NCBI GenBank assembly: GCA_018240405.1
Contig: JAFEFW010000621.1
Coordinates: 1 to 64,000 of the forward strand
Source of the DNA: Pseudomonadota bacterium
Lineage (GTDB): Bacteria > Pseudomonadota > Alphaproteobacteria > Acetobacterales > Acetobacteraceae
Direction of reading: 5' to 3'
Length of the DNA stretch: 64,000 nt
The first letter of the stretch is position 1. Every line of letters begins with the position of its first letter. Shown in pieces: positions 1-64,000 of this stretch. The notes beneath the pieces are model-generated. The model saw only the letters and a program-made list of their open reading frames with translations, was not told the DNA's origin and made no database searches. A program made the translations under genes and the position numbers.

Positions 1-524
1 CGGGCGGCGGCGAGCACGGTCAGCACCTCGCCATCGGTCAGGAAGCTGGGATCGTAGGTCATGAAGAACTTGATCGACCGATGCCCCGCTGCCACCAGCG
101 GCGGCAGTTCCTCCTCGATCACCTTGGCGCTCGGATCGGTGATGATGATGTGGAACGTGTAGTCGATCACCGACTTGCGGGCGCGGGCATGGTAGTCCTC
201 GGCCCGTTCGGCGATCCCATGGCCCTTGAACTGGGGCGAGAAGCAGATCACGCAGGTGGTGCCGCCGAACGCCGCCGAGGTGGTGGCGCTGTCGAAATTG
301 TCGGCGTTCCAGCTGCCGTCCGGCCGAGGCTGCTCGATATGGCAATGGCTGTCGACGCCGCCGGGCAGCACCAGCTTGCCGGAGGCGTCGATCTCCCGCG
401 TCGCGCTGCCCAAATTGCTGCCGAGGGCCGCGATGCGGCCGTCGCGGATGGCAACGTCGCACTGCGTGCTGTCAATGGCGGTGACGACGGTGCCGTTGCG
501 GATGATCGTGTCGAAGGATGCCAT
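1..524 (-). CDS. D-hydantoinase / dihydropyrimidinase-like amidohydrolase (N-terminal part)
   Basis: The gene runs off the left edge, so only about 174 N-terminal residues are present. The protein starts MASFDTIIRNGTVV, the usual beta-sandwich opening of cyclic amidohydrolases. It then has the metal-binding H-x-H pair (H60, H62) inside VLPGGVDSHCHIE. Family members hydrolyse cyclic amides such as hydantoins or dihydropyrimidines in the cytoplasm using two metals. The carboxylated lysine and the other metal ligands lie outside the window, so the substrate class cannot be settled; allantoinase or an imidase are alternatives. The ATG is preceded by an AGGGGAGCG Shine-Dalgarno-like stretch. The Crp/Fnr-type gene lies upstream on the same strand, about 205 nt away. 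Confidence 0.85.
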   Translation of the reverse strand, partial: MASFDTIIRNGTVVTAIDSTQCDVAIRDGRIAALGSNLGSATREIDASGKLVLPGGVDSHCHIEQPRPDGSWNADNFDSATTSAAFGGTTCVICFSPQFKGHGIAERAEDYHARARKSVIDYTFHIIITDPSAKVIEEELPPLVAAGHRSIKFFMTYDPSFLTDGEVLTVLAAA

Positions 525-729
525 GGCGAACGCGCTCCCCTGTCGCGGATGGTGCAGCGTATCGGGCGGTGGCAGCGGGGGGAAGCAGGCGGGCGAAGTT
601 CGGCGGCTTGATGGTTGGCGTCCGCACTGAACCGGTGCCACCGCACGCGTACGCCGTCACGGCGCCCCGGCGCGGCAACGACATCGCCAGGACCGGCCGG
701 ATCGGCGCAGGACGCGCGACAATGGCAAG

Positions 730-1401
730 CTACCCCACCTCGCCCGCCAGTATGCGCAGCGTCCGAGCGTCCAGGATGGTCACGGTGCCGTAGCGCGTCG
801 CCAGAACCTGCCGTTCCCCGAGGTCGATCAGCACCCGGTTGGCGGTCTGGCGGCTGATGCCGCACATATCCGCCAGGTCCCGCTGCGTCAGCCGCATCGC
901 TGTGCCCTCGCCGATCGACTGCGCGTCCGTGAGGGCCAGCAGCCGGCCGGCGACGCGCCCCACGGCGTCCGGCGCCATCAGGCAGGCGATGATCTCCAAT
1001 GCCTCGTCGAGGTGCTGCAGGCTCAGACTGGCGAAACGCCGGCAGGTCTCGGCATCGGCGATCATCCGCTCGAACTCGGACAACGGCAGGTAGAGCGTGT
1101 GCGCTCTGGTCGCCGCCGCCAGCGTCACAGTGCGGCGCTGCCGCCGCATCGCGGCGGTCTCGCCGATCCAATAGCCTGGACGCTTGACGGTTGCCACGCG
1201 GCCGTTGCGCAGCGCGATGGTCAGGACGCCATCAGCAAGGCCGAAAACGCCGCCCGGCGGGTCACCCGCGAGGTACAGCGTCTCGCCAGCCTCGAACCGC
1301 CGCAGATGCGAACGGCGGACGATTTCGGTCCGAAATGCCTCGGGCTGCTGCGACAGCCATCCGGTTGCGGAAACGATGCGGGCACAGACAGCCTTGTCCA
1401 T
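730..1401 (-). CDS. Crp/Fnr family transcriptional regulator
   Basis: This 223-aa cytoplasmic regulator has an N-terminal cyclic-nucleotide-binding-type beta barrel (about residues 20-130), a long dimer helix and a C-terminal winged helix-turn-helix (about 160-215). The recognition segment DMCGISRQTANRVL fits the HTH_Crp_2 type. It lacks the N-terminal cysteine cluster of oxygen-sensing FNR (a single Cys, C6), so an Fe-S sensor is unlikely and the effector is unknown. It is divergent from the arylsulfatase gene across a 102-nt gap that holds a Crp/Fnr-like dyad, which suggests autoregulation and control of the sulfatase (inference). Confidence 0.9.
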   Translation of the reverse strand: MDKAVCARIVSATGWLSQQPEAFRTEIVRRSHLRRFEAGETLYLAGDPPGGVFGLADGVLTIALRNGRVATVKRPGYWIGETAAMRRQRRTVTLAAATRAHTLYLPLSEFERMIADAETCRRFASLSLQHLDEALEIIACLMAPDAVGRVAGRLLALTDAQSIGEGTAMRLTQRDLADMCGISRQTANRVLIDLGERQVLATRYGTVTILDARTLRILAGEVG

Positions 1402-1422
1402 GGCAAAAGCGTGGAAAACATG

Positions 1423-1436
1423 TTGTGAAGTGTCAA
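1423..1436. promoter_or_regulatory. Possible Crp/Fnr-family operator in a divergent promoter region
   Basis: TTGTGAAGTGTCAA has the 14-nt TTGxx-N4-xxCAA dyad layout of Crp/Fnr-family sites, with imperfect half-sites TTGTG and GTCAA. It sits between the divergent regulator gene (start 1401) and the sulfatase (start 1504). The palindrome AACATGTT lies directly beside it at 1417-1424. No binding evidence exists here; the call rests on sequence shape and position. Confidence 0.4.
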
Positions 1437-1503
1437 CCTACGGACATTTGCATGCGACCTGCTCGCCTAGACTTGCCGCGGACCCGCGGCTGGGGAGGAG
1501 CTA

Positions 1504-3126
1504 ATGCCGGTGTTTCGTTTTCTGCTTGCAGCGCTTGTATGTACGTTAGGCGCCACGGCGCCAGCGATTGCGCAGACCGGGAAACCCAACATCCTGATCA
1601 TCATGGGTGACGACATCGGCATGTGGAATGTCGGCGCCTACACGCACGGCATGATGGGCCGGACGCCAAACATCGACAGCATCGCCAATGAAGGCATGCT
1701 GTTTACCGACCATTATGGCCAGCCAAGCTGCACGGCCGGGCGGGCGGCGCTGATCACCGGCCAGCTGCCGGTCCGCACGGGAATGACAACGATCGGCATC
1801 CCCGGCTCTGCCCGCGGTATCCAGAAGGAGGACCCGACACTGGCCGAGGTGCTGAAATCCGCCGGCTACGCCACCGGCCAGTTCGGCAAGAACCACCTTG
1901 GCGACCGCAACGAATTCCTGCCCACGATGCATGGCTTCGACGAGTGGTTCGGCAATTTGTATCACCTGAACGCCGAGGAGGAGCCGGAACAACTCGACTA
2001 CCCCGGCCAGAAGAACCCGGCCTACAAGGACAGGGTCGGACCGCGCGGCGTGCTGCATAGCTGGGCGACGGATGTGGACGATCCGACCGTCGATCCGAAG
2101 TTCGGCCGTGTGGGCAAGCAGCGCATCGAGAACACCGGCCCGCTGACCCGCAAGCGGATGGAGACATTTGACGGTGAGGTCCTGACGGCGACGCTCGACT
2201 GGATGGAGCGGACGGCAAAGACCAAGAAGCCGATGTTTATCTGGTTCAACACCACGGCGATCCACATCTGGTCCCACTCGCCGCGGAAATATGTGCAACA
2301 GGCGGTGGATGAGGGGCGAGCGGAGAGTGACGTCGCCCGCGCCAAGATGCTGGAACACGATGAGCAGGTCGGCACGCTGCTGCAGAAGCTGAAAGACCTG
2401 GGCATCGCCGACAACACCATTGTCATCTACACCACGGATAACGGCAACGAGCTGATGATGTGGCCGGACGGCGGCTACGCGCCTTTCCGTGGCGAAAAGG
2501 GCACCACCTGGGAGGGCGGCATGCGCGTCCCCTTCCTGGTGAAATGGCCGGGTCGAATCGCGCCGCGCTCCGACGCCAACGGTGTCCAGACGCATGAGGA
2601 TGTATTTGCGACCCTCGCGGCAGCCGCCGGGCTGCCCGATCTGAAGCAGAAACTGCTGGCCGGCACCGATCTGAACGGCACGGCCTACAAGGCGCATCTC
2701 GACGGCTACAACAACCTCGACTACTGGACCGGCAAGTCAGCGAAATCGGCGCGCCGCGAGGTGTTTTACTTCGACGAAACCGATCTGATGGCGGTGCGCG
2801 TGGATGGCTGGAAGATGCATATCGGCATTAAGCCGAATGGTCTTTGGTTCGACGCGAAGTCGTTTCCAAGCGTGCCGTTCCTGTTCAACCTGCTGATGGA
2901 TCCGATGGAGAAGATGGATCCGCTGTCGCATGAGTGGGGCTATATCGGCCGCCGGTTCTTTGCCGAAAAGTTATGGGCGCCGACCGCGGCCGGGCCGTTC
3001 ATCGCCAGCATGCTGCAAAGCCTGCAGGAGTTTCCGCCGCGGCAGGGCGCCGACACGCTGAGCATGAAGAAGGCAGTGGATGACGCCATGCGGAAGCTGC
3101 AAAACCCCGGCGGCAGCAGCGACTGA
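1504..3126 (+). CDS. Exported arylsulfatase (formylglycine-type sulfatase)
   Basis: This is a 540-aa type I sulfatase. A signal peptide (about residues 1-24, ending AIAQ) sends it to the periplasm. The N-terminal metal motif NILIIMGDD (D36, D37) is present. The active-site signature PSCTAGR carries C76, the residue that a formylglycine-generating enzyme converts to formylglycine. Later motifs include TTDNG and the GEKGTTWEGG block typical of arylsulfatases. It hydrolyses sulfate esters; the natural substrate is unknown. The start has a good GGGGAGGAG Shine-Dalgarno. No sulfatase-modifying enzyme is encoded nearby, so maturation must rely on a gene elsewhere. The divergent Crp/Fnr-type gene is the likely regulator. 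Confidence 0.93.
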   Translation: MPVFRFLLAALVCTLGATAPAIAQTGKPNILIIMGDDIGMWNVGAYTHGMMGRTPNIDSIANEGMLFTDHYGQPSCTAGRAALITGQLPVRTGMTTIGIPGSARGIQKEDPTLAEVLKSAGYATGQFGKNHLGDRNEFLPTMHGFDEWFGNLYHLNAEEEPEQLDYPGQKNPAYKDRVGPRGVLHSWATDVDDPTVDPKFGRVGKQRIENTGPLTRKRMETFDGEVLTATLDWMERTAKTKKPMFIWFNTTAIHIWSHSPRKYVQQAVDEGRAESDVARAKMLEHDEQVGTLLQKLKDLGIADNTIVIYTTDNGNELMMWPDGGYAPFRGEKGTTWEGGMRVPFLVKWPGRIAPRSDANGVQTHEDVFATLAAAAGLPDLKQKLLAGTDLNGTAYKAHLDGYNNLDYWTGKSAKSARREVFYFDETDLMAVRVDGWKMHIGIKPNGLWFDAKSFPSVPFLFNLLMDPMEKMDPLSHEWGYIGRRFFAEKLWAPTAAGPFIASMLQSLQEFPPRQGADTLSMKKAVDDAMRKLQNPGGSSD

Positions 3127-3425
3127 CAACGAGGCCTCGCAGCGGCTGGCAACGCGCTGCAGGGGCGCGTCGTTAAAGTGATGTATCGGCTGCGGCGGTG
3201 CGATGGTGCTCATCCGGCACTGGACCGGTGAGCGCCAGTGGCGCGGTCGGTTGCCCAGCAGCTCTGGCTCGCCTGCGGCGAAGAGTGGCAGCCCGCCGGC
3301 TGGGGCGGTGCGGGGCAGGATGGGCCGATGCCGGACCTAGCCGGTTCTGCTACGGTCGCATGAGACCGGCCTGCGCCAGAAGCGGCCAGGCCGCCGCAGG
3401 AACCAGCCGCGACCGGAGGAACGCC

Positions 3426-4478
3426 ATGGATTCGACACGACGCGCCGTCCTTGCCGCATCTGCCGGCACCATCCTGACGGGCGCCGCCCTCGCCCCCGCC
3501 GCGAGGGCACAGCGTCCGGAACCACAGGCGCTGACGCCGGACCTGGAGGCGGCGGCCAGGAAGGAAGGCAAGATCGTCTGGTACACCTCGGACGATCTGG
3601 TGGTGGCAACGAAAATGGCGAAGGGGTTTGAAGCCAGATACGGAATGACCGTGCAGCTGGAACGCTCCGGCGCGGAGCGCATCTACCAGCGGATCGCGCA
3701 GGAGTATGCGTCAAACGTCGCCGAAGTCGACGTAGCGAGCACGTCCGATGTCGGCCACACCGTGTCCTGGAGCGCCAATGGCTGGCTGGCGCCGTTCATC
3801 CCGGCGGAGGTGACGAAATGGCCGGCACAGGCGATCGGCGCGGACGGGCGGTACATCGTGCACCGGTTCACACTGGTGCTGCCAGGCTACAATAGCCGCC
3901 TGGTCAAGGCGGAGGACGCGCCGAAATCGTGGACCGACCTGCTGGACCCGAAATGGAAGAACAAGCTGGTGAAGGCACATCCCGGCTATTCCGGCGCCAT
4001 CAGCACCGAGACACTGGCGCTGAGCCGCCTGCTGGGCTGGGAATTCTATGAAAAACTGGCGAAGCAGGGCGTGCTGCAGGTGCAATCGGCAACCGACCCG
4101 CCGATGCGGACGGCGCAGGGCGAGCGCGCGGTCATGGCCGACGGATCGGAGAACACCGCGAACCGCCTGATCATGGACGGCGCGCCGCTGGTGCTGGTTT
4201 ATCCGCCCGAGGGCGTGCCGATCATCACCGCCGCCAGCGTGGTCATGCAGCGCTCCCAGCGGCCGGCCGCCGCTCGGCTGTTCATGCACTACCTGGTGTC
4301 GCCGGAGTGCCAGGCGATCGGCGTCGCCAACGGCGTGCGCACCTTCGATCCGGGTGTCACCGAACCGGCAGGCTGGATGCCGCTGTCGAAGATCAAGCTG
4401 CTGTTCGTGGAACCGGACGACATGGCGAAGCAGGCCGACGAGATCAAACGGCGCTACACGAAGATCTTTGGCGTTTGA
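3426..4478 (+). CDS. Iron(III)-type ABC transporter substrate-binding protein (FbpA-like)
   Basis: The protein is 350 aa. The chosen ATG follows GGAGGAAC and opens with a Tat-like leader (TRRAVLAAS, then a hydrophobic stretch ending at ARAQ), which argues against the longer upstream reading frame. The mature part has the family 1/8 solute-binding fold: EGKIVWYTS near the N terminus, then GYNSRLVKAEDAPKSWTDLL and EGVPIITAAS. Relatives bind ferric iron or small organic solutes such as phosphonates and polyamines in the periplasm. No permease or ATPase gene is adjacent, so it is an orphan component here. The neighbouring LLM oxidoreductase begins 100 nt downstream and may be co-transcribed. Confidence 0.85.
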   Translation: MDSTRRAVLAASAGTILTGAALAPAARAQRPEPQALTPDLEAAARKEGKIVWYTSDDLVVATKMAKGFEARYGMTVQLERSGAERIYQRIAQEYASNVAEVDVASTSDVGHTVSWSANGWLAPFIPAEVTKWPAQAIGADGRYIVHRFTLVLPGYNSRLVKAEDAPKSWTDLLDPKWKNKLVKAHPGYSGAISTETLALSRLLGWEFYEKLAKQGVLQVQSATDPPMRTAQGERAVMADGSENTANRLIMDGAPLVLVYPPEGVPIITAASVVMQRSQRPAAARLFMHYLVSPECQAIGVANGVRTFDPGVTEPAGWMPLSKIKLLFVEPDDMAKQADEIKRRYTKIFGV

Positions 4479-4578
4479 CGGAAGCTGTCCTGTCAGCCCG
4501 CGCGGCATCGTCGCGGCTGGCCACGGCGACAGGCCGGCTGCTCTGTGTCATCGTCCCCGGCAGGAGGACATCCAGGAT

Positions 4579-5601
4579 ATGGCACAGCAATTCCAGTTTG
4601 GCCTGGTCGTGCGCGCGCAGGCGGAGCAGGGCGAGGACATCTCCCGCCGGCTCGACGAGACGCTGAACTTCGTCCGCCTGGCCGACCAGCTTGGCTTCGA
4701 CTCCGTTACCAAGACGGCGCATTACAGCGCGCATCCGTTCCAGATGCTGCAGCTGGTTCCCATGCTGGCGCGCTTCACGGCCGAGGCGCCGCGGCTGCGG
4801 CTGAACGCCGGGGTGCTGCTGCTGCCCCTGATGTCGCCGCTGCACGTGGCCGAGGAGTTCGCCACGCTGGATGTGCTGTCGCGCGGCAAGATCATCCTGG
4901 GCGTCGGCCTCGGCTATCGCGATGTAGAGTTCAAGGCGTTCGGCGTGCCGCGGGCGCAACGGGTCCGGCGGTTCGAGGCCAACCTGATCGCGGTCCGCCG
5001 GCTGTGGACGGAAGAAAAAGTGTCGATGAAGACGCCGTATTTCGAGTTGGATGCGGCGTCGTGCCTGCCCAAGCCGCTGCAGCGCCCGCATCCGCCGATC
5101 TGGGTCGGCGCCAATGCCGACGCGGCAGTCGAGCGCGCGGCGCGGCTCGGTGATTGCTGGTATATCGGCCCCGCGGTGGAGATCCCGGCGCTGGAGCGGC
5201 AGATGACGCTCTATCGGCGCGCGCTGGATGCCGCCGGCAAGCCGTTCCCGGCGGAAATGCCGATGCGGCGCGAGGTGTTCGTGGCGAAGACACAGGAGGA
5301 GGCGATCCGGCTCTGCGCGCCGTATCTCGGTGCCAAGTATGCCGCGTATCAGGCGTGGGGGCAGGATATGCCGCAGGACGACAAGGGCCTGGGGCAGGAT
5401 TTCGCCAGCCTGATCGGCGACCGGTTCCTGATCGGGTCGCCGGATGAGGTGGCGGAGCAGATCGTGGCGCTGCACCGGCGGCTCGGAGTGAATCACCTGG
5501 TGATGAGCACGGAGTGGGCCGGCATGCCGGAGAGCCTGGCGGTGGAGACGATCGAGATGATCGCGCGGGAGGTGGTTCCGCGGGTGCGGCAGGGGGTGTG
5601 A
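4579..5601 (+). CDS. LLM class flavin-dependent oxidoreductase
   Basis: This 340-aa enzyme belongs to the bacterial luciferase-like monooxygenase superfamily (TIM barrel, FMN or F420). Diagnostic segments are the N-terminal FGLVVRAQ strand, LDVLSRGKIILGVGLGYRD, RRLWTEEKV, and PPIWVGANADAAVERAARLGD in the second half. The start chosen (MAQQFQFGLV) has CAGGAGGA upstream and removes an unlikely 75-residue extension. Substrate and cofactor preference cannot be read from sequence. It follows the binding protein gene in the same orientation, which suggests transport plus oxidation of one compound (weak inference). After its stop the base composition drops sharply. Confidence 0.88.
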   Translation: MAQQFQFGLVVRAQAEQGEDISRRLDETLNFVRLADQLGFDSVTKTAHYSAHPFQMLQLVPMLARFTAEAPRLRLNAGVLLLPLMSPLHVAEEFATLDVLSRGKIILGVGLGYRDVEFKAFGVPRAQRVRRFEANLIAVRRLWTEEKVSMKTPYFELDAASCLPKPLQRPHPPIWVGANADAAVERAARLGDCWYIGPAVEIPALERQMTLYRRALDAAGKPFPAEMPMRREVFVAKTQEEAIRLCAPYLGAKYAAYQAWGQDMPQDDKGLGQDFASLIGDRFLIGSPDEVAEQIVALHRRLGVNHLVMSTEWAGMPESLAVETIEMIAREVVPRVRQGV

Positions 5602-5823
5602 TCGGCTGCTGCCTGATGGTGGTCGTGGATCGCTGCGGGTATGCTTTAGCCGTTCAAGTGGGTTGCGCGGAGCGTGTAGGTGTTGGGGCGTTGTCTCCGC
5701 GATCCTTGCGCGTATTAGATGATCGAAGCCGCATAACGCCCGTTTATGGAAAGTCACCGAAGGATCTTCATGAGTTCTTGATCTCGCACGTTGCGTCAGC
5801 GAGTTATCCCGCGTACTATGAGA

Positions 5824-6588
5824 TTAATTCGGATTCATTTGGACTAATCCTTGTACATACTTAGCTGGCGTTTGGAGCGGGGACCTAGACGGCGTTTTAA
5901 GACCAGCTATTCGAGCGATGGCATCAATGAAATCTATGCAATTTGCATCAGTGAGAGCGTAGTGACCGGTATCATAGTTATTGATCGCCGCTAGGATGGA
6001 AGCTCTAAGATTTATTGAGAGAGGCCACTTCCCCGAGGCTATTATGTTAGAGAATCGCACGGGATTTTTATCGAATTCATTGTTAACTACGCCCGGTCCA
6101 CCAACGGCAAGTTCGGTACCACCGTTTTTTGGATAGAATCCGAAACAGTCCTCTTTTATCCCCTGATTAAGCAGCATCTCGATGCACATGAATGCGTGCC
6201 CAAGCGAAGGTCCTTGGGCAAAGCCAGCTGGGGACGCCATAATCTCAAGCTGTATGTTGCTGCTTATTTCCACTAAGCCGCTCGTAGATGCGGTCAGTGC
6301 ACGTACACACATTCCGCTAGCGTCCTTTATAATCCATGTATGGCCACGGTATGTAGGTTGAACATACTGCTGCTTGGGAGCAAGTTGTTTATACGACTGA
6401 AGTCCTCCCGTAAAATTCACCCAGAACACATTAAGTGGTTCTCGCGTACTATTCTTAAATGTAATCGTAATCTGCTGATTTGACTGTACCGAACGGCCTA
6501 TATTCGCACAGCCATTTGGCATTTGCGCCATAGCACAGTTGAACGGTCCGATTATAAAAAAGCCAAGGACAACCAATACGAACCGCAT
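5824..6588 (-). CDS. Exported protein with a VHL-like beta domain and a putative permuted papain-fold domain
   Basis: The ATG at 6588 gives 254 aa with a clean signal peptide (MRFVLVVLGFF ... CAMAQ) and AAGG upstream; a GTG at 6669 would add 27 residues. Residues about 39-95 align without gaps to the human VHL beta domain as I remember it: the run FKN...FWVNF..G.Q.Y, then P..., TYRGHTW and KDAS. The five hydroxyproline-pocket positions W88, Y98, S111, H115, W117 correspond to W56, Y66, T79, H83, W85 here, so only S111 is changed (to Thr). The second half has GHAF (H131) and, 86 residues later, NCIDF (C217), the His-then-Cys order of LRAT/permuted NlpC-type folds. Codon usage is AT-rich, unlike the flanks, so it was probably acquired horizontally. 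Its function and partner are unknown. Confidence 0.82.
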   Translation of the reverse strand: MRFVLVVLGFFIIGPFNCAMAQMPNGCANIGRSVQSNQQITITFKNSTREPLNVFWVNFTGGLQSYKQLAPKQQYVQPTYRGHTWIIKDASGMCVRALTASTSGLVEISSNIQLEIMASPAGFAQGPSLGHAFMCIEMLLNQGIKEDCFGFYPKNGGTELAVGGPGVVNNEFDKNPVRFSNIIASGKWPLSINLRASILAAINNYDTGHYALTDANCIDFIDAIARIAGLKTPSRSPLQTPAKYVQGLVQMNPN

Positions 6589-7031
6589 AGACCTTACTGC
6601 TTTCGTGGATTCGACGAACATGCCTGATGCTGCCCGTACCTCAATTCTGTCTGCGTCAGTATCGAACACTCTTGGGTGCTTGTCATCAGTGCGCGAGAGG
6701 CACCGTCTCTTGCCTTGGCGAGACGGCCGCTAGTCCCCAAGCCGGGCTCACTCACGCATGATAACGTCCTTTATCATGCATAGGCTGCATATTTAGCGGT
6801 GATTGCCCGACGCTGGCCTCCAGGCGCCTCGCCGTCGCCAACTTCAGACAGACAACCTTGCCGAAACCACACCATGGCTGCCGCGGTCCGGCCCGACGCC
6901 GACGACCGCCGCAGCCGGCACGTGAATTGCTGCTGGGAACATCGCTGCGTCATTTTCAGCCGGATTCCGACCGCGCACATATCCGCCGCCGACAGCAGAC
7001 CGCTCGCGACGACGCCCCAGCCCCCCGACCC
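6589..7031. other. Intergenic region upstream of the VHL-like gene
   Basis: The part next to the VHL-like gene (to about 6790) is AT-rich and presumably holds its promoter. It contains the 9-bp inverted repeat described separately. From about 6790 to 7031 the composition returns to GC-rich and I see no supported gene on either strand; the open frames there lack starts, Shine-Dalgarno sites and recognisable motifs. Confidence 0.5.
6756..6779. repeat. 9-bp perfect inverted repeat near the island edge
   Basis: GCATGATAA and TTATCATGC flank a 6-nt loop (CGTCCT). The repeat sits about 170 nt upstream of the VHL-like gene and close to the switch from AT-rich to GC-rich DNA. It could be an operator, a terminator stem without a T tract, or a recombination remnant; nothing in the sequence decides between these. 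Confidence 0.6.
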
Positions 7032-7478
7032 TCAAGCCACCAGCGGCTTCACCATATACACCCGCTCGAACCCGTGCTCCCCGCGCCGCTCGCGCTCCTC
7101 GTACCCGCGCGCGCGATAGATCGCAATGTTCTCGGTCATCTTCACATTGGTATACAGCGTGATCGCGTCCCACCCGGCGCGGTAGGCCTGCGTCTCGGCG
7201 AAATCCAGCAGCACGCGTCCCAGGCCCTGCCCCTGCCGGTCCGGCGCCACGGCGATGTTCTCCAGCATGAAGCAGTCCTCCTGCTCCTCCAGCACCAGCA
7301 CGCCGGCCAGCGCCGCGTCGTCGATCAGCACCCAGCACTGCCCGTCGGCGATCCGCTGCCCGTAATCGTCGGTCATCGGCATCGGCTCACGCCCGATGCG
7401 CGGCACGTAGTGCTGATACGCCGCCCGCACCAGATCGCGCACCGCCGAGGCCTCCTGCGGCAGGGCGAGGCGGATCAT
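7032..7478 (-). CDS. GNAT family N-acetyltransferase
   Basis: The 148-aa protein is a single GNAT domain. The acetyl-CoA pyrophosphate loop is clear in motif A: IAVAPDRQGQGLGRVLL, with R81-Q-G-Q-G-L-G87. The later segment ITLYTNVKMTENIAIYRARGYEE matches motif B. It would transfer an acetyl group from acetyl-CoA to an unidentified amine. Its ATG overlaps the ppx stop codon (ATGA), so it is translationally coupled and is the last gene of the pgsA-like...ppk-ppx operon. Confidence 0.9.
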   Translation of the reverse strand: MIRLALPQEASAVRDLVRAAYQHYVPRIGREPMPMTDDYGQRIADGQCWVLIDDAALAGVLVLEEQEDCFMLENIAVAPDRQGQGLGRVLLDFAETQAYRAGWDAITLYTNVKMTENIAIYRARGYEERERRGEHGFERVYMVKPLVA

Positions 7479-8998
7479 TCCGCCGCCTCGGCCATGTCGG
7501 ACTGCGCCTTCGCCTCCAGCCCCATGACCTGCGCGAGGCGGCCGAGCCGCCGGATCACGCTCTCCCCGGCGAACACGCCGCTGTTTTCCCGCAGCAGCAG
7601 CGTCAGTTGCCCGCCCTGCACGCGCAGCCGCGTGCCAAGCAGCAGGTCCCGTGTGCCGGCCGACAGCGTGTAGGCCAGGCGCAACGCGACGCCCAGGATC
7701 TCGGCGCGAACCACCGTGCCTGCATCCAGCAGCGTGCGAGCCGGGCGCAGGAACGCGGCATCGATATCGACCTCGTAACGCAGCGCGGTCGCCAGCGCGA
7801 GGTAGGCCCGCGCGTGGTGATCAAGCCCGATTCCGGGCTGGCGCAGCACGCGCAGGAAAGCCTGCTCCGCCCGGAATTCCGGATGGTCGTGGCTGCCGAT
7901 ATCCGACATCCAGCACGCTGCCTCCCGCAGGCGCAGCCAGTCCACGCTTTCATTGGCAAACAGCGGCGCGGTCCAGGCCAGCAGCGCCGGCGGCAGGGTG
8001 GTATCGCGGCCGAAGCGCACCGCCATCTCCCGCGCGGCCGCCATCAACGGGTCCTGCAACCGGATTTCCGGTGGCATGCGGCGCATGAACCAGCCCTCCC
8101 GCAAGCCGCTGGCACTGAACACCACGCGGCGCGGCGCGGCCAGTTGCAGCAGCCGCCGCAGCACCACCGCGGCGAACGGCAGGTCATCGATCCGCCGGCG
8201 CGGCGCCGCCGGCAGTTTCTCCAGTGTCTTGCGCGGCGCGGTGGCGATCAGTCCGGCGAGCTCCCGCGCGTCGTCACGCGGCACGGTGTAGTGGTGCACC
8301 ATCGCCAGCGGATAGCCGCTCTGCGCGATATGGATGCGCGCCAGGGCCCGGAAGGCGCCGCCGACGAGATACAAGTCGGTGCCGGCCGCCGCGCCGAGCC
8401 AGGGTACGGTGCGCAGGTCGGCCTCAGCCAGGGCGCGCGCCTTCAGCGTGTCGCCGTTGGACCGCTCGGCCAGCCGGATCACGCCGAGGCGCAGCGTCTG
8501 GCCCGGCCCGCGCGTGCCACGCTCCAGGCGCACCAGTTCCAGGGAGCCGCCGCCGATATCGGCCAGCAACCCGTCCGCCGTCGGGATGCCGCACAGCATG
8601 CCGTCGGCGGCGTAGGCCGCCTCCTCGGTGCCGGACAGGATGTGGATCGGCACGCCGGGCATCCGGCTCTGCAACGTCTCGATGAAGGCCTTGCCGTTGG
8701 CGGCATCGCGCACCGCCGCGGTTGCCAGGACCTCGAACGGGTCGGCGCCCATGGCGCGGGCCACCGCATAGTAGCGGTGCATCACCGTCAGCGCCTGCGC
8801 TACGCCGTCCTCATTCAGCCGCCCGGTCGCATCCAGCCCGCGGCCCAGGCGCAGCACCGCCTTCTCATTGAAGATCGGCATCGGGTTGCGGGAGTGGCCC
8901 TCATAGACCACGAGACGGACGGAGTTTGATCCCAGATCGACGACCCCGCAGCGAGGAAGCTCATGCGAGGGAGGAAGCATTGCAGCCGCCAAATCCAT
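7475..8998 (-). CDS. ppx: Exopolyphosphatase, Ppx/GppA family
   Basis: The 507-aa protein has the ASKHA-fold nucleotide/phosphate loops of the Ppx/GppA family: GVVDLGSNSVRLVVYE near residue 18, a central SGTEEAAYAADG, and LLADIGGGSLELV near residue 150. The C-terminal all-helical part resembles the HD-like domain of the family. Ppx releases phosphate from polyphosphate chains, and GppA acts on pppGpp. The gene starts 3 nt after the ppk stop, which favours exopolyphosphatase as the role. It is cytoplasmic and lies between ppk and the GNAT gene in the same operon. Confidence 0.92.
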   Translation of the reverse strand: MDLAAAMLPPSHELPRCGVVDLGSNSVRLVVYEGHSRNPMPIFNEKAVLRLGRGLDATGRLNEDGVAQALTVMHRYYAVARAMGADPFEVLATAAVRDAANGKAFIETLQSRMPGVPIHILSGTEEAAYAADGMLCGIPTADGLLADIGGGSLELVRLERGTRGPGQTLRLGVIRLAERSNGDTLKARALAEADLRTVPWLGAAAGTDLYLVGGAFRALARIHIAQSGYPLAMVHHYTVPRDDARELAGLIATAPRKTLEKLPAAPRRRIDDLPFAAVVLRRLLQLAAPRRVVFSASGLREGWFMRRMPPEIRLQDPLMAAAREMAVRFGRDTTLPPALLAWTAPLFANESVDWLRLREAACWMSDIGSHDHPEFRAEQAFLRVLRQPGIGLDHHARAYLALATALRYEVDIDAAFLRPARTLLDAGTVVRAEILGVALRLAYTLSAGTRDLLLGTRLRVQGGQLTLLLRENSGVFAGESVIRRLGRLAQVMGLEAKAQSDMAEAAE

Positions 8999-9001
8999 AC
9001 C

Positions 9002-11251
9002 TCAGTCCTGGTTTACCCTGTCCTGCTTCCGCACGCCGCCGCCATGGACAATGCCGACGGGCACGGGCGGTGCCACCAGCGGTCCGTGCAGCGCCGACCC
9101 TCGTCCGGACAGCGAGGGGTTGGTCATGAAGTAGTCATGCGCGGACACCGGCTTACGCCCAGGCGCCACCCGGCGCCACGCACCATCGGCATTCAACTCC
9201 CAGGACTGCAGCGAGTCTTTGAGGTTGATCACCATGATCTGATCCAGCACCTGGGCATGCACCGTCGGATTATGGATCGGCACCAGGGTCTCCACGCGCC
9301 AATCCATGTTCCGCTCCATCCAATCAGCAGAACTGATAAACACCTGCGCATGCCGGCTCGGCAGCGCATGGCCGTTGCCGAAAACGCAGATGCGCCCGTG
9401 CTCCAGGAAACGGCCGACGATTGACTTGACGCGGATATGTTCCGACAGGCCGGGCACGCCGGGCCGCAGGCAGCAGATGCCGCGGATCACCGCCATCACC
9501 TTCACCCCGGCATTGGACGCGGCGTACAGCGCGTCGATCAGCGCCTTGTCGGTCAGGCTGTTCATCTTCAGCCAGATCGTCGCCGGCTTGCCGGCGCGGG
9601 CGAAGTCCATCTCCTGCTGGATCAGCTCCAGCAGCTTGTTGCGGGTCGTCAGCGGGCTGAACCCCAGCTCCTCCATCGCGGCCGGACGGGCATAGCCGGT
9701 CATAAAGTTGAACAGCCGGGCGGCGTCGCGGGTCATGGCGGGGTCGGTGGTGAAGAAGGACAGGTCGGTGTAGATGCGCGCGGTGATCGGGTGGTAGTTG
9801 CCGGTGCCGAAATGTGCGTACGAACGTATTGCGCCGGCCTCACGACGCACGACCAGCGATAGTTTCGCGTGAGTCTTCAGTTCGGTGAACCCATAGACCA
9901 CCTGCACGCCCGCAGCCTCCATACGGCGGGCGATGCGGATATTGGCTTCCTCGTCAAACCGGGCGCGCAACTCGATCAGCGCGGTCACGGACTTGCCGGC
10001 TTCCGCCGCCTCGATCAACGCGTTGACGATCGTGCTGTCGCGGCTGGTGCGATACAGCGTCTGCTTGATCGCGATCACCGCCGGATCCGCCGCCGCCTGG
10101 CGCAGGAACTGCACCACCACGTCGAAGCTCTCATACGGGTGGTGGACGATGATGTCCTTCGCTCTGATCGCCGCGAAGCAGTCGCCGCCGAAGTCGCGAA
10201 TACGCTCCGGGAAGCGCGGCGTGAACGGCGCAAATTGCAGGTCGTGGCGGTCGTCGACGATCAGATAGCGCAGGTCCGTCAGGCCAAGCAGGCCGCGATC
10301 GACATGGATTTCGTCCGGCGCGGCGTTCAGTTCATCGACCACGAGGTCCCGCAAATCCGCCGGCAGCGTGTCGCTGAGGTCGAGATGGATGGCAACACCA
10401 CGGCGGCGGCGCTTCAGCGCGGACTCGTAGGAGCGGACGAGGTCTTCCGCCTCTTCGTCGAACTCCACGTCGGTGTCGCGGATCAACCGGAACAGGCCCT
10501 GGCCGGTCAGGCGGAAGCCGGGAAAGACACGGTCCAGGAACAGGACCATCAGGTCTTCCAGCAGGATGAAGCGAATCGGCGCGCCGTGCTCACCGGGCAG
10601 GCGGATGAAACGCTCGACCTGCGCCGGCAGCGGCAGCAGGCCGCGCATGCCCAGCCCGTCCTCCTCCCGCGTCAGCAGCATGGCCATGACCAGGCCGAAA
10701 TTCGGGATGAACGGGAACGGATGCGCCGGGTCAATGGCCAGCGGCGTCACCACCGGGAAGACGCGCTCCATGAACCAGTCATCGAGCCAGGTCCGGTCAC
10801 CTTCGGACAGCCCGTCGATGCCGGTGACGACCAGGCCGGCATCCGCCATCAGGCCGCGTAGTTCCCGCCACACCCGCTGCTGGTCGGCCAGCAGCCGTTC
10901 TGCTCTGGTCTTGATGTCGGCAAGCTGTTGCGCCGCGGTGCGCCCGTCGGCCGATGTCACCGTGCCGCCTGACTTGGACTGGCCCATCAGTGCGGCGACG
11001 CGGACAGAATAGAACTCGTCGAGGTTGGAGGCGCTGATCGACAGGAAGCGCAACCGCTCCAGCAGCGGATGCCGGGTGGCCTCGGCTTCCTCGATGACGC
11101 GCTGGTTGAAATCCAGCCAGGACAGTTCACGGTTGATGAAACGATCCGGGCTGTCCGGGCCGAAGCGGGTCCCGACCGACTCGGCGGGGATCAGCCGCAG
11201 CGTATCCGCTGCCGGCGGCTCCAGCACGTCGGTGGTATCGGAAGGTCGCAT
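9002..11251 (-). CDS. ppk: Polyphosphate kinase 1
   Basis: The 749-aa enzyme makes polyphosphate from ATP. It begins with the N and head domains ([34 protein letters not shown]) and ends with two phospholipase D-like C domains. The histidine autophosphorylated in E. coli (H435, in HAKL) corresponds to H461 in [12 protein letters not shown]. The second conserved histidine (E. coli H454) corresponds to H480 in [11 protein letters not shown]; the 19-residue spacing is kept. The ATG at 11251 has GGAG upstream. An alternative ATG at 11287 overlaps the hdaA stop as TAATG and would add 12 residues. The gene is followed directly by ppx. Confidence 0.95.
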
Positions 11252-11286
11252 TAACGTCAGTCTCCGCCGGCCGCTGACAGATGACA

Positions 11287-12015
11287 TTACAGGAGCCCGA
11301 TCGGTTTGGAGGAGGACGCGCCTCGTGTCACGGAAACTTCTCGATCCTCCCATGAGTCGCTGGCCGGGAGCAAGCGACTTGCCAGCGCCCGCGTCACCCG
11401 CCGGCCGCCCGCGAGGCTGAGCCGATCCAGCTTCGCCGCCGCTTCCCGCAGCGCCGCCGGTGTGCGCGGCAGGCGGCGCAGCAGCCAGTCCTGCACGGCA
11501 GGCGGGACCTGCAATTGGCGATCCGCCAGCAGCATTGCAAACAACATCGACAGGAACGCGTCGTCCGGTGGCGCGATCTCCACCGTTGCCATGGCGCGCA
11601 GACGGCTTGCCAGGTCCGGCAGTGCCACCGGCCATCGGGCCGGCGGCTGCCGCGCGGTCAACAGCAGCGACAGGCCGCGGTCGCGCGCCGTGTTCAACAC
11701 GTGCAACAAGGTGGTTTCCGGCGTTACCAGATCGGCGTCGTCCAGCGCCGCGGCGCCGGACGGCGGCAGGTCCTCCGGGGTGCGCAGGATGCGCCCATCC
11801 AGCCAGGCGGCCCCGGTACGGGCGGCCCAGACACGGAGCAGATGGGTCTTGCCACAGCCTTCCTCCCCCCAGACCAGCAGGCGGCGGTCTGGCCAGTCCT
11901 GCATGCGGTCCAGCCAGGCCAGCGCCGCATGGTTACAGTCCGCCGGGAAGAAATCGTGCGGCGCATACAGCGGCTCATGCGGGAACGGCAGCGGCAGCTG
12001 CTCGCGCGGCGCCAT
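11287..12015 (-). CDS. hdaA: HdaA/DnaA-like regulatory ATPase (DnaA inactivator homologue)
   Basis: The 242-aa protein resembles the AAA+ part of DnaA but lacks the DNA-binding domain IV, as in Hda/HdaA. It opens with [10 protein letters not shown], close to the clamp-binding motif that tethers Hda to the DnaN sliding clamp. It has a Walker A (GEEGCGKT, residues 50-57) and a Walker B-like AALDDADLV. In alphaproteobacteria HdaA stimulates ATP hydrolysis by DnaA after initiation. The start overlaps the stop of the AI-2E-family gene as TGATG, and ppk follows, so it is embedded in a coupled operon. The assignment as HdaA rather than another DnaA-like ATPase rests on length and context. Confidence 0.85.
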
Positions 12016-13175
12016 CAGGTCGCGGGCGGATCGAGATAGAGCGGGCTGGCGAGGTAGCGGCGCAGCCAGAAACGGGCCAGCACGCCGATCGTCGCGGCCA
12101 CCGGCACGGCGAGCATGACGCCGACAAAGCCGAACGCGGCGCCGCCAGCGAATAGCGCGAAGATCACCCACACCGCCGGCAGTTCCACCCGGTCGCCGAG
12201 GAAGCGGGGATAGATGACGTAACCTTCCAGCGTCTGGCCAACGATCAGGATGCCGACGATCATCAGCACGCCGCTCCAGTGCGTGTAGGTCGCCATGGCC
12301 AGGCCAATCGCGGTGACGCCGCCGGTGATGGTGCCGACATACGGGATGAACGACAGTACGCCGGCCATCAGCCCGACGATCAGGCCGAGATCGAGTCCGG
12401 CGATGGTCAGCGTGGTGGCGTAGTAGAGCGCCAGGAACAGGCAGCACAGCGCCTGGCCGCGCACCCAGGCGGACAGCACGCGGTCCACCTCGCGCGCCTG
12501 CGCCCGGATGACGTCGCGGTAGCGGTACGGCAGCCAGGAATCGATCATCCGCACGATGCGCGGCCAGTCGCGCAGCAGGTAGAAACCGGCGACCGGCGTC
12601 ACCACCGCCAGCGACAGCAGGTTGAAGATGGCGAAGCCGCTGCCGATGAGCCCGGTGAAGGTGGACAGCAGGATGCTCAGCATCGACCCCGCCTGCCCGG
12701 CAACCAGGTCGCGGATCTTGTCGTTCACCACCTCGGGGCCGAACTGCTCCTGCAGGTGGCTCAACATGTGCTTCGACCAGTCCTGCACCAGCGTGGCGTA
12801 GTGCGGGATGCGGGTGACCAGCAGGCTGACCTGCACGATCACCAGCGGGTAGAGCAGCAGGGCGAACAGCAGGACGCCCAGCAACACGGCAATGATCATC
12901 AGTCCGGCCGCGAGGCCCCGCGACAGGCCCAGCCGGTGCAGCGACCGTATGGCCGGATCCAACGCATAGGCCAGCACGCCGGCAGCGACGAATGGCGCCA
13001 GGACGGAGCCGAACAATTGCAGGGTCAGCCAGAAGCCGATCAGCAGCCCGATGATCAGCGCCGCGCGTTGCAGCCGTGTCGCCTGCGGCGGGGGCGGCGG
13101 AACCGGCAGATACCCGCTGCTGCCTTCGGCCGGGACGCTGTTATCCTGATCGGCTGGCGTCACCCATTTCTCCAC
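12015..13175 (-). CDS. AI-2E family transporter (PerM/YdiK-type permease)
   Basis: This is a 386-aa inner-membrane protein. After a proline-rich cytoplasmic N terminus (VPPPPPQ) it has about eight hydrophobic segments, the long soluble loop of the family (about residues 110-200), and the conserved FIPYVGTITGG segment. Family members include the E. coli AI-2 exporter TqsA and sodium/proton antiporters, so the substrate is open. The last codons overlap the hdaA start (TGATG). The first 35 nt overlap the preceding CDP-alcohol transferase gene, so a later start is possible. Confidence 0.88.
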   Translation of the reverse strand: MEKWVTPADQDNSVPAEGSSGYLPVPPPPPQATRLQRAALIIGLLIGFWLTLQLFGSVLAPFVAAGVLAYALDPAIRSLHRLGLSRGLAAGLMIIAVLLGVLLFALLLYPLVIVQVSLLVTRIPHYATLVQDWSKHMLSHLQEQFGPEVVNDKIRDLVAGQAGSMLSILLSTFTGLIGSGFAIFNLLSLAVVTPVAGFYLLRDWPRIVRMIDSWLPYRYRDVIRAQAREVDRVLSAWVRGQALCCLFLALYYATTLTIAGLDLGLIVGLMAGVLSFIPYVGTITGGVTAIGLAMATYTHWSGVLMIVGILIVGQTLEGYVIYPRFLGDRVELPAVWVIFALFAGGAAFGFVGVMLAVPVAATIGVLARFWLRRYLASPLYLDPPAT

Positions 13176-13731
13176 GCGCTGCCTTCAACACGTACGCCGC
13201 GCCGGAGGCGAGCGTCGTTAGCGCAACGATCCATACCAGAGACAGGGTGAGGCCCGGAAGCCCGATCCCGAGCCCGGCCTCCAGCAGCGCGACAACCACC
13301 AGCAACAGCTGCATGGCTGTATTCAGCTTGGAAATGTAGAGCGGCCGAATGGCCACCGGAGAGCCCATCACCGTCAGAACGGCGATCCCGCCCACGATCA
13401 GAACGTCACGGAACACCACCAGGACGGTCAGCCAGTCAGGCAGCACGCCGACCGTCGCCAAGGTGATATACATGGTCACCAGCAGTGCCTTGTCCGCCAC
13501 CGGGTCGAGCACGGCGCCGACCGCATTGCCGCCGAAGCGCCGCGCCAGCCAGCCGTCGAGCGCGTCCGATGCGCCGGCCGCCAGGAACAGCCAGAACGCG
13601 GCGGCCATGTGGTGCGACACCACCAGCCAGAACGCCAGCGGCACGGCGCAGAGCCGGGCAAAGGTAACGATGTTGGGCGGGTTGATCAGGCCCCTGCCGG
13701 CCTTCTGATCGGCATGCGAGCCGTCAACCAT
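13141..13731 (-). CDS. CDP-alcohol phosphatidyltransferase (PgsA-like)
   Basis: The 196-aa integral membrane enzyme carries the CDP-alcohol phosphotransferase signature D59-G60-x2-A-R-...-G72-x3-D76-x3-D80, within [13 protein letters not shown] and VLDPVADK. The AR-to-G spacing is one residue shorter than in E. coli PgsA. It also has the [12 protein letters not shown]-terminal helix seen in phosphatidylglycerophosphate synthases. It would condense CDP-diacylglycerol with glycerol 3-phosphate or another alcohol at the inner membrane; which alcohol cannot be proven from sequence. It is the first gene of the minus-strand operon ending at the GNAT gene and is divergent from purM. Confidence 0.88.
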
Positions 13732-13894
13732 GATGCGGCATCCTTTCGCCGGAGCGTGCGGCCAGTACGCCGCTGTTAACGCAGTGGCCCGGCCTTTTCG
13801 ATATGATGCGGCGACGCGGCGTTTGCATCAAACCACCGCCACGTGGTTCTACACCGGCACCGTATCTCGGGCGCCGTTCCCAGGAGAGACCAGT

Positions 13895-14977
13895 ATGAAC
13901 ACCACCGACCAGCCCAGGTCGCAGCCGGGGCAGAACCGGCTGGACTACCGCTCCGCCGGCGTCGACATCGATGCCGGCGATGCCCTGGTCGAGCAGATCA
14001 AGCCATTGGCGAAAGCTACCAACCGTCTGGGTGTGATGGGCGGGATCGGCGGCTTCGGCGCGCTGTTTGACCTGAAGGCCGCCGGTTTCCAGGACCCCGT
14101 CCTGGTTTCCACCACCGACGGCGTCGGCACCAAGCTGAAGATCGCCATCGAGACCGGCTTGCACGACTATGTTGGCGTCGACCTTGTCGCGATGTGCGTC
14201 AACGACCTGATCGTGCAGGGCGCCGAACCGCTGTTCTTCCTGGACTACTTTGCCACCGGCAAGCTGAGTGTCGGGCAGGCCAGGCAGGTCATCGCCGGCA
14301 TCGCCAGCGGCTGCCATGAGGCCGGTTGCGCGCTGGTCGGCGGCGAAACCGCCGAGATGCCGGGCATGTATGCGGAAGGCGACTACGACCTGGCGGGCTT
14401 CGCTGTCGGCGCGGCGGAACGGGGCGCGCTGCTGCCGCGCGATGTGGCGCCGGGCGACGCGATCCTGGGCCTGGGCAGCGCCGGCGTACACTCGAACGGC
14501 TTCTCGCTGGTGCGCCGCGTTGTGCAGGCCAGCGGCCTGGCTTGGGATGCGGCCTGCCCGTTCGAGGCCGGCCAGAGCCTGGGATCCGCGCTGATGACGC
14601 CGACCCGGATCTATGTGCCGGCCGTGCTGGCACTGCATCGGGCCGGATTGCTGAAGGCCGCGGCGCATATCACCGGCGGCGGCCTGCCCGGCAACCTGCC
14701 CCGGGTGTTGCCGCACGGCACCCGCGCCGCGCTGACCGCCGCGTGGCCGGTGCCGCCGGTCTTCGCATGGCTCGCCCGCGCCGGCGGGATCGACGCCGGC
14801 GAGATGCTGCGCGTGTTCAACTGCGGCATTGGTATGGCGCTGGTGGTGGCAGACGCCGATGCCGCCACCGAGGTACTGGCGCAGCACGGCGAAAATGTCA
14901 GCCGCATCGGCACCATTGAAGCGGCGGACGGCGCGGCCGCGGTGCAGATCCAGATGCCGGATGGCTGGCTGTCTTGA
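13895..14977 (+). CDS. purM: Phosphoribosylformylglycinamidine cyclo-ligase (AIR synthetase)
   Basis: The 360-aa enzyme catalyses the ATP-dependent ring closure of FGAM to AIR in de novo purine synthesis. Recognisable blocks are [20 protein letters not shown], the glycine-rich [28 protein letters not shown], and [11 protein letters not shown]. The length is typical. The ATG follows CAGGAGAGAC. The last base triplet overlaps the TTG start of purN, giving a purMN pair that feeds the same pathway. Confidence 0.96.
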
Positions 14978-15615
14978 AGACGCCCGTCGCCGTCCTGATC
15001 AGCGGCCGCGGCTCCAACATGGAGGCGTTGATTGCCGCCGCCGCCGACCCCGCCTATCCGGCTCGAATCGTCCTGGTGGCCTCGAACCGCCCGGAGGCAC
15101 CGGGTCTCGCCACAGCCCGCGCCGCCGGCATCCGGGCGGAAGCAGTCGATCACCGCCCGTTCGGACACGACCGGGTAGCGCACGAAGCGGCGCTCGATGC
15201 AGTGCTGCGCGAGGCGGGCGCCGAACTCATCTGCCTCGCCGGCTATATGCGCCTGCTGACGCCGTTCCTGGTCGATGCCTGGCAAGGGCGGATGCTGAAC
15301 ATCCATCCCAGCCTGTTGCCGGCGTTCCCCGGCTTGCATACCCATGCCCGCGCGCTCGAGGCCGGCGTGAAGCTGCACGGCTGCACCGTCCATCTGGTGA
15401 CGCAGGGTATGGACGAGGGGCCTATCCTGGCCCAGGCGGCAGTGCCGGTACTGGAAGGCGACACCGAGGACGCGCTGGCGGCCCGGGTGCTGCGGCAGGA
15501 GCATCTGCTGTATCCCGCGGCTCTCGCCGCCGTGGCACGCGGGAGAGCCGGTCTGGCACCGGAACAGACGGCCGCGCTGGCCAACCCCTTGCCCTGGGCG
15601 GCAGCCGTGCCATAG
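14974..15615 (+). CDS. purN: Phosphoribosylglycinamide formyltransferase
   Basis: The 213-aa PurN uses 10-formyl-THF to formylate GAR. It shows [31 protein letters not shown] and the catalytic [16 protein letters not shown] segment (Asn-x-His), followed by [16 protein letters not shown] with the conserved Asp. The initiator is TTG overlapping the purM stop (TTGA), so translation is coupled; no better downstream start precedes the first beta strand. Confidence 0.95.
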
Positions 15616-15663
15616 AACCGGCACATCATTCCAACACCATGAAGCATCGCTGCAGGAAACCCA

Positions 15664-15822
15664 ATGGCTGACCACTCGACGACCCAGGCCGCCGACTCCG
15701 AAGGCCTCCAGGCCCTGACCGAGGACCGCATGCGGATGTGGACCGGCTTCACCAATGCCACGCTGTATGCGCTGATCTTCGTCGTCGTCCTGCTGATCGG
15801 CATGGCATTCTTCCTGCTCTGA
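15664..15822 (+). CDS. aa3-type cytochrome c oxidase subunit IV (small membrane protein)
   Basis: This 52-aa protein starts MADHSTTQAADSEG and ends with a single membrane helix (about residues 32-52, LYALIFVVVLLIGMAFFLL). It matches the short alphaproteobacterial subunit IV family, which packs against the aa3 terminal oxidase core. GCAGGAAA precedes the ATG. It is separate from any oxidase operon in this window, as is common for this subunit. It lies 48 nt after purN on the same strand. Confidence 0.85.
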   Translation: MADHSTTQAADSEGLQALTEDRMRMWTGFTNATLYALIFVVVLLIGMAFFLL

Positions 15823-16284
15823 TCAGGGCGACGGCAGCGCCGGCCGCGTTGGAGACGAAGCGCTTGCGGCGCTGACCCTGGCCTCGTCACGACTGCCGAA
15901 GTGCCTGTCCAACCCACACATCGCTGGACTGGCCCGCGTCGCACGATGTCAGGGGCGGCTGCGATAGGCCTCCATCGTCATCGCGGCTGAAGGCCCGTCG
16001 CCCACGCTTCCGCGAAACGTCAGGTCGTTCCGGAATGTGTGAGTGAGCCAAGAACAAGCCCGCCACGACAACGCGGGGAGAACGCGGCTCCCCATTGTAC
16101 AGCAAGCCGCTCTCGTCCTAACGCGTTTGCAGGCAGCGTCGTCATGATGCCTGTCAGCCGGTCTGCGACCGGCCCCTGGGCAACGGTACGGTCTGCTCAC
16201 GGTCCTGAAGCGTGCACAGGAGTCGCCCGGCGATGCACAGCACCGCCGCAGCCGCACCCTCGTACGCCGGCGTGCTTCGACCCA
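15823..16284. other. Intergenic region with no supported gene
   Basis: These 462 nt lie between convergent genes (subunit IV and DUF3126). Short open frames exist on both strands but have no credible start, motif or codon pattern. No tRNA or strong terminator hairpin was recognised. Degenerate remnants of an older gene are possible but not demonstrable by eye. Confidence 0.5.
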
Positions 16285-16539
16285 TTAACGGGCGGGGCGT
16301 GCCCGGCCTGCCGCAGGTGGTGCCTTCACCGCAGGCAAATCCTCCTCCAGCACGGTGATATGGATGGAGTAGGAGGTCTCTCCGTCTTCGGTATCCTGAT
16401 GCACCGTTCCGACGGTCTCATCAGACACGATCAGTTCAATGGATTGGCCACGCCGCGGCGGTGGCACAACGCGGATTCGATCCGATCCAAACAGCTTGCG
16501 CAAATAAGTCTGCAATCGTTCGATGTCGGAAGGGGTCAT
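16285..16539 (-). CDS. DUF3126 family protein
   Basis: The 84-aa protein begins MTPSDIERLQTYLRKLFG and continues with a beta-rich core (IRVVPPPRRGQSIELIVSD; TSYSIHITVLEEDL). This matches the small alphaproteobacterial DUF3126 family of unknown function. It is soluble, with no signal peptide, and the last residues are a basic tail. It lies downstream of no obvious operon partner; a 71-nt gap separates its start from the ribA stop, so co-transcription with ribA is possible. Confidence 0.85.
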   Translation of the reverse strand: MTPSDIERLQTYLRKLFGSDRIRVVPPPRRGQSIELIVSDETVGTVHQDTEDGETSYSIHITVLEEDLPAVKAPPAAGRARPAR

Positions 16540-16610
16540 GCGTCAATCTCGCAAAAAGGAGGCTTCAGGGCATGTAACGTTGAACGGCCGGAGGGTCCAG
16601 GGCCAGTGCC

Positions 16611-17762
16611 CTAGTCCAGCATGTGGCCAAAGCGGGCCGCCTTGGTTGCAAGATAATCGTCGTTGACGCCATTCGGTTCGAAGCGGTGTGCTTCACGACC
16701 CACGACTTCGATCCCGCATGCTGCCAGACCGGCAATCTTGTCAGGATTATTGGTCAGCAGCCGGACGCGCGTGAGGCCCATGGCCCGCAGCATGGTGCCG
16801 CCGATCATGAAGCTGCGCTCATCGGCCCCCCAGCCCAGCGCCCGGTTTGCGTCCATCGTGTCGAGGCCCTGGTCCTGCAGGCGATAGGCCCGCAACTTGT
16901 TGACCAGCCCGATGCCCCTGCCTTCCTGTCCCAGATACAGCACAACGCCGGCGCCGTCCTCGGCGATCCGGCTGATCGCGCCACGCAGTTGCGGCCCGCA
17001 GTCGCAGCGCATGCTGCCCAGAAGGTCGCCAGTGAAGCACTCCGAATGGATTCGCACTAAAGGTGCCTGTCCGGCCGCGGACGCCTCCTCTGGGCGCCCG
17101 ATCACAATGGCGAGATGCTCAATGGCCGATCCGTCCGCGCGAAAGGCGACCACCCGGCTATCCGGCGCATCGGTCAGCGGCACCTCGACGCTGGTAATGA
17201 GCTTCAGACAAGCCGCCTCACGTTCGGGATAGGCCAGCACGTCCTCCGCAGAAACCTCGACCAGGTCGTGCGCCGCGGCGCCATAGTCTGAGGGAAGCGG
17301 AGCCGCCAGCACGGCCGGCAGCATCTGTGCGATCTTGGCAAGCCGGAACGCCGCGATCGCTTCCGGCGGCACCGGTGCCGGCCGCAGCTCGTCGCGCCCC
17401 GCCGGCTGGCGAAGCGTCGGATCTGGCAACTTCTGCAGGGCGCCGGCGGCCAGCAAGGATGGTGCAACCGCCACCGCCGCCACCTCTGTCTCCGGCAGCA
17501 TCGGCGCGCGCAGAATGGCGGCGGCACGTGCGGGCGACAGCAGCAGCACCGGAGATGCCTGCGTCAGCGCGCCGACCTCGGCCACTGTCGCCGGCGACGC
17601 CGTCTCGGCACCGAGCAGGAGCAGCGGTGACGGTGCGGATAGAATGACGGGTACGCCGCGGCGAAGCTCCGACGCCGCGCGGTGGACGCGGCGCAGCGCA
17701 TGCGCGGCGCGGACCTCCTCCGTCACAGGCTGAAGCTCAGCAGACCCAAGACTCCCGGTCAC
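16611..17762 (-). CDS. ribA: GTP cyclohydrolase II with an uncharacterised N-terminal domain
   Basis: The C-terminal half of this 383-aa protein is a complete RibA. It has the zinc cysteines C242, C253 and C255 in ECFTGDLLGSMRCDC, then GQEGRGIGLVNKLRAY, LDTMDANRALGWGADER and LLTNNPDKIAGL. It converts GTP to the pyrimidine precursor of riboflavin. The N-terminal ~190 residues are Ala/Pro/Leu-rich and do not look like the DHBP synthase (RibB) usually fused here. I chose GTG at 17762 because GAGGAG lies 9 nt upstream; a longer in-frame ATG exists at 17825. Confidence 0.92.
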   Translation of the reverse strand: MTGSLGSAELQPVTEEVRAAHALRRVHRAASELRRGVPVILSAPSPLLLLGAETASPATVAEVGALTQASPVLLLSPARAAAILRAPMLPETEVAAVAVAPSLLAAGALQKLPDPTLRQPAGRDELRPAPVPPEAIAAFRLAKIAQMLPAVLAAPLPSDYGAAAHDLVEVSAEDVLAYPEREAACLKLITSVEVPLTDAPDSRVVAFRADGSAIEHLAIVIGRPEEASAAGQAPLVRIHSECFTGDLLGSMRCDCGPQLRGAISRIAEDGAGVVLYLGQEGRGIGLVNKLRAYRLQDQGLDTMDANRALGWGADERSFMIGGTMLRAMGLTRVRLLTNNPDKIAGLAACGIEVVGREAHRFEPNGVNDDYLATKAARFGHMLD

Positions 17763-18094
17763 CGGCGGACACTCCTCATCACAACGCCTCGATATGGGAC
17801 GTTTCAAAGTTTTGGGCCAATCCAAACCAAATTTTGTCGCATTTCAGCTGTCATTCGGGAAAATGCCTGAACACGGTGTGACTGTCATGCCCGCACACTA
17901 TATGGGGAGGGTCCACCTCGCCGCAGAGGATTGGCTCTCATCCCGTAACCGGGGCGCACGCGGTCTTGTGATCATGGGCAGGTCGTGAACGCATTTTGTC
18001 CGGCTAGGGAAACATCTATGTTAGTCGCGAAATTGAGGCGGTACCGCTTCATTGACACGCGGCCAACTCCAACATTGGCAAGAGGAACTTAGCG
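17763..18094. promoter_or_regulatory. Divergent promoter region, ribA / response regulator
   Basis: These 332 nt separate the divergent ribA and OmpR-type genes and are less GC-rich than the coding flanks. A TTGACA -35-like hexamer at 18052-18057 points toward the response regulator, but no convincing -10 follows at 16-18 nt. No FMN riboswitch fold was recognised upstream of ribA. Confidence 0.35.
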
Positions 18095-18832
18095 ATGTCC
18101 GCAGAACGCCCGGTCCTGATCGTGGATGACGATGACGCCCTGCGTGAGACCCTGGTTGACCAGCTTGCCGTGGATGGTGAGTTCACTGCTACACAGGCCG
18201 CGACGGTGCAGGAAGCCGAAGCCAGGCTGGCCGAAAAGGATGCGCGGTTCGATGCCATCATCCTGGACGTAGGCCTGCCGGACGGCGACGGGCGCGACCT
18301 GTGCGCCCGGCTGCGGAAGCAGGGACACCGCATGCCGATCATCATGCTGACGGGATCGGACGGTGAGACCGACGTGGTGCGCGGCCTCGATTCGGGCGCC
18401 AACGACTACATCGCCAAGCCGTTCAAGCTGGCAGTTCTGCTGGCCCGGCTGCGCGCGCAGCTCCGCATTTTTGAGAACAGCGAGGATGCGGTCTTCACCA
18501 TTGGGCCATACACGTTCCGGCCGGCGGCGAAACTGTTGCAGGAACCGGCAAAAAATCGCCGGATTCGCCTGACCGAGAAGGAAGCCGCGATACTCAAGTT
18601 TTTATACCGAGCCGGTAGTCGGTCGGTTGCCCGGCAGGTACTGCTGAACGAAGTATGGGGTTATAACGCAGCCGTTACCACCCACACGCTGGAGACGCAT
18701 ATCTATCGCCTGCGCCAGAAGATCGAGCCGGATCCGGCCAATGCGCGCCTGCTGGTGACCGAAGGCGGCGGTTACCGGCTTGATCCGGAGGGTATTCCTG
18801 CGGCTCGGACGCCCATGCCAATGCACGCCTGA
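18095..18832 (+). CDS. OmpR/PhoB-type response regulator
   Basis: The 245-aa protein has an N-terminal receiver (acidic pocket VDDDDAL; phospho-acceptor D58 in IILDVGLPDGDG; K in IAKPFK) and a C-terminal winged helix (about residues 130-230, ending in THTLETHIYRLRQKIEPD and TEGGGYRL). It binds DNA on phosphorylation by a sensor kinase. No kinase gene is adjacent, so it is an orphan. AGAGGAA precedes the start. A strong intrinsic terminator follows its stop. Confidence 0.93.
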   Translation: MSAERPVLIVDDDDALRETLVDQLAVDGEFTATQAATVQEAEARLAEKDARFDAIILDVGLPDGDGRDLCARLRKQGHRMPIIMLTGSDGETDVVRGLDSGANDYIAKPFKLAVLLARLRAQLRIFENSEDAVFTIGPYTFRPAAKLLQEPAKNRRIRLTEKEAAILKFLYRAGSRSVARQVLLNEVWGYNAAVTTHTLETHIYRLRQKIEPDPANARLLVTEGGGYRLDPEGIPAARTPMPMHA

Positions 18833-18853
18833 GCCACGCGGCCTGAAGACGAG

Positions 18854-18881
18854 AAAGCCCCCGAAAGGGGGCTTTCTTTTT
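18854..18881 (+). terminator. Intrinsic terminator after the response regulator
   Basis: A 9-bp perfect stem (AAAGCCCCC / GGGGGCTTT) closes a GAAA tetraloop and is followed by CTTTTT on the + strand. It begins 22 nt after the response regulator stop. On the other strand the T run is poor, so it serves mainly the + gene, though it lies about 70 nt beyond the nusG stop as well. Confidence 0.9.
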
Positions 18882-18952
18882 GTCGCCTGCCTTGGTGGAA
18901 CGGGCGCTGCTGCGGGCTTTGAAAAGTGCCCGCGACCCAGGTCTCGATCTGG

Positions 18953-19483
18953 TTAAACCTTCTCGACCTGTGAGTACTCGAGTTCCACCGGCGTGGAGCG
19001 GCCGAAAATTGAGACACTGACCTTCAGGCGGCCCTTTTCTTCGTCGACCTCTTCCACGGTGCCATTGAAGCTGGTGAACGGACCGTCGGCGACGCGGACC
19101 TGCTCGCCAATCTCGAACATGACGGCGGGGCGTGGACGGTCGACGCCTTCCTGGTTCTGTTTGAGGATGCGGTCAGCCTCGGCCTGGCTGATCGGCGTCG
19201 GCCGGGTCTTGCTGCCAAGGAAGCCGGTGACCTTCGGCGTATTCTTCACCAGGTGCCAGGCATCGTCAGTCAGGTCCATCTTCACCAGCACGTAGCCGGG
19301 GAAGAACTTTTGCTCGCTATTGATCTTCCGGCCGCGCTTCACCTCGACCACGTTCTCGGACGGGACCAGCACTTCCTCGAACTGTTCCGCCAGACCCTTC
19401 TGTGCAGCCTGTTCCTTGATCTGCTGGGCGATCTTCTTCTCAAACCCGGAATAGACGTGCACGACGTACCAGTTCTTGGCCAT
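18953..19483 (-). CDS. nusG: Transcription termination/antitermination protein NusG
   Basis: The 176-aa protein has the NGN domain (WYVVHVYSGFEKKIAQQI; FFPGYVLVKMDL; PKVTGFLG) and the C-terminal KOW domain (FEIGEQVRVADGPFTSFNGTVEEVDEEKGRL). NusG binds RNA polymerase and links it to Rho or the ribosome. It follows secE by 15 nt, the standard order. Downstream there is no rplK: the next gene is the convergent response regulator. Confidence 0.97.
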   Translation of the reverse strand: MAKNWYVVHVYSGFEKKIAQQIKEQAAQKGLAEQFEEVLVPSENVVEVKRGRKINSEQKFFPGYVLVKMDLTDDAWHLVKNTPKVTGFLGSKTRPTPISQAEADRILKQNQEGVDRPRPAVMFEIGEQVRVADGPFTSFNGTVEEVDEEKGRLKVSVSIFGRSTPVELEYSQVEKV

Positions 19484-19498
19484 TTGACCGTTGCCCCC

Positions 19499-19693
19499 TC
19501 AGATACCCACCTGGAACAGCGCGCGGACACCGAGGCCGATGATCTGGTCGACCACGAAGAAGAACAGCGCCGCGATGCTGGCCATGGCGAACACGAGGCC
19601 GGTGGTCACAAGCGTCTCCTTTCGGGAGGGCCAGGTGACCCTGGCCATCTCGGTGCGAACCTCACGTACGAACTTGACCGGTTGAAACGCCAC
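19499..19693 (-). CDS. secE: Preprotein translocase subunit SecE
   Basis: The 64-aa short SecE form has the conserved amphipathic segment VREVRTEMARVTWPSRKET followed by one membrane helix. It stabilises SecY in the translocon. It lies between tRNA-Trp and nusG, the typical bacterial arrangement, and is probably co-transcribed with nusG. Confidence 0.95.
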   Translation of the reverse strand: MAFQPVKFVREVRTEMARVTWPSRKETLVTTGLVFAMASIAALFFFVVDQIIGLGVRALFQVGI

Positions 19694-19761
19694 TTTCCGT
19701 CAGATCCTTTGCTGGTCGCCGGCCTGGACCCACATCCGCTAGCCGGAAGACCGCCCGCGCC

Positions 19762-19838
19762 TGGCAGGGGTGGAGGGTCTCGAACCCCCAGCCTCCGGTT
19801 TTGGAGACCGGCGCTCTAGCCAATTGAGCTACACCCCT
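19762..19838 (-). tRNA. tRNA-Trp (CCA)
   Basis: The minus strand folds as a full cloverleaf. The acceptor is AGGGGTG/CACCCCT, the D stem GCTC/GAGC and the anticodon stem CCGGT/ACCGG around loop CTCCAAA, with anticodon CCA. The T arm is GGGGG-TTCGAGA-CCCTC. The 3' CCA is encoded. It sits directly upstream of secE, as in many bacteria. Confidence 0.95.
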
Positions 19839-20356
19839 GCGGCGGGCCGGCGCTGATGCGTGGGCACGCGCTCGACAGGGGGCGTAGAAAGGATGCGGCG
19901 GGTCCGTTGTCAAGCTTTCTGTGCGGACGGCGCCACGGGCGGTGCCGCCAGAGCGTCCCGGCACAGGCGGTTACCCGTACGGAGCCGGATCACCATCATC
20001 ATCCCATCGGCTTGGACAGGCCCTTGACCCAGGCCCGCGCGCCGCGCTCTCGGCATGGCGCGGCTGGCCCGCGCCAGCGGCAGGGGCACATCGCGTAGTA
20101 GGCACGCCGGTAGGCCTCGCGAAGGGCGAACCAGAGGTGCGTTCCACGCCACAACCACCGCGTTAGCGGCATGCCCCCGAGAACGCGAGACATGCCAATC
20201 TCGCCGCTGCCAATCGGCCATAACCGCTACGATGCAAGGTCGTATTCCCCCGGCCATGCCGCCGCGGCATGGAGCGATCCACACAAGTTCCCAATATGTT
20301 CTTGACGACCGGTTATCGTTATGGGAGCAATCGGATCGAACGAAGGGAGAACACGC
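19839..20356. other. Intergenic region between tRNA-Trp and the radical SAM gene
   Basis: This region of about 518 nt holds promoters for the divergent tRNA-Trp/secE/nusG unit and for the radical SAM gene. The only candidate gene is a small Trp/Arg-rich frame on the minus strand, listed separately with low confidence. No tuf gene precedes the tRNA. Confidence 0.5.
19999..20193 (-). CDS. Small Trp/Arg-rich hypothetical protein (doubtful)
   Basis: A 64-codon frame reads MSRVLGGMPLTRWLWRGTH and continues with an amphipathic stretch (REAYRRAYYAMCPC). The composition looks more protein-like than neighbouring frames, but there is no clear ribosome-binding site, motif or conserved context. It may be a chance frame. 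Confidence 0.2.
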   Translation of the reverse strand: MSRVLGGMPLTRWLWRGTHLWFALREAYRRAYYAMCPCRWRGPAAPCRERGARAWVKGLSKPMG

Positions 20357-21553
20357 ATGCTGCAAGGCCAGGACACGTCGTCCGGTAGAGACGTTGATCT
20401 CGACCGCGACGCCGTCAGCGCGTTAGCCCGTGCAGGCGAGCCCGACTCCGAACCGGTTCACCGTATGCCCGAACTGCGCCATGCGGGCCGCGGCGCCGTC
20501 ACCAACCCTCGGATCCGCTTTGAGACGCGGGAGCACGCCGCGTTCGACGATGGCTGGGCAACGCTGGAGCAGGACATCGGTGATCTGCCCCGGCTCGACA
20601 CCACGCTGACGCGCGACACGACGCGGTCGGTCATAAGCTGGAACACCTCGCCCGACATCGGCTTCGACCGGGCGGTCAATCCGTATCGCGGCTGCGAGCA
20701 TGGTTGCATCTACTGCTATGCGCGGCCGACACATGCCTATCTCGGCTACTCGCCCGGGCTGGACTTCGAGACGAAGCTGATCTTCAAGCCCGAGGTCGCC
20801 GACCTGCTGGACAAGGAACTGCGCAAGCCGGGATACGTCCCTCGCACGCTCGCACTCGGCTCCAATACGGACCCCTATCAGCCGGTCGAGCGAACGCTGA
20901 AGCTGACCCGCTCTGTGCTGGAGGTGCTGGACAGCTTCAACCACCCGGTCGGCATCGTCACCAAATCCGCCGGCGTGCTGCGCGATCTCGACATTCTATC
21001 CTCGATGGCGCGGCGCAACCTTGTCCGCGTGCACGTCTCGATCACCACGCTCGACAACCGGCTGGCGCGGGTGATGGAGCCGCGCGCCGCCACCCCCGCC
21101 CGCCGCCTGCAGGCGATCCGGGACCTCACCCAGGCCGGGGTGCCGACCGGCGTCCTGGCAGCGCCGATGATCCCGGCGCTGAACGACGCCGAGATGGAAA
21201 AGATCATCGAGGCGGCGGCACGGGCCGGGGCACGCCATGCCGGGTACATCCTGCTGCGCCTGCCACTGGAACTGCGCGCGATGTTCGAAGCCTGGTTGAA
21301 CACGCATTTTCCCGACCGGGCGCGGCACGTACTGAACCTGATCCGGGAGACCAGAGGCGGCAATCTGAACGACCCGCGCTTCCACCATCGGTTTTCCGGC
21401 CAGGGCGCCTACGCTGATCTGCTGGTGCGTCGCTTCGCCCGGATCACCCGGCAGTTTGGCCTTGATGAGCACAGGGCCGAACTTGCCTGCAGCCTGTTTG
21501 CCGTCCCGGGAACACCGACAGAGCCGGCGGAACGGCAAATGTCGTTGTTCTAA
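20357..21553 (+). CDS. PA0069-family radical SAM protein (SplB-like)
   Basis: The 398-aa protein carries the radical SAM iron-sulfur signature C113-x3-C117-x2-C120 in GCEHGCIYC, preceded by FDRAVNPYRG. Later come LGSNTDPYQPVER, VRVHVSITTLDN and a C-terminal GAYADLLVRRF. These features match the PA0069/SplB-related family, whose reaction is not established. The ATG follows GAAGGGAGA. It is soluble. It is not in an obvious operon; the RND efflux genes start 250 nt downstream on the same strand. Confidence 0.92.
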   Translation: MLQGQDTSSGRDVDLDRDAVSALARAGEPDSEPVHRMPELRHAGRGAVTNPRIRFETREHAAFDDGWATLEQDIGDLPRLDTTLTRDTTRSVISWNTSPDIGFDRAVNPYRGCEHGCIYCYARPTHAYLGYSPGLDFETKLIFKPEVADLLDKELRKPGYVPRTLALGSNTDPYQPVERTLKLTRSVLEVLDSFNHPVGIVTKSAGVLRDLDILSSMARRNLVRVHVSITTLDNRLARVMEPRAATPARRLQAIRDLTQAGVPTGVLAAPMIPALNDAEMEKIIEAAARAGARHAGYILLRLPLELRAMFEAWLNTHFPDRARHVLNLIRETRGGNLNDPRFHHRFSGQGAYADLLVRRFARITRQFGLDEHRAELACSLFAVPGTPTEPAERQMSLF

Positions 21554-21803
21554 GGAACGGATCTCCGACCGCGAGACGCCGATACCGGCTGCTGTGGCAG
21601 CGCTGCTGCTACCTTCACAAAAAACTGCAAAAGGAGGGTGCAACCCACTAGGAAATGAAATAAGACACTCCGGATTCTGATTATGTCCGGTTGAGAATGT
21701 TCAACATATGGTGGCCAGATTCGTTCCGCCGTGGCGGAACGGCCGTGCAGGATGTGCCGCGAAACAGCGCCCGCAATGGAGCGATGCGCCGGGTGGCCGC
21801 CGC

Positions 21804-23390
21804 GTGAGGCGCCGGAAGGCGATCGCGTGGGCGCTTCTGGTTCCATTGGCCGCCTGCAAAGTGGGTCCCGACTTCACCGCCCCCGACGCGCCGTTGGCGG
21901 AGCGGTGGATGCAGTCGGGCGACCCGGCGGTCAAAACCGACCACCAGGCTTACGAACAGTGGTGGAAGGTCTTCAACGACCCGACACTCGACCGCCTGAT
22001 CGATATTGCCTACCGCCAGAACCTGACGCTGCAAGCCGCCGGCACGCGCGTGCTCGAAGCTCGGGCGACACTGGGCGTCGCCATCGGCGAATTCTACCCG
22101 CAGACGCAGCAGCTTGGCGCGAACGTCGGTTACAACCAGGCCAGCCGCGTCGATCCGACGTCGAACCCGACGCACGCACTATCGAATTACTGGCGCGCGT
22201 CACTCGGTGCGCAGATCAACTGGGAGCTGGATCTGTGGGGCAAGTTCCGCCGCGGCGTAGAATCCGCCGACGCTGCCTATCTCGCCTCCATCGCCACCTA
22301 TGACGACGTGCTGGTGACGCTGGTCGGCGACGTCGCCACCAACTACGTCGCCATCCGCACGCTGCAGCAGCAGATCATCATCGCGCAGGAAAACGTGGTG
22401 AAGCAGAAGGCGGCGCTGCGCATCGCGCGCGACCGTTTCCTCGGCGGCACATCCACCGCGCTGGACGTCTATCAGGCGGAAAACGTTCTGGCGCAGACCG
22501 AGGCAACGATCCCGCAACTGACGGCACAGCTGCAGTCGTCACAGGACGCATTGCGCGTGCTGCTAGGCATGACGCCGCAGTCGCTCGACGCCATCCTGAC
22601 CGGGCCGAAGACCATTCCCGTGCCGCCGGCCTCGGTCGCCGTCGGCATCCCGGCCGAACTGGTGCGGCGCCGGCCGGATATCAGAGCGGCTGAGCTCGCT
22701 GCGGCAGCGCAAAGCGCGCAGATTGGCCTGACCAAGGCCGACCTGTTCCCCGCCTTCGTCCTCGGCGGCGCCTTCGGCACCATTGCGGGCAGCACCGGGT
22801 CGAACCGGTTAAATGAGGTGTTCACCTCGCGCGGCATCCAGTTCTCATTCGGGCCGTCGTTTTCCTGGCCGATCCTCAACTACGGCCAGATCACCAACAA
22901 TGTCCGCGTGCAGGACGCCAAGCTGCAAGGGCTGCTGCTCAGCTACCAGAACGCGGTGCTGAAGGCGCAGAAGGAAGTCGAGAGCAGCCTGAGCGCCTAT
23001 CTGGAAGGCCGCAAGCAGGTCGAGCTGCTTCGTAAGAGCGTCATCGCGGCCAACAACGCGCTGCGCATCGCCATCGAGCAGTACCGCCTGGGCACCCGCG
23101 ACTTCACCACGGTGCTGACAGCGGAGCAGAATTTGTATCAGGCGCAGAATGCCCTGGTCGTCGCCTCCGGCAGCCTGTCATCCAGCCTGGTCTCGCTCTA
23201 CAGGGCGCTGGGCGGTGGATGGCAGCTGCGCCAAGGCAACGAATTCGTAAACGACGCCATCCGCGATCAGATGCGCAACCGGACCGATTGGGGCAGCCTG
23301 CTACCGCCGGCCGGCATGCCGCAGCCGGCTGCGCCGGGATTGCCGGGGCCGGCGGACATGGGACCCGACATACGGGCGCCGGAGTGGTGA
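21804..23390 (+). CDS. RND efflux outer-membrane lipoprotein (NodT/OprM family)
   Basis: The GTG at 21804 gives 528 aa beginning with a basic n-region (VRRRKAIAWALL) and a lipobox LAAC, so the mature protein is probably acylated at that cysteine. An upstream ATG at 21708 would add 32 unlikely residues. The body has the two OEP repeats of TolC-like channels: WWKVFNDPTLDRLIDIAYRQNL, INWELDLWGKFRRGVES, LVRRRPDIRAAE, and YRLGTRDFTTVLTAEQNLY. It forms the outer-membrane exit duct for the adaptor and pump encoded next. Its stop overlaps a possible GTG of the adaptor gene. Confidence 0.93.
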   Translation: MRRRKAIAWALLVPLAACKVGPDFTAPDAPLAERWMQSGDPAVKTDHQAYEQWWKVFNDPTLDRLIDIAYRQNLTLQAAGTRVLEARATLGVAIGEFYPQTQQLGANVGYNQASRVDPTSNPTHALSNYWRASLGAQINWELDLWGKFRRGVESADAAYLASIATYDDVLVTLVGDVATNYVAIRTLQQQIIIAQENVVKQKAALRIARDRFLGGTSTALDVYQAENVLAQTEATIPQLTAQLQSSQDALRVLLGMTPQSLDAILTGPKTIPVPPASVAVGIPAELVRRRPDIRAAELAAAAQSAQIGLTKADLFPAFVLGGAFGTIAGSTGSNRLNEVFTSRGIQFSFGPSFSWPILNYGQITNNVRVQDAKLQGLLLSYQNAVLKAQKEVESSLSAYLEGRKQVELLRKSVIAANNALRIAIEQYRLGTRDFTTVLTAEQNLYQAQNALVVASGSLSSSLVSLYRALGGGWQLRQGNEFVNDAIRDQMRNRTDWGSLLPPAGMPQPAAPGLPGPADMGPDIRAPEW

Positions 23391-23392
23391 GC

Positions 23393-24517
23393 ATGACGAT
23401 GTTGTTTGCCCGTATCCTTGCCGTGACGGCGCTGTGCCTGCTGACAGCGCCTGAGGCCTATTCACAGTCGCAGACGCCACCAACGATTCCCGTGGCGTTG
23501 CCGAAGCGGCAGAGTGTCAGCGACACGCTGACGGTCACCGGCAATGCCGCCGCCGTCGCGCAGGTCAAGCTGATCGCCCGCGTCAACGGCTGGCTGGAGA
23601 AGATCCATTTCGAGGACGGCGCGCTGGTGAAGAAGGGCGACCTGCTGTTCACCATCCAGCAGGACCTCTACAAGGCACAACTTCAGCAGGCGCAGGCGCA
23701 GCTGCAATTGCAGCAGGCGTCACTGTTCCATGCCAAGACCGAAGTGAAGCGCTACACTGCGCTGCTGAAGAAGGACGCCGCCACGCAGGTCGACGTCGAT
23801 CACTGGAACTTCCAACAGGCCGCGGCCGAAGCCAATATCATCGCCGCACAGGCCCAGATCGCCATCGCCCAGCTCAATCTATCCTATACGGAGGTACGGG
23901 CGCCATTCGAAGGGCAGATGGGCCGGCACCTCGTCGATGTCGGTAACGTGGTCGGCGGTGAAGGCCAGCCGATCACGCTGGCCGAGATCACGCAGCTCGA
24001 CCCGATCTACGTGGTCGCCAATATCAGCTCGCAGCAGGCGTTGCAGATTCGTGACAACCTGAACCAGCGGCAACTGACGCTCGAAGAGTTGCACCGTGTG
24101 CCGATCGAGGCCGCGCTGCAGAATGAAACCGGCTTCCCGCACAAGGGCACGCTGCAATATGTCGCGCCACAGATCGATGCCCAGACCGGCACACTGCTGG
24201 TGCGTGGCATCATGCGCAACCCGAACCGAGCGCTGCTGCCCGGCATGTTCGTGAATATCCGCATGCCGATGGGCAAGACGATCAGCAGCGCGCTGCTGGT
24301 CCCGGACAGAGCGTTGCAGGAAGATCAGGGCGGCCGCTTCCTGCTGGTGGTGGACCAGAACAACGTCGTGCAGCAGCGCTACGTCCAACTCGGCGAACTG
24401 ATCGGTGCGGAGCGCGTCATTACCAGCGGCCCAAATCCCAACTACCGCGTCGTGACCGGCGAACTCTGGCGCGCCTCGCCGGGCACCAAGGTGAATCCGC
24501 AGATGAGCGGCGGCTAG
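23393..24517 (+). CDS. RND efflux periplasmic adaptor (membrane fusion protein)
   Basis: The 374-aa protein has a signal peptide (about residues 1-24), a lipoyl/barrel-sandwich domain (VKLIARVNGWLEKIHFEDGALVKKGDLLFTI split around the coiled coil), an alpha-helical hairpin rich in Gln/Ala (about residues 95-150), and a beta-barrel and membrane-proximal part (YVAPQIDAQTGTLLVRG; LLPGMFVNIRM). It bridges the inner-membrane pump and the outer-membrane channel. GGAG lies before the ATG; a GTG two codons upstream overlaps the previous stop and is an alternative start. Confidence 0.93.
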   Translation: MTMLFARILAVTALCLLTAPEAYSQSQTPPTIPVALPKRQSVSDTLTVTGNAAAVAQVKLIARVNGWLEKIHFEDGALVKKGDLLFTIQQDLYKAQLQQAQAQLQLQQASLFHAKTEVKRYTALLKKDAATQVDVDHWNFQQAAAEANIIAAQAQIAIAQLNLSYTEVRAPFEGQMGRHLVDVGNVVGGEGQPITLAEITQLDPIYVVANISSQQALQIRDNLNQRQLTLEELHRVPIEAALQNETGFPHKGTLQYVAPQIDAQTGTLLVRGIMRNPNRALLPGMFVNIRMPMGKTISSALLVPDRALQEDQGGRFLLVVDQNNVVQQRYVQLGELIGAERVITSGPNPNYRVVTGELWRASPGTKVNPQMSGG

Positions 24518-24527
24518 GAGCCGCGCC

Positions 24528-27500
24528 ATGCTGTCAAAGTTCTTCATCGAGCGGCCGGTCCTCGCCAACGTCCTGGCCATCGTCCTGGTGCTGATCGGCG
24601 CTGTCAGCCTGTACCGGCTGCCGGTTGCCGAATACCCGAACGTTGTCCCCCCGACGGTGCAGGTCACCGCCAGCTACCCCGGCGCCAGCGCGCAGACCGT
24701 CATCGACACCATCGCGCTGCCGATCGAGCAGCAGGTGAACGGCGTCGACGGTATGCTGTACATGGAGTCGACCAGCGCCTCGGACGGCACCTACAGCCTG
24801 ACGGTGACGTTCCAGATCGGCACCGACCCGAATATTGCCCAGGTGCTGGTGCAGAACCGCGTCCAGCTTGCGCTCGCCCAGTTGCCGGAGCCGGTGCAGG
24901 CGCAGGGCGTCAGCGTGCAGAAGAAGAACACGGCGATCCTGCAGATCGTCACGCTGGATTCGCCCGACGGCAAGTATGACAGCCTGTATATGAGCAACTA
25001 CGCCACCATCAACCTGACGGACGTGCTGTCGCGTCTGCCGGGTGTGGGCAGCGTCAAGGTGTTCGGCACCGGCACGTATTCGATGCGGGTGTGGCTCGAT
25101 CCGCAGAAGCTGTACGATTTCGGCCTCGACCCGAAGGATGTCATCAACGCCATCCGTCAGCAGAGCCAGAATGTCGCTGCCGGTCAGGTCGGCATGCCGC
25201 CGGCACCGAAGGACACGCAGTTCCAGTATACCGTCGACATCCAGTCGCGACTGAATGAGCCGGAGCAGTTCGCCAGCATCGTCGTCAAGGATCAGACCAA
25301 CCAGGGCGGCCGCCTGGTCTATCTCCGCGATGTCGGCCGCATCGAACTGGGCGCGCAGACCTATGCACAGGATTTCCGCCTGAACGGTAAACCGGCCGCC
25401 GGTATCGGCATCTATCAGACGCCGGAGTCGAACTCCTTGCAGGTCGGCAAGGAGATTAAGGAGACGATGGCACGGCTGTCGAAGCGCTTCCCGGAAGGGC
25501 TGCGCTTCTCGGTCCCATATGACACCACGACCTTCGTCAACGACTCGATCAACGAGGTCTACAAGACCCTCTACCAGGCCGGCATCCTGGTGCTGGTCGT
25601 CATCCTGGTGTTCCTGCAGAATTTCCGGGCGACGCTGGTGCCGGCGACCACCGTGCCGGTCACCATCATCGGCGCCTTTGCCGCGATGGCGGCGCTCGGG
25701 TTCACCGTCAACCTCTCCACGCTGTTCGGCATCGTGCTCGCCATCGGCATCGTGGTGGACGACGCCATTGTCATCGTCGAAGGCGTCAGCAAATACATTG
25801 AGCAGGGCATGTCCGGCCCGCAGGCAGCCATCAAGGCGATGGGCGAGTTGTTCGGCCCGATCATCGGCATCACCCTGGTGCTGATGTCGGTGTTCCTGCC
25901 GGCGGCGTTCGTTCCGGGCCTGACCGGCAACATGTTCGCGCAGTTCGCCCTGGTCATCGCCGCCACCGCGCTGATCAGCGCGGTCAACGCGGCGACGCTG
26001 AAGCCGACGCAGTGCGCCATGTGGCTGCGCACGCCGGTGCCGCCGGAAAAGCGCAACTTCTTTTATCGTGGCTTCAACAATATCTACGACCCGATGGAGC
26101 GCGGCTACGTCGCTTTCATCGGCCGCATGGTGAAGCACAGCGGTGTCATGGTTGTCCTGGCGCTGTGCCTTTCGGCGGTCGGCTTCTATGGCCTGACCCG
26201 CATCCCCACCGGCTTCATTCCGATCGACGACCAAGGCTATGTCATGGCCGCCGTCCAGCTTCCCGAGGGCGCCTCGCTCGGCCGCACCTCCAACGCGCTG
26301 GAGCAGGTCCGGACGGTGGCTGAGAAAGTGCCCGGCGTACAGCAGGTGATCGCCCTCGCGGGCATGTCGGTGCTCGACAACAGCGCCGACCTGGCGAATG
26401 CCGGTACTGCCTGGGTAATGCTGAAGCCGTTCAGCGAACGGCTGAAGGCCAAGGACCAGGATCTGCTGAGCATCTACAAGGCACTGGTCGAGGGCCTGAA
26501 ATCACTGCCCGACGGCCAGGCCTATGTGCTGCCGCCGCCCGCCATCCAGGGCATCGGCAATGCCGGCGGCTTCCAGATGCAGCTGGAGATGCTGGGCGGC
26601 AGCTTCAACTATCAGAAGCTCAACAGCCTGGCGCAGCAGATGGTCAAGGAAGCCTCTGCTGATCCCCGGATACAGAACGTGCTGACCACGTTCCGTGTCA
26701 ATGCGCCCCATGTCACCCTGACGGTCGATCGCGCGCGAGCGGAGACGCTGCGGGTTTCGGTCGGCGACATCTTTGCCGCTCTGACCGACTACGTCGGCTC
26801 CACCTACGTCAACCAGTTCAACAAGTTCGGGCTGTCGCTGCAGGTGTATGTGCAGGCGGAGTCGAAGTTCCGCCTGAATCCGGACGATCTGCTGAACTTC
26901 TACGTCCGCAGCCAGGACAACCAGATGGTGCCGATCGGCGCCGTGGCGAAGCTGGGCGAGTCGGTCGGCCCGCCGCTGATCACACTGTATAACCTGTACC
27001 CGTCAGCCACGATTATCGGCGCGCCGGCGCGCGGCTTCAGCTCCGGCGAAGCGATGGCGGCGATGGAGGAGATCGCCAGGCGCGTGCTGCCGGACGATGT
27101 ATCGTTCGAATGGACGGCGATGTCGTACCAGGAAAAGATTACCGGCAACCAGCTCTACTACGTATTCGCGCTGTCCGTGCTGCTGGTCTATCTGTGCCTC
27201 GCTGGGCAGTATGAGAGCTGGATCCTGCCGCTGGCCGTTATTGCCGCGGTGCCGCTGGCGCTGCTGGGTCCGGTGATTGCCCTGACCTCGTTCGGCGCAG
27301 CCAACAACCTCTACACCCAGATCGGCCTGATGCTGCTGATCGCGCTGTCGGCAAAGAACGGCATCCTGATCGTGGAAGTGGCGCGCGAGAAGCGCCTGAT
27401 CGACGGCCTGCCGATCCTGCAGGCGGCGATGGAGGCCTCCCGCTTGCGGTTCCGGCCGATCCTGATGACCTCGTTCGCCTTCATCCTGGGCGTGCTGCCG

Positions 27501-27713
27501 CTGGTGATCGCGACCGGCGCCGGCGCCAACGCGCGGCGGTCGCTGGGTATCACCGTGTTCAGCGGCATGCTGGCGTCGACCTGTCTCGCGGTGCTGTTCG
27601 TGCCATCGTTCTTCGCCGTGTTGCAGCGGTTTGAGGAGTGGCGGAAGGGTCGCAAGGGCCAGCCGCCGGTTGCCGCCGCGACACCACCCGCCCACGCGGG
27701 TGGGGAGGCGTAG
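24528..27713 (+). CDS. RND efflux pump, inner-membrane transporter (HAE1/AcrB type)
   Basis: The 1061-aa protein is a full hydrophobic/amphiphilic efflux pump with twelve expected membrane helices and two large periplasmic loops. Landmarks are MLSKFFIERPVLANVLAI, the proton-relay GIVVDDAIVIVEG with adjacent aspartates, FIPIDDQGYVMAAVQLP at the second half, and LIALSAKNGILIVE with the conserved Lys in TM10. It exports drugs, solvents or other amphiphiles driven by protons. TAGGAG precedes the ATG. The order OMF-MFP-RND is less common than MFP-RND-OMF but functional. No local regulator gene is seen. Confidence 0.95.
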   Translation: MLSKFFIERPVLANVLAIVLVLIGAVSLYRLPVAEYPNVVPPTVQVTASYPGASAQTVIDTIALPIEQQVNGVDGMLYMESTSASDGTYSLTVTFQIGTDPNIAQVLVQNRVQLALAQLPEPVQAQGVSVQKKNTAILQIVTLDSPDGKYDSLYMSNYATINLTDVLSRLPGVGSVKVFGTGTYSMRVWLDPQKLYDFGLDPKDVINAIRQQSQNVAAGQVGMPPAPKDTQFQYTVDIQSRLNEPEQFASIVVKDQTNQGGRLVYLRDVGRIELGAQTYAQDFRLNGKPAAGIGIYQTPESNSLQVGKEIKETMARLSKRFPEGLRFSVPYDTTTFVNDSINEVYKTLYQAGILVLVVILVFLQNFRATLVPATTVPVTIIGAFAAMAALGFTVNLSTLFGIVLAIGIVVDDAIVIVEGVSKYIEQGMSGPQAAIKAMGELFGPIIGITLVLMSVFLPAAFVPGLTGNMFAQFALVIAATALISAVNAATLKPTQCAMWLRTPVPPEKRNFFYRGFNNIYDPMERGYVAFIGRMVKHSGVMVVLALCLSAVGFYGLTRIPTGFIPIDDQGYVMAAVQLPEGASLGRTSNALEQVRTVAEKVPGVQQVIALAGMSVLDNSADLANAGTAWVMLKPFSERLKAKDQDLLSIYKALVEGLKSLPDGQAYVLPPPAIQGIGNAGGFQMQLEMLGGSFNYQKLNSLAQQMVKEASADPRIQNVLTTFRVNAPHVTLTVDRARAETLRVSVGDIFAALTDYVGSTYVNQFNKFGLSLQVYVQAESKFRLNPDDLLNFYVRSQDNQMVPIGAVAKLGESVGPPLITLYNLYPSATIIGAPARGFSSGEAMAAMEEIARRVLPDDVSFEWTAMSYQEKITGNQLYYVFALSVLLVYLCLAGQYESWILPLAVIAAVPLALLGPVIALTSFGAANNLYTQIGLMLLIALSAKNGILIVEVAREKRLIDGLPILQAAMEASRLRFRPILMTSFAFILGVLPLVIATGAGANARRSLGITVFSGMLASTCLAVLFVPSFFAVLQRFEEWRKGRKGQPPVAAATPPAHAGGEA

Positions 27714-27761
27714 CAACCCGCACTTTCCTTCGCCTCGCGCGGCTGCTAGCCACCGCCCGTC

Positions 27762-28904
27762 ATGACCGAAGACCTCCCCCCGAACCCGGCCCTGCTGCCG
27801 GCCGGACTGCGCGACCTGTTGCCGCCGGACGCCGAGACCGAAGCCTCGGCGGTCGAAACGCTGATGAGCGTGTTCGCGTCCTTCGGCTACCAGCGCGTCA
27901 AGCCGCCGCTGCTGGAGTTCGAGGACAGCCTCCTCGCCGGATCGGGCGCCGCGGTGGCGGAGCAGACCTTTCGGCTGATGGACCCCGACAGCCAGCGCAT
28001 GATGGGGTTGCGCGCTGATACGACGCCGCAGGTAGCGCGCATTGCCACCACGCGCCTGGCCGCCGCGGCACGGCCGCTGCGCCTGTCCTACGCCGGGCAA
28101 TGCCTGCGCGTGCGCGGCAACCAGTTGGCTCCGGACCGTCAGGTCACGCAGGCCGGCATCGAGTTGATTGGCCACGACAGCCCGGAAGCCGATGCCGAAA
28201 CCGTGCTGGTTGCCGCCGAGGCGGTCGCCGCCGTTGGCCTGACCCGCGCCAGCTTCGACCTGACGCTGCCGATGCTGGTGCCGTCATTGCTCGATGAGGC
28301 CGGCATTGTCGGGCAGGAGCGCGTGCTGCTGGCCAGGGCGCTGGACCGCAAGGACGCCGCCGCCGTCACCCACCATGGCGGCGCGCTGGCACCCGTGCTC
28401 ACCGATCTGCTGATGGCGGCTGGCCCGGCGGATCGCGCGCTGGCGGCGCTGGCAGCGGCGAAGCTGCCGAATGCGGCCGGTGCCCTGGCGGAGCGCGTGG
28501 CCCTGACGGTCGCGGCCATCCGGAGCAGGGCACCGGAACTGCGGCTGACGGTCGATCCGGTGGAGTTCCGCGGCTTCCGCTATGAGACCGGCGTCTCTGT
28601 CACTGTTTACGCCCCGGGGCGGCATGAAGAGCTTGGCCGCGGCGGCCGCTACATCTGTGGTGACGCCGAACCGGCCACCGGCCTGACGCTGTATCCGGAC
28701 TCGATCCTGCGGGTGGCAGAGCCCCGGCAGCCAAGGTCTCGCGTCTACGTGCCGTTCGGCGCCGATCCAGCCGCGGCCGGACAGTTGCGGGCCGAGGGCT
28801 ACGCCACGGTCGCCGGTCTGGCCGCGGTTACCGACGACAGCGTTGAGGCGCGGCGTCTCGGCTGCTCCCACGTGCTGCGGGGTGGCGCCACGGACCCCGT
28901 GTAG
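27762..28904 (+). CDS. hisZ: ATP phosphoribosyltransferase regulatory subunit
   Basis: The 380-aa protein is a catalytically dead class II aaRS-like HisZ. It has PAGLRDLLPPDAE (motif typical of HisZ/HisS starts), LRADTTPQVARIA (motif 2-like), GNQLAPDRQVTQAGIELIG, and a C-terminal GRYI segment. HisZ activates the short HisG enzyme in the first step of histidine synthesis. The presence of hisZ implies a short-form hisG elsewhere. It is followed by purA on the same strand after a 232-nt gap. Confidence 0.93.
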   Translation: MTEDLPPNPALLPAGLRDLLPPDAETEASAVETLMSVFASFGYQRVKPPLLEFEDSLLAGSGAAVAEQTFRLMDPDSQRMMGLRADTTPQVARIATTRLAAAARPLRLSYAGQCLRVRGNQLAPDRQVTQAGIELIGHDSPEADAETVLVAAEAVAAVGLTRASFDLTLPMLVPSLLDEAGIVGQERVLLARALDRKDAAAVTHHGGALAPVLTDLLMAAGPADRALAALAAAKLPNAAGALAERVALTVAAIRSRAPELRLTVDPVEFRGFRYETGVSVTVYAPGRHEELGRGGRYICGDAEPATGLTLYPDSILRVAEPRQPRSRVYVPFGADPAAAGQLRAEGYATVAGLAAVTDDSVEARRLGCSHVLRGGATDPV

Positions 28905-29018
28905 CCCCGGACGCAAGTTGACGTCACTGCCGCGCAGTTGTCTCCCACTCTGGTTACGCCCCCTTCAGCTACAACTTTGATCTGACGACTGGGACCGCGC
29001 GCAGCATTTGTGCTAAAG

Positions 29019-29094
29019 GCGTTGGGCACCCGCGGCTGCCGGCCGGTGGGTGCGATTGCGTGTGCAACCGGCAACCGGCAGCCAAGCGCCCACG
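29019..29094 (+). promoter_or_regulatory. Structured leader upstream of purA
   Basis: A long interrupted hairpin can be drawn. GGCTGCCGG (29034-29042) pairs with CCGGCAGCC (29075-29083), CCGGT (29043-29047) pairs with ACCGG (29067-29071), and an outer GGGC/GCCC extends it. It ends about 40 nt before the purA start and has no T tract, so it is not a plain intrinsic terminator. It could be an RNA regulatory element or an attenuator-like structure; no known riboswitch was recognised. Confidence 0.45.
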
Positions 29095-29136
29095 GACCCT
29101 CACGAGGCACCAAGGCGCGATAGGGAATACAGGACG

Positions 29137-30426
<1,290 letters not shown>

Positions 30427-30448
30427 CGGCGTCCCCGCGCACCGACCC

Positions 30449-30482
30449 CCACCGTCCTGGCGGACCTTCGCCAGGACGGTGG
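30449..30482. terminator. Probable bidirectional terminator between purA and tkt
   Basis: A perfect 14-bp inverted repeat (CCACCGTCCTGGCG / CGCCAGGACGGTGG) with a 6-nt loop lies between the convergent purA and tkt stops. There is no T tract on either side, so termination efficiency is uncertain. Confidence 0.65.
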
Positions 30483-30514
30483 AGTGAGCACGCGCGGCCG
30501 GCGTCCGTTCGCCG

Positions 30515-32575
30515 CTACGACGCCTTCGCCAGTACGTCCTTCGCCGTCTGCACCACCGCTTCCGTGGTAATGCCGAACTTCTTGTAGACGTCGGCGATCT
30601 TCCCCGACGCACCGAACTCATGCATGCCGACGAAGCCGCCGTTGAGGCCCAGGTAGCGGTCGAGGCTCATGCGCACGCCCGCTTCGACGCCGACGCGCGC
30701 GCCGGTGTCCGGCCCAAGGACCGCGCGCTTGTAGGCAACGTCCTGCTCCTCAAACCGAAGATGGCACGGCATGGATACGACAGCGGTCGGGATGCCCTCC
30801 TTCTGCAGTGCCTCGCGCGCCTGTACGGCAAGCTGCACCTCGGAGCCGGTGGCGATGATCGTGACCTTGCGCGCGCCGCCCTCGGCTTCATGCAGCACAT
30901 AGGCGCCTTTGGCGCAGCGGTTTTCGGTAGTCGCGTCGGTGCGCAGCAGCGGCAGCGGCTGCCGCGACAGCGCCAGCAGCGCGGCCTGGCGCGGACGATC
31001 CAGCACCAACTCCCAGCACTCGGCCGTCTCCACCGGATCGGCCGGACGATACACCGCCAGGTGCGGGATGGCGCGGAGGGCCGACAAATGCTCGATCGGC
31101 TGGTGCGTCGGACCGTCTTCACCCAGGCCGATCGAATCATGCGTCATGATGAAGATCGTGCGAATCTCCATCATAGCCGCCAGACGAATGGCCGGGCGGC
31201 AGTAGTCCGAGAACGTCATGAATGTGCCGCCGTACGGGATCAGCCCGCCGTGCAGGGCAATGCCGTTCATCGCCGCGGCCATGCCATGCTCGCGGATGCC
31301 GTAATGGACGTAGGAGCCGCCGTACTCGCCCGGCTTGATCTCGACCTGGCCCTTCGCCTTGGTGTTGTTCGACGGCGTCAGGTCGGCGGACCCGCCGAGC
31401 AGCTCGGGGATAGCGGCGAACAGGTGGTCGAGTGTGGCGCCGCTCGAGGCACGCGAGGCTGCCGGCTTGCCGCTTTCGACGAACGCCTTCTTGGCCGCGA
31501 CGATGGCATCCCGCCAGTTCTCCGGCAGCTCGCCGTTATTGCGGCGGGCGAACTCCTTCTGCAGCTCTGCCGGCGCCTGTGCCACACGCTGCGCCCAGGC
31601 ATCGCGGTGCGCCTTGCCCTTGGCGCCGATCTCGCGCCAACGCTGCAGCAGATCGTCGGGGATGACGAAGGGCGGCGAGTCCCAGCCCAGCAGCTTGCGG
31701 GCGCCGGCGATTTCCTCCGGACCCGGCGCATCACTGTGCGCCTTTTGCGTACCGGCGCGTGTCGGGAAGCCGAAGCCAATGATCGTCTTGCACGAAATCA
31801 TCGACGGCTTGTCCGTCACCTTCTGCGCCTCAACGATGGCGGCGCGGATGGCATCGGTGTCGTGGCCGTCGATCTCCTGCACATGCCAGCCGGAAGCCCG
31901 GAACCGCATTGTCTCGTCATCGGAGCATGACAGGCTGGTGGCGCCGTCGATGGAGATCGAATTGTTGTCGAAGAACCAGATCAGCTTGCCCAGCTTGAGG
32001 TGGCCCGCCAGCGAGATCGCCTCATGGCTGATGCCTTCCATCAGGCAGCCATCGCCGTGGAACGCATAGGTGTAGTGATTGACCAGGTCGTCGCCGAACT
32101 TCGCATTCATGATCCGCTCGGCCAGCGCCATGCCGACTGAGTTCGCCAGTCCCTGCCCCAGCGGGCCGGTGGTGGTCTCGATGCCGTCGGCGTGGCGGTA
32201 TTCCGGATGGCCGGGCGTCTTGTAGCCAACCTGGCGGAAATGCTCGATCTGTTCGATCGTCATATCCTTATAGCCGGTCAGGTACAGCAGGCTGTACAGC
32301 AGCATCGAGCCGTGGCCGTTGGACACGACGAACCGGTCGCGGTCGAGCCAGTGCGGATCGGACGGATCGGACTTGAAGAAGTCCTTGAACAGGACGGTGG
32401 CGATGTCGGCCATGCCCATCGGCATGCCGGGATGTCCGCTATTGGCCTGCTGGACGGCATCCATCGAGAGGAAGCGGATGCAGTCGGCCATGTCGCGCAG
32501 GACCTTGTCGCGTGGGGCGGGTACCGGCTTCGGCGGTGATGTTGTGGTCGCTTCTGACGTGGCACCTGATGACAT
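30515..32575 (-). CDS. tkt: Transketolase
   Basis: The 686-aa ThDP enzyme transfers two-carbon ketol units in the pentose phosphate and Calvin pathways. It shows ANSGHPGMPMGMAD near residue 45, GPLGQGLANSVGMA, the ThDP motif around HGDGCLMEGISHEA to WFFDNNSISIDG, and the pyrimidine-binding YGGTFMTFSDYCRPAIRLAA with HDSIGLGEDGPTHQP. Length is typical. It begins 100 nt downstream of the Sua5/TsaC gene on the same strand and could be co-transcribed with it. Confidence 0.97.
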   Translation of the reverse strand: MSSGATSEATTTSPPKPVPAPRDKVLRDMADCIRFLSMDAVQQANSGHPGMPMGMADIATVLFKDFFKSDPSDPHWLDRDRFVVSNGHGSMLLYSLLYLTGYKDMTIEQIEHFRQVGYKTPGHPEYRHADGIETTTGPLGQGLANSVGMALAERIMNAKFGDDLVNHYTYAFHGDGCLMEGISHEAISLAGHLKLGKLIWFFDNNSISIDGATSLSCSDDETMRFRASGWHVQEIDGHDTDAIRAAIVEAQKVTDKPSMISCKTIIGFGFPTRAGTQKAHSDAPGPEEIAGARKLLGWDSPPFVIPDDLLQRWREIGAKGKAHRDAWAQRVAQAPAELQKEFARRNNGELPENWRDAIVAAKKAFVESGKPAASRASSGATLDHLFAAIPELLGGSADLTPSNNTKAKGQVEIKPGEYGGSYVHYGIREHGMAAAMNGIALHGGLIPYGGTFMTFSDYCRPAIRLAAMMEIRTIFIMTHDSIGLGEDGPTHQPIEHLSALRAIPHLAVYRPADPVETAECWELVLDRPRQAALLALSRQPLPLLRTDATTENRCAKGAYVLHEAEGGARKVTIIATGSEVQLAVQAREALQKEGIPTAVVSMPCHLRFEEQDVAYKRAVLGPDTGARVGVEAGVRMSLDRYLGLNGGFVGMHEFGASGKIADVYKKFGITTEAVVQTAKDVLAKAS

Positions 32576-32676
32576 GACACCTGCTTCTCAAGACTGAGGA
32601 GAGAGGTGGAATAGCGCGTCAGGGCGCCTGCGTCCAACGGTCCAAGTTGCACAAGGTGCGATGCCGCTTTGCCGGT

Positions 32677-33633
32677 CTAGCGCGGCGCCGCGGCCCGCAG
32701 CAGCCGGTCGTTGATCGCCAGGCCCAGCCCGGTGTCCGGGATTGGCATGACGGCAATCCGCCGCACGCCGGGAACCCGGTCCAGGTAGCGCAGCCCTTCG
32801 AACAGGCGCGCCGCGGCCTCGGCCATGTCCTGGCTGGCACTGAGCTGGAACGTCGCACCGGCACCCGGCAGCGGCGCGCCGAAGGCCAGCAACCCGTCGC
32901 TCGTATCGACCGCCAGCGCCGATAGCCGCACCGGCCGCGACGGCGCGTAGTGCGAGGCGAGCAGACCCGGCGAACGCGGGGCAGCGCCGGCAGGCGGCGG
33001 AGCCGTGCGCACCCGCCCAACACAAGCCTCCAGCGCCTCCCGCGTGACACCACCCGGACGCAGCATCACAGGCTCGGGACCGCTGAGATCCAGCACCGTC
33101 GATTCGACGCCCACCCGGCTCGGGCCGCTGTCGACAACCGCCGCGATCCGGCCAGCCAATTCCTCGAGCACATGTGTCGCGGTGGTCGGGCTGACGTGGC
33201 CTGAGCGGTTGGCCGAGGGCGCTGCCACCGGACGGCCGGTGCGCCGCAGCAGCGCCAGCGCCACGTCATGCGCCGGCACCCGCACCGCCAGGGTGTCGAG
33301 CCCGGCCCCGGTCAGCAACGCCACCGGGCAGTCCGCTGCACGCGGTAGCACCAGTGTCAGCGGCCCGGGCCAGAAACGTTCGGCAAGAACGCGCGCGTGC
33401 TCATCCGCGACGACGTGTGCGAATGCTGCTTCCGCAGCGGGATAGTGGCAGATCAGCGGATTGAAACGCGGCCGGTTCTTGGCAGCAAAAATAGCCGCAA
33501 CTGCATCTGCGTTGGTCGCATCGGCGCCCAGCCCATAGACCGTTTCGGTACCGAAGGCGACGAGCGCGCCGGCGCGCAGCAAGTCGGCCGCCCTGGCAAT
33601 GCCGCTGTCGTCCGGTGTCAAGATCTCGGTCAT
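32677..33633 (-). CDS. L-threonylcarbamoyladenylate synthase (Sua5 type)
   Basis: The 318-aa enzyme makes threonylcarbamoyl-AMP for the t6A37 modification of ANN-decoding tRNAs. The YrdC domain shows GALVAFGTETVYGLGADA, KNRPRFNPLICHY, FWPGPLTLVL, and APSANRSGHVSPTTA. The C-terminal ~110 residues form the extra Sua5 domain after the SPGLLASHYAP linker motif, which distinguishes it from short TsaC. Starts at 33645 and a TTG at 33678 are alternatives. It is divergent from pepA across about 95 nt. Confidence 0.93.
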   Translation of the reverse strand: MTEILTPDDSGIARAADLLRAGALVAFGTETVYGLGADATNADAVAAIFAAKNRPRFNPLICHYPAAEAAFAHVVADEHARVLAERFWPGPLTLVLPRAADCPVALLTGAGLDTLAVRVPAHDVALALLRRTGRPVAAPSANRSGHVSPTTATHVLEELAGRIAAVVDSGPSRVGVESTVLDLSGPEPVMLRPGGVTREALEACVGRVRTAPPPAGAAPRSPGLLASHYAPSRPVRLSALAVDTSDGLLAFGAPLPGAGATFQLSASQDMAEAAARLFEGLRYLDRVPGVRRIAVMPIPDTGLGLAINDRLLRAAAPR

Positions 33634-33728
33634 CGACAGCTGCATAATCGCTCTGTCCGCCCATGGCAAAGGCTGCAATGGACGGATAAAGAAGAGCCAA
33701 CGCCGATCGACCGAAGGAATGCGCCCCC

Positions 33729-35213
33729 ATGCTCGATGTCACCTTTGCCAAGCCGGCCCTGCCGAAAGCCGGTGCGCTTGCGCTGCTGATCCCAGAAGGC
33801 GAGGAACCGTCCGGCCTTTGGGCTCAGGCGGACGAGGCCACCGGTGGTGCGATCTCGCGTGCCTTTACTGTTGCGGAATTCAAAGGCGGCAAGGGCAAGA
33901 CCTGCTCGATCCTGGCACCCGGTGCCGGGCTGACACGCGTGCTGGCCGTTGGCCTCGGCAAGTCAGCCGAGTTGAACCGCCGGACGCTGGAGGAAGCCGG
34001 TGGTGCGATCGCCTCCGGTCTGACGCGCGAGGCAGCTGTCGCAGTGGCCGCCGATTCGGTGACCGGGGCACAGGCGGCCGAAGTGGCGTCGGGCGCGCTG
34101 CTGCGCGCGTATCGTTTCGACCGTTATCGCACAAAGGAAAAGCCGGAGGACAAGCCGAAGCTGGCAAAGCTTGCGCTGCTAACCGCCGAACTGCCGAAAG
34201 CGAAAGCGGCGTGGGAGCCGCTGGCGGCGATCGCCCGCGGCGTGTACCTGACGCGCGATTTCGTCAGCGAGCCGGCCAACGTCCTCAGCCCGGCCGAGAT
34301 GGCCGATCGATGCCGCAAGCTGGCTGAGTTGGGCATCAAGGTGGAGATCCTCGGCCCAAAGGAGATGAGCAAGCTACGGTTCGGCGCCCTGTTGGGCGTG
34401 TCCCAGGGCAGCGCGAATGAGCCGCGGATGGTGGTGATGCAGTGGAACGGCGCCTCGGGTAATTCGCGGCGCGCCAAGGAGAAGCCGGTCTGCTTCATCG
34501 GCAAGGGCGTGACCTTTGACACCGGCGGCATCAGCATCAAACCGGCCGGCGGCATGGAGGACATGAAGTGGGACATGGCCGGCGCCGGCACCGTCGCCGG
34601 CCTGATGGCCGCGCTGGCCGGGCGAAAGGCGAAAGTTGACGCGGTCGGGCTGATTGGCCTGGTGGAAAACATGCCGTCCGGCACGGCACAGCGTCCCGGC
34701 GACGTGGTGACCAGCTATTCCGGCCAGACCATCGAGGTAATCAATACCGACGCGGAAGGACGTCTCGTGCTGGCCGACGTCATGTGGTACGCGCAGCAGA
34801 AATTCGACCCGAAATTCATGGTCGATCTGGCGACGCTGACAGGCGCGATCATCATCGGTCTCGGCCATGAATATGCTGGCATGTTCAGCAATGACGATAC
34901 GCTCGCGCAGCGTCTGTCCGATACCGGCCGCGAGACCGGCGAACGCGTCTGGCGGATGCCGCTCGACGAAGCCTACGACAAGCAGATTCGCTCCGATATT
35001 GCCGACATGAAGAATGTCGGCGGGCGGCCTGGCGGATCGATCACCGCAGCGCAGTTCCTGCAGCGTTTCGTCAGCAACAACCGCCCCTGGGCGCATCTGG
35101 ACATTGCCGGCATGGCCTGGAGTTCAAAGGATGCGCCCGTCACGCCGAAGGGCGCCACGGCGTTCGGCGTGCGCCTGCTGGACCGCCTGGTGGCGGATCA
35201 TTACGAGAGCTGA
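33729..35213 (+). CDS. pepA: Leucyl aminopeptidase (M17)
   Basis: The 494-aa cytosolic two-metal aminopeptidase has an N-terminal macro-like domain and the M17 catalytic domain. The latter contains GKGVTFDTGGISIKPAGGMEDMK split across the active site and the family signature N339-T-D-A-E-G-R345. It trims N-terminal residues from peptides. GAAGGAA precedes the ATG. Its stop overlaps the holC start (TGATG), the usual pepA-holC coupling. Confidence 0.96.
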   Translation: MLDVTFAKPALPKAGALALLIPEGEEPSGLWAQADEATGGAISRAFTVAEFKGGKGKTCSILAPGAGLTRVLAVGLGKSAELNRRTLEEAGGAIASGLTREAAVAVAADSVTGAQAAEVASGALLRAYRFDRYRTKEKPEDKPKLAKLALLTAELPKAKAAWEPLAAIARGVYLTRDFVSEPANVLSPAEMADRCRKLAELGIKVEILGPKEMSKLRFGALLGVSQGSANEPRMVVMQWNGASGNSRRAKEKPVCFIGKGVTFDTGGISIKPAGGMEDMKWDMAGAGTVAGLMAALAGRKAKVDAVGLIGLVENMPSGTAQRPGDVVTSYSGQTIEVINTDAEGRLVLADVMWYAQQKFDPKFMVDLATLTGAIIIGLGHEYAGMFSNDDTLAQRLSDTGRETGERVWRMPLDEAYDKQIRSDIADMKNVGGRPGGSITAAQFLQRFVSNNRPWAHLDIAGMAWSSKDAPVTPKGATAFGVRLLDRLVADHYES

Positions 35214-35653
35214 TGGCCGAGATCGGCTTCTATCATCTGACGCGTTCCACCCTCGAGCAGGCGTTGCCCCGCCTGCTCGCCCGCACCCTGGCGGCGGGAC
35301 AGCGCGCGCTGGTGCTGACGCCGACGGAGGCGGAGCGCGATGCGCTGAATGACGCGCTGTGGCAACAACCGGAATGGCTGCCGCACGGCACGAGCGCGGA
35401 CGGCGACGCCGACCTGCAGCCGATCTGGCTATCGACCGAACCCGAGGCACTGAACGGCGCGCGCTTCCTGTTCCTGACCCACGACGCGGCGACCGAGCGG
35501 TTGTCGGAGTTCGACCGCGTGTTTGATCTATTCGACGGCAACAGCGAATCGTCACTACACGCCGCGCGACAACGCTGGAAGGCCGCCAGGGACAGTGGCC
35601 ACGCCGTTACATATTGGCAGCAGACGGAACGGGGCTGGCAACAGAAGGCGTAA
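35213..35653 (+). CDS. holC: DNA polymerase III subunit chi
   Basis: The 146-aa protein begins MAEIGFYHLTRSTLEQALP and contains the HolC landmarks RALVLTPTEAERDALNDALW, LPHGTSADGDADLQPIWLS and a C-terminal RQRWKAARDSGHAVTYWQQ. Chi links the clamp loader to SSB during replication and repair. It starts on the pepA stop (TGATG). Confidence 0.93.
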   Translation: MAEIGFYHLTRSTLEQALPRLLARTLAAGQRALVLTPTEAERDALNDALWQQPEWLPHGTSADGDADLQPIWLSTEPEALNGARFLFLTHDAATERLSEFDRVFDLFDGNSESSLHAARQRWKAARDSGHAVTYWQQTERGWQQKA

Positions 35654-35718
35654 TGCCGCGCAACCGCTTCATGATGCGGAAGACGCGGCGGCAGCCTGGC
35701 GTTATTTCCCGCCGACCC

Positions 35719-36681
35719 TCAGCGCCGGCGTGGCGCCGCCTTGGCCGGCGTCAGCCACCATTTCACCGGCTCCGGCTCGGTCTCAGGCACCACCGGCTGC
35801 AGGACACGTGGCGGGCGGCCGCGGCGCCTCGGCGCCTCCACAACCGGCTCGTCGTCAGCGACCGGAAAGCGCACGGGTACGCGGACCGGCGCAGGTTCGT
35901 CGGCCTCCTCCGACAGCGTGCGGACCAGCTGCTCTGCTGCATCGCGCGCCGACTCGGCAGCACGCAACGATTTCTCCAGCGCCCGGCGCGTCTGCCGCTC
36001 CTCAGCAAGTGCATCCTCGGCCGCAGTAAGGGCGTGCTCCAGTTCCGCGACCCTGGTATTCGCTTCAACGACTTCGGCTCTTGCTGCCTCCAGGGCCTGG
36101 CGGAGTGCGCCGATGCCATCACGCTCCCGCCGCAGCGCCTCGACGGCCTCCGTCTTTGCCAGCTCCGCATGACCGATCTTGGTCTGCAAGTCGCGCACAG
36201 CGACCTGCGCTTCCTGTAGCGCCCGGTCTGCCTGAGAACGGGCCGCCTGTTCAGCGGCATAAAGCGCTTCAACGCGTTGCAGGCGACTGCTGGTTGGCGC
36301 TGCCGAACCGGTTGGCGCGACCCGATGCGCCGGCGCGTCATGGCCGGGCTCGCGCCGCAGTACGGTTACAGGTACGTCACCATCCTGTACGAAACGACGT
36401 CGGTGCAGTCCGCCACCACCACCACCAAATCGATCCATCGGACGTGGCGGCGGATCGGCCCGCTCAACCTCCGGACGCTGGCGCGGTACATCGCCCAGCA
36501 GCCCCAGGGCGCGGCGCATTGCCGATTCTGCTTCGTCAGCCTGGGGATTTGTTTCAGATCCGACAGGCGTTTGCGGGGCCTGACTTTGTGATGTGCGCGG
36601 ACCAAGACCGGCGAGTGGGTCGAAGCGGAGTTTCGTGTTGTCAGACAATGCAATCACCGAGAGGTTGGAGTACCTTCGCAA
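35719..36681 (-). CDS. Hypothetical coiled-coil protein with an AT-hook-like motif
   Basis: The 320-aa protein is not a family I can name. It has a charged N-terminal part with a Gly6 run (86-91) leading into LHRRRFVQDGDVPVTVLRR. A long Ala/Glu/Arg coiled coil follows (about residues 130-260, KIGHAELAKTEAVEALRRERD and similar heptads). The C-terminal tail carries P284-RRRGRPPR292, an AT-hook-like minor-groove motif, and EPVKWWLTPAK. No signal peptide or membrane helix is seen. It is convergent with holC and divergent from the receiver gene. A role in nucleoid organisation is conceivable but only inferred from the motif. Confidence 0.7.
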   Translation of the reverse strand: MRRYSNLSVIALSDNTKLRFDPLAGLGPRTSQSQAPQTPVGSETNPQADEAESAMRRALGLLGDVPRQRPEVERADPPPRPMDRFGGGGGGLHRRRFVQDGDVPVTVLRREPGHDAPAHRVAPTGSAAPTSSRLQRVEALYAAEQAARSQADRALQEAQVAVRDLQTKIGHAELAKTEAVEALRRERDGIGALRQALEAARAEVVEANTRVAELEHALTAAEDALAEERQTRRALEKSLRAAESARDAAEQLVRTLSEEADEPAPVRVPVRFPVADDEPVVEAPRRRGRPPRVLQPVVPETEPEPVKWWLTPAKAAPRRR

Positions 36682-37008
36682 CGCTCAGCCACGCGGCTCG
36701 GCGCCAAGTGGACCCACTGGGTCTGGACCGACGTTTGAACACATCAACACGTAATGACGTTTTCCGATGTTGCCCGCAATACCAACGTTGAGCAGCTTTC
36801 TGGCGTTTGGACCCAAACCGGCCATTCTGGATAGCGGAAAAACGGTGCGCCGATTCGCGTCGAGTCCGGGGCCTTATTTACGATCGCTTGCCAACAATAG
36901 CAAGTGATCGACTGCATTCCCGCTTTGCCGATTGCCGAGCGGCCCAGTAGCGTAAACCGCATTGACGCACGGCCGAGCCAGTTGGCCACTTTGAGGGGAT
37001 TTGCCACC
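36682..37008. other. Divergent intergenic region
   Basis: These 327 nt lie between the coiled-coil gene (minus) and the receiver gene (plus) and are less GC-rich than the flanks, so promoters for both are expected here. I recognised no specific operator or RNA element. Confidence 0.4.
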
Positions 37009-37380
37009 ATGGCCAAAATGTCAGCGAGTACCGTTGCCGTCATCGACGACGACGATGACGTCGGCGACGTGCTTGGCGGCCTGCTCGAGGCAATGGGATA
37101 CGAGGTGGCAACATACCGTTCCGGACCGGAGTTCCTGGCAGATACCAGGAAGGACCGCCTGGCTTGCCTGATCGTGGATCAAAATATGCCGAAAATGAAG
37201 GGGTTGGACATGATCGCCCAGTTATCAGAGCTGGGCATTAATATTCCCGCGTTGTTGATTACGGGCGCCCACGACCCCGAGATCGAGCGGCGCGCGGCCA
37301 GTCTTGGTGTCATGACGGTGCTGGAGAAGCCAATGTCACATCACGAGTTGCTGCGCTTTATTTCAATTTCGGTTGGCTGA
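37009..37380 (+). CDS. Single-domain response regulator (FixJ-like receiver)
   Basis: The 123-aa protein is only a receiver domain: acidic pocket VIDDDDDVGD, phospho-acceptor in LIVDQNMPKMKGLDMI, Thr in LLITGAHD and Lys in VLEKPM. This arrangement (DxxMPxxxGLD) is typical of FixJ-type receivers, but no DNA-binding domain follows. The ATG was chosen for the GAGGGG 8 nt upstream, removing a 35-residue extension. No kinase gene is near. Confidence 0.88.
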   Translation: MAKMSASTVAVIDDDDDVGDVLGGLLEAMGYEVATYRSGPEFLADTRKDRLACLIVDQNMPKMKGLDMIAQLSELGINIPALLITGAHDPEIERRAASLGVMTVLEKPMSHHELLRFISISVG

Positions 37381-37801
37381 GCGGCGCTAATACTGCCGGC
37401 TGCACGTTCCGGCACAGCTTCCCGCTGCACGTGCGCTACACTTGGCCGGTCAAACCAGATGTTCAAAGTGCGATGTTATTGCCCCGCTTAGCCCAGCTTG
37501 TATCAATCATCTGACGAATCGCACGGAAAACATGCGGGCCAAACATAAATTGTTCATTAACTTTGTGTCATTTCGATAATCTGCTTCACATTGGCAAGGG
37601 CGTACCATCTCGTCTACATTTTAACCGCGTCCGCGCTCCGTGCAGCCGGTCCGTCGTCGCGGCACGCGATAATAATCGGCATGCAATCGCACGCGTTGTG
37701 GACAAATTGGTGGGAAGCAGATGCGGCGTTACTTGGCGTCACACTGTGAATGACCGGATCTGCCACCAGCGCCGGCGCAACGCTATCGCTGTGGCGCGCT
37801 A
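37381..37801. other. AT-richer intergenic region, no supported gene
   Basis: These 421 nt lie between convergent genes (receiver and ABC-F) and contain no frame with a credible start or motif. The base composition is lower in GC than the flanks. No strong terminator hairpin was found by eye. Confidence 0.4.
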
Positions 37802-39670
37802 TCATCCCGCAGCGTCTTCAAGCGCCTCCTCGGCCGCCAGCCACGCTTCCTCGGCAGCGGCCGCCGCCTTTTGAATGGCCCCCAGGCGGGCATTGGCCGC
37901 CGTAATCTCAGCGGCACTGTTGCTCGACAAATAGAGGGCCGGATCAGCAAGCTTCGCCTCGATTTGCGCGCGTTCGGCACTCAGCTTGCTGAGCAGCGCT
38001 TCCGCATCCCGTGCCTGCTTCCGCAGCGGTGCGAGCGCGGCCCGCACCTCGGCCCGCTCCCGACGATTATCACGACGCGACGGACCTTCCGTCTTTGCAA
38101 GGGGCTTGGCCCGCTCCGCCAACAGCATGCGGTAATCGTCGAGATCGCCATCGAATGGCCGCACGCTACCGTCGGCCACCAGCCACAGCCGATCGGCGAC
38201 CAGTTCGACGAGATGCGGATCATGGGTGATCAGCAGGACCGCCCCCTGGTAATCGGCCAGCGCCTTCACCAGCGCGTCGCGCGCGTCGATATCGAGATGG
38301 TTCGTCGGCTCGTCCAGAATCAGCAGCTGCGGCGCGTCGCGTGTGGCCAGCGCCAGGAGCAGTCGTGCCTTTTCGCCGCCGGACAGATTCGCCACCGGCG
38401 TCTCCGCGCGGTCAGCATCAAGGCCGAAGCGGGCCAGTTGGGATCGCACCTGCGTCTGCGTCGCGCGCGGCAGCGCGCGCGCCATGTGGTCGATCGGGGT
38501 CTCGCCAAGAACCAGTTCTTCGGTCTGATGCTGGGCGAAATACCCGACCTTCAGCCGGGGCGCACGCCGCATCTCACCGGCCATCGGCGCAAGCCGGTCA
38601 GCCAGAAGTTTCGCCAGCGTCGACTTGCCATTGCCGTTCGCACCCAGCAGCGCGATCCGGTCTTCGGTGTCGACGCTCAGTGAAATATTCCGCAGCACAG
38701 GCGTGTCGCCGTAGCCGATCGTGACCCGTTCGAGTGTCAGGATCGGCGGCGCAAGACGCGCCGGTTCGGGGAAGGCAAACCGGGTCGGCGCATCCTCGAT
38801 CACCGTCTCGATCTGCGGCAGGCGTTCCAGCGCCTTGATACGCGCCTGCGCCTGCCGAGCCTTGGATGCCTTGTAGCGGAAGCGGTCAATGAAGGACTGG
38901 ATGTGCGCCCGCTCCGCCGCCACGCGTTCCGCGGCGCGCGCCTGCTGCATCGCCCGCTCCGTGCGAATCCGCACGAATTCGTCGAACCCGCCGGGTGTGA
39001 CGCTGATTTTGCCCTTATCAAGGTGCGCAATGGCCTCCACCGCGCGGTCGAGCAGCCCGCGGTCATGCGACACAACCAGCGCAGCGCCGGGAAACCGGGC
39101 AAGCCAGTTTTCCAGCCACAGCGTCGCCTCCAGGTCGAGGTGATTGGTGGGCTCGTCCAGCAGCAGCAGGTCGGGATTTGCAAACAAGGCGGTGGCGAGG
39201 GCAACGCGCATGCGCCAGCCGCCGGAGTATTCCGACACCGGCCGTGCCTGCGCGGCCTCATCAAAGCCGAGACCAGCGAGGATGGTCGCAGCGCGCGCCG
39301 GTGCGCTGTCGGCGCCGATGGCAATCAGACGCTCGTGAATCTCGCCCAGGCGGTGCGGATCGGCGGTCTCGGATTCCGCCAGCAGCGACAGCCGTTCCGG
39401 ATCGCCCTGCAGCACCGTGTCCAGCAGCGATTGCGGGCCTTCCGGCGCCTCCTGCCGCACCGTGGCGATCCGGGCGCGGCTGGACAGCCGCATCTCACCG
39501 CCATCCAGGGCGAGATCCCCGGCAATCGCACGCAGCAAGGTGGACTTACCGGCGCCGTTGCGGCCAACGAGGCCGATCCGCCGACCGGCGTCGATCGTTA
39601 GGTCGGCCCCGTTCAGCAAAGTGCGGCCACCCATGCGGATGACCACGCCGGACAAGACAAGAAGGGACAT
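37802..39670 (-). CDS. ABC-F family ATPase (Uup/EttA-like)
   Basis: The 622-aa soluble protein has two ABC cassettes and no membrane segments. Walker A motifs are GRNGAGKST (near residue 36) and GANGNGKST (second cassette). Signatures are YSGGWRMR and LSGGEKARLLL, and both Walker B segments end in LLLDEPTNHLD or ILDEPTNHLD. The linker between cassettes is the charged ABC-F helix (KASKARQAQARIKALERL). A C-terminal coiled coil resembles Uup. ABC-F proteins act on the ribosome or, for Uup, in DNA metabolism. Confidence 0.94.
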   Translation of the reverse strand: MSLLVLSGVVIRMGGRTLLNGADLTIDAGRRIGLVGRNGAGKSTLLRAIAGDLALDGGEMRLSSRARIATVRQEAPEGPQSLLDTVLQGDPERLSLLAESETADPHRLGEIHERLIAIGADSAPARAATILAGLGFDEAAQARPVSEYSGGWRMRVALATALFANPDLLLLDEPTNHLDLEATLWLENWLARFPGAALVVSHDRGLLDRAVEAIAHLDKGKISVTPGGFDEFVRIRTERAMQQARAAERVAAERAHIQSFIDRFRYKASKARQAQARIKALERLPQIETVIEDAPTRFAFPEPARLAPPILTLERVTIGYGDTPVLRNISLSVDTEDRIALLGANGNGKSTLAKLLADRLAPMAGEMRRAPRLKVGYFAQHQTEELVLGETPIDHMARALPRATQTQVRSQLARFGLDADRAETPVANLSGGEKARLLLALATRDAPQLLILDEPTNHLDIDARDALVKALADYQGAVLLITHDPHLVELVADRLWLVADGSVRPFDGDLDDYRMLLAERAKPLAKTEGPSRRDNRRERAEVRAALAPLRKQARDAEALLSKLSAERAQIEAKLADPALYLSSNSAAEITAANARLGAIQKAAAAAEEAWLAAEEALEDAAG

Positions 39671-39736
39671 GCGGGCGGTCTAGCGCGGCAGCCGGGGCGA
39701 AGGGAAGGCCGTGCTTTCGTGGCCTGCCTCGGGCTG

Positions 39737-40957
39737 TCAGTGGTTGGTGATCTCAATCATGGTGCGTACGCGGGGATAGACTTCCCGTGCCCAGCGACTG
39801 CCGCTGAACACGCCATAATGACCGACGCCCGACTGGAGATGGTGCCGTTTCATGCTGATCCGCACGCCCGAACATAGATCGAGCGCCGCCATCGTCTGGC
39901 CGATCGCGCAGATGTCGTCGCGCTCGCCCTCAACTGTGAGTAATGCCGTGCGGCGAATTACTTGCGGCCGGATCGGCTGGCCGTGCCAGGTGAGCTTTCC
40001 CAGCGGCAGGTCGTGGTCCTGGAAGACCTTCTTCACCGTCTCCAGGTAGAACTCCGCCGGCAGGTCCATCACGGCATTGTATTCGTCGTAGAATTTCTTG
40101 TGACTGGCGGCGGCAAGCGAATCGCCGCAGGCCAGCGCGCGGAATTGCGCCATATGCGCGTTCATGTGGCGATCAAGATTCATCGACATGAACGCCGTCA
40201 ACTGCAGGAAGCCGGGATAGACCCGGCGAGATGCCCCGGGATAGCGCCAGGGAACCCTGGCAATCAGATTCTTCTCAAACCACTCGATTGGCCGGGACTT
40301 GGCCAGGTCGTTGACCCGCGTCGGGTTCTGCCGTGTATCGATCGGACCGGCCATCAGCGTCAGGCTGCGAGGTTGCGCGCGATTGCCCTGCTCCGCCATG
40401 ACAGCCGTCGCGGCCAGCGCGGCGACGCAGGGCTGGCAGACCGCAACCATGTGGCTGCCTTCGCCCAGCACCTCCATGAATTGAATGAGGTGGTCGACAT
40501 AGGAGTCGAAGTCGAAGCTGCCGTCCGACAGCTTGACGTCGCGGGCGTTCTTCCAGTCGGTGATATAGACGTCGTGGTCAGGCAGCATCACCAGGATGGT
40601 GCCACGCAGCAGCGTGGCGAAGTGTCCCGACATCGGTGCCACGATCAGCACGCGAGGCTGCACCACGTCAATGTCCTTGCGGAATCGCAGCAGGGTGCCG
40701 AACGGCGTGTCGAAGACAGGCTCCTCGGTCACGGCGACGGCGTTGTTGCCGATCGTGGTGGTAGGAATATTATACGCTGGGCGGCTATGGGTGAGTGTCA
40801 GGCCGTCGAAAACGCCGCACGCTGCGCCGATCTGGCGGACGAAGCCCGGTGTGTACTCGCCCATGTCCAAGGCACGCGCCATGCTGGCGCCGAAGCGAGC
40901 CAGTTGACGGGCGGGATACAGCAGGTCGGCCTGCGCCTGATAAAGTTGATAGAGCAT
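39737..40957 (-). CDS. phaZ: Intracellular polyhydroxyalkanoate depolymerase
   Basis: The 406-aa protein starts MLYQLYQAQADLLYPAR, typical of intracellular PhaZ. It has the Cys nucleophile C174 in VAVCQPCVAALAA, the conserved PMSGHFATLLRGT region, and a C-terminal HHLQSGVGHYGVFSG segment with the likely catalytic His. It mobilises PHB/PHA storage granules to hydroxyacids. A GTG at 41008 with GAGGA upstream would add 17 residues and is a credible alternative. It is divergent from the GST gene. Confidence 0.93.
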   Translation of the reverse strand: MLYQLYQAQADLLYPARQLARFGASMARALDMGEYTPGFVRQIGAACGVFDGLTLTHSRPAYNIPTTTIGNNAVAVTEEPVFDTPFGTLLRFRKDIDVVQPRVLIVAPMSGHFATLLRGTILVMLPDHDVYITDWKNARDVKLSDGSFDFDSYVDHLIQFMEVLGEGSHMVAVCQPCVAALAATAVMAEQGNRAQPRSLTLMAGPIDTRQNPTRVNDLAKSRPIEWFEKNLIARVPWRYPGASRRVYPGFLQLTAFMSMNLDRHMNAHMAQFRALACGDSLAAASHKKFYDEYNAVMDLPAEFYLETVKKVFQDHDLPLGKLTWHGQPIRPQVIRRTALLTVEGERDDICAIGQTMAALDLCSGVRISMKRHHLQSGVGHYGVFSGSRWAREVYPRVRTMIEITNH

Positions 40958-41081
40958 TGCCCGCTGCGTCAGCCAAATCCCGTCATTCGGTTCGCGTAAA
41001 GCTATCACAAATCCTCGTCAGCACCGCAAAGCTGCTGTTATATTGCATCGCAGCATGCCAGCGGGATCGAGGGTTGTCACT

Positions 41082-41738
41082 ATGGCCGAAGCTACGTTGC
41101 TCATCAGCAGCAAGAATTACTCATCCTGGTCGCTCCGCGGCCACCTGCTGGTGCGCATGGCAGGGCTGCCAGTCCAGGAAAAAGTCGTCGATCCCGACGA
41201 TCCGACCGCCCGCAAGGAACTGCTGATGCAGTCGTCGTCGATCCGCATCCCGGCGCTGATGCATGACGACGTGATGATCTGGGACACGCTGGCAATCGCC
41301 GAATACCTGAATGAGTTGTTCCCGGACGCCCACATGCTGCCGGAAGACCGCCTCGCCCGCGCGCGCTGCCGCTCGATCTCGGGGGAGATGCATTCCGGCT
41401 TCAGCGCCTTACGGGAAGCGTGCCCGATGAACCTGCGGTTGTTCCGCCCAAAATTCCAGGTGTGGTCGGCCGTGCAAGCGGATATCGACCGGATCGTCGA
41501 AATCTGGACAGAGTGCCTGACGTATTGGAAGGGGCCGTGGCTTTTCGGCCACAGGCCGTCCATCGCGGATGCAATGTATGCACCAGTCGTCACCAGGTTC
41601 CGCAGCTACGACATCAAGGTCGACAAACTCTGTGAGCGGTACTGCCACCACATCATGCGCTGGCCGGACATGAAGGAGTGGTTCACCGCCGCACAGAAGG
41701 AGCCAGAGCAGATCGACGAGCTCGATATCGAATTCTAG
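41082..41738 (+). CDS. Glutathione S-transferase family protein
   Basis: The 218-aa protein has an N-terminal thioredoxin-like domain (LLISSKNYSSWSLRGHLLV, with an SSWS segment near the G-site; IRIPALMHDDVMIWDTLAI, the cis-Pro and glutathione-binding region) and a C-terminal helical domain with FGHRPSIADAMYAPVVTRF. The ATG at 41082 drops 13 residues of the longer frame and starts just before the first beta strand. The substrate is unknown. Confidence 0.9.
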   Translation: MAEATLLISSKNYSSWSLRGHLLVRMAGLPVQEKVVDPDDPTARKELLMQSSSIRIPALMHDDVMIWDTLAIAEYLNELFPDAHMLPEDRLARARCRSISGEMHSGFSALREACPMNLRLFRPKFQVWSAVQADIDRIVEIWTECLTYWKGPWLFGHRPSIADAMYAPVVTRFRSYDIKVDKLCERYCHHIMRWPDMKEWFTAAQKEPEQIDELDIEF

Positions 41739-42211
41739 TACGCACTGTTTTTGCAGAGGCTATCGGCGGTCGGCTGCGCCACGGCCCCGCCGTGCAGGCG
41801 GGTTGGCGAAAAACAGCACTTATGGGGGCTGAGCAGGTCCGGCGAGGGCATAAGGGACGCCAAAGAGCGCAAGGATGCCATGCGTGCACCTGGCCGGAGG
41901 CGGATCCACGCGATGCCTGTCCGCTCCATAATCAACAACCGAATTGGTTGGGCTATCGCGGCGGTTCTGCACCTCAAGCACTTGTTAGGTAGTTGCATGT
42001 AGGCGTAGCGCGCTGGTTGCGCCTACAACTACTGCTGATCGGCTACTCATTTCCAACCCCCAACCCGGGTCCAAAGACGGCCCGGTGCAGATTTCCATTG
42101 TCTTCAGGCGGAGAAATATAAGCCGCCATTTCAGCGGCAATTTCCTGCCGGGCAGCGCCAGTCCACGGCCCCCAGGGATGCATTGCCGACGCATTGACGG
42201 GGAGGCTCGGC
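41739..42211. other. Intergenic region upstream of the exported Sel1-like gene
   Basis: The region of 473 nt contains an 8-bp inverted repeat, TGTAGGCG (41998-42005) / CGCCTACA (42020-42027). It also contains one small minus-strand frame listed separately. The first ~250 nt show no supported gene. Confidence 0.4.
42043..42183 (-). CDS. Possible small protein, 46 aa (doubtful)
   Basis: The frame reads MHPWGPWTGAARQEIAAEM and ends in LHRAVFGPGLGVGNE. Its composition resembles a real protein more than the shadow frames do, and an in-frame ATG at 42213 would give a 56-aa version. There is no recognisable domain or clear ribosome-binding site, and it runs head-to-head with the next gene. Confidence 0.25.
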   Translation of the reverse strand: MHPWGPWTGAARQEIAAEMAAYISPPEDNGNLHRAVFGPGLGVGNE

Positions 42212-43144
42212 ATGACGGTCAATAAATTAGGTCGATGGGCCGCCGCCGCATTCATCGGGCTGGCCGCGCCCGCCGCGCTCGCCGCCGAACCCACATTCGG
42301 CGATCTGCTCGCCCGCGCCCAAGCCGAGATCGCGGCCGGCCGCCACTTCGCGCCACCGGGAGACAACGCGGCCGAGACCTTCATGGCCATGATCGACGCT
42401 CTGCCGCAGGCGACGCCCGAGCAACTGTCGGCCTTTGAAGCTCTGCTGCAGCAGCAGCGGACTGTCATGGACCGTCAGCAGGCGCCGGCAGCCGCCGCGG
42501 GCGCCCCCGTTGTCGCCAGTTCGATCGCACCGGCGACGGTCACCACGCCCGAAATCGCGGCGCTTGGCGAGCCACGCCTCGCGGTCCCATTCGACTCGGC
42601 CGGTCTGACGCAACAGGCGACGCCACCATCAGCGCCGGCCGAGAGCCGATCGCGCGGCGTACCACCACAACCGGTGCCGGACGCCACACCGGAGCCAGAT
42701 CCGGTGGCTGCGAAGCCGGCTATGCTTTCCCCGGCGCCGGCGCCGGCCGCCCCCGTCCCCCGGCCGAACGAAACGGCCTTGCTGACACCGCCTTCAGCCA
42801 GTCCGCCGGCGCCGCCACGTGATCAACCCCGCATCGTTCCGCCCGCGCCCAAAGCGGCACCTCTTGCGCCGGCAGTGGTTGCACAATTGTTCAAACGAGG
42901 GCAGGCCGCCGAGGCGCAACGCGATATCTCCGCCGCGCGACGCTATTACATGACTGCGGCGGAGCACGATTATCCGGGCGCAGCCACAGCCCTGGCTCGC
43001 CTCTACGACCCGGCCTTTCTGCAAAAGAACGCCATCGGCGGCATCGCACCGGACCAGGCGACCGCACAGTACTGGTATGGCCGCGCCAAGGCGCTGATCG
43101 CCGACCCGGCTCCATCGCATCCCAACACTCTGTCAGCGAGGTAA
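42212..43144 (+). CDS. Exported proline-rich protein with a C-terminal Sel1/TPR-like repeat
   Basis: The 310-aa protein has a signal peptide (MTVNKLGRWAAAAFIGLAAPAALAA), a short helical region (about residues 28-90), and a long Ala/Pro-rich linker (about 95-225). It ends in a Sel1/TPR-like helical pair (LFKRGQAAEAQRDISAARRYY; GAATALARLYDPAFLQ). GGGGAGG precedes the chosen ATG. The TAXI binding protein gene begins 1 nt after its stop, so the two are co-expressed. The function is unknown; periplasmic scaffold or envelope protein is a guess from architecture. Confidence 0.8.
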   Translation: MTVNKLGRWAAAAFIGLAAPAALAAEPTFGDLLARAQAEIAAGRHFAPPGDNAAETFMAMIDALPQATPEQLSAFEALLQQQRTVMDRQQAPAAAAGAPVVASSIAPATVTTPEIAALGEPRLAVPFDSAGLTQQATPPSAPAESRSRGVPPQPVPDATPEPDPVAAKPAMLSPAPAPAAPVPRPNETALLTPPSASPPAPPRDQPRIVPPAPKAAPLAPAVVAQLFKRGQAAEAQRDISAARRYYMTAAEHDYPGAATALARLYDPAFLQKNAIGGIAPDQATAQYWYGRAKALIADPAPSHPNTLSAR

Positions 43145-43145
43145 T

Positions 43146-44243
43146 ATGCGCCGCCGTTCGTTTCTGTCTGCCGCCTCGGCCACCGCTCTGCTGGCTACGA
43201 CGCGGGCCGCGGACGCCGCGCCACCGCCGGTTACGATCGGCATTATGGGCGGTGAGATCGACGGCACATTCATGCGCGTCGCAACCGACCTGACATCGGT
43301 CCTGAATTCCGACAAGCTGCGGGTCATACCGGTCGTCGGCAAGGGCTCGCTGCAAAACATGGGCGATCTGCTGCGCCTGCCTGGGATTGACCTCGCGCTG
43401 ATCGCCGCCGACGTGCTGGACTACGCGCGGCATACAAATCTCTACCCCGGTGAACTCGAGAAGATTGCTTACATCTGCAAGCTCTACGACAACGACCTGC
43501 ATGTCTGCGCGCGGCCGGAGATTACCAGTCTGGCAGACCTGAACGGCAAACCCGTCAACATCGACGTTGAAGGAGCCGGAACGAATCTGACGGCGCGCGC
43601 CGTGTTCCAGGCCTGCGGCGTGTCGCCGATCTTTCGTACCGAAGAGCCGACGATTGGCCAGAGCCGCCTGCAGAAAGGTGAGATTGCCGCGAATGTCTAT
43701 TGTGCCGGCCGGCCCGTCCGGCTGTTCGTAAACACGCCCGCAGGGACAAACCTGCATTTCATTCCTGTGCCGATGAATGCCACGCTCGCACAGACCTATC
43801 TGCCCTCCGGCCAGTTGACGGCGGCGGATTACCCGAACCTTGTGCCGGCCGGGCAAGAGATCGAGACGGTCGGGGTTGGCGTCACCCTGGCCTGCTTCAA
43901 CTGGCCGATGTCGGCGCAGCGCTATCGGAACCTGGTGCTGTTTGTGGATACATTCTTTGAGAAATTCCCCGAGTTGCTGACGCCGCCGCACCATCCGGCC
44001 TGGCGGCACGTCAATCTGGCGGCGGCGCAACCTGGTTGGACGCGCTTTAAGCCGGCCGCGGACTGGCTGGCGCGACGGCAGGCCGAAGCCTCGGCGAATG
44101 TAACGGACCGCGACCCTGACCGGGCGGCGTTCAACGCGTTCCTGGCCAAGAATGGCGGCGCTCGCATGACGCCGGCCGAGCGCGAAGCCACCTGGCAATA
44201 TTTCCGACAATTCGCTCGGACGCAGCAATCCGCGGCCAGATAA
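43146..44243 (+). CDS. TAXI family TRAP transporter solute-binding protein
   Basis: The 365-aa protein has a Tat-like leader (MRRRSFLSAASATALLATTRAADA). The mature part carries TAXI features: ITIGIMGGEIDGT-like opening (VTIGIMGGEIDGTFMRVA), LPGIDLALIAADVLDYA and SLADLNGKPVNIDVEGAGTN. It would bind an organic acid or amino acid in the periplasm. No TRAP membrane component (DctM/DctQ fusion) is encoded beside it. It is transcribed with the Sel1-like gene upstream. Confidence 0.87.
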   Translation: MRRRSFLSAASATALLATTRAADAAPPPVTIGIMGGEIDGTFMRVATDLTSVLNSDKLRVIPVVGKGSLQNMGDLLRLPGIDLALIAADVLDYARHTNLYPGELEKIAYICKLYDNDLHVCARPEITSLADLNGKPVNIDVEGAGTNLTARAVFQACGVSPIFRTEEPTIGQSRLQKGEIAANVYCAGRPVRLFVNTPAGTNLHFIPVPMNATLAQTYLPSGQLTAADYPNLVPAGQEIETVGVGVTLACFNWPMSAQRYRNLVLFVDTFFEKFPELLTPPHHPAWRHVNLAAAQPGWTRFKPAADWLARRQAEASANVTDRDPDRAAFNAFLAKNGGARMTPAEREATWQYFRQFARTQQSAAR

Positions 44244-44616
44244 GCGAGGCGGTCGGCGGCGGCCGCATCCGCACTCAGATAGAGCAGTCTGCAGGATTGT
44301 CGGCGCCGCACCTACTTCCTTAACCATCATGGCGGGCGAAAGCCCATATGCGCCAACGTTGGGCGAGCCGCGGCCTAACCCGTCCTGGTCGACCTGCGCC
44401 CACCATGACGATGGTGTGTTGACGTCGCAGGTTAGTGGATACCGGACCCAAAGCGAGTGCCAATTGGTGCAGGCGCACCATCACGGGGGGAGCCAGCAAG
44501 CCGTCGCGCACATCGCTGCGCACCGCCCACGGCAGATGGTTGCCGCAGCATGTGACCCGGGTGGGCGAAAGCCCGGCCAGCGCACGGTCCGAGACAAGGC
44601 CACGAGGGCGCAGGGC
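44244..44616. other. Intergenic region between convergent genes, with two GAAA-tetraloop hairpins
   Basis: No supported gene lies in these 373 nt. The 12-mer GGGCGAAAGCCC, a 4-bp stem with a GAAA tetraloop, occurs twice, at 44334-44345 and 44563-44574. They may be RNA 3'-end structures of the convergent genes. No T tract follows either copy. Confidence 0.45.
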
Positions 44617-45675
44617 TTACCTCACGCGCGGCATCACCTCCTGGCAGAGCAGGCGCAACGCCTCCTTTTCCTGCGCGTGAGGTACTTTGCCGCCGCAATT
44701 GAGCTCCACCAGGATTCCGTCCAGCCCCAAATCGTTCCGCAGCGCCAGCAGCCGGTCCGCCACGTCCTGTGGCGTGCCGATGAGTACGGAGCCGCGCAGC
44801 GCCTCCTCGTAGGTAATGGTGTTGAGCCGAGCGGCAGTGCGCGCACGCTGGTCGGCGCCGTCGACACCGGCGCGAGCGGCGGAGTCGGCCAGCAGCGCGC
44901 CCTGCGCGCGATAATAGTGCATCAGGCTTGCCTCGGCTTCCGATCGCGCGGCGTCGGCGGTCCGTGCGATGTAGCCGGGTGCGCGGAGATACACCGCGCC
45001 GTTGCCGGGGTGGCCGGCATCCCGCCATGCCTGGCGGTAGGCCTGGATGTTCGCCGTGAACATCCGCGCGTCCTCGTGCCGGATGGCCAGGAAGATCGGC
45101 TTGCCGCGCCTGCCGATGGCAACGAAGCTGTCGGCGCTGGTCGCGGCCACGCGGATCGGCGGGCCGGAAGTCTGGAATGGCCGCGGCGTGACCGTCACGT
45201 CCTGGAAGCGAAAATGCCGGCCGGAGAACGAAATCGTCGGCCGCGCCCAAGCCTGTTCGATGATGTCCAACGTCTCGGCAAAGCGCTCGCGGCTCTCCGC
45301 GTATGGAACATTGTAGGCTTCATAGGTTTTCGCCACGCCGCTGCGGCCGACGCCGAACACCAGCCGTCCCTGGCTGATCTGGTCGACGGTCGCCGCTTCC
45401 TCGGCGATACGCAGCGGGTTGCACAGCGGCAGCACCTGTACGCCGATGCCGATCGCCATGCGCCGGGTCCGTGCCGCGATGGCGGACGCCACACATAGCG
45501 GCGCCGACAGCACTGACCGGGCGGGATCGAAATGAAGCTCCGCCAGCCACATGACGTCGAGACCCCAGTCCTCGGCGGCATCGCAGATGGCAAAGGCTTC
45601 ACGGAATGCATCCGAATCCGGGCGCCCGTCGAGCGATGGGAATTCGTGAAAGACACCGACTTCCATTGGCCACAC
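44617..45675 (-). CDS. LLM class flavin-dependent oxidoreductase
   Basis: The 352-aa luciferase-superfamily enzyme opens with MEVGVFHEFPSLDG and has LDVMWLAELHFDP, QISQGRLVFGVGRSGV, FSGRHFRFQDVTVTPRPFQ and a C-terminal VLIGTPQDVADRLLALRNDLG. It is a TIM-barrel flavoprotein monooxygenase or dehydrogenase of unknown substrate. GTG at 45675 has AGGAG at ideal spacing; ATG at 45666 is the alternative and better matches family starts. It stands alone between a convergent TAXI gene and the ClC gene upstream on the same strand. Confidence 0.88.
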   Translation of the reverse strand: MWPMEVGVFHEFPSLDGRPDSDAFREAFAICDAAEDWGLDVMWLAELHFDPARSVLSAPLCVASAIAARTRRMAIGIGVQVLPLCNPLRIAEEAATVDQISQGRLVFGVGRSGVAKTYEAYNVPYAESRERFAETLDIIEQAWARPTISFSGRHFRFQDVTVTPRPFQTSGPPIRVAATSADSFVAIGRRGKPIFLAIRHEDARMFTANIQAYRQAWRDAGHPGNGAVYLRAPGYIARTADAARSEAEASLMHYYRAQGALLADSAARAGVDGADQRARTAARLNTITYEEALRGSVLIGTPQDVADRLLALRNDLGLDGILVELNCGGKVPHAQEKEALRLLCQEVMPRVR

Positions 45676-45756
45676 CCCCTGCTCCTGACAGGGTGGGACG
45701 AATTCGCCAGTGTGACAACGGCAGAGATACCACCGGGCGCCAGGCCCAGCGCGACC

Positions 45757-47640
45757 CTATTCCCCTGACAACTCGCGCCGGCGGCGGTCCAGTTCCTCAC
45801 TGTAGCGGCGGAGCGCGTATTGTTCGGTTAGCATTCCAATGACGTGCCGGTCGGCGGCATTGTCGACAACGATCAACGCATCGCTCTCGGCGTTTTCGAA
45901 CATCGCCACCGCTTCCTTGATCGTCATCTGCGGCAGCAGGATCGTGTCGCTGTAGTGCACGATGTCGCGCACCGTGTGCGCGGCGTCCTCATCCGCGTAG
46001 GCCTCCGACAGCAGCGCGATCCCGGCGTAACGATCATCCTCATCAAGGGCGACGACGCGCTGCGTCGCACCCAGCGGAAAGTCGCGGCGAAAGGCAGACA
46101 ACGGCGTATCGGCCCGCACCGTCCGCATGTCGCGCCGCATCATTCGCCCCACGGTCAGGCTGCGCATCCAGCCGATATCGACAGCGCTGCGGATCGCCTC
46201 CCCGCGCAGGTGGAAGCGCCAGGTGGCGAAGGAGTAGCCGAAGGTGCGCCGCACTGTCAGCGAGGACACGACGCAGGCCGCCAGCACCGCGACCGTCATC
46301 GGCAGGCTGCCGGTCGCCTCCAGCGCCAGGAACCCCATGGTCAGTGGCCCGCCGATGATCGCCACGGCCAGCCCGCTCATGCCAACCAGGGCACAGACCG
46401 CGGGCGAAACAGTATGACCCGTGCTGACCAGCGCCAGCGTGCCGGCGAAGGCTTTGCCCAGCAGCACGCCAAGGAACAGCGACGCGAAAAACAACCCGCC
46501 GCGGAAGCCGGAGCCAATTGAAATCGCCGACGCCACCGCCTTCAGCGCGACCAGCAGTATCAGCCACTCCAGCGGCATGAAGATGGAGAAATACAGGCTC
46601 AGCGCGCCATGCCCCGACGACAGCACGGCCGGCGTCAACAGCGCCAGGCCGCCGACGATGGCGCCGCCGATCATGGGCCGAAGCCAGATCGGCACCTTGC
46701 TGCGGCGGAACAATTCCTCGGTGATGGTGACGCCGCGCATGATCGAAATGCCAAGCAGCGCGCAGAGCATGCCCAATGCCAGCAGCGGGATGTAGTCGAG
46801 CGGTTGGATCGAGCTTGGAACATACGCGTTGAGGTCGAAGATGTTGCCGCCCAACGCGCGTACCACAGCCTGCGACACCAGCGCGGCGACAGCAACCGGC
46901 GCGAATGTGCCCAGCGTGTAGGTCCCGATCACCAGCTCAAACGCGTAAAAGGCGCCCGTCAGTGGCGCGTTGAATGCGCCTGATATCGCCGCGGCCGCCC
47001 CGCACCCGACCAACAGGCGCAGATCGGAACGCCGCACCCGGAATGCCTGCCCCACGCGGGAGGCGATAGCGGAGCCGATCTGGGTATACCCTGCCTCCAG
47101 CCCGATCGAGGCGCCGAAGCCGTTCGACATGATCGTTTGCAGGACGACAATCAGGCTGCCGTTCATCGACATGCGGCCGCCGAACAATGCATTTGCCTCG
47201 ATCGGGTCGACCGTCCGACGTGGATGCAGGCGTGTCAGGCCAAGCGTCACCACGCCGAGCAGCAAGCCACCCAGCACCGGAACGAGAACCGTCCGGTATG
47301 GATCGACGTATTCCATGGCGCTGAGGCGCTGATCCGGCCCGATGCCAAACAGCATCTCATGGACGAATTGCGTGGTCTCGGTCATCGCCCAGACCGCAAC
47401 GCCAGTGCCGCAACCCATGAAGGCGGCGAGCACCACCAGCCAGATTTCGTCGGCCCGCACCATGGCCCGGAGCACCTGCGGTGCGTGCAGCACCGCCGAT
47501 CCCAGTGGGCGGCGTGGCCGGCGTGCACGGGGGGCGTGTCGTTTTGATTTCGGATCGGACTCGGTATTGGACACACTTGTCCCGGCGAGGCGGACGCCAG
47601 GAGCGTCCGCTAGGGAAGGATCGCCGGGCAGATGCGACAT
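45757..47640 (-). CDS. Divergent ClC-type chloride channel/antiporter with C-terminal CBS pair
   Basis: The 627-aa membrane protein has a long basic cytoplasmic N terminus, a ClC transmembrane domain (about residues 65-465) and two CBS domains (about 485-615; VGRMMRRDMRTV, then VRDIVHYSD and MTIKEAVAMFENAES). The GREGP filter segment is replaced by GLEAG, keeping the gating-type glutamate. The canonical GSGIP before the EIE helix is replaced by RTVDP, and the third filter motif reads RGGLFFAS. It may transport chloride or another anion, with nucleotide control by the CBS pair (inference). Confidence 0.88.
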   Translation of the reverse strand: MSHLPGDPSLADAPGVRLAGTSVSNTESDPKSKRHAPRARRPRRPLGSAVLHAPQVLRAMVRADEIWLVVLAAFMGCGTGVAVWAMTETTQFVHEMLFGIGPDQRLSAMEYVDPYRTVLVPVLGGLLLGVVTLGLTRLHPRRTVDPIEANALFGGRMSMNGSLIVVLQTIMSNGFGASIGLEAGYTQIGSAIASRVGQAFRVRRSDLRLLVGCGAAAAISGAFNAPLTGAFYAFELVIGTYTLGTFAPVAVAALVSQAVVRALGGNIFDLNAYVPSSIQPLDYIPLLALGMLCALLGISIMRGVTITEELFRRSKVPIWLRPMIGGAIVGGLALLTPAVLSSGHGALSLYFSIFMPLEWLILLVALKAVASAISIGSGFRGGLFFASLFLGVLLGKAFAGTLALVSTGHTVSPAVCALVGMSGLAVAIIGGPLTMGFLALEATGSLPMTVAVLAACVVSSLTVRRTFGYSFATWRFHLRGEAIRSAVDIGWMRSLTVGRMMRRDMRTVRADTPLSAFRRDFPLGATQRVVALDEDDRYAGIALLSEAYADEDAAHTVRDIVHYSDTILLPQMTIKEAVAMFENAESDALIVVDNAADRHVIGMLTEQYALRRYSEELDRRRRELSGE

Positions 47641-47805
47641 TCGGGGCGTCCAGCGCGAAGGTCTGTTGACAGTGTTTTGGGCGGAACGCCCATGGGACGC
47701 AACAGTTCAACCGCCAATTGGGACGCTATTACGGTAAAATCATTTTCCGCTGTGCCGACCCCTCCCTGCGGCGCCGTTGCCACCGCAGGTGCCGCATCCA
47801 GGCGG

Positions 47806-48783
47806 TCAGAGCCCGCGTTCTGCCTTTGTCGCCGCCAGATCGTCTTCGACAAACGCCCGCACGACCTCGATTACCGGCTCATGCGCCGAGAACCCAAGCG
47901 TCCGGCTGTGTAGCGCCTCAAAGGCCGGCGGCCAGGTCGACACGATGGCGGCGATCGCCTTGTCCTCGACCCGCTTCACCAGCTTTGACGCTCCGGGAGA
48001 TACCTCATCCAGGGCCTGTAGCAGGTGCGCGACAGTCGTGCTGATTCCGGGCGGGTCGACGCTACGGTCCAGGCCCATCTTCGACGTGTCCATCGACGCA
48101 GCGTGCAGCAGCCAGTCCACCGCTCTGCGCGGACTGCACACCCAGACGGCGAAATCGTCCGCCACCGGCAATTCCGTTTCCAGACCCAGCAGCGGTTCGC
48201 GGACGATCGCGGAGAAAAAGGAACTGGCCGCCTTGTTGGGACGGCCCGGCCGCACGATCACCGTCGGCAGCCGCAGCGTCACTGCATCGACAAAGCCGCG
48301 GCGGGAGGCATCGGCCAAAATCAGCTCGGCTGCCGCCTTCTGCGCACCGTAGGAGTTGCCGGGAATTTGCCTTGTGTTGTCCGGCATCACCTTGTCCTGG
48401 CTGCCGCTGAAGCTGGCCACGGAGCTTGTGAACACCACGCGTGGCGCGGTTTTCAAGGCGCGGCACCGGTCGATCACCGCGTCGGTCCCGCGCAGATTGA
48501 CGCGGCGACCGAGGTCATAATCCGCCTCGGCGGCCGCGCTGACCACCGCGGCGAGGTGGAAAATGACGTCTGTGCCCGGCGGCACGGCGGCTTCCGGCAA
48601 GTCGACCAGGTCTCCGGCGATCGAGGTGACCGGGAACGTGGCGCCGTCCGGCTTCGGCGGCTCCGCCATGTCGAACAGCGTCAGCCCGGTGACCGTCCTG
48701 CCGCCGAGCGTGCCGTCCTTGGCCAGGCGCGCCGCGACCTTGCGGCCGAGGAACCCGCCGCCGCCCAGGATGGAAATCTGCAT
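47806..48783 (-). CDS. NAD-dependent epimerase/dehydratase, D-erythronate dehydrogenase-like
   Basis: The 325-aa extended SDR has the nucleotide motif ILGGGGFLGRKVAARL, the catalytic YGAQK (Tyr-x3-Lys) after FTSSVASFSG, and LRLPTVIVRPGRPN. The order and substrate loop resemble the DenD family, which oxidises D-erythronate to 2-keto-D-erythronate. The exact substrate is uncertain. It is divergent from an SMP-30-type lactonase gene, a pairing that fits sugar-acid metabolism. Confidence 0.85.
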   Translation of the reverse strand: MQISILGGGGFLGRKVAARLAKDGTLGGRTVTGLTLFDMAEPPKPDGATFPVTSIAGDLVDLPEAAVPPGTDVIFHLAAVVSAAAEADYDLGRRVNLRGTDAVIDRCRALKTAPRVVFTSSVASFSGSQDKVMPDNTRQIPGNSYGAQKAAAELILADASRRGFVDAVTLRLPTVIVRPGRPNKAASSFFSAIVREPLLGLETELPVADDFAVWVCSPRRAVDWLLHAASMDTSKMGLDRSVDPPGISTTVAHLLQALDEVSPGASKLVKRVEDKAIAAIVSTWPPAFEALHSRTLGFSAHEPVIEVVRAFVEDDLAATKAERGL

Positions 48784-48866
48784 CGCCTGTCCTCCTTCTG
48801 CCGGGATGCTTTGTCGCGCCGGCGGACGATCTTGCCAACTACCGTGTGGCGGATGAGCATTCCGCT

Positions 48867-49760
48867 ATGTGGTTCGATCCTCCGAAAGAAATCCCGACCC
48901 GTGTGCTGACGCGCATGCCCGATCGGTTCCGCCGGTTCGAGGCATCGGAATGGTCCGACGCGAACCGCGCGGGTGCGCCGGTCGACTGCTTCCTGGAGGG
49001 GCCGTGCTACGACGCGCAGGGACGGCTGCACGTGGTGGACATCCCGTACGGCCGCATCTTCCGCATCGAGCCGAACCTGGACTGGACGCTGATCGCGGAA
49101 TACCCGGGTTGGCCGAACGGCCTGAAAGTGCAGCCGGACGGCGAATTGCTGGCGGCCGACTACCGCCATGGCCTGGTGCGCATCGACCCCGACACCGGCG
49201 CCACACGCGCGGTGCTGCAGACGGTGATGAGCGAGAGCTTCAAGGGCCTGAACGACCTGACGCTGCACCATGACGAGTCGATCCTGTTCACCGACCAGGG
49301 GCAGACCGGTCTGCAGGATCCGACCGGACGTGTCTGGCGGCTGCACAAGGACGGGCGGCTGGACAAGCTGATCAGCACGGGTCCCAGCCCGAACGGGCTG
49401 GTGCTGAACACCGCGCAGACACATTTATATGTGGCGATGACGCGGTCCTGTGAGGTGTGGCGCTTCCTGCTGCGCCCGGACGCGGTGGTGGCAAAGGCGC
49501 AATGCTTTGCGCGTGTGCCGCCCGGCGTGGCAGGGCCGGACGGGCTGGCAATGGATAGCGCCGACCGGCTGTATATCGCCAATCCTGGCCATGGCTGCAT
49601 CTGGCTGGTCGACCCGCACGGCCTTCCGCTGTACCGGATTCAGTCGGCCGTCGGGCGGATGACGACGAACTGTGCCCTGACGCCGGATGAACGCAGCTTG
49701 GTCATTACGGAGTCGGAAGGTGGGTCGATCCTGATCGCCGACCTGCCGCCCGCAGCGTAA
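48867..49760 (+). CDS. SMP-30/gluconolactonase family protein
   Basis: The 297-aa six-bladed beta-propeller shows FLEGPCYDAQGRLHVVDIPYG (metal-ligand E44), GWPNGLKVQPDGELLAADY, the repeated SPNGLVLN segment and GPDGLAMDSADRLYIANPG, where the metal-binding Asn and Asp are expected. Family members hydrolyse lactones such as gluconolactone with a divalent metal. I chose ATG 48867 over GTG 48846 because GGATGAG lies upstream. The neighbouring DenD-like dehydrogenase makes a sugar-acid pathway plausible. Confidence 0.9.
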   Translation: MWFDPPKEIPTRVLTRMPDRFRRFEASEWSDANRAGAPVDCFLEGPCYDAQGRLHVVDIPYGRIFRIEPNLDWTLIAEYPGWPNGLKVQPDGELLAADYRHGLVRIDPDTGATRAVLQTVMSESFKGLNDLTLHHDESILFTDQGQTGLQDPTGRVWRLHKDGRLDKLISTGPSPNGLVLNTAQTHLYVAMTRSCEVWRFLLRPDAVVAKAQCFARVPPGVAGPDGLAMDSADRLYIANPGHGCIWLVDPHGLPLYRIQSAVGRMTTNCALTPDERSLVITESEGGSILIADLPPAA

Positions 49761-49845
49761 ACCGGGCCGCTGTCGCGCCAAAATTGAGCGGGCTTGTTAC
49801 GACTGGATCGTCCTGACGCGCACCCGTGAATAACGACACATGCCG

Positions 49846-50646
49846 CTACGATGCTCTGGATGGCCCTACGAGCGTGGCCCCGCCGTCAACGACCAATGTC
49901 TGTCCGGTGATGTAGCGCGCCTGGTCCGACAGCAGGAAGCGAACCGCGCTGCCGATGTCCCAACCCGTCCCCTCGCGCCCCAGGACGGAGGCCTTGCGGC
50001 GCATCTCCCGCGCCTCATCCGTCATGCCGCGGCCATAGACCATCGGGGTGTAGACGGCGCCCGGCGCCACGCAGTTGGCTCGAATGCCCTGCGGGCCGTG
50101 GTCGACGGCCAGGGCCTTGGTCAGCCCGATCACCGCGCTCTTTGAAACGGTATATGCCGTCAGTCCGCGCGGGCGCAGCGCTGAAATGGACGACACGTTG
50201 ACGATCGCGCCACCGCCGGCCGTGCGAATCATAGCGGGTATCGCATGCTTGCAGCACAGAAACATCGTGTCCACGTTGACGCGCATTACCTGCGCCCAAT
50301 GTTCCTCGCTCTCGTCCACCACCGACAATCGGCTGCCGATGCCCACGTTGTTATCGAGGCAGTCAAGGCGGCCCCAGCGCGAGACCGCATCGGCGACCAT
50401 TGCCTCACATTGCTTCGACTCAGTCACGTCATAGGCGGCGGCGGCGGCACTGCCGCCCTCGGCACGGATCATCTGCACGGTACGTTCCGCGAGTCCCAGA
50501 TCGCGGTCGACCACCAGCACATGCGCGCCAGCGCGGCCCAACAGGATTGCCGCGGCCCTGCCGTTGCCGATGCCGTCATCCTTCGCACCGCCACCGGTGA
50601 CGATCGCAACTTTCCCGATCAGGCCCCATTCCTCGTTCGGTGTCAT
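49846..50646 (-). CDS. SDR family oxidoreductase
   Basis: The 266-aa classical SDR has the cofactor motif VTGGGAKDDGIGNGRA (a lengthened TGxxxGIG loop), CLDNNVGIGS in place of NNAG, catalytic Ser in VNVSSISAL and Y-x3-K in AYTVSKSAV. The C-terminal YITGQTLVVDGGATL is canonical. The inserted KDD in the glycine loop recurs in SDRs of aromatic or alicyclic catabolism (weak). It is 22 nt downstream of the binding protein gene and is the last gene of the minus-strand catabolic run. Confidence 0.9.
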   Translation of the reverse strand: MTPNEEWGLIGKVAIVTGGGAKDDGIGNGRAAAILLGRAGAHVLVVDRDLGLAERTVQMIRAEGGSAAAAAYDVTESKQCEAMVADAVSRWGRLDCLDNNVGIGSRLSVVDESEEHWAQVMRVNVDTMFLCCKHAIPAMIRTAGGGAIVNVSSISALRPRGLTAYTVSKSAVIGLTKALAVDHGPQGIRANCVAPGAVYTPMVYGRGMTDEAREMRRKASVLGREGTGWDIGSAVRFLLSDQARYITGQTLVVDGGATLVGPSRAS

Positions 50647-50668
50647 TGCGATCGTCTCCTGTGCTCGG

Positions 50669-51916
50669 TCAGCCGCTCACCATTGGGCATCCACCCCCGG
50701 CCATCGGGCGGAAGGCCTGGTCGCCCGGAATGACGGCTTCGATCGATGCCAGATCGAACGGCGCCTTCGACTCACTTGGCTTCTTGATCTTCATCAGCAG
50801 CATATCATGGACGTTCCGCCCGTCGGGCCGGACGACGCACTTACCCAGATACGGGTCGTCGATCTTCATGCTCTTCAGCTGCTCGACGACAGCGCGGCCA
50901 TCCTTCTTGGCCGTGGGCAAGCCGACAGCCGCCGCGGCCTTCAGGTACCAGTAGGTCCCGGTGTAGTCGCCGACATGGTTGGCAGCCATCGGGTTGTTGT
51001 TCAGGGCCGGGGCCAGCCGCTTCGCCAGGGTACGCAGCGCGTCGTTGCGGTCCCAGTAGGCCGGCGCCGAGTAGGTCAGCCCCTGCCCGACATCTAGGCC
51101 GATCGCGTAGACGAGCGGTGTGTCGAACAGCGTCATGGTCATGACCTGGTCGCCACTGGCCTTCGGCCCGACCATGCCAAACTCCACGGCCTGCTTGACG
51201 CAGTTCACGGCATCGCTGCCGGAGTTGGCCAGGCAGATGATCTTGGCGCCGCTGGCCTTTGCCTGCAGCAGGAAGCCGGAGAAATCGGTGGTGCCAGGGA
51301 ACGGATGTGCGGCCGACCCGACAACCTTGCCGCCGCTCTTCTCGATGACCTGCGTCATGCTGGCGACCTGGGACTTGCCCATCGCATAGTCGGCCAGGAT
51401 GAAAAACCAGGTGTCCTTGCCCTGGTTCAGCCAGGCGCGCGCAACGCCGACGCCCAGCCCGTACGTGTCGTGCGTCCAGTGAACGTGGTTCGGGCCACAG
51501 TACTTGCCAGTGAGATCGTCCGTGGCGGTGGACGTCATCATCAGCACCTTGTTCCGCTCTTTCGCCAGTGTCGTCATCCCCAGCGCCATGGCCGAAAGTG
51601 GGATGTCGACGATGCAGTCCACGCCCTGCGTGTCGAACCAGTTGCGGGCGATACTCAGCCCGACATCCGATTTCAACTGGAAGTCGCTGACCACGACCTC
51701 CACCGGGAGATCCGGATGCTCCTTGGAAAAATCCTCGGCGGCGAGTTTGACCGCCATGACGGCGCCTGGGCCGGACAGCGTCGCATAGACACTGTTCAGG
51801 TCGCTGAGGGACCCGACTTTCAGGCCCTCGGCGGCATAGCCGCGATGGATATAGGGTGCAAAAATGGCTGTCGTGGTGGCACCGGCCAAAAGCGTGCGCC
51901 GCGTGACGCGAGTCAT
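50669..51916 (-). CDS. Branched-chain amino acid-type ABC transporter substrate-binding protein
   Basis: The 415-aa periplasmic protein has a Tat-like leader (TRRTLLAGATTTAIF) and the Leu/Ile/Val-binding type 1 periplasmic fold: LKVGSLSDLNSVYATLSGPG, AAEDFSKEHPDLPVEVVVSD, WTHDTYGLGVGVARA. Family members in alphaproteobacteria bind aromatic acids, amides or amino acids. No liv-type permease or ATPase is adjacent. It sits in the catabolic cluster, so it may capture that pathway's substrate. Confidence 0.9.
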   Translation of the reverse strand: MTRVTRRTLLAGATTTAIFAPYIHRGYAAEGLKVGSLSDLNSVYATLSGPGAVMAVKLAAEDFSKEHPDLPVEVVVSDFQLKSDVGLSIARNWFDTQGVDCIVDIPLSAMALGMTTLAKERNKVLMMTSTATDDLTGKYCGPNHVHWTHDTYGLGVGVARAWLNQGKDTWFFILADYAMGKSQVASMTQVIEKSGGKVVGSAAHPFPGTTDFSGFLLQAKASGAKIICLANSGSDAVNCVKQAVEFGMVGPKASGDQVMTMTLFDTPLVYAIGLDVGQGLTYSAPAYWDRNDALRTLAKRLAPALNNNPMAANHVGDYTGTYWYLKAAAAVGLPTAKKDGRAVVEQLKSMKIDDPYLGKCVVRPDGRNVHDMLLMKIKKPSESKAPFDLASIEAVIPGDQAFRPMAGGGCPMVSG

Positions 51917-52021
51917 GATTCTGTATCCTCCCGTTCGGCGGCAGGGCCGCCTTGGGGGATGTTACGCGGCTGAACGGCTGTGGCAATGGCGGGCGTGGTG
52001 ACGCGCCGCCATTGCGTAAAT

Positions 52022-53125
52022 TCATTCCGCTGCCAGTTTGGCCGACTTCGGCTGCCAGGATTTCAGCACCGGCAGCACCTCCTTGGCGAACAGGCGCAGC
52101 CCCCGCTCCGAGACCTCGAGCGGCGTGCCACCGAAGCGGAACGCGACGTTCAATTCGTAGGTGCCCAACAGGTCGCGGCGCGCTTCCAGGCCGCGCAGGA
52201 TCTTGTCCGGCGTGCCCCAGCTTGCCGCCTGCATGAAGCCGTTGACGGCGCCTTCAAGTCCGGTCTTCCGCGCGATCTCAGCCTTCTGCTGGTAGGCGTC
52301 GTAGCCCTTCACGGTGGCGAAGTGATCACCGAGGAATTCGTAATGGTAGAAATTACTCTCGACGAACTTGCCCTGGTATTTGCGGGCTTCCTCCTCGGCC
52401 TCGGCGAGATTGCTGCTGCAGATGCAGAATTCCGTCAGCATCAGGTGCGGCGGCTCTGTCCCGTGCAGTTCGCGATGCAGCTTGCGGCCGGTCTCGATCG
52501 CCGGCAGGCGCATCTCCCACGGCCGGTCGGCGAACATGACCATGTGAGCGCCAAGCTTCGCGGCGGACCGCACCGAATCTTCCGAGGACGCGACGGCGTA
52601 GATGCGGCCGTCAAACGAATGGCTCGGACGCGGCCGGATTTCGACGCGCGGCTGTTTGTAGAACGGGCCATCACCTTCCATGAAGCCGGTCTTCAGCGCG
52701 TTGATGATCATCGGCGCGGCTTCATCGAAGCGGCCGCGCGATTCATCCATGCTGAGGCGGAAGGCGTGGAACTCACGCCGAGCAAGGCCGCGGCCCATGC
52801 CGAAGCGCAGGCGGCCTTTCGAGAGATTGTCCAGCACCGCCGCCTGCTCCGCCACACGCAGCGGGTCGTGCCACGGCAGGATGACTGCCGCTGTGCCCAC
52901 GTCGATGTTCGGGCACAGCGCCGTCAGGTAGGTCATCAGCTGCAGATTATCGGGCACGAACGAATAGTCGGCGAAATGATGTTCCGCGGACCACAGGCAG
53001 TCGAAGCCCAGATCGGCGGCCATCTGCGCCAGGCGGATCTCCTCATCCCAGACGCGCTGGTCGGAACAGCCTTCCCAGCCATAGCTGGCGAAGACCATCA
53101 TCATGCCGACATCCATGCTGTTCAC
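52022..53125 (-). CDS. LLM class flavin-dependent oxidoreductase
   Basis: The 367-aa luciferase-like enzyme starts MNSMDVGMMMVFASYGWEG and shows GFDCLWSAEHHFADY, LDNLSKGRLRFGMGRGLARREF and GFMQAASWGTPDKILRGLEARRD. Its N-terminal half resembles the luciferase alpha-type barrel. The substrate is unknown. It lies 70 nt downstream of a second LLM gene and 105 nt upstream of the binding protein gene, all on one strand, so it is probably part of the catabolic operon. Confidence 0.9.
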   Translation of the reverse strand: MNSMDVGMMMVFASYGWEGCSDQRVWDEEIRLAQMAADLGFDCLWSAEHHFADYSFVPDNLQLMTYLTALCPNIDVGTAAVILPWHDPLRVAEQAAVLDNLSKGRLRFGMGRGLARREFHAFRLSMDESRGRFDEAAPMIINALKTGFMEGDGPFYKQPRVEIRPRPSHSFDGRIYAVASSEDSVRSAAKLGAHMVMFADRPWEMRLPAIETGRKLHRELHGTEPPHLMLTEFCICSSNLAEAEEEARKYQGKFVESNFYHYEFLGDHFATVKGYDAYQQKAEIARKTGLEGAVNGFMQAASWGTPDKILRGLEARRDLLGTYELNVAFRFGGTPLEVSERGLRLFAKEVLPVLKSWQPKSAKLAAE

Positions 53126-53195
53126 TCCCGATTGTGTTTGATGGCGTGGATGCTTCCACGCGTCCGTCCAGGGCGCAACCCGCGGCGGCCGCGCC

Positions 53196-54071
53196 TCACC
53201 AGCGCTCCGCCAGCTTCACGAGGCGTCCGAGTTCGGCCATGCGCTCCTGCACACGTTCCGGCCGCTGGCTGCCGAGGTTCGGCAGCAGGCGGTGCACACC
53301 GAGCGCGGCGTAGTCCTGCATGGCGTCGATCGGCATGGTCGGGGGCGGCGTGATAATAATCTGGTAGTCAGGACCACGCTGCTTCCCTTCCTTCGCAAAG
53401 GCTGCGTCCAGCTTGGCCAGCATCTCCTTCGTTGCCGCCGGATCGCGGTTGAAGCCGTACCAGCCGCTGCCGAAACGGACAGCCCGGCGGAACGCGGCAT
53501 CGGCGTAGCCACCGACGATGATGGGGATGTGCGGCTTCTGGATCGGCTTCGGGTCCATCCGCAGGGTCTCGAACTTCACCCATTTGCCGGCGAAGTCGAC
53601 AACCTCCTCGGTCCACAGCCGTTGCATGACCGTCAGGAACTCATCGCAGCGGGCGCCGCGGTCGTGCCAGCCATAGCCGCAGGCTTCGACTTCCTCTTTG
53701 TTCCAGCCGACGCCGATGCCGAAATCGATCCGCCCGTCGCTGAGCCAGTCCAGCGTGCACATCTCCTTCGCGGTGTAGATCGGATTGCGCTGCGGAACGA
53801 GCGCGACGCCGGTGCCGAAACGAACATTCCGGGTGATGGACGCGAGGAAGCCGAATGTTGCGGTCACGTCCAGCATGCCGCCGCCGGGCGGCACCGGGAT
53901 GCGGCCGTCCTTGGAGCTTGGGTAGCCGTAGGTATTGCGGTCGAAGAGCGCGACGTGTTCGCCCATCCAGATCGATTCCATGCCCAGATCCTCGGCCTGC
54001 CGGCCGAAGTCGCGGATCATGGCGGGCGTCGCCTGTGGCGACATGAATGTTGAAAAGACTCCGATCTTCAT
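53196..54071 (-). CDS. LLM class F420-dependent-type oxidoreductase
   Basis: The 291-aa protein starts at an ATG preceded by GGAGGAG, giving MKIGVFSTFMSP. It has GMESIWMGEHVALFD, LDWLSDGRIDFGIGVGWNKEE, RLWTEEVVDFAGKWVKF, and PHIPIIVGGYADAAFRRAVRFG. This pattern fits the TIGR03619-type group often listed as F420-dependent, but FMN use is equally possible in proteobacteria. It follows the crotonase gene by 120 nt in the catabolic cluster. Confidence 0.9.
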   Translation of the reverse strand: MKIGVFSTFMSPQATPAMIRDFGRQAEDLGMESIWMGEHVALFDRNTYGYPSSKDGRIPVPPGGGMLDVTATFGFLASITRNVRFGTGVALVPQRNPIYTAKEMCTLDWLSDGRIDFGIGVGWNKEEVEACGYGWHDRGARCDEFLTVMQRLWTEEVVDFAGKWVKFETLRMDPKPIQKPHIPIIVGGYADAAFRRAVRFGSGWYGFNRDPAATKEMLAKLDAAFAKEGKQRGPDYQIIITPPPTMPIDAMQDYAALGVHRLLPNLGSQRPERVQERMAELGRLVKLAERW

Positions 54072-54191
54072 TGCGGCGCTCCTCCGGTGACTGGTCATAT
54101 ACGCAACGCCACGCCGTCATCGATTACGGCGCGATATCATTCGCCTGGCGATACCGCACTGCTGTCCGGCCGCGTTGTGCCCGGGCCTCGC

Positions 54192-54989
54192 TCAGGTGCC
54201 GTTGTAGTCCGGCTTGCGTTTCTCACGGAATGCGTTGACACCTTCCTGGTGGTCACGCGTCACGTTCGACATCACTTCATACGCGATGCCGGCGTCGAAG
54301 TGGGCATGGACAAGCTGCTTCAGTGCCAGGTTGGTGGTGACCTTGGTCCAGCGAATGGCTTTCGTTGCGCCCTTGGCGAGACGCTCCGCCAGGGCGTTGA
54401 CCGTGGCGTCCAACTGGTCGTCGCTGACCACCTGGTTGATCAGCCCAATGCGCTCGGCCTCTGTGGCCGTCATCAGGTCGCCGGTGAACAGGTATTGTTT
54501 GGCCCTGGCATAGCCGACGAGTTGCGGCCAGATCAGCGCACCGCCGTCACCCGCGACCAGGCCGACGCTGACATGCGGATCGCCGATCCGGGCGCGGTCG
54601 GTGGCAATAATGATGTCTGAGAAGAGCGCGATCGTGGCGCCCAGTCCGGTGGCATGGCCGTTCAGCCGGCAGATCAGCGGCTTTTCCAGGTCAAGCTGGC
54701 CGAAGACGATCCGTTTCGCCTCCACCGCCGTGCGTTCGAAGCTCTCAGGCTGGTCGATCGCGTCCTGCATCCACTTGATGTCGCCGCCGGCACAGAACGC
54801 CTTGCCGGCGCCCGTCAGCACGATGATGTCGGCGTCGCTGTCATTCTGCACATCATAGAAAATGTCCGACAGTTCCGTGTGCATTTGGGCGTTGACAGCG
54901 TTCAGCGCCTCGGGCCGGTTGAGCGTCAGCGTCAGGATGCGGCCCTGCCGGGACGCGGCGATCGTCGTGTACTGATCATACGTTTTCAT
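54192..54989 (-). CDS. Crotonase superfamily protein with substituted catalytic glutamates
   Basis: The 265-aa protein has the crotonase fold: ILTLTLNRPEALNAVNAQM, oxyanion-hole loop GAGKAFCAGGDIKWM, and NGHATGLGATIALFSD. In enoyl-CoA hydratase the two catalytic residues Glu144 and Glu164 are 20 apart. Here the corresponding positions are T119 and H139 (in GDPHVSVGLVAGDGG), so canonical hydration is unlikely. Other crotonase reactions (isomerase, hydrolase, lyase) are open. It lies 12 nt after the second acyl-CoA dehydrogenase gene and belongs to the same operon. Confidence 0.88.
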   Translation of the reverse strand: MKTYDQYTTIAASRQGRILTLTLNRPEALNAVNAQMHTELSDIFYDVQNDSDADIIVLTGAGKAFCAGGDIKWMQDAIDQPESFERTAVEAKRIVFGQLDLEKPLICRLNGHATGLGATIALFSDIIIATDRARIGDPHVSVGLVAGDGGALIWPQLVGYARAKQYLFTGDLMTATEAERIGLINQVVSDDQLDATVNALAERLAKGATKAIRWTKVTTNLALKQLVHAHFDAGIAYEVMSNVTRDHQEGVNAFREKRKPDYNGT

Positions 54990-55001
54990 GATGTCATCCG
55001 C

Positions 55002-56132
55002 TCAGTTCGGCGCGGCCAGGGCGCCGGAAGCTTCGGCGTAACGGACGAGATGGAAGTCGGCGTTGCCGAAGAGGGTCTCGATCTGCATCAGGCGCTTGAA
55101 ACCGTGACCGATCTTCAGTTCGTCGGTCATGCCCATGCCGCCGTGCAGTTGCACCGCGTCGCCGCCGATCAGCCGCCCCGCCTGGCAAATCTGCGCCTTC
55201 AGGGCAGAACACGTCGCCCGCCTCTCGATCGGGTCACCGCCGATTGCGGCCAGCGCCGCGTCAACCATGCCGCGGCACTCTTCCAGCGCAACGAACATGT
55301 CGACCAGGCGATGTTGCAACACCTGGAAGCGGGATAGCGGCTGGCCGAACTGCTTGCGGGTCTTCAGGTAGGCGTTGGTGTCGTTCAGCAGAAAGTCCAT
55401 CACACCGACGGCTTCAGCGGACACCGCCAGTGTGGCGCGATCCAGCACAAGATCCAGCGCGTCGGCGGCATCGCCGTCGCCGAGCCGCGTTGCAGGTGCG
55501 CCGGTCAGTACGAGGTCGGCGGCAACGCGGCCGTCGACGGTCCGCCAGGACTTCTGCTCAAGACGGCCGGCGGACGGAGCGACAACGAACACACCAAGTT
55601 TGCCCTGCGGATCATGCGCCGTGACCAGCAGGCGATCGGCCGCCGGCGCATCCAGCACCGCGCATTTTTCGCCCGACAGCGACCATCCGTCGCCATTCGG
55701 CCGCGCCGCGGTCGTGACCGGTCCGCGGGCGTAGCCCAGCCGCGGCTCCATATACGCCAGGGCCAGTTTCGTGCGTCCGGCAACAATCTCAGGCAGGATC
55801 GCGGCCTGCTGCGCCGCTGTGCCACAGGCGGCAACCAGGCCAGCGCCTAGCACGCAGGTGGAGAGGACAGGCTCAACCAGCAGGCCGCGGCCGACGCCGG
55901 TCATCAGGCACAGCAGCGCCGCGTCATCCAGTCCGGCGCCGCCATGCGCTTCCGCAATTGGCAGTCCCAACCAGCCGAGTTCAGCGAACTCCTGCCACGC
56001 CGCCTCATCGTGCCCGACGGCGGCGGCCTTGGCCGAACGATGACGCGGAAGCTGGTAGTCGCGCTCGACCCAGCGATCAATGGATTCGCGAAGCTGAACC
56101 AGGTCTTCTTCGGACATTGACGACATGCTCAT
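55002..56132 (-). CDS. Acyl-CoA dehydrogenase family protein (second subunit of a pair)
   Basis: The 376-aa protein has the ACAD layout: an N-terminal helical domain (GLPIAEAHGGAGLDDAALL), a middle beta domain and a C-terminal helical domain with LLNDTNAYLKTRKQFGQPLSRFQ and the ending VQLHGGMGMTDELKIGHGFKRL. Its start overlaps the preceding acyl-CoA dehydrogenase stop (ATGA), and the pair probably forms a heteromeric enzyme, as known for steroid side-chain and some alicyclic acyl-CoA dehydrogenases. FAD and the exact substrate are inferred. Confidence 0.9.
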   Translation of the reverse strand: MSMSSMSEEDLVQLRESIDRWVERDYQLPRHRSAKAAAVGHDEAAWQEFAELGWLGLPIAEAHGGAGLDDAALLCLMTGVGRGLLVEPVLSTCVLGAGLVAACGTAAQQAAILPEIVAGRTKLALAYMEPRLGYARGPVTTAARPNGDGWSLSGEKCAVLDAPAADRLLVTAHDPQGKLGVFVVAPSAGRLEQKSWRTVDGRVAADLVLTGAPATRLGDGDAADALDLVLDRATLAVSAEAVGVMDFLLNDTNAYLKTRKQFGQPLSRFQVLQHRLVDMFVALEECRGMVDAALAAIGGDPIERRATCSALKAQICQAGRLIGGDAVQLHGGMGMTDELKIGHGFKRLMQIETLFGNADFHLVRYAEASGALAAPN

Positions 56133-57328
56133 AGCCCCAGCGCCGCCTTCGCAATGATGTTGCGCTGGATCTCATTCGAGCCGCCATAGATCGTTGCGGC
56201 CCGGCCAAACAGGAACTCGCGCATCATGCCGGTCGCGCCGGCCGCGCCGATCTCCTCCTCATTCCAGTTCGGCGCCAGCGCCTCGATCTGGTATGGCAGG
56301 CCGCGCCGCCCCTGCACCTCCACCATCAGGTGCGTGATGGATTGCATCAGTTCCGAACCGCGGATTTTCAGCACCGAGGCTTCCGGACCCGGCGGCGCGT
56401 CAGCCGTCCCGGCGCCAAGCTGGCGCATGCACATCGCCTCCAGCACGCGGATACCGAGGGAGATCTGAATCATCTTGCGGCTGAAATCTCCGTCGCGCAG
56501 CAACGGTGCACCGCCCTCATACGTCTCGGCTGCCATCCGACGCAGCTGGGCATACAGCCGCTTCAGTTTGCCCACTTCGGCGATTAATACGCGTTCATTG
56601 CTGAGCAGGAATTTTGCGTAGGTCCAGCCGCGATTCTCCTCACCAACGCGGTTGGCCACTGGCACCCGCACATCATCGAAGAAGACCTGGTTCAAATGGT
56701 GGCACATATCGATCGAAATGATCGGCCGGATGGTGATGCCGGGCGTCCGCAGATCGATCAACAGGAACGAAATACCTTCCTGCGCCTTGCCGCCTTCAGC
56801 GGTGCGGACCAGGGCGAATACCCAGTCCGCCATGTGCGAATACGAGGTCCAGATCTTGCCGCCATTCACCACGTAATGGTCGCCGTCACGCCGTGCCCTG
56901 GTTTGCAGATTGGCCAGATCAGAGCCGGCACCGGGTTCCGAGTAACCCTGGCACCAGAACACGTCGGAGGTCAGAATCCCAGGCAAATGCTGGCGCTTCT
57001 GCTCCTCATTGCCAAACGTGTAGATCACTGGGCCGACGTAATTGATGCCGAACGGGATCACCCACGGGGCGCCGGCCTGGGTGGTTTCCTCCTCAAAGAT
57101 CCAGCGCTGCAGCGGCGTCCAGTCGCAGCCGCCGTACTGCTTAGGCCAGTGGCCGGCGATCCAGCCGCGGCGGTGCAGAATCTTCTGCCAGCGGACGTAA
57201 TCCTGGCGCTCCAGCGATTTGCCGAGCAGGACGCGGTCGCGCAGGTCAGCGGGCAGGTCGGACTTGATGAATGCTCTGACTTCGCGCCGGAACGCGTCGT
57301 CGCTTGGCGTTGCCATGGTTGTTTCCAT
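56129..57328 (-). CDS. Acyl-CoA dehydrogenase (first subunit of a pair)
   Basis: The 399-aa protein has GWIAGHWPKQYGGCDW, the FAD/substrate segment WCQGYSEPGAGSDLANLQT, WTSYSHMADWVFALVRT, and the C-terminal RAATIYGGSNEIQRNIIAKAALGL split across the active site. Where medium-chain ACAD has the catalytic Glu in IYEGT, this has IYGGS, so the base must be elsewhere or in the partner. That pattern is typical of FadE-like heteromeric ACADs. It starts 72 nt after the 125-aa unknown gene and overlaps the next ACAD by 4 nt. Confidence 0.92.
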   Translation of the reverse strand: METTMATPSDDAFRREVRAFIKSDLPADLRDRVLLGKSLERQDYVRWQKILHRRGWIAGHWPKQYGGCDWTPLQRWIFEEETTQAGAPWVIPFGINYVGPVIYTFGNEEQKRQHLPGILTSDVFWCQGYSEPGAGSDLANLQTRARRDGDHYVVNGGKIWTSYSHMADWVFALVRTAEGGKAQEGISFLLIDLRTPGITIRPIISIDMCHHLNQVFFDDVRVPVANRVGEENRGWTYAKFLLSNERVLIAEVGKLKRLYAQLRRMAAETYEGGAPLLRDGDFSRKMIQISLGIRVLEAMCMRQLGAGTADAPPGPEASVLKIRGSELMQSITHLMVEVQGRRGLPYQIEALAPNWNEEEIGAAGATGMMREFLFGRAATIYGGSNEIQRNIIAKAALGL

Positions 57329-57400
57329 CCCCGGAACTCGTCAGGTCCGGCAGCGTAAGGCGGCCGTTGGGGCGGCACAAGGCAACCCCAAACGCAGGTG

Positions 57401-57778
57401 TCAGACCTGCGTAAACGCCGCCTGCCGCGCCCAGGCGGGATGGCGCAGGCCGGCCTTGATGCGCGCGCCATTCTCAACCGACAGCGCATTGGCAACCGCC
57501 GCCCAGGGCATGCCACGCGCCTGAAACGTCTCGGCCAGCGCCGCCATCGTGGCGTCATCACGCCAGCTCCACAGCCGCTCGACCAGCGGCTCAAACGTGC
57601 GGGTCCATTCAGGTCCCGGTGCCCGGCCTGGCGCGAATGTCTCGACCAGGGCGATCAGCTCGTCAACGCTGGCGCCGCGGACCGCCCGTCGCATCTGGTC
57701 TTCCGTCAGCCCCAAGGTGACGGCCGCCGCGTTCCGCAGCCGCCACAGTTCATCCAGGTTCGCCTGATCGTTGCTCAT
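57401..57778 (-). CDS. Hypothetical protein, 125 aa
   Basis: I do not recognise this protein. It is mostly helical and Trp/Ala-rich (ELWRLRNAAAVTLGLTED; RLWSWRDDATMAALAETF; GMPWAAVANALSVENGARI) with no signal peptide, membrane segment or Cys cluster. AGGAGG within the last codons of the 534-aa gene serves as its ribosome-binding site, and the gap between the two genes is only 3 nt. The tight coupling suggests that the two proteins work together, for instance as subunits. Confidence 0.8.
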   Translation of the reverse strand: MSNDQANLDELWRLRNAAAVTLGLTEDQMRRAVRGASVDELIALVETFAPGRAPGPEWTRTFEPLVERLWSWRDDATMAALAETFQARGMPWAAVANALSVENGARIKAGLRHPAWARQAAFTQV

Positions 57779-57781
57779 GGC

Positions 57782-59386
57782 TCAGGCCTCCTGCGGGTGA
57801 AAGTAGTGGGCGAAAACCTGGTAGCAGTCGTGGGTCGGAGCACGCTTGATGTAACGCGCCTGGTGCTTGACGTAGCCGCGGATGAGGTCGTCCCGGCGCG
57901 AGGTCTGGTTGTGGCGGAACTCCTCCAGTTCGGTTGCGCAATTCCGCATCACATGCGGATCGTTCTGCCAGTGGCAGGCCGCGTAGGTGATCGTGTCGAG
58001 CAGGTTATGGCGTTCGGTCGTCCGCTCCAGGTAGGAGTCGACCAGTGCGGCGGAGCGTGGCGCGTCCTGCGCCAGCACATGCTCCTTGATGACCGGCAGC
58101 ATGCGGTCCACCGCGATGCCGTCCGCCCAGCCGCGATAGACGTGGCGTGATTCCAGCGCCGATGCGGGGTCGCGCGGATAGATGGCGTTCGACCGGATGG
58201 TGTCGTTCATGAACCGCGCGCCCATGAACACGGCCTTGACCTGGTGCGGATTGTCGAAGTTGCGGATCCAGGACTGCACGACATTCATGTAGTCCAGCGC
58301 ATGAGTCGGGTGCAGGAAGGCGCTCGGATGTTCCAGCACGTCCATGAAATAGCGCTGGAAGCAGACGATCACCGCGTCGCCGACATCCAGCAGTCCGGCA
58401 CCGCGCTTGAAGAAAGCCATCAGCGTGGCATTGACTTCCAAGGGCCCGCCCCAGACCAGCACCTCGGTCAGCTTGTCGAGTTCACGCTCCGTCAGCGGCG
58501 CACTCGATCGTTTCGGAATAGCCGCTTGGTCGGGCAATTCCATGCGGCAGATCGTGCTGATTTCGGTCCACAGGCCGTAGAGCCGCGGCGAGCAGCCCAG
58601 ATCCGGAACGACGGTGTAGAACAGCTCGTGCGAATTCTCCCAGCCGAGGTAATCGGCAATGTCGACCAGCGCCCGCGCGCGCAGGGCCTTGTGGCCGATG
58701 TTCTGGTAACCGCCGCGGTTGATGATGGTGTCCTGCAGGTCGATGATGCCGGCGAACAGGATGGCGTCCTTCAGCTTCTGCCGGGCAGACGGATCGTTGG
58801 CCAAACCCAGGAACAGCCCGTAGGCCTCGGCTTTCTGACCCTCGGCGATGGCCCAGTTCATGCGGCCCAGGCGATCATCGACGGAGCCGTCCGTGATCGG
58901 TGCGTGGTCTTCAAAGTAGATTTTCGGCGGATCCCAGGAGGGACCGTCGAACCGGTTCACATGCTCATCCGGGCCGGGGAACTTGCGGTTACACTGCTCC
59001 GCATCCCGTGCGTAATGGCCGGGGAATTCGCAGACCACCTGCTCCCACACGTTCAGGCCTTGCGGCACGTACCACACGGCCTGGATGTTCGGCAGGACAC
59101 CGCGTGTGCCGCCCAGTTCGTTCATCAGCGAAATGGCGCCGCGCCAACCCAGGATCGTGTGGTCGTAATTCACGCCCCGCAGCTCGCCGTTCGGCAGGCG
59201 CATCAGGTGCGAGGGTACCTGGACGAACGGTGCCGCGGCTGCGATCGTTTCCTTGATCATCGCCTTCAGCGGCCGGTTTTCCTCAGTCATCAGACGACAG
59301 AAGGTCGCAGTCGCCTCGCGGTAGCGGACTTCCCGGATCTCATCCCGCAACCGCTCGACGGAGGCTGCGCCGTACACCATGTCCAT
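57782..59386 (-). CDS. Hypothetical protein, 534 aa, His-rich and probably helical
   Basis: I cannot name the family. The protein has no signal peptide or membrane helix. It is rich in conserved-looking His and aromatic residues: NIGHKALRARALVDIADYL, HPTHALDYMNVVQSW, RTTERHNLLDTITYAACHW, EFRHNQTSRRDDL and FAHYFHP near the end. The His-bearing helical segments faintly recall questin-oxidase-like proteins, which would fit a metal- or cofactor-free oxygenase or hydrolase in the pathway, but this is a guess. AGGGGAAC precedes the chosen ATG. An FNR-type box lies 87 nt upstream. It is coupled to the 125-aa gene. Confidence 0.82.
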   Translation of the reverse strand: MDMVYGAASVERLRDEIREVRYREATATFCRLMTEENRPLKAMIKETIAAAAPFVQVPSHLMRLPNGELRGVNYDHTILGWRGAISLMNELGGTRGVLPNIQAVWYVPQGLNVWEQVVCEFPGHYARDAEQCNRKFPGPDEHVNRFDGPSWDPPKIYFEDHAPITDGSVDDRLGRMNWAIAEGQKAEAYGLFLGLANDPSARQKLKDAILFAGIIDLQDTIINRGGYQNIGHKALRARALVDIADYLGWENSHELFYTVVPDLGCSPRLYGLWTEISTICRMELPDQAAIPKRSSAPLTERELDKLTEVLVWGGPLEVNATLMAFFKRGAGLLDVGDAVIVCFQRYFMDVLEHPSAFLHPTHALDYMNVVQSWIRNFDNPHQVKAVFMGARFMNDTIRSNAIYPRDPASALESRHVYRGWADGIAVDRMLPVIKEHVLAQDAPRSAALVDSYLERTTERHNLLDTITYAACHWQNDPHVMRNCATELEEFRHNQTSRRDDLIRGYVKHQARYIKRAPTHDCYQVFAHYFHPQEA

Positions 59387-59466
59387 GGACGTTCCCCTTT
59401 GCTCGCGCCCCGGTGCGTGCAGGGCGCGTCCCATTGGGCAGCTTGGCGGTGGGCCAGGGCATGTCC

Positions 59467-59480
59467 TTGATCCAGATCAA
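59467..59480. promoter_or_regulatory. Perfect FNR/FixK-type box
   Basis: TTGATCCAGATCAA matches TTGAT-N4-ATCAA exactly and is fully palindromic apart from the central CA. It lies in the 150-nt gap between the CoA-transferase gene and the 534-aa gene, centred about 87 nt before the latter's start codon. It would suit control of the downstream minus-strand genes by an FNR/FixK-like factor under low oxygen. A good -10 hexamer was not identified. Confidence 0.6.
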
Positions 59481-59536
59481 GGCCACCACGCCCGACCGTC
59501 GTCGCGCGGTTCTGGGAACGATAACCATTGGATTGG

Positions 59537-60745
59537 CTATGTTTCGACGACTGCGATCTTGCGGGCGAGCAGGTCATCAATGGCCGCCTCGTCCAGCCCG
59601 GACTCGGCCAGGATCTCCCGGGTGTGTTGCCCGATCCGTGGCGCGAACCTTCCGCCAACCGGCGGCTTCGTTTCGGACCACGTGCTGGGCTCGCGCATGA
59701 CGCGGATGCGGCCTTCGGTCGGATGCTCCTCCCAGCGGAAGAACCCGATATCGGTCAGATGCGGGTCCTGCATCAGCGATTCCAGCGTGTGCGGCCGCAT
59801 GCAGGGGATGTCCGCGTCGTGCAGCAGTGCCAGCCATTCCTCCGTCGTGCGGTGCTGCAACTCGTCACCGATCATTTCGTACAGCGAGTCGATATTGGCG
59901 GTGCGCGACGTAATGGTGGCGAAGCGCGGGTCCTCGTCCAGCAGATGGCCCTTGCCGATTGCCTCAAAGAAGCGTCGCCACTGGCCGTCATTGTAGGGCA
60001 GCACCGCGAGGTAGCCGTCCTTGGTGGCATAGGGCCGGCGAGCCTGCGACAGGGTCCGCTTGTAGCCGGCCTCGCTGGTCGGCGGATCGAAGGTCTGGCC
60101 CTGCATGTGCTCTGACAGCACAAACTGCGCCATGGTTTCGAACATTGGCACTTCGATCATCTGGCCAATGCCGGTCCGCTCCTTCGCCAGCAATCCCGCC
60201 AGCAGCGCATTGGCCGCGGCGCCGCCGACGATGCGGTCGATCGCCGCCATCGGAATGAAGCGCGGCTGACCGGTCGACCGCTGCAGCAGCGTCGGGATGG
60301 CCGAGGCCGCCTGGATCAGATCGTCATAGGCCGGCCGCCCGGCATAGCGCCCGCCGCTACCGTAGCCGACCATCGACAGGTAGACGATCTTCGGATTGAC
60401 CTTGCGCACGGACTCGTAATCAAGCCCGAGCCGCGCCAGCGCCGCCTGGCGGATGTTGGAGGCAAACGCGTCGACGTTCGCTGCCAGGCGGAGGATGGCG
60501 TCGCGTGCCTCGGGCTGCTTCAGGTCGATGCAGATGCTGCGCTTGCCCTTGGCATTGTGCTGGAACGTTCCGCTCATGCCGCGGCTTTTCGGCACGCCGA
60601 CGTGCCGGGAGGAGTCGCCGCCGGGCGCCTCCACCTTGATCACGTCGGCGCCGTAGTCGGCGATGATACGCGTGCACCACGGGCCCATCTGCACCGTGGT
60701 CAGGTCAAGAAGGCGGATACCCGCCAGTGGTCCACCGGTCATCAT
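59537..60745 (-). CDS. Family III CoA-transferase (CaiB/BaiF)
   Basis: The 402-aa protein shows PLAGIRLLDLTTVQMGPWCTRIIADYGADVIKVE split over the Rossmann-like start, SICIDLKQPEARDAIL, the RPAYDDLIQAASA segment with the catalytic Asp (D141 or D142), and the C-terminal GQHTREILAESGLDE. It transfers CoA between carboxylic acids, so it would activate or recycle an acid in the pathway. It follows the GMC oxidoreductase by 6 nt, indicating co-transcription. Confidence 0.93.
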   Translation of the reverse strand: MMTGGPLAGIRLLDLTTVQMGPWCTRIIADYGADVIKVEAPGGDSSRHVGVPKSRGMSGTFQHNAKGKRSICIDLKQPEARDAILRLAANVDAFASNIRQAALARLGLDYESVRKVNPKIVYLSMVGYGSGGRYAGRPAYDDLIQAASAIPTLLQRSTGQPRFIPMAAIDRIVGGAAANALLAGLLAKERTGIGQMIEVPMFETMAQFVLSEHMQGQTFDPPTSEAGYKRTLSQARRPYATKDGYLAVLPYNDGQWRRFFEAIGKGHLLDEDPRFATITSRTANIDSLYEMIGDELQHRTTEEWLALLHDADIPCMRPHTLESLMQDPHLTDIGFFRWEEHPTEGRIRVMREPSTWSETKPPVGGRFAPRIGQHTREILAESGLDEAAIDDLLARKIAVVET

Positions 60746-60751
60746 CCAGCC

Positions 60752-62350
60752 TCAGTCGAACAGCGTCGCGAGGCGCTGCTTGATGTTGTCTGCAACATAC
60801 AGCGCCAGCGCACCAATGGTGCGCGTCGGGTTCAAGCCGGCGGAGGTGACGAAGATGCTGCCGTCGACAACGAACAAGTTCTTCACGTCGTGGCTGCGGC
60901 CCCATTCGTTCACCACCGAGCGTTCCGGGTCGGTGCCCATGCGCGCGGTGCCCATGAGGTGCCAGCCGCCCTCGGCGATCGGCGATTCATAGCCGATGTC
61001 CCAGGCGCCGGCCGACTTCAGGATATCGGTGGCGCGGTCCACCGCATGCGCCAGCATCTTCTTGCTGTTGTCGCTGAGGCGATAGTTGATCTTCGGCGCG
61101 GGTATGCCGTTGCTGTCCTTCAGCACCGGGTCCAGCGTCACCCGGTTATGCTCCTCGGGCAGGTCTTCACAGATACCGACCATGCCGCAGCGATGGCGGA
61201 ACAAGCGGCGATATTCGTCGTGGTGACCGGCGCCCCAGGGCAGGCGGCCATTCGCCATACCCTGGACAGCCGCCGCCACCTGGTTCTGGCCGCGGGAGAA
61301 TTCGAAAATGTAGCCACGGACGAAGCCGCGCGACAGGTCGGTCTCGTAGAACTGGTGGCTCCAGATGCAGTTGCCGGGGCCTTTGTTGCCGTCCAGTTCC
61401 TCATCGAAATAGCCCCAGATGCGGGCATAGGGATGGAACATCAGGTTCTTGCCGACCAGGCCACTGGAATTGGCGATGCCGTTGGGGAATTTTCCGGACA
61501 CCGAGTTCAACAGCAGGCGCGGCGTGCCGACGCCGTTGCAGGCGACGATCACCACCTCAGCCGCCTGGAATTTTTCCACGCCCTCTGCGTCGTAATAGAT
61601 CACGCCCGAGGCCATGCCATTCGGGCCAACGGTGATCTCGCGCACCCGGCAGCGCGGCCACACCTCCACGCCGGCGCGCATCGCAACCGGGAGATAGGTG
61701 ATGTCGCTGCTGGCCTTCGCCCCCTGCGCGCAGCCCGACGTGCAATGCGCCAGGTTGATGCACTTGGCCCTGCCCTCGTAGTCCTCCGAGGCGATGGCGC
61801 TATCGGATGGCCACCAGTGCCAGCCCAGCTTGTTCAGGCCGCGGCCCAGCGCACTCGCGGACCGGCCCAGCGGCAGCGGCGGCATGATGGCCGGCTTCGG
61901 CGGATACGCCGGGTCCCCGGCCAGGCCGGAGACGCCCATCATCCGGTCGTTCTCATCGTAGTACGGCTCCAGCGTCTGGTAGTCGATCGGCCAGTCATCG
62001 GCGACGCCGTCCAGCGTCTTCACGCGGAAATCCGACGGATGGAAGCGGGGAAAATGCCCGGCATAGAGCACCGTGCTGCCGCCGACGCCGTTGAAATTGG
62101 CGACCTGGATGTCCGATTCGGCGCCATTGATCGGATAGTCCGTTTCGCGGCGGCGCCGGTTCGGGTTGTGGTGCATGTCCGACAGTTGCCGCGCCTCCCA
62201 GTCGCGCCCGGACGTCGGGTATTGCGAGGGAGTCTGCCAATCCCCCTGCTCCATGCAGACGATTCGCATCTTCGTCTCGGCCAGGCTCCATGCCACCGCC
62301 GCACCCGAGGCGCCTGTGCCAATGATCAGAACGTCGACGGGTGCGGACAT
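60752..62350 (-). CDS. GMC family FAD oxidoreductase
   Basis: The 532-aa enzyme has an N-terminal FAD Rossmann motif (DVLIIGTGASGAAVAWSLA, then MEQGD) and the GMC signature region VANFNGVGGSTVLYAGHFPRFHP split around the flavin. The Cys-containing LAHCTSGCAQGAKAS follows, and the C-terminal part has GWHLMGTARMGTD and AGLNPTRTIGALALYVAD. It oxidises an alcohol or sugar-like hydroxyl. The ATG chosen follows AGGGAAACG. No cytochrome or small subunit gene is adjacent. It lies between an SDR gene and the CoA-transferase gene. Confidence 0.92.
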   Translation of the reverse strand: MSAPVDVLIIGTGASGAAVAWSLAETKMRIVCMEQGDWQTPSQYPTSGRDWEARQLSDMHHNPNRRRRETDYPINGAESDIQVANFNGVGGSTVLYAGHFPRFHPSDFRVKTLDGVADDWPIDYQTLEPYYDENDRMMGVSGLAGDPAYPPKPAIMPPLPLGRSASALGRGLNKLGWHWWPSDSAIASEDYEGRAKCINLAHCTSGCAQGAKASSDITYLPVAMRAGVEVWPRCRVREITVGPNGMASGVIYYDAEGVEKFQAAEVVIVACNGVGTPRLLLNSVSGKFPNGIANSSGLVGKNLMFHPYARIWGYFDEELDGNKGPGNCIWSHQFYETDLSRGFVRGYIFEFSRGQNQVAAAVQGMANGRLPWGAGHHDEYRRLFRHRCGMVGICEDLPEEHNRVTLDPVLKDSNGIPAPKINYRLSDNSKKMLAHAVDRATDILKSAGAWDIGYESPIAEGGWHLMGTARMGTDPERSVVNEWGRSHDVKNLFVVDGSIFVTSAGLNPTRTIGALALYVADNIKQRLATLFD

Positions 62351-62424
62351 GGGGACGTTTCCCTGGTGTGGTTTATCCGGTAGTCCATGCCGCACGCCGA
62401 CGCCTGTCAACAGGCCCGATACCG

Positions 62425-63237
62425 TCAGTTGCCGCGTTCGAAGCCCGGCCGCGGGACCAGGCTCATGAGCATCGAGGCGAATCCGCCATCAACGACGATC
62501 TCCTGTCCGTTCACGTAGCCGGCACGGTCGCTGGCGAGGAACAGCGCCACCTGCGCCATGTCCTCCGGCGTCGCCACCCGGCCCAGCGGCACGGTGGCGT
62601 TACGGCGCTCCAGTACCTTCGGATCCTGGTAGAACGCCTCGCTCATCGGCGTGCGCACCATGCCGGGGCTGACGACGTTGCTGCGAATGCCGTGCGGCCC
62701 CCACTCCACCGCGAGTTGTCGCGACATCATCGCCACGCCGGCCTTACTGACGCTGTAGGCGCCGGAAAACGCCTGCGCATTGCTCGCGGCGATCGAGGCG
62801 GTGTGCACGATGGCGCCGCGCCGCCGCTCGATCATCGCCTTGCCGAAGGCCTGCGCGCACAGCAGGTAGCCGGTCAGGTTGACCGCCAGCACGAGATTCC
62901 AGTCCTCCAGCGTCACCGTCGCCAGACCGCCGGGGCGCAGCACGCCTGCATTGTTGATCAGGATATCGCACGGGCCGATTGCCTGCGCGGCGCGCTCTGC
63001 CGCGGCGACGCTGTCGGCATCGGCGATGTTGCATTCCAGCGCCAGCACCTTCGCCCCGGTCGGCCGCAGCGCCGCCTCCGTTGCCCGGCAGTTCTCCAGG
63101 TTGGTGTCGAGCAGGACCAGCGAGGCGCCGGCCTCCGCCATGCCAAGAGCGACGGCGCGACCGATGCCACCGCCGGCGCCCGTCACGACGCAGACCCGCC
63201 CCTGCAGGCCGAGCCAATGATTGTCCTGATGCGCCAT
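62425..63237 (-). CDS. SDR family oxidoreductase
   Basis: The 270-aa SDR has VCVVTGAGGGIGRAVALGM, ILINNAGVLRPGG, catalytic Ser in VHTASIAASN and Y-x3-K in AYSVSKAGVAMM, and the C-terminal VNGQEIVVDGGF. The ATG follows AGGAGGAAG. It heads the minus-strand catabolic run and is divergent from the next binding-protein gene, so the two probably share a regulatory region. It would oxidise an alcohol or reduce a ketone using NAD(P). Confidence 0.93.
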   Translation of the reverse strand: MAHQDNHWLGLQGRVCVVTGAGGGIGRAVALGMAEAGASLVLLDTNLENCRATEAALRPTGAKVLALECNIADADSVAAAERAAQAIGPCDILINNAGVLRPGGLATVTLEDWNLVLAVNLTGYLLCAQAFGKAMIERRRGAIVHTASIAASNAQAFSGAYSVSKAGVAMMSRQLAVEWGPHGIRSNVVSPGMVRTPMSEAFYQDPKVLERRNATVPLGRVATPEDMAQVALFLASDRAGYVNGQEIVVDGGFASMLMSLVPRPGFERGN

Positions 63238-63465
63238 TGTGCGCTTCCTCCTGTATGGTGAAGCGGTCTTCGGCGACAGCACGTGGAGCGTCAAGCGCGA
63301 GCGTCCGCCGCGACCACTTCGTGGCCGGTCAGAGCACGATGATTTCGGTTGCCGTGTGACACTGGCAGCGCGCATTGTGCACATCGGCCGGGCAAAGAGT
63401 CGGCCGACAGGGAAAAGCTTCACAAAACGACGCGTAACAGCGATCGATCACAGGGAGAACGAAAC

Positions 63466-64000
63466 ATGATCACACGCCGCAAGGCTGTGGTCGCGGGGCT
63501 TGCCGCCGCGACCATGGGACGGGCTGTACGCGCCTATGCCGCGGACCCGCCCGGCGTCACCGCGACTGAAATCAAGATCGGCAACACCATGCCGTATAGT
63601 GGTCCGGCCTCATCCTACAGCGTCATCGGGCGCACCGAGTCGGCCTTCTTCAACATGGTGAACGACCAGGGCGGCGTTGGCGGCCGCAAAGTTAATTTCA
63701 TTTCGCTGGATGACGGCTACAGCCCGCCAAAGACCGTCGAGCAGGTGCGCAAACTGGTCGAGGAGGATCAGGTCGCGTTCTGCTTCCAGAACCTTGGCAC
63801 GCCGTGCAATTCCGCAATTGCCAGCTACATGACCACCAAGAAGATCCCGCATCTGTTCATCGGCTCCGGCGCCAGCAAATGGAGTGACGTGAAGAAGTAT
63901 CCGTGGACGATGGGCTGGCAGCCGAGTTACCGAACGGAAGCGCAGATCTACACCAAGCACATCCTGCAGACAATCAAGGACCCCAAGTTGGCGATTCTTT
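63466..64000 (+). CDS. Branched-chain amino acid-type ABC transporter substrate-binding protein (N-terminal part)
   Basis: The gene runs off the right edge; about 178 residues are present. It has a Tat-like leader (MITRRKAVVAGLAAATMG, AYA), then EIKIGNTMPYSGPASSYSVIG and NDQGGVGGRKVNFISLDDGYSPPKT, the standard opening of Leu/Ile/Val-type binding proteins. CAGGGAGAAC precedes the ATG. It is divergent from the SDR gene and may bind the substrate of the catabolic cluster; permease genes may follow outside the window. Confidence 0.92.
   Translation, partial: MITRRKAVVAGLAAATMGRAVRAYAADPPGVTATEIKIGNTMPYSGPASSYSVIGRTESAFFNMVNDQGGVGGRKVNFISLDDGYSPPKTVEQVRKLVEEDQVAFCFQNLGTPCNSAIASYMTTKKIPHLFIGSGASKWSDVKKYPWTMGWQPSYRTEAQIYTKHILQTIKDPKLAIL

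What the first reader, a model, noticed from the sequence alone, without database searches (positions are those of the whole stretch)
5824..6588. Exported bacterial protein with a VHL beta domain keeping a near-complete hydroxyproline pocket
Residues about 39-95 (numbering from the ATG at 6588) align ungapped with the human VHL beta domain as I know it. The positions equivalent to N78, W88, N90, F91, Y98, Y112, R113, G114, H115, W117, D121 and A122 are identical, and S111 is Thr. The pocket residues W88, Y98, H115 and W117 and their spacing (10, 13, 4, 2) are kept. VHL reads hydroxyproline on HIF inside eukaryotic cells. Here the domain is on a secreted protein in an AT-rich island, so it may bind hydroxyprolyl or other peptides outside the cell. 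The alignment was done from memory.
Basis: partly seen in the sequence, partly recalled or inferred. Interest (0 to 1): 0.85.

Follow-up and report, generated by a model that had tools for sequence, protein, structure and literature searches.

The report
Secreted bacterial VHL-domain putative peptidase
A bacterium carries, on foreign-looking DNA, a gene for a probably exported protein that joins a relative of the human VHL tumour suppressor's recognition domain, with the residues of its hydroxyproline-binding pocket nearly all kept, to what looks like a protein- or peptide-cutting domain, and related bacterial VHL domains keep the same residues.

Summary
Window 5824-6588 (minus strand, 254 aa) has a VHL beta domain: PF01847, E 8.2e-10, 39 bits against a cut-off of 21, ungapped with human VHL at residues 30-91. 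W88, Y98, H115 and W117 are identical; S111 is Thr. (1) The C-terminal half resembles a permuted papain-fold cysteine hydrolase, His131...Cys217 (weak PF05903; profile-to-PDB). (2) The pocket is not special to this protein: in 42 distinct bacterial VHL domains W88 and H115 are kept in 42, S/T111 in 42, W117 in 40, Y98 in 35. (3) Bacterial VHL domains occur on caspases, a kinase and lectin-type proteins, usually with a Cys pair (both Cys in 35 of 42, neither in 5). The gene is AT-rich (GC3 0.45 against 0.82-0.91 in five neighbours), and its flanks lie apart in eight same-genus genomes. Best reading: an exported binding module that brings a hydrolase to a target, perhaps a hydroxyprolyl peptide. 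Hydroxyproline binding is untested; structure prediction was off; hydroxylase co-occurrence was uninformative.

The parts
5824..6588 (-). CDS, 254 aa, ATG at 6588; an AAGG ends 3 bases before the start
6523..6588 (-). signal-peptide-like N-terminus (residues 1-22, AMA|Q)
   Evidence: read from the sequence; crude hydrophobicity rule positive; no signal-peptide predictor available
6316..6495 (-). VHL beta domain, residues 32-91
   Evidence: PF01847 E 8.2e-10, same place in the whole-genome search
6334..6423 (-). pocket residues W56 (W88), Y66 (Y98), T79 (S111), H83 (H115), W85 (W117)
6508..6510 (-). Cys27, first member of the Cys pair of bacterial VHL domains
6307..6309 (-). Cys94, second member of the Cys pair
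5839..6237 (-). C-terminal permuted papain-like hydrolase domain, about residues 118-250 (likely, not proven)
   Evidence: PF05903 E 0.0017 whole protein / 0.00064 for the C-terminal 147 aa alone, both below the gathering score; profile to PDB 6v98 E 0.017, 3ebq and 2wp7 (PPPDE) E 0.88 and 0.95; stand-alone relatives L014, L064
6196..6198 (-). His131 (GHAF), proposed catalytic His
   Evidence: invariant in the 3-sequence alignment; role inferred
5938..5940 (-). Cys217 (NCIDF), proposed nucleophile
   Evidence: invariant in the 3-sequence alignment; role inferred
5701..6800 (.). AT-rich island holding the gene
   Evidence: 100-base GC steps and GC3; flanking genes on different contigs in eight same-genus genomes

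Best explanation
A probably exported two-domain protein acquired by horizontal transfer. The N-terminal VHL-type beta domain, probably held by a Cys27-Cys94 disulfide, binds a ligand in the pocket W56/Y66/T79/H83/W85 and so places the C-terminal permuted papain-like cysteine hydrolase (His131/Cys217) on its target outside the cytoplasm. The target is most likely a peptide or glycoprotein bearing a hydroxylated ring, with hydroxyproline the leading candidate. Shown: homology of the VHL domain, conservation of the pocket residues, both-or-neither pattern of the two Cys. Likely: export, foreign origin, hydrolase fold. Inferred: disulfide, ligand, and the order bind-then-cut.
For: PF01847 hit and human VHL as best PDB match. 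Pocket residues conserved in 42 distinct bacterial domains: five random columns are as conserved in 3 of 100000 draws, or 6 of 100000 in the 23-sequence set gathered mostly without motif selection. Residues that line up with the Hyp-OH hydrogen bonders S111 and H115 (PMC9528729 passages) are S/T 42/42 and H 42/42. Of the 'aromatic tetrahedron' said to hold the VHL core together (F76, W117, F119, F136; PMC3688787 passages), F119 is Phe in only 1 of 42, so core packing alone does not dictate what is kept. Cys pair: both in 35, neither in 5, one in 2 of 42; the three Streptomyces proteins lack both. C-terminal domain. Same theme elsewhere: VHL with caspase (L035, L037), kinase (L058), ricin-type lectin (L004, L037) and mannan-binding repeat (L027, L048).
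Against: No binding data and no structure. S111 is Thr in 35 of 42, I109 is Gln in 30 of 42, and the window has Pro for H110. Equally conserved columns lie outside the pocket (S65, N78, G93), and two other tetrahedron residues are kept (F76 Phe in 33 of 41, W117 Trp in 40 of 42), so part of the conservation may be structural. The Pfam model used to find relatives itself weighs these residues. The hydrolase assignment is below Pfam's gathering score, and its relatives L014 and L064 have no Pfam match of their own. No other VHL protein in the DNA held carries this C-terminal domain. No PF13640 gene listed lies next to a VHL gene.
Confidence: 0.45

Rival explanations
1. The pocket is kept but reads another ligand, such as a sugar ring, an unmodified proline or another hydroxylated side chain; bacterial VHL is a lectin-like module and the window protein targets glycans or glycan-linked peptides.
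For: Fusions with ricin-type lectin domains (L004, L037), the mannan-binding repeat MVL (L027, L048) and SH3 (L034). Right-hand subsite changed: I109 to Gln 30/42, R107 to Tyr 19/42. Aromatic pockets with His/Thr also suit sugars (general knowledge).
Against: Y98, which hydrogen-bonds the peptide carbonyl in VHL (PMC9528729 passages), is kept in 35 of 42. Co-occurring lectin domains may simply be a second targeting module.
Confidence: 0.3
2. The residues are kept only because they hold the beta sandwich together; there is no binding pocket in use and the domain is a structural spacer.
For: S65, N78 and G93 outside the pocket are as conserved. W117 belongs to the aromatic core of VHL (PMC3688787 passages), and core residue F76 is Phe in 33 of 41.
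Against: Another core residue, F119, is free to vary (Phe in 1 of 42) while S/T111 and H115, polar pocket residues, do not.
Confidence: 0.2
3. An exported antibacterial or host-directed toxin: the C-terminal papain-like domain is the warhead and VHL the targeting part.
For: Closest solved relative in the profile search is a cysteine hydrolase, 6v98, which I recall to be a type VI effector (a paper search did not confirm it); gene on foreign-looking DNA. Papain-like toxin domains are common (PMC3482391 passages).
Against: No other ORF of 80 aa or more lies wholly inside 5701-6800, so no partner immunity gene is evident there; no secretion-system part among the seven neighbouring genes scanned; E only 0.017; a Sec-like N-terminus.
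Confidence: 0.1

Closest known systems
Human VHL (pVHL) beta domain, e.g. PDB 1lm8/1lqb
   Same: Ungapped 62-residue alignment, 21 identities, all five Hyp-pocket positions kept (S111 as Thr)
   Different: No alpha/elongin-binding domain found by Pfam, signal-like N-terminus, bacterial-type Cys pair, changed right-hand subsite (I109Q, R107Y), fused to a hydrolase-like domain
EMK97_00595 of Litorilituus sediminis (PMC9002001)
   Same: Bacterial protein with a VHL beta domain and a predicted signal peptide, described in print in 2022 (abstract, passages and the human-comparison section seen)
   Different: The paper argues for tumour suppressor activity and compares bulk properties with human VHL; what I saw does not examine the Hyp-pocket residues (no 'His115' in the text) or mention a hydrolase domain; its figures and supplements were not seen
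PPPDE/DeSI permuted papain peptidases (PF05903; 3ebq, 2wp7) and cysteine hydrolase 6v98
   Same: His first, then Y-x-L...N-C-x-x-F in the window protein; weak profile matches
   Different: Below gathering score; probably exported; fused to VHL; catalysis untested

Membership tests
VHL beta domain (PF01847) | Score above the curated gathering cut-off | tested here: met
   39 bits against 21, E 8.2e-10
VHL beta domain (PF01847) | Hydroxyproline-pocket residues W88, Y98, S111, H115, W117 | tested here: met
   W, Y, T, H, W at the same ungapped positions; S111 is replaced by Thr
VHL beta domain (PF01847) | Full-length beta sandwich with the residues lining one cavity | tested here: inconclusive
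   Match covers profile 2-61 of 82; structure prediction switched off
VHL E3 substrate receptor (pVHL) | Alpha domain that binds elongin C | tested here: not met
   Pfam at E up to 1 shows only PF01847 and PF05903
VHL E3 substrate receptor (pVHL) | Binds hydroxyprolyl HIF peptide | not testable with these tools
   needs purified protein
Peptidase C97 / PPPDE (PF05903) | Score above the curated gathering cut-off | tested here: not met
   18.6 bits (20 for the C-terminal part alone) against 29.2
Peptidase C97 / PPPDE (PF05903) | His then Cys in permuted order | tested here: met
   His131 and Cys217 invariant in the window protein, L014 and L064; catalytic role inferred
Peptidase C97 / PPPDE (PF05903) | Peptidase or isopeptidase activity | not testable with these tools
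   needs assay

The most novel reading that the evidence does not exclude
Bacteria own a mobile hydroxyproline-reading domain family homologous to VHL. Outside the cell it targets hydrolases and lectins to hydroxyproline-bearing proteins, and inside Streptomyces it gates a caspase and a kinase. The oxygen-sensing reader of animals would then be one recruitment of an ancient, widely traded recognition module.
Probability: 0.25. Interest if true: 0.85.

Novelty: new variant of a known kind. Interest (0 to 1): 0.6.

Why it matters
VHL is known as the animal reader of hydroxyproline in oxygen sensing (general knowledge). At least one bacterial protein with the domain is already in print (PMC9002001), and I recall that Pfam has long listed others. 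What my paper searches (open-licence PMC only) did not show is that the pocket residues stay nearly invariant in bacteria and that the domain is attached to caspases, a kinase and, here, a papain-like hydrolase. One binding experiment would decide whether hydroxyproline reading reaches beyond animals or whether the pocket has another, unknown natural ligand. That ligand could also matter for chemistry built on VHL ligands.

Tried and rejected

Link to hydroxylases: PF13640 (E at most 0.001) is in 22 of 29 VHL-bearing genomes, 21 of 29 over the cut-off, and in 101 of 219 genomes of the window's phylum, 100 over the cut-off. For the 13 VHL genomes that I take to be Proteobacteria (by kinship or record title) the count over the cut-off is 8 of 13 against 100 of 219, Fisher p 0.39; at E at most 0.001 it is 9 of 13 against 101 of 219, p 0.15 (the first version mixed the two thresholds). 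Genomes whose pocket lost Y98 have PF13640 over the cut-off in 1 of 4, against 19 of 24 that keep it (G903, whose hit is broken, left out), p 0.058 (0.052 with G903): small, confounded by kinship, and made after looking. No PF13640 place listed lies beside a VHL gene; the nearest that I saw on one contig are about 17 kb (G814) and 40 kb (G845) away. Not informative either way.

Viral or plasmid carriage: no match in phages or viral contigs, one plasmid record (Calothrix), at those sensitivities. Not supported as the usual vehicle.

The window domain has 21 of 59 identities to human; five other domains have 21 or 22 of 60.

Dropped before counts: L056, a PF01847 hit with a stop inside, is not among the 42; identical domain sequences were collapsed. 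The 42 include both copies from one protein (L004), near relatives (L011, L031, L032) and partial hits (L023, L034). Of the 19 outside the 23-sequence set, L009 came from a tblastn search and 18 from the motif scan, whose two motifs lie at W88 and H115. In the 23-sequence set, L044 was also a motif find (as L035) and L001 is the window itself; without these two, 15 of 21 keep W-Y-S/T-H-W.

The paper search for 6v98 did not show what that protein is.

Full report
Observation. The minus-strand ORF 5824-6588 encodes 254 aa. hmmscan gives PF01847, VHL beta domain, at residues 32-91, E 8.2e-10, 39 bits against a gathering score of 21. phmmer against PDB sequences returns human VHL first, E about 7e-5, ungapped from residue 30 to 91. 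In VHL the Hyp hydroxyl is bound by Ser111 and His115, and the Hyp carbonyl by Tyr98, in a cage with Trp88, His110 and Trp117 (PMC9528729, passages). W88, Y98, I109, S111, H115 and W117 are said to be almost invariably conserved in vertebrates and invertebrates (PMC6650433, passages). In the window protein I109 is Gln, H110 is Pro and R107 is Tyr.

What else is in the protein. The C-terminal half matches PF05903 (PPPDE, Peptidase_C97) weakly: E 0.0017 in the whole protein, 0.00064 for the C-terminal 147 aa alone, both below the gathering score. Searches for relatives found two stand-alone proteins with a signal-like N-terminus (read by eye): L014 in the same family and L064 in another family of the class; neither has a Pfam match of its own. 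The three share invariant HAF and Y-x-L...C-I-x-F. A profile of the three returns four PDB sequences up to E 10: a cysteine hydrolase 6v98 (E 0.017), the two PPPDE proteins 3ebq and 2wp7 (E 0.88 and 0.95) and an E3 ligase, 7uv8 (E 1.2), that I take to be chance; the window piece alone gave only 6v98, at E 1.6. I recall 6v98 as a type VI secretion effector; one search did not confirm that. I read this half as a permuted papain-like hydrolase with His131 and Cys217, likely but not proven. Among ORFs of 40 aa or more in the loci held when one search was made (L001-L058), only the window gene and L014 match this profile, so the fusion is so far seen once.

How common and how conserved. PF01847 rings in 1 of 150 genomes of the window's family (itself), 7 of 398 of its phylum including itself, 9 of 244 of the Nostoc phylum and 2 of 199 Streptomyces genomes; the last two counts include the genome each search started from, and one of the nine has a stop inside. 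A motif scan of genome contigs (84,980 species) gave 23 loci, whose titles name Cyanobacteria, Gemmatimonadetes, Enhygromyxa, Limnohabitans and other Proteobacteria, Chloroflexi, Streptomyces and Terriglobia; several are metagenome bins. From all loci then held I collected 42 distinct domain sequences. Counts: W88 42/42, Y98 35/42, S111 as T 35 and S 7, H115 42/42, W117 40/42 (F in 2), N78 41/41, S65 39/40. 32 read W-Y-T-H-W and 3 W-Y-S-H-W; in the 23-sequence set gathered mainly without the motif 17 of 23 do. The mean entropy of the five pocket columns is matched by 3 of 100000 random sets of five columns, and by 6 of 100000 in the 23-sequence set. This is biased upward because the Pfam model itself weighs these residues. 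Columns outside the pocket (N78, S65, G93) are as conserved. Of the aromatic core described in PMC3688787 (passages), F119 is Phe in 1 of 42, which speaks against a purely structural cause, but F76 is Phe in 33 of 41 and W117 is kept, which speaks for one in part; F136 lies beyond the aligned stretch.

Cys pair and location. 35 of 42 domains have a Cys before the first strand and one after W117, 5 have neither and 2 have one. The three Streptomyces proteins (L036, L044 = L035, L058) lack both, and a crude rule finds no signal in them (L044's frame was cut by the locus end). I infer a disulfide in the exported versions. By the same crude rule 28 of 42 rows have a signal-like stretch before the domain; some frames are cut and the rule is rough.

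Company the domain keeps. I scanned 15 other VHL proteins, chosen mostly because they are longer than the bare domain: caspase (Peptidase_C14) in L035 (Streptomyces typhae) and L037 (Terriglobia), protein kinase in L058 (found in the Streptomyces genus search), ricin-type lectin in L004 and L037, mannan-binding MVL in L027 and L048, CAP in L051, SH3 in L034, a pilin-type methylation motif in L026; the other six (L002, L019, L020, L036, L053, L055) show VHL alone above cut-off. The domain looks like a recognition module attached to different effectors (inference).

Where the gene lies. GC is 0.42-0.54 in 100-base steps across the gene against 0.62-0.73 outside the island, and GC3 is 0.45 against 0.82-0.91 in five neighbours. 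The left neighbour is a luciferase-like monooxygenase, the right ones GNAT, Ppx and Ppk. Drafts are fragmented, so this is consistent with, not proof of, insertion at a breakpoint. L012 (same genus) is identical in its frame to L024 and L011 (same family) to L030, both from records titled Acetobacteraceae, so I place the window in that family.

Mechanism. Most likely an exported, disulfide-held VHL domain docks a papain-like hydrolase on a ligand whose ring sits in the pocket. Hydroxyproline in peptides or glycoproteins is the leading candidate because the residues that touch the hydroxyl in VHL are among those kept. Sugar or another ligand, pure structure, and a toxin role are rivals (see fields). 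The hydroxylase test did not help.

Literature. PMC9002001 (abstract, passages and the human-comparison section) already reports one bacterial VHL protein with a predicted signal peptide. My searches (listings) and word searches inside PMC8195603, PMC7159879 and PMC3482391 (no VHL in the text held) showed no report of pocket conservation in bacteria or of VHL-caspase or VHL-kinase proteins; only open-licence PMC papers were searched.

Noticed in passing
L035:3018-5216 (+), Streptomyces typhae: Caspase (Peptidase_C14) + TPR below cut-off + C-terminal VHL beta domain without the Cys pair.
   Followed up: partly
L058:637-1740 (+), genome G1165 of the Streptomyces genus search: Protein kinase domain followed by a VHL beta domain; the genome has no PF13640 match.
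   Followed up: partly
L037:2511-5264 (+), Terriglobia MAG: Putative Ig, caspase, ricin-type lectin and VHL in one 918-aa frame.
   Followed up: partly
L027 and L048, genome G827: Two VHL + mannan-binding (MVL) proteins in one alphaproteobacterial genome.
   Followed up: no
L004:1-2034 (+): A second, diverged VHL-like copy (residues 593-657) that has lost Y98 and has Phe for W117, without the Cys pair.
   Followed up: no
L014:1498-2118 (-) and L064: Stand-alone relatives of the window protein's C-terminal domain with signal-like N-termini and no Pfam match of their own.
   Followed up: partly
L003, L005, L006, L008, L029, L052 and the second copy in L004: Domains that lost Tyr98. Of the four genomes tested whose intact pocket lacks it (G410, G460, G465, G1048) three have no PF13640 gene over the cut-off, against 5 of 24 with Tyr98 (p 0.058).
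   Followed up: partly
L056, genome G903: PF01847 hit with a stop codon inside, perhaps a decayed copy.
   Followed up: no
window 6318-6337 and 6762-6781: 20-base direct repeat, 85% identical, one copy inside the gene and one in the AT-rich upstream stretch; may be chance.
   Followed up: no
window 3415-4487 and G000:C44:21853-22910: A second copy, 79% identical, of the solute-binding-protein stretch elsewhere in the same genome.
   Followed up: no
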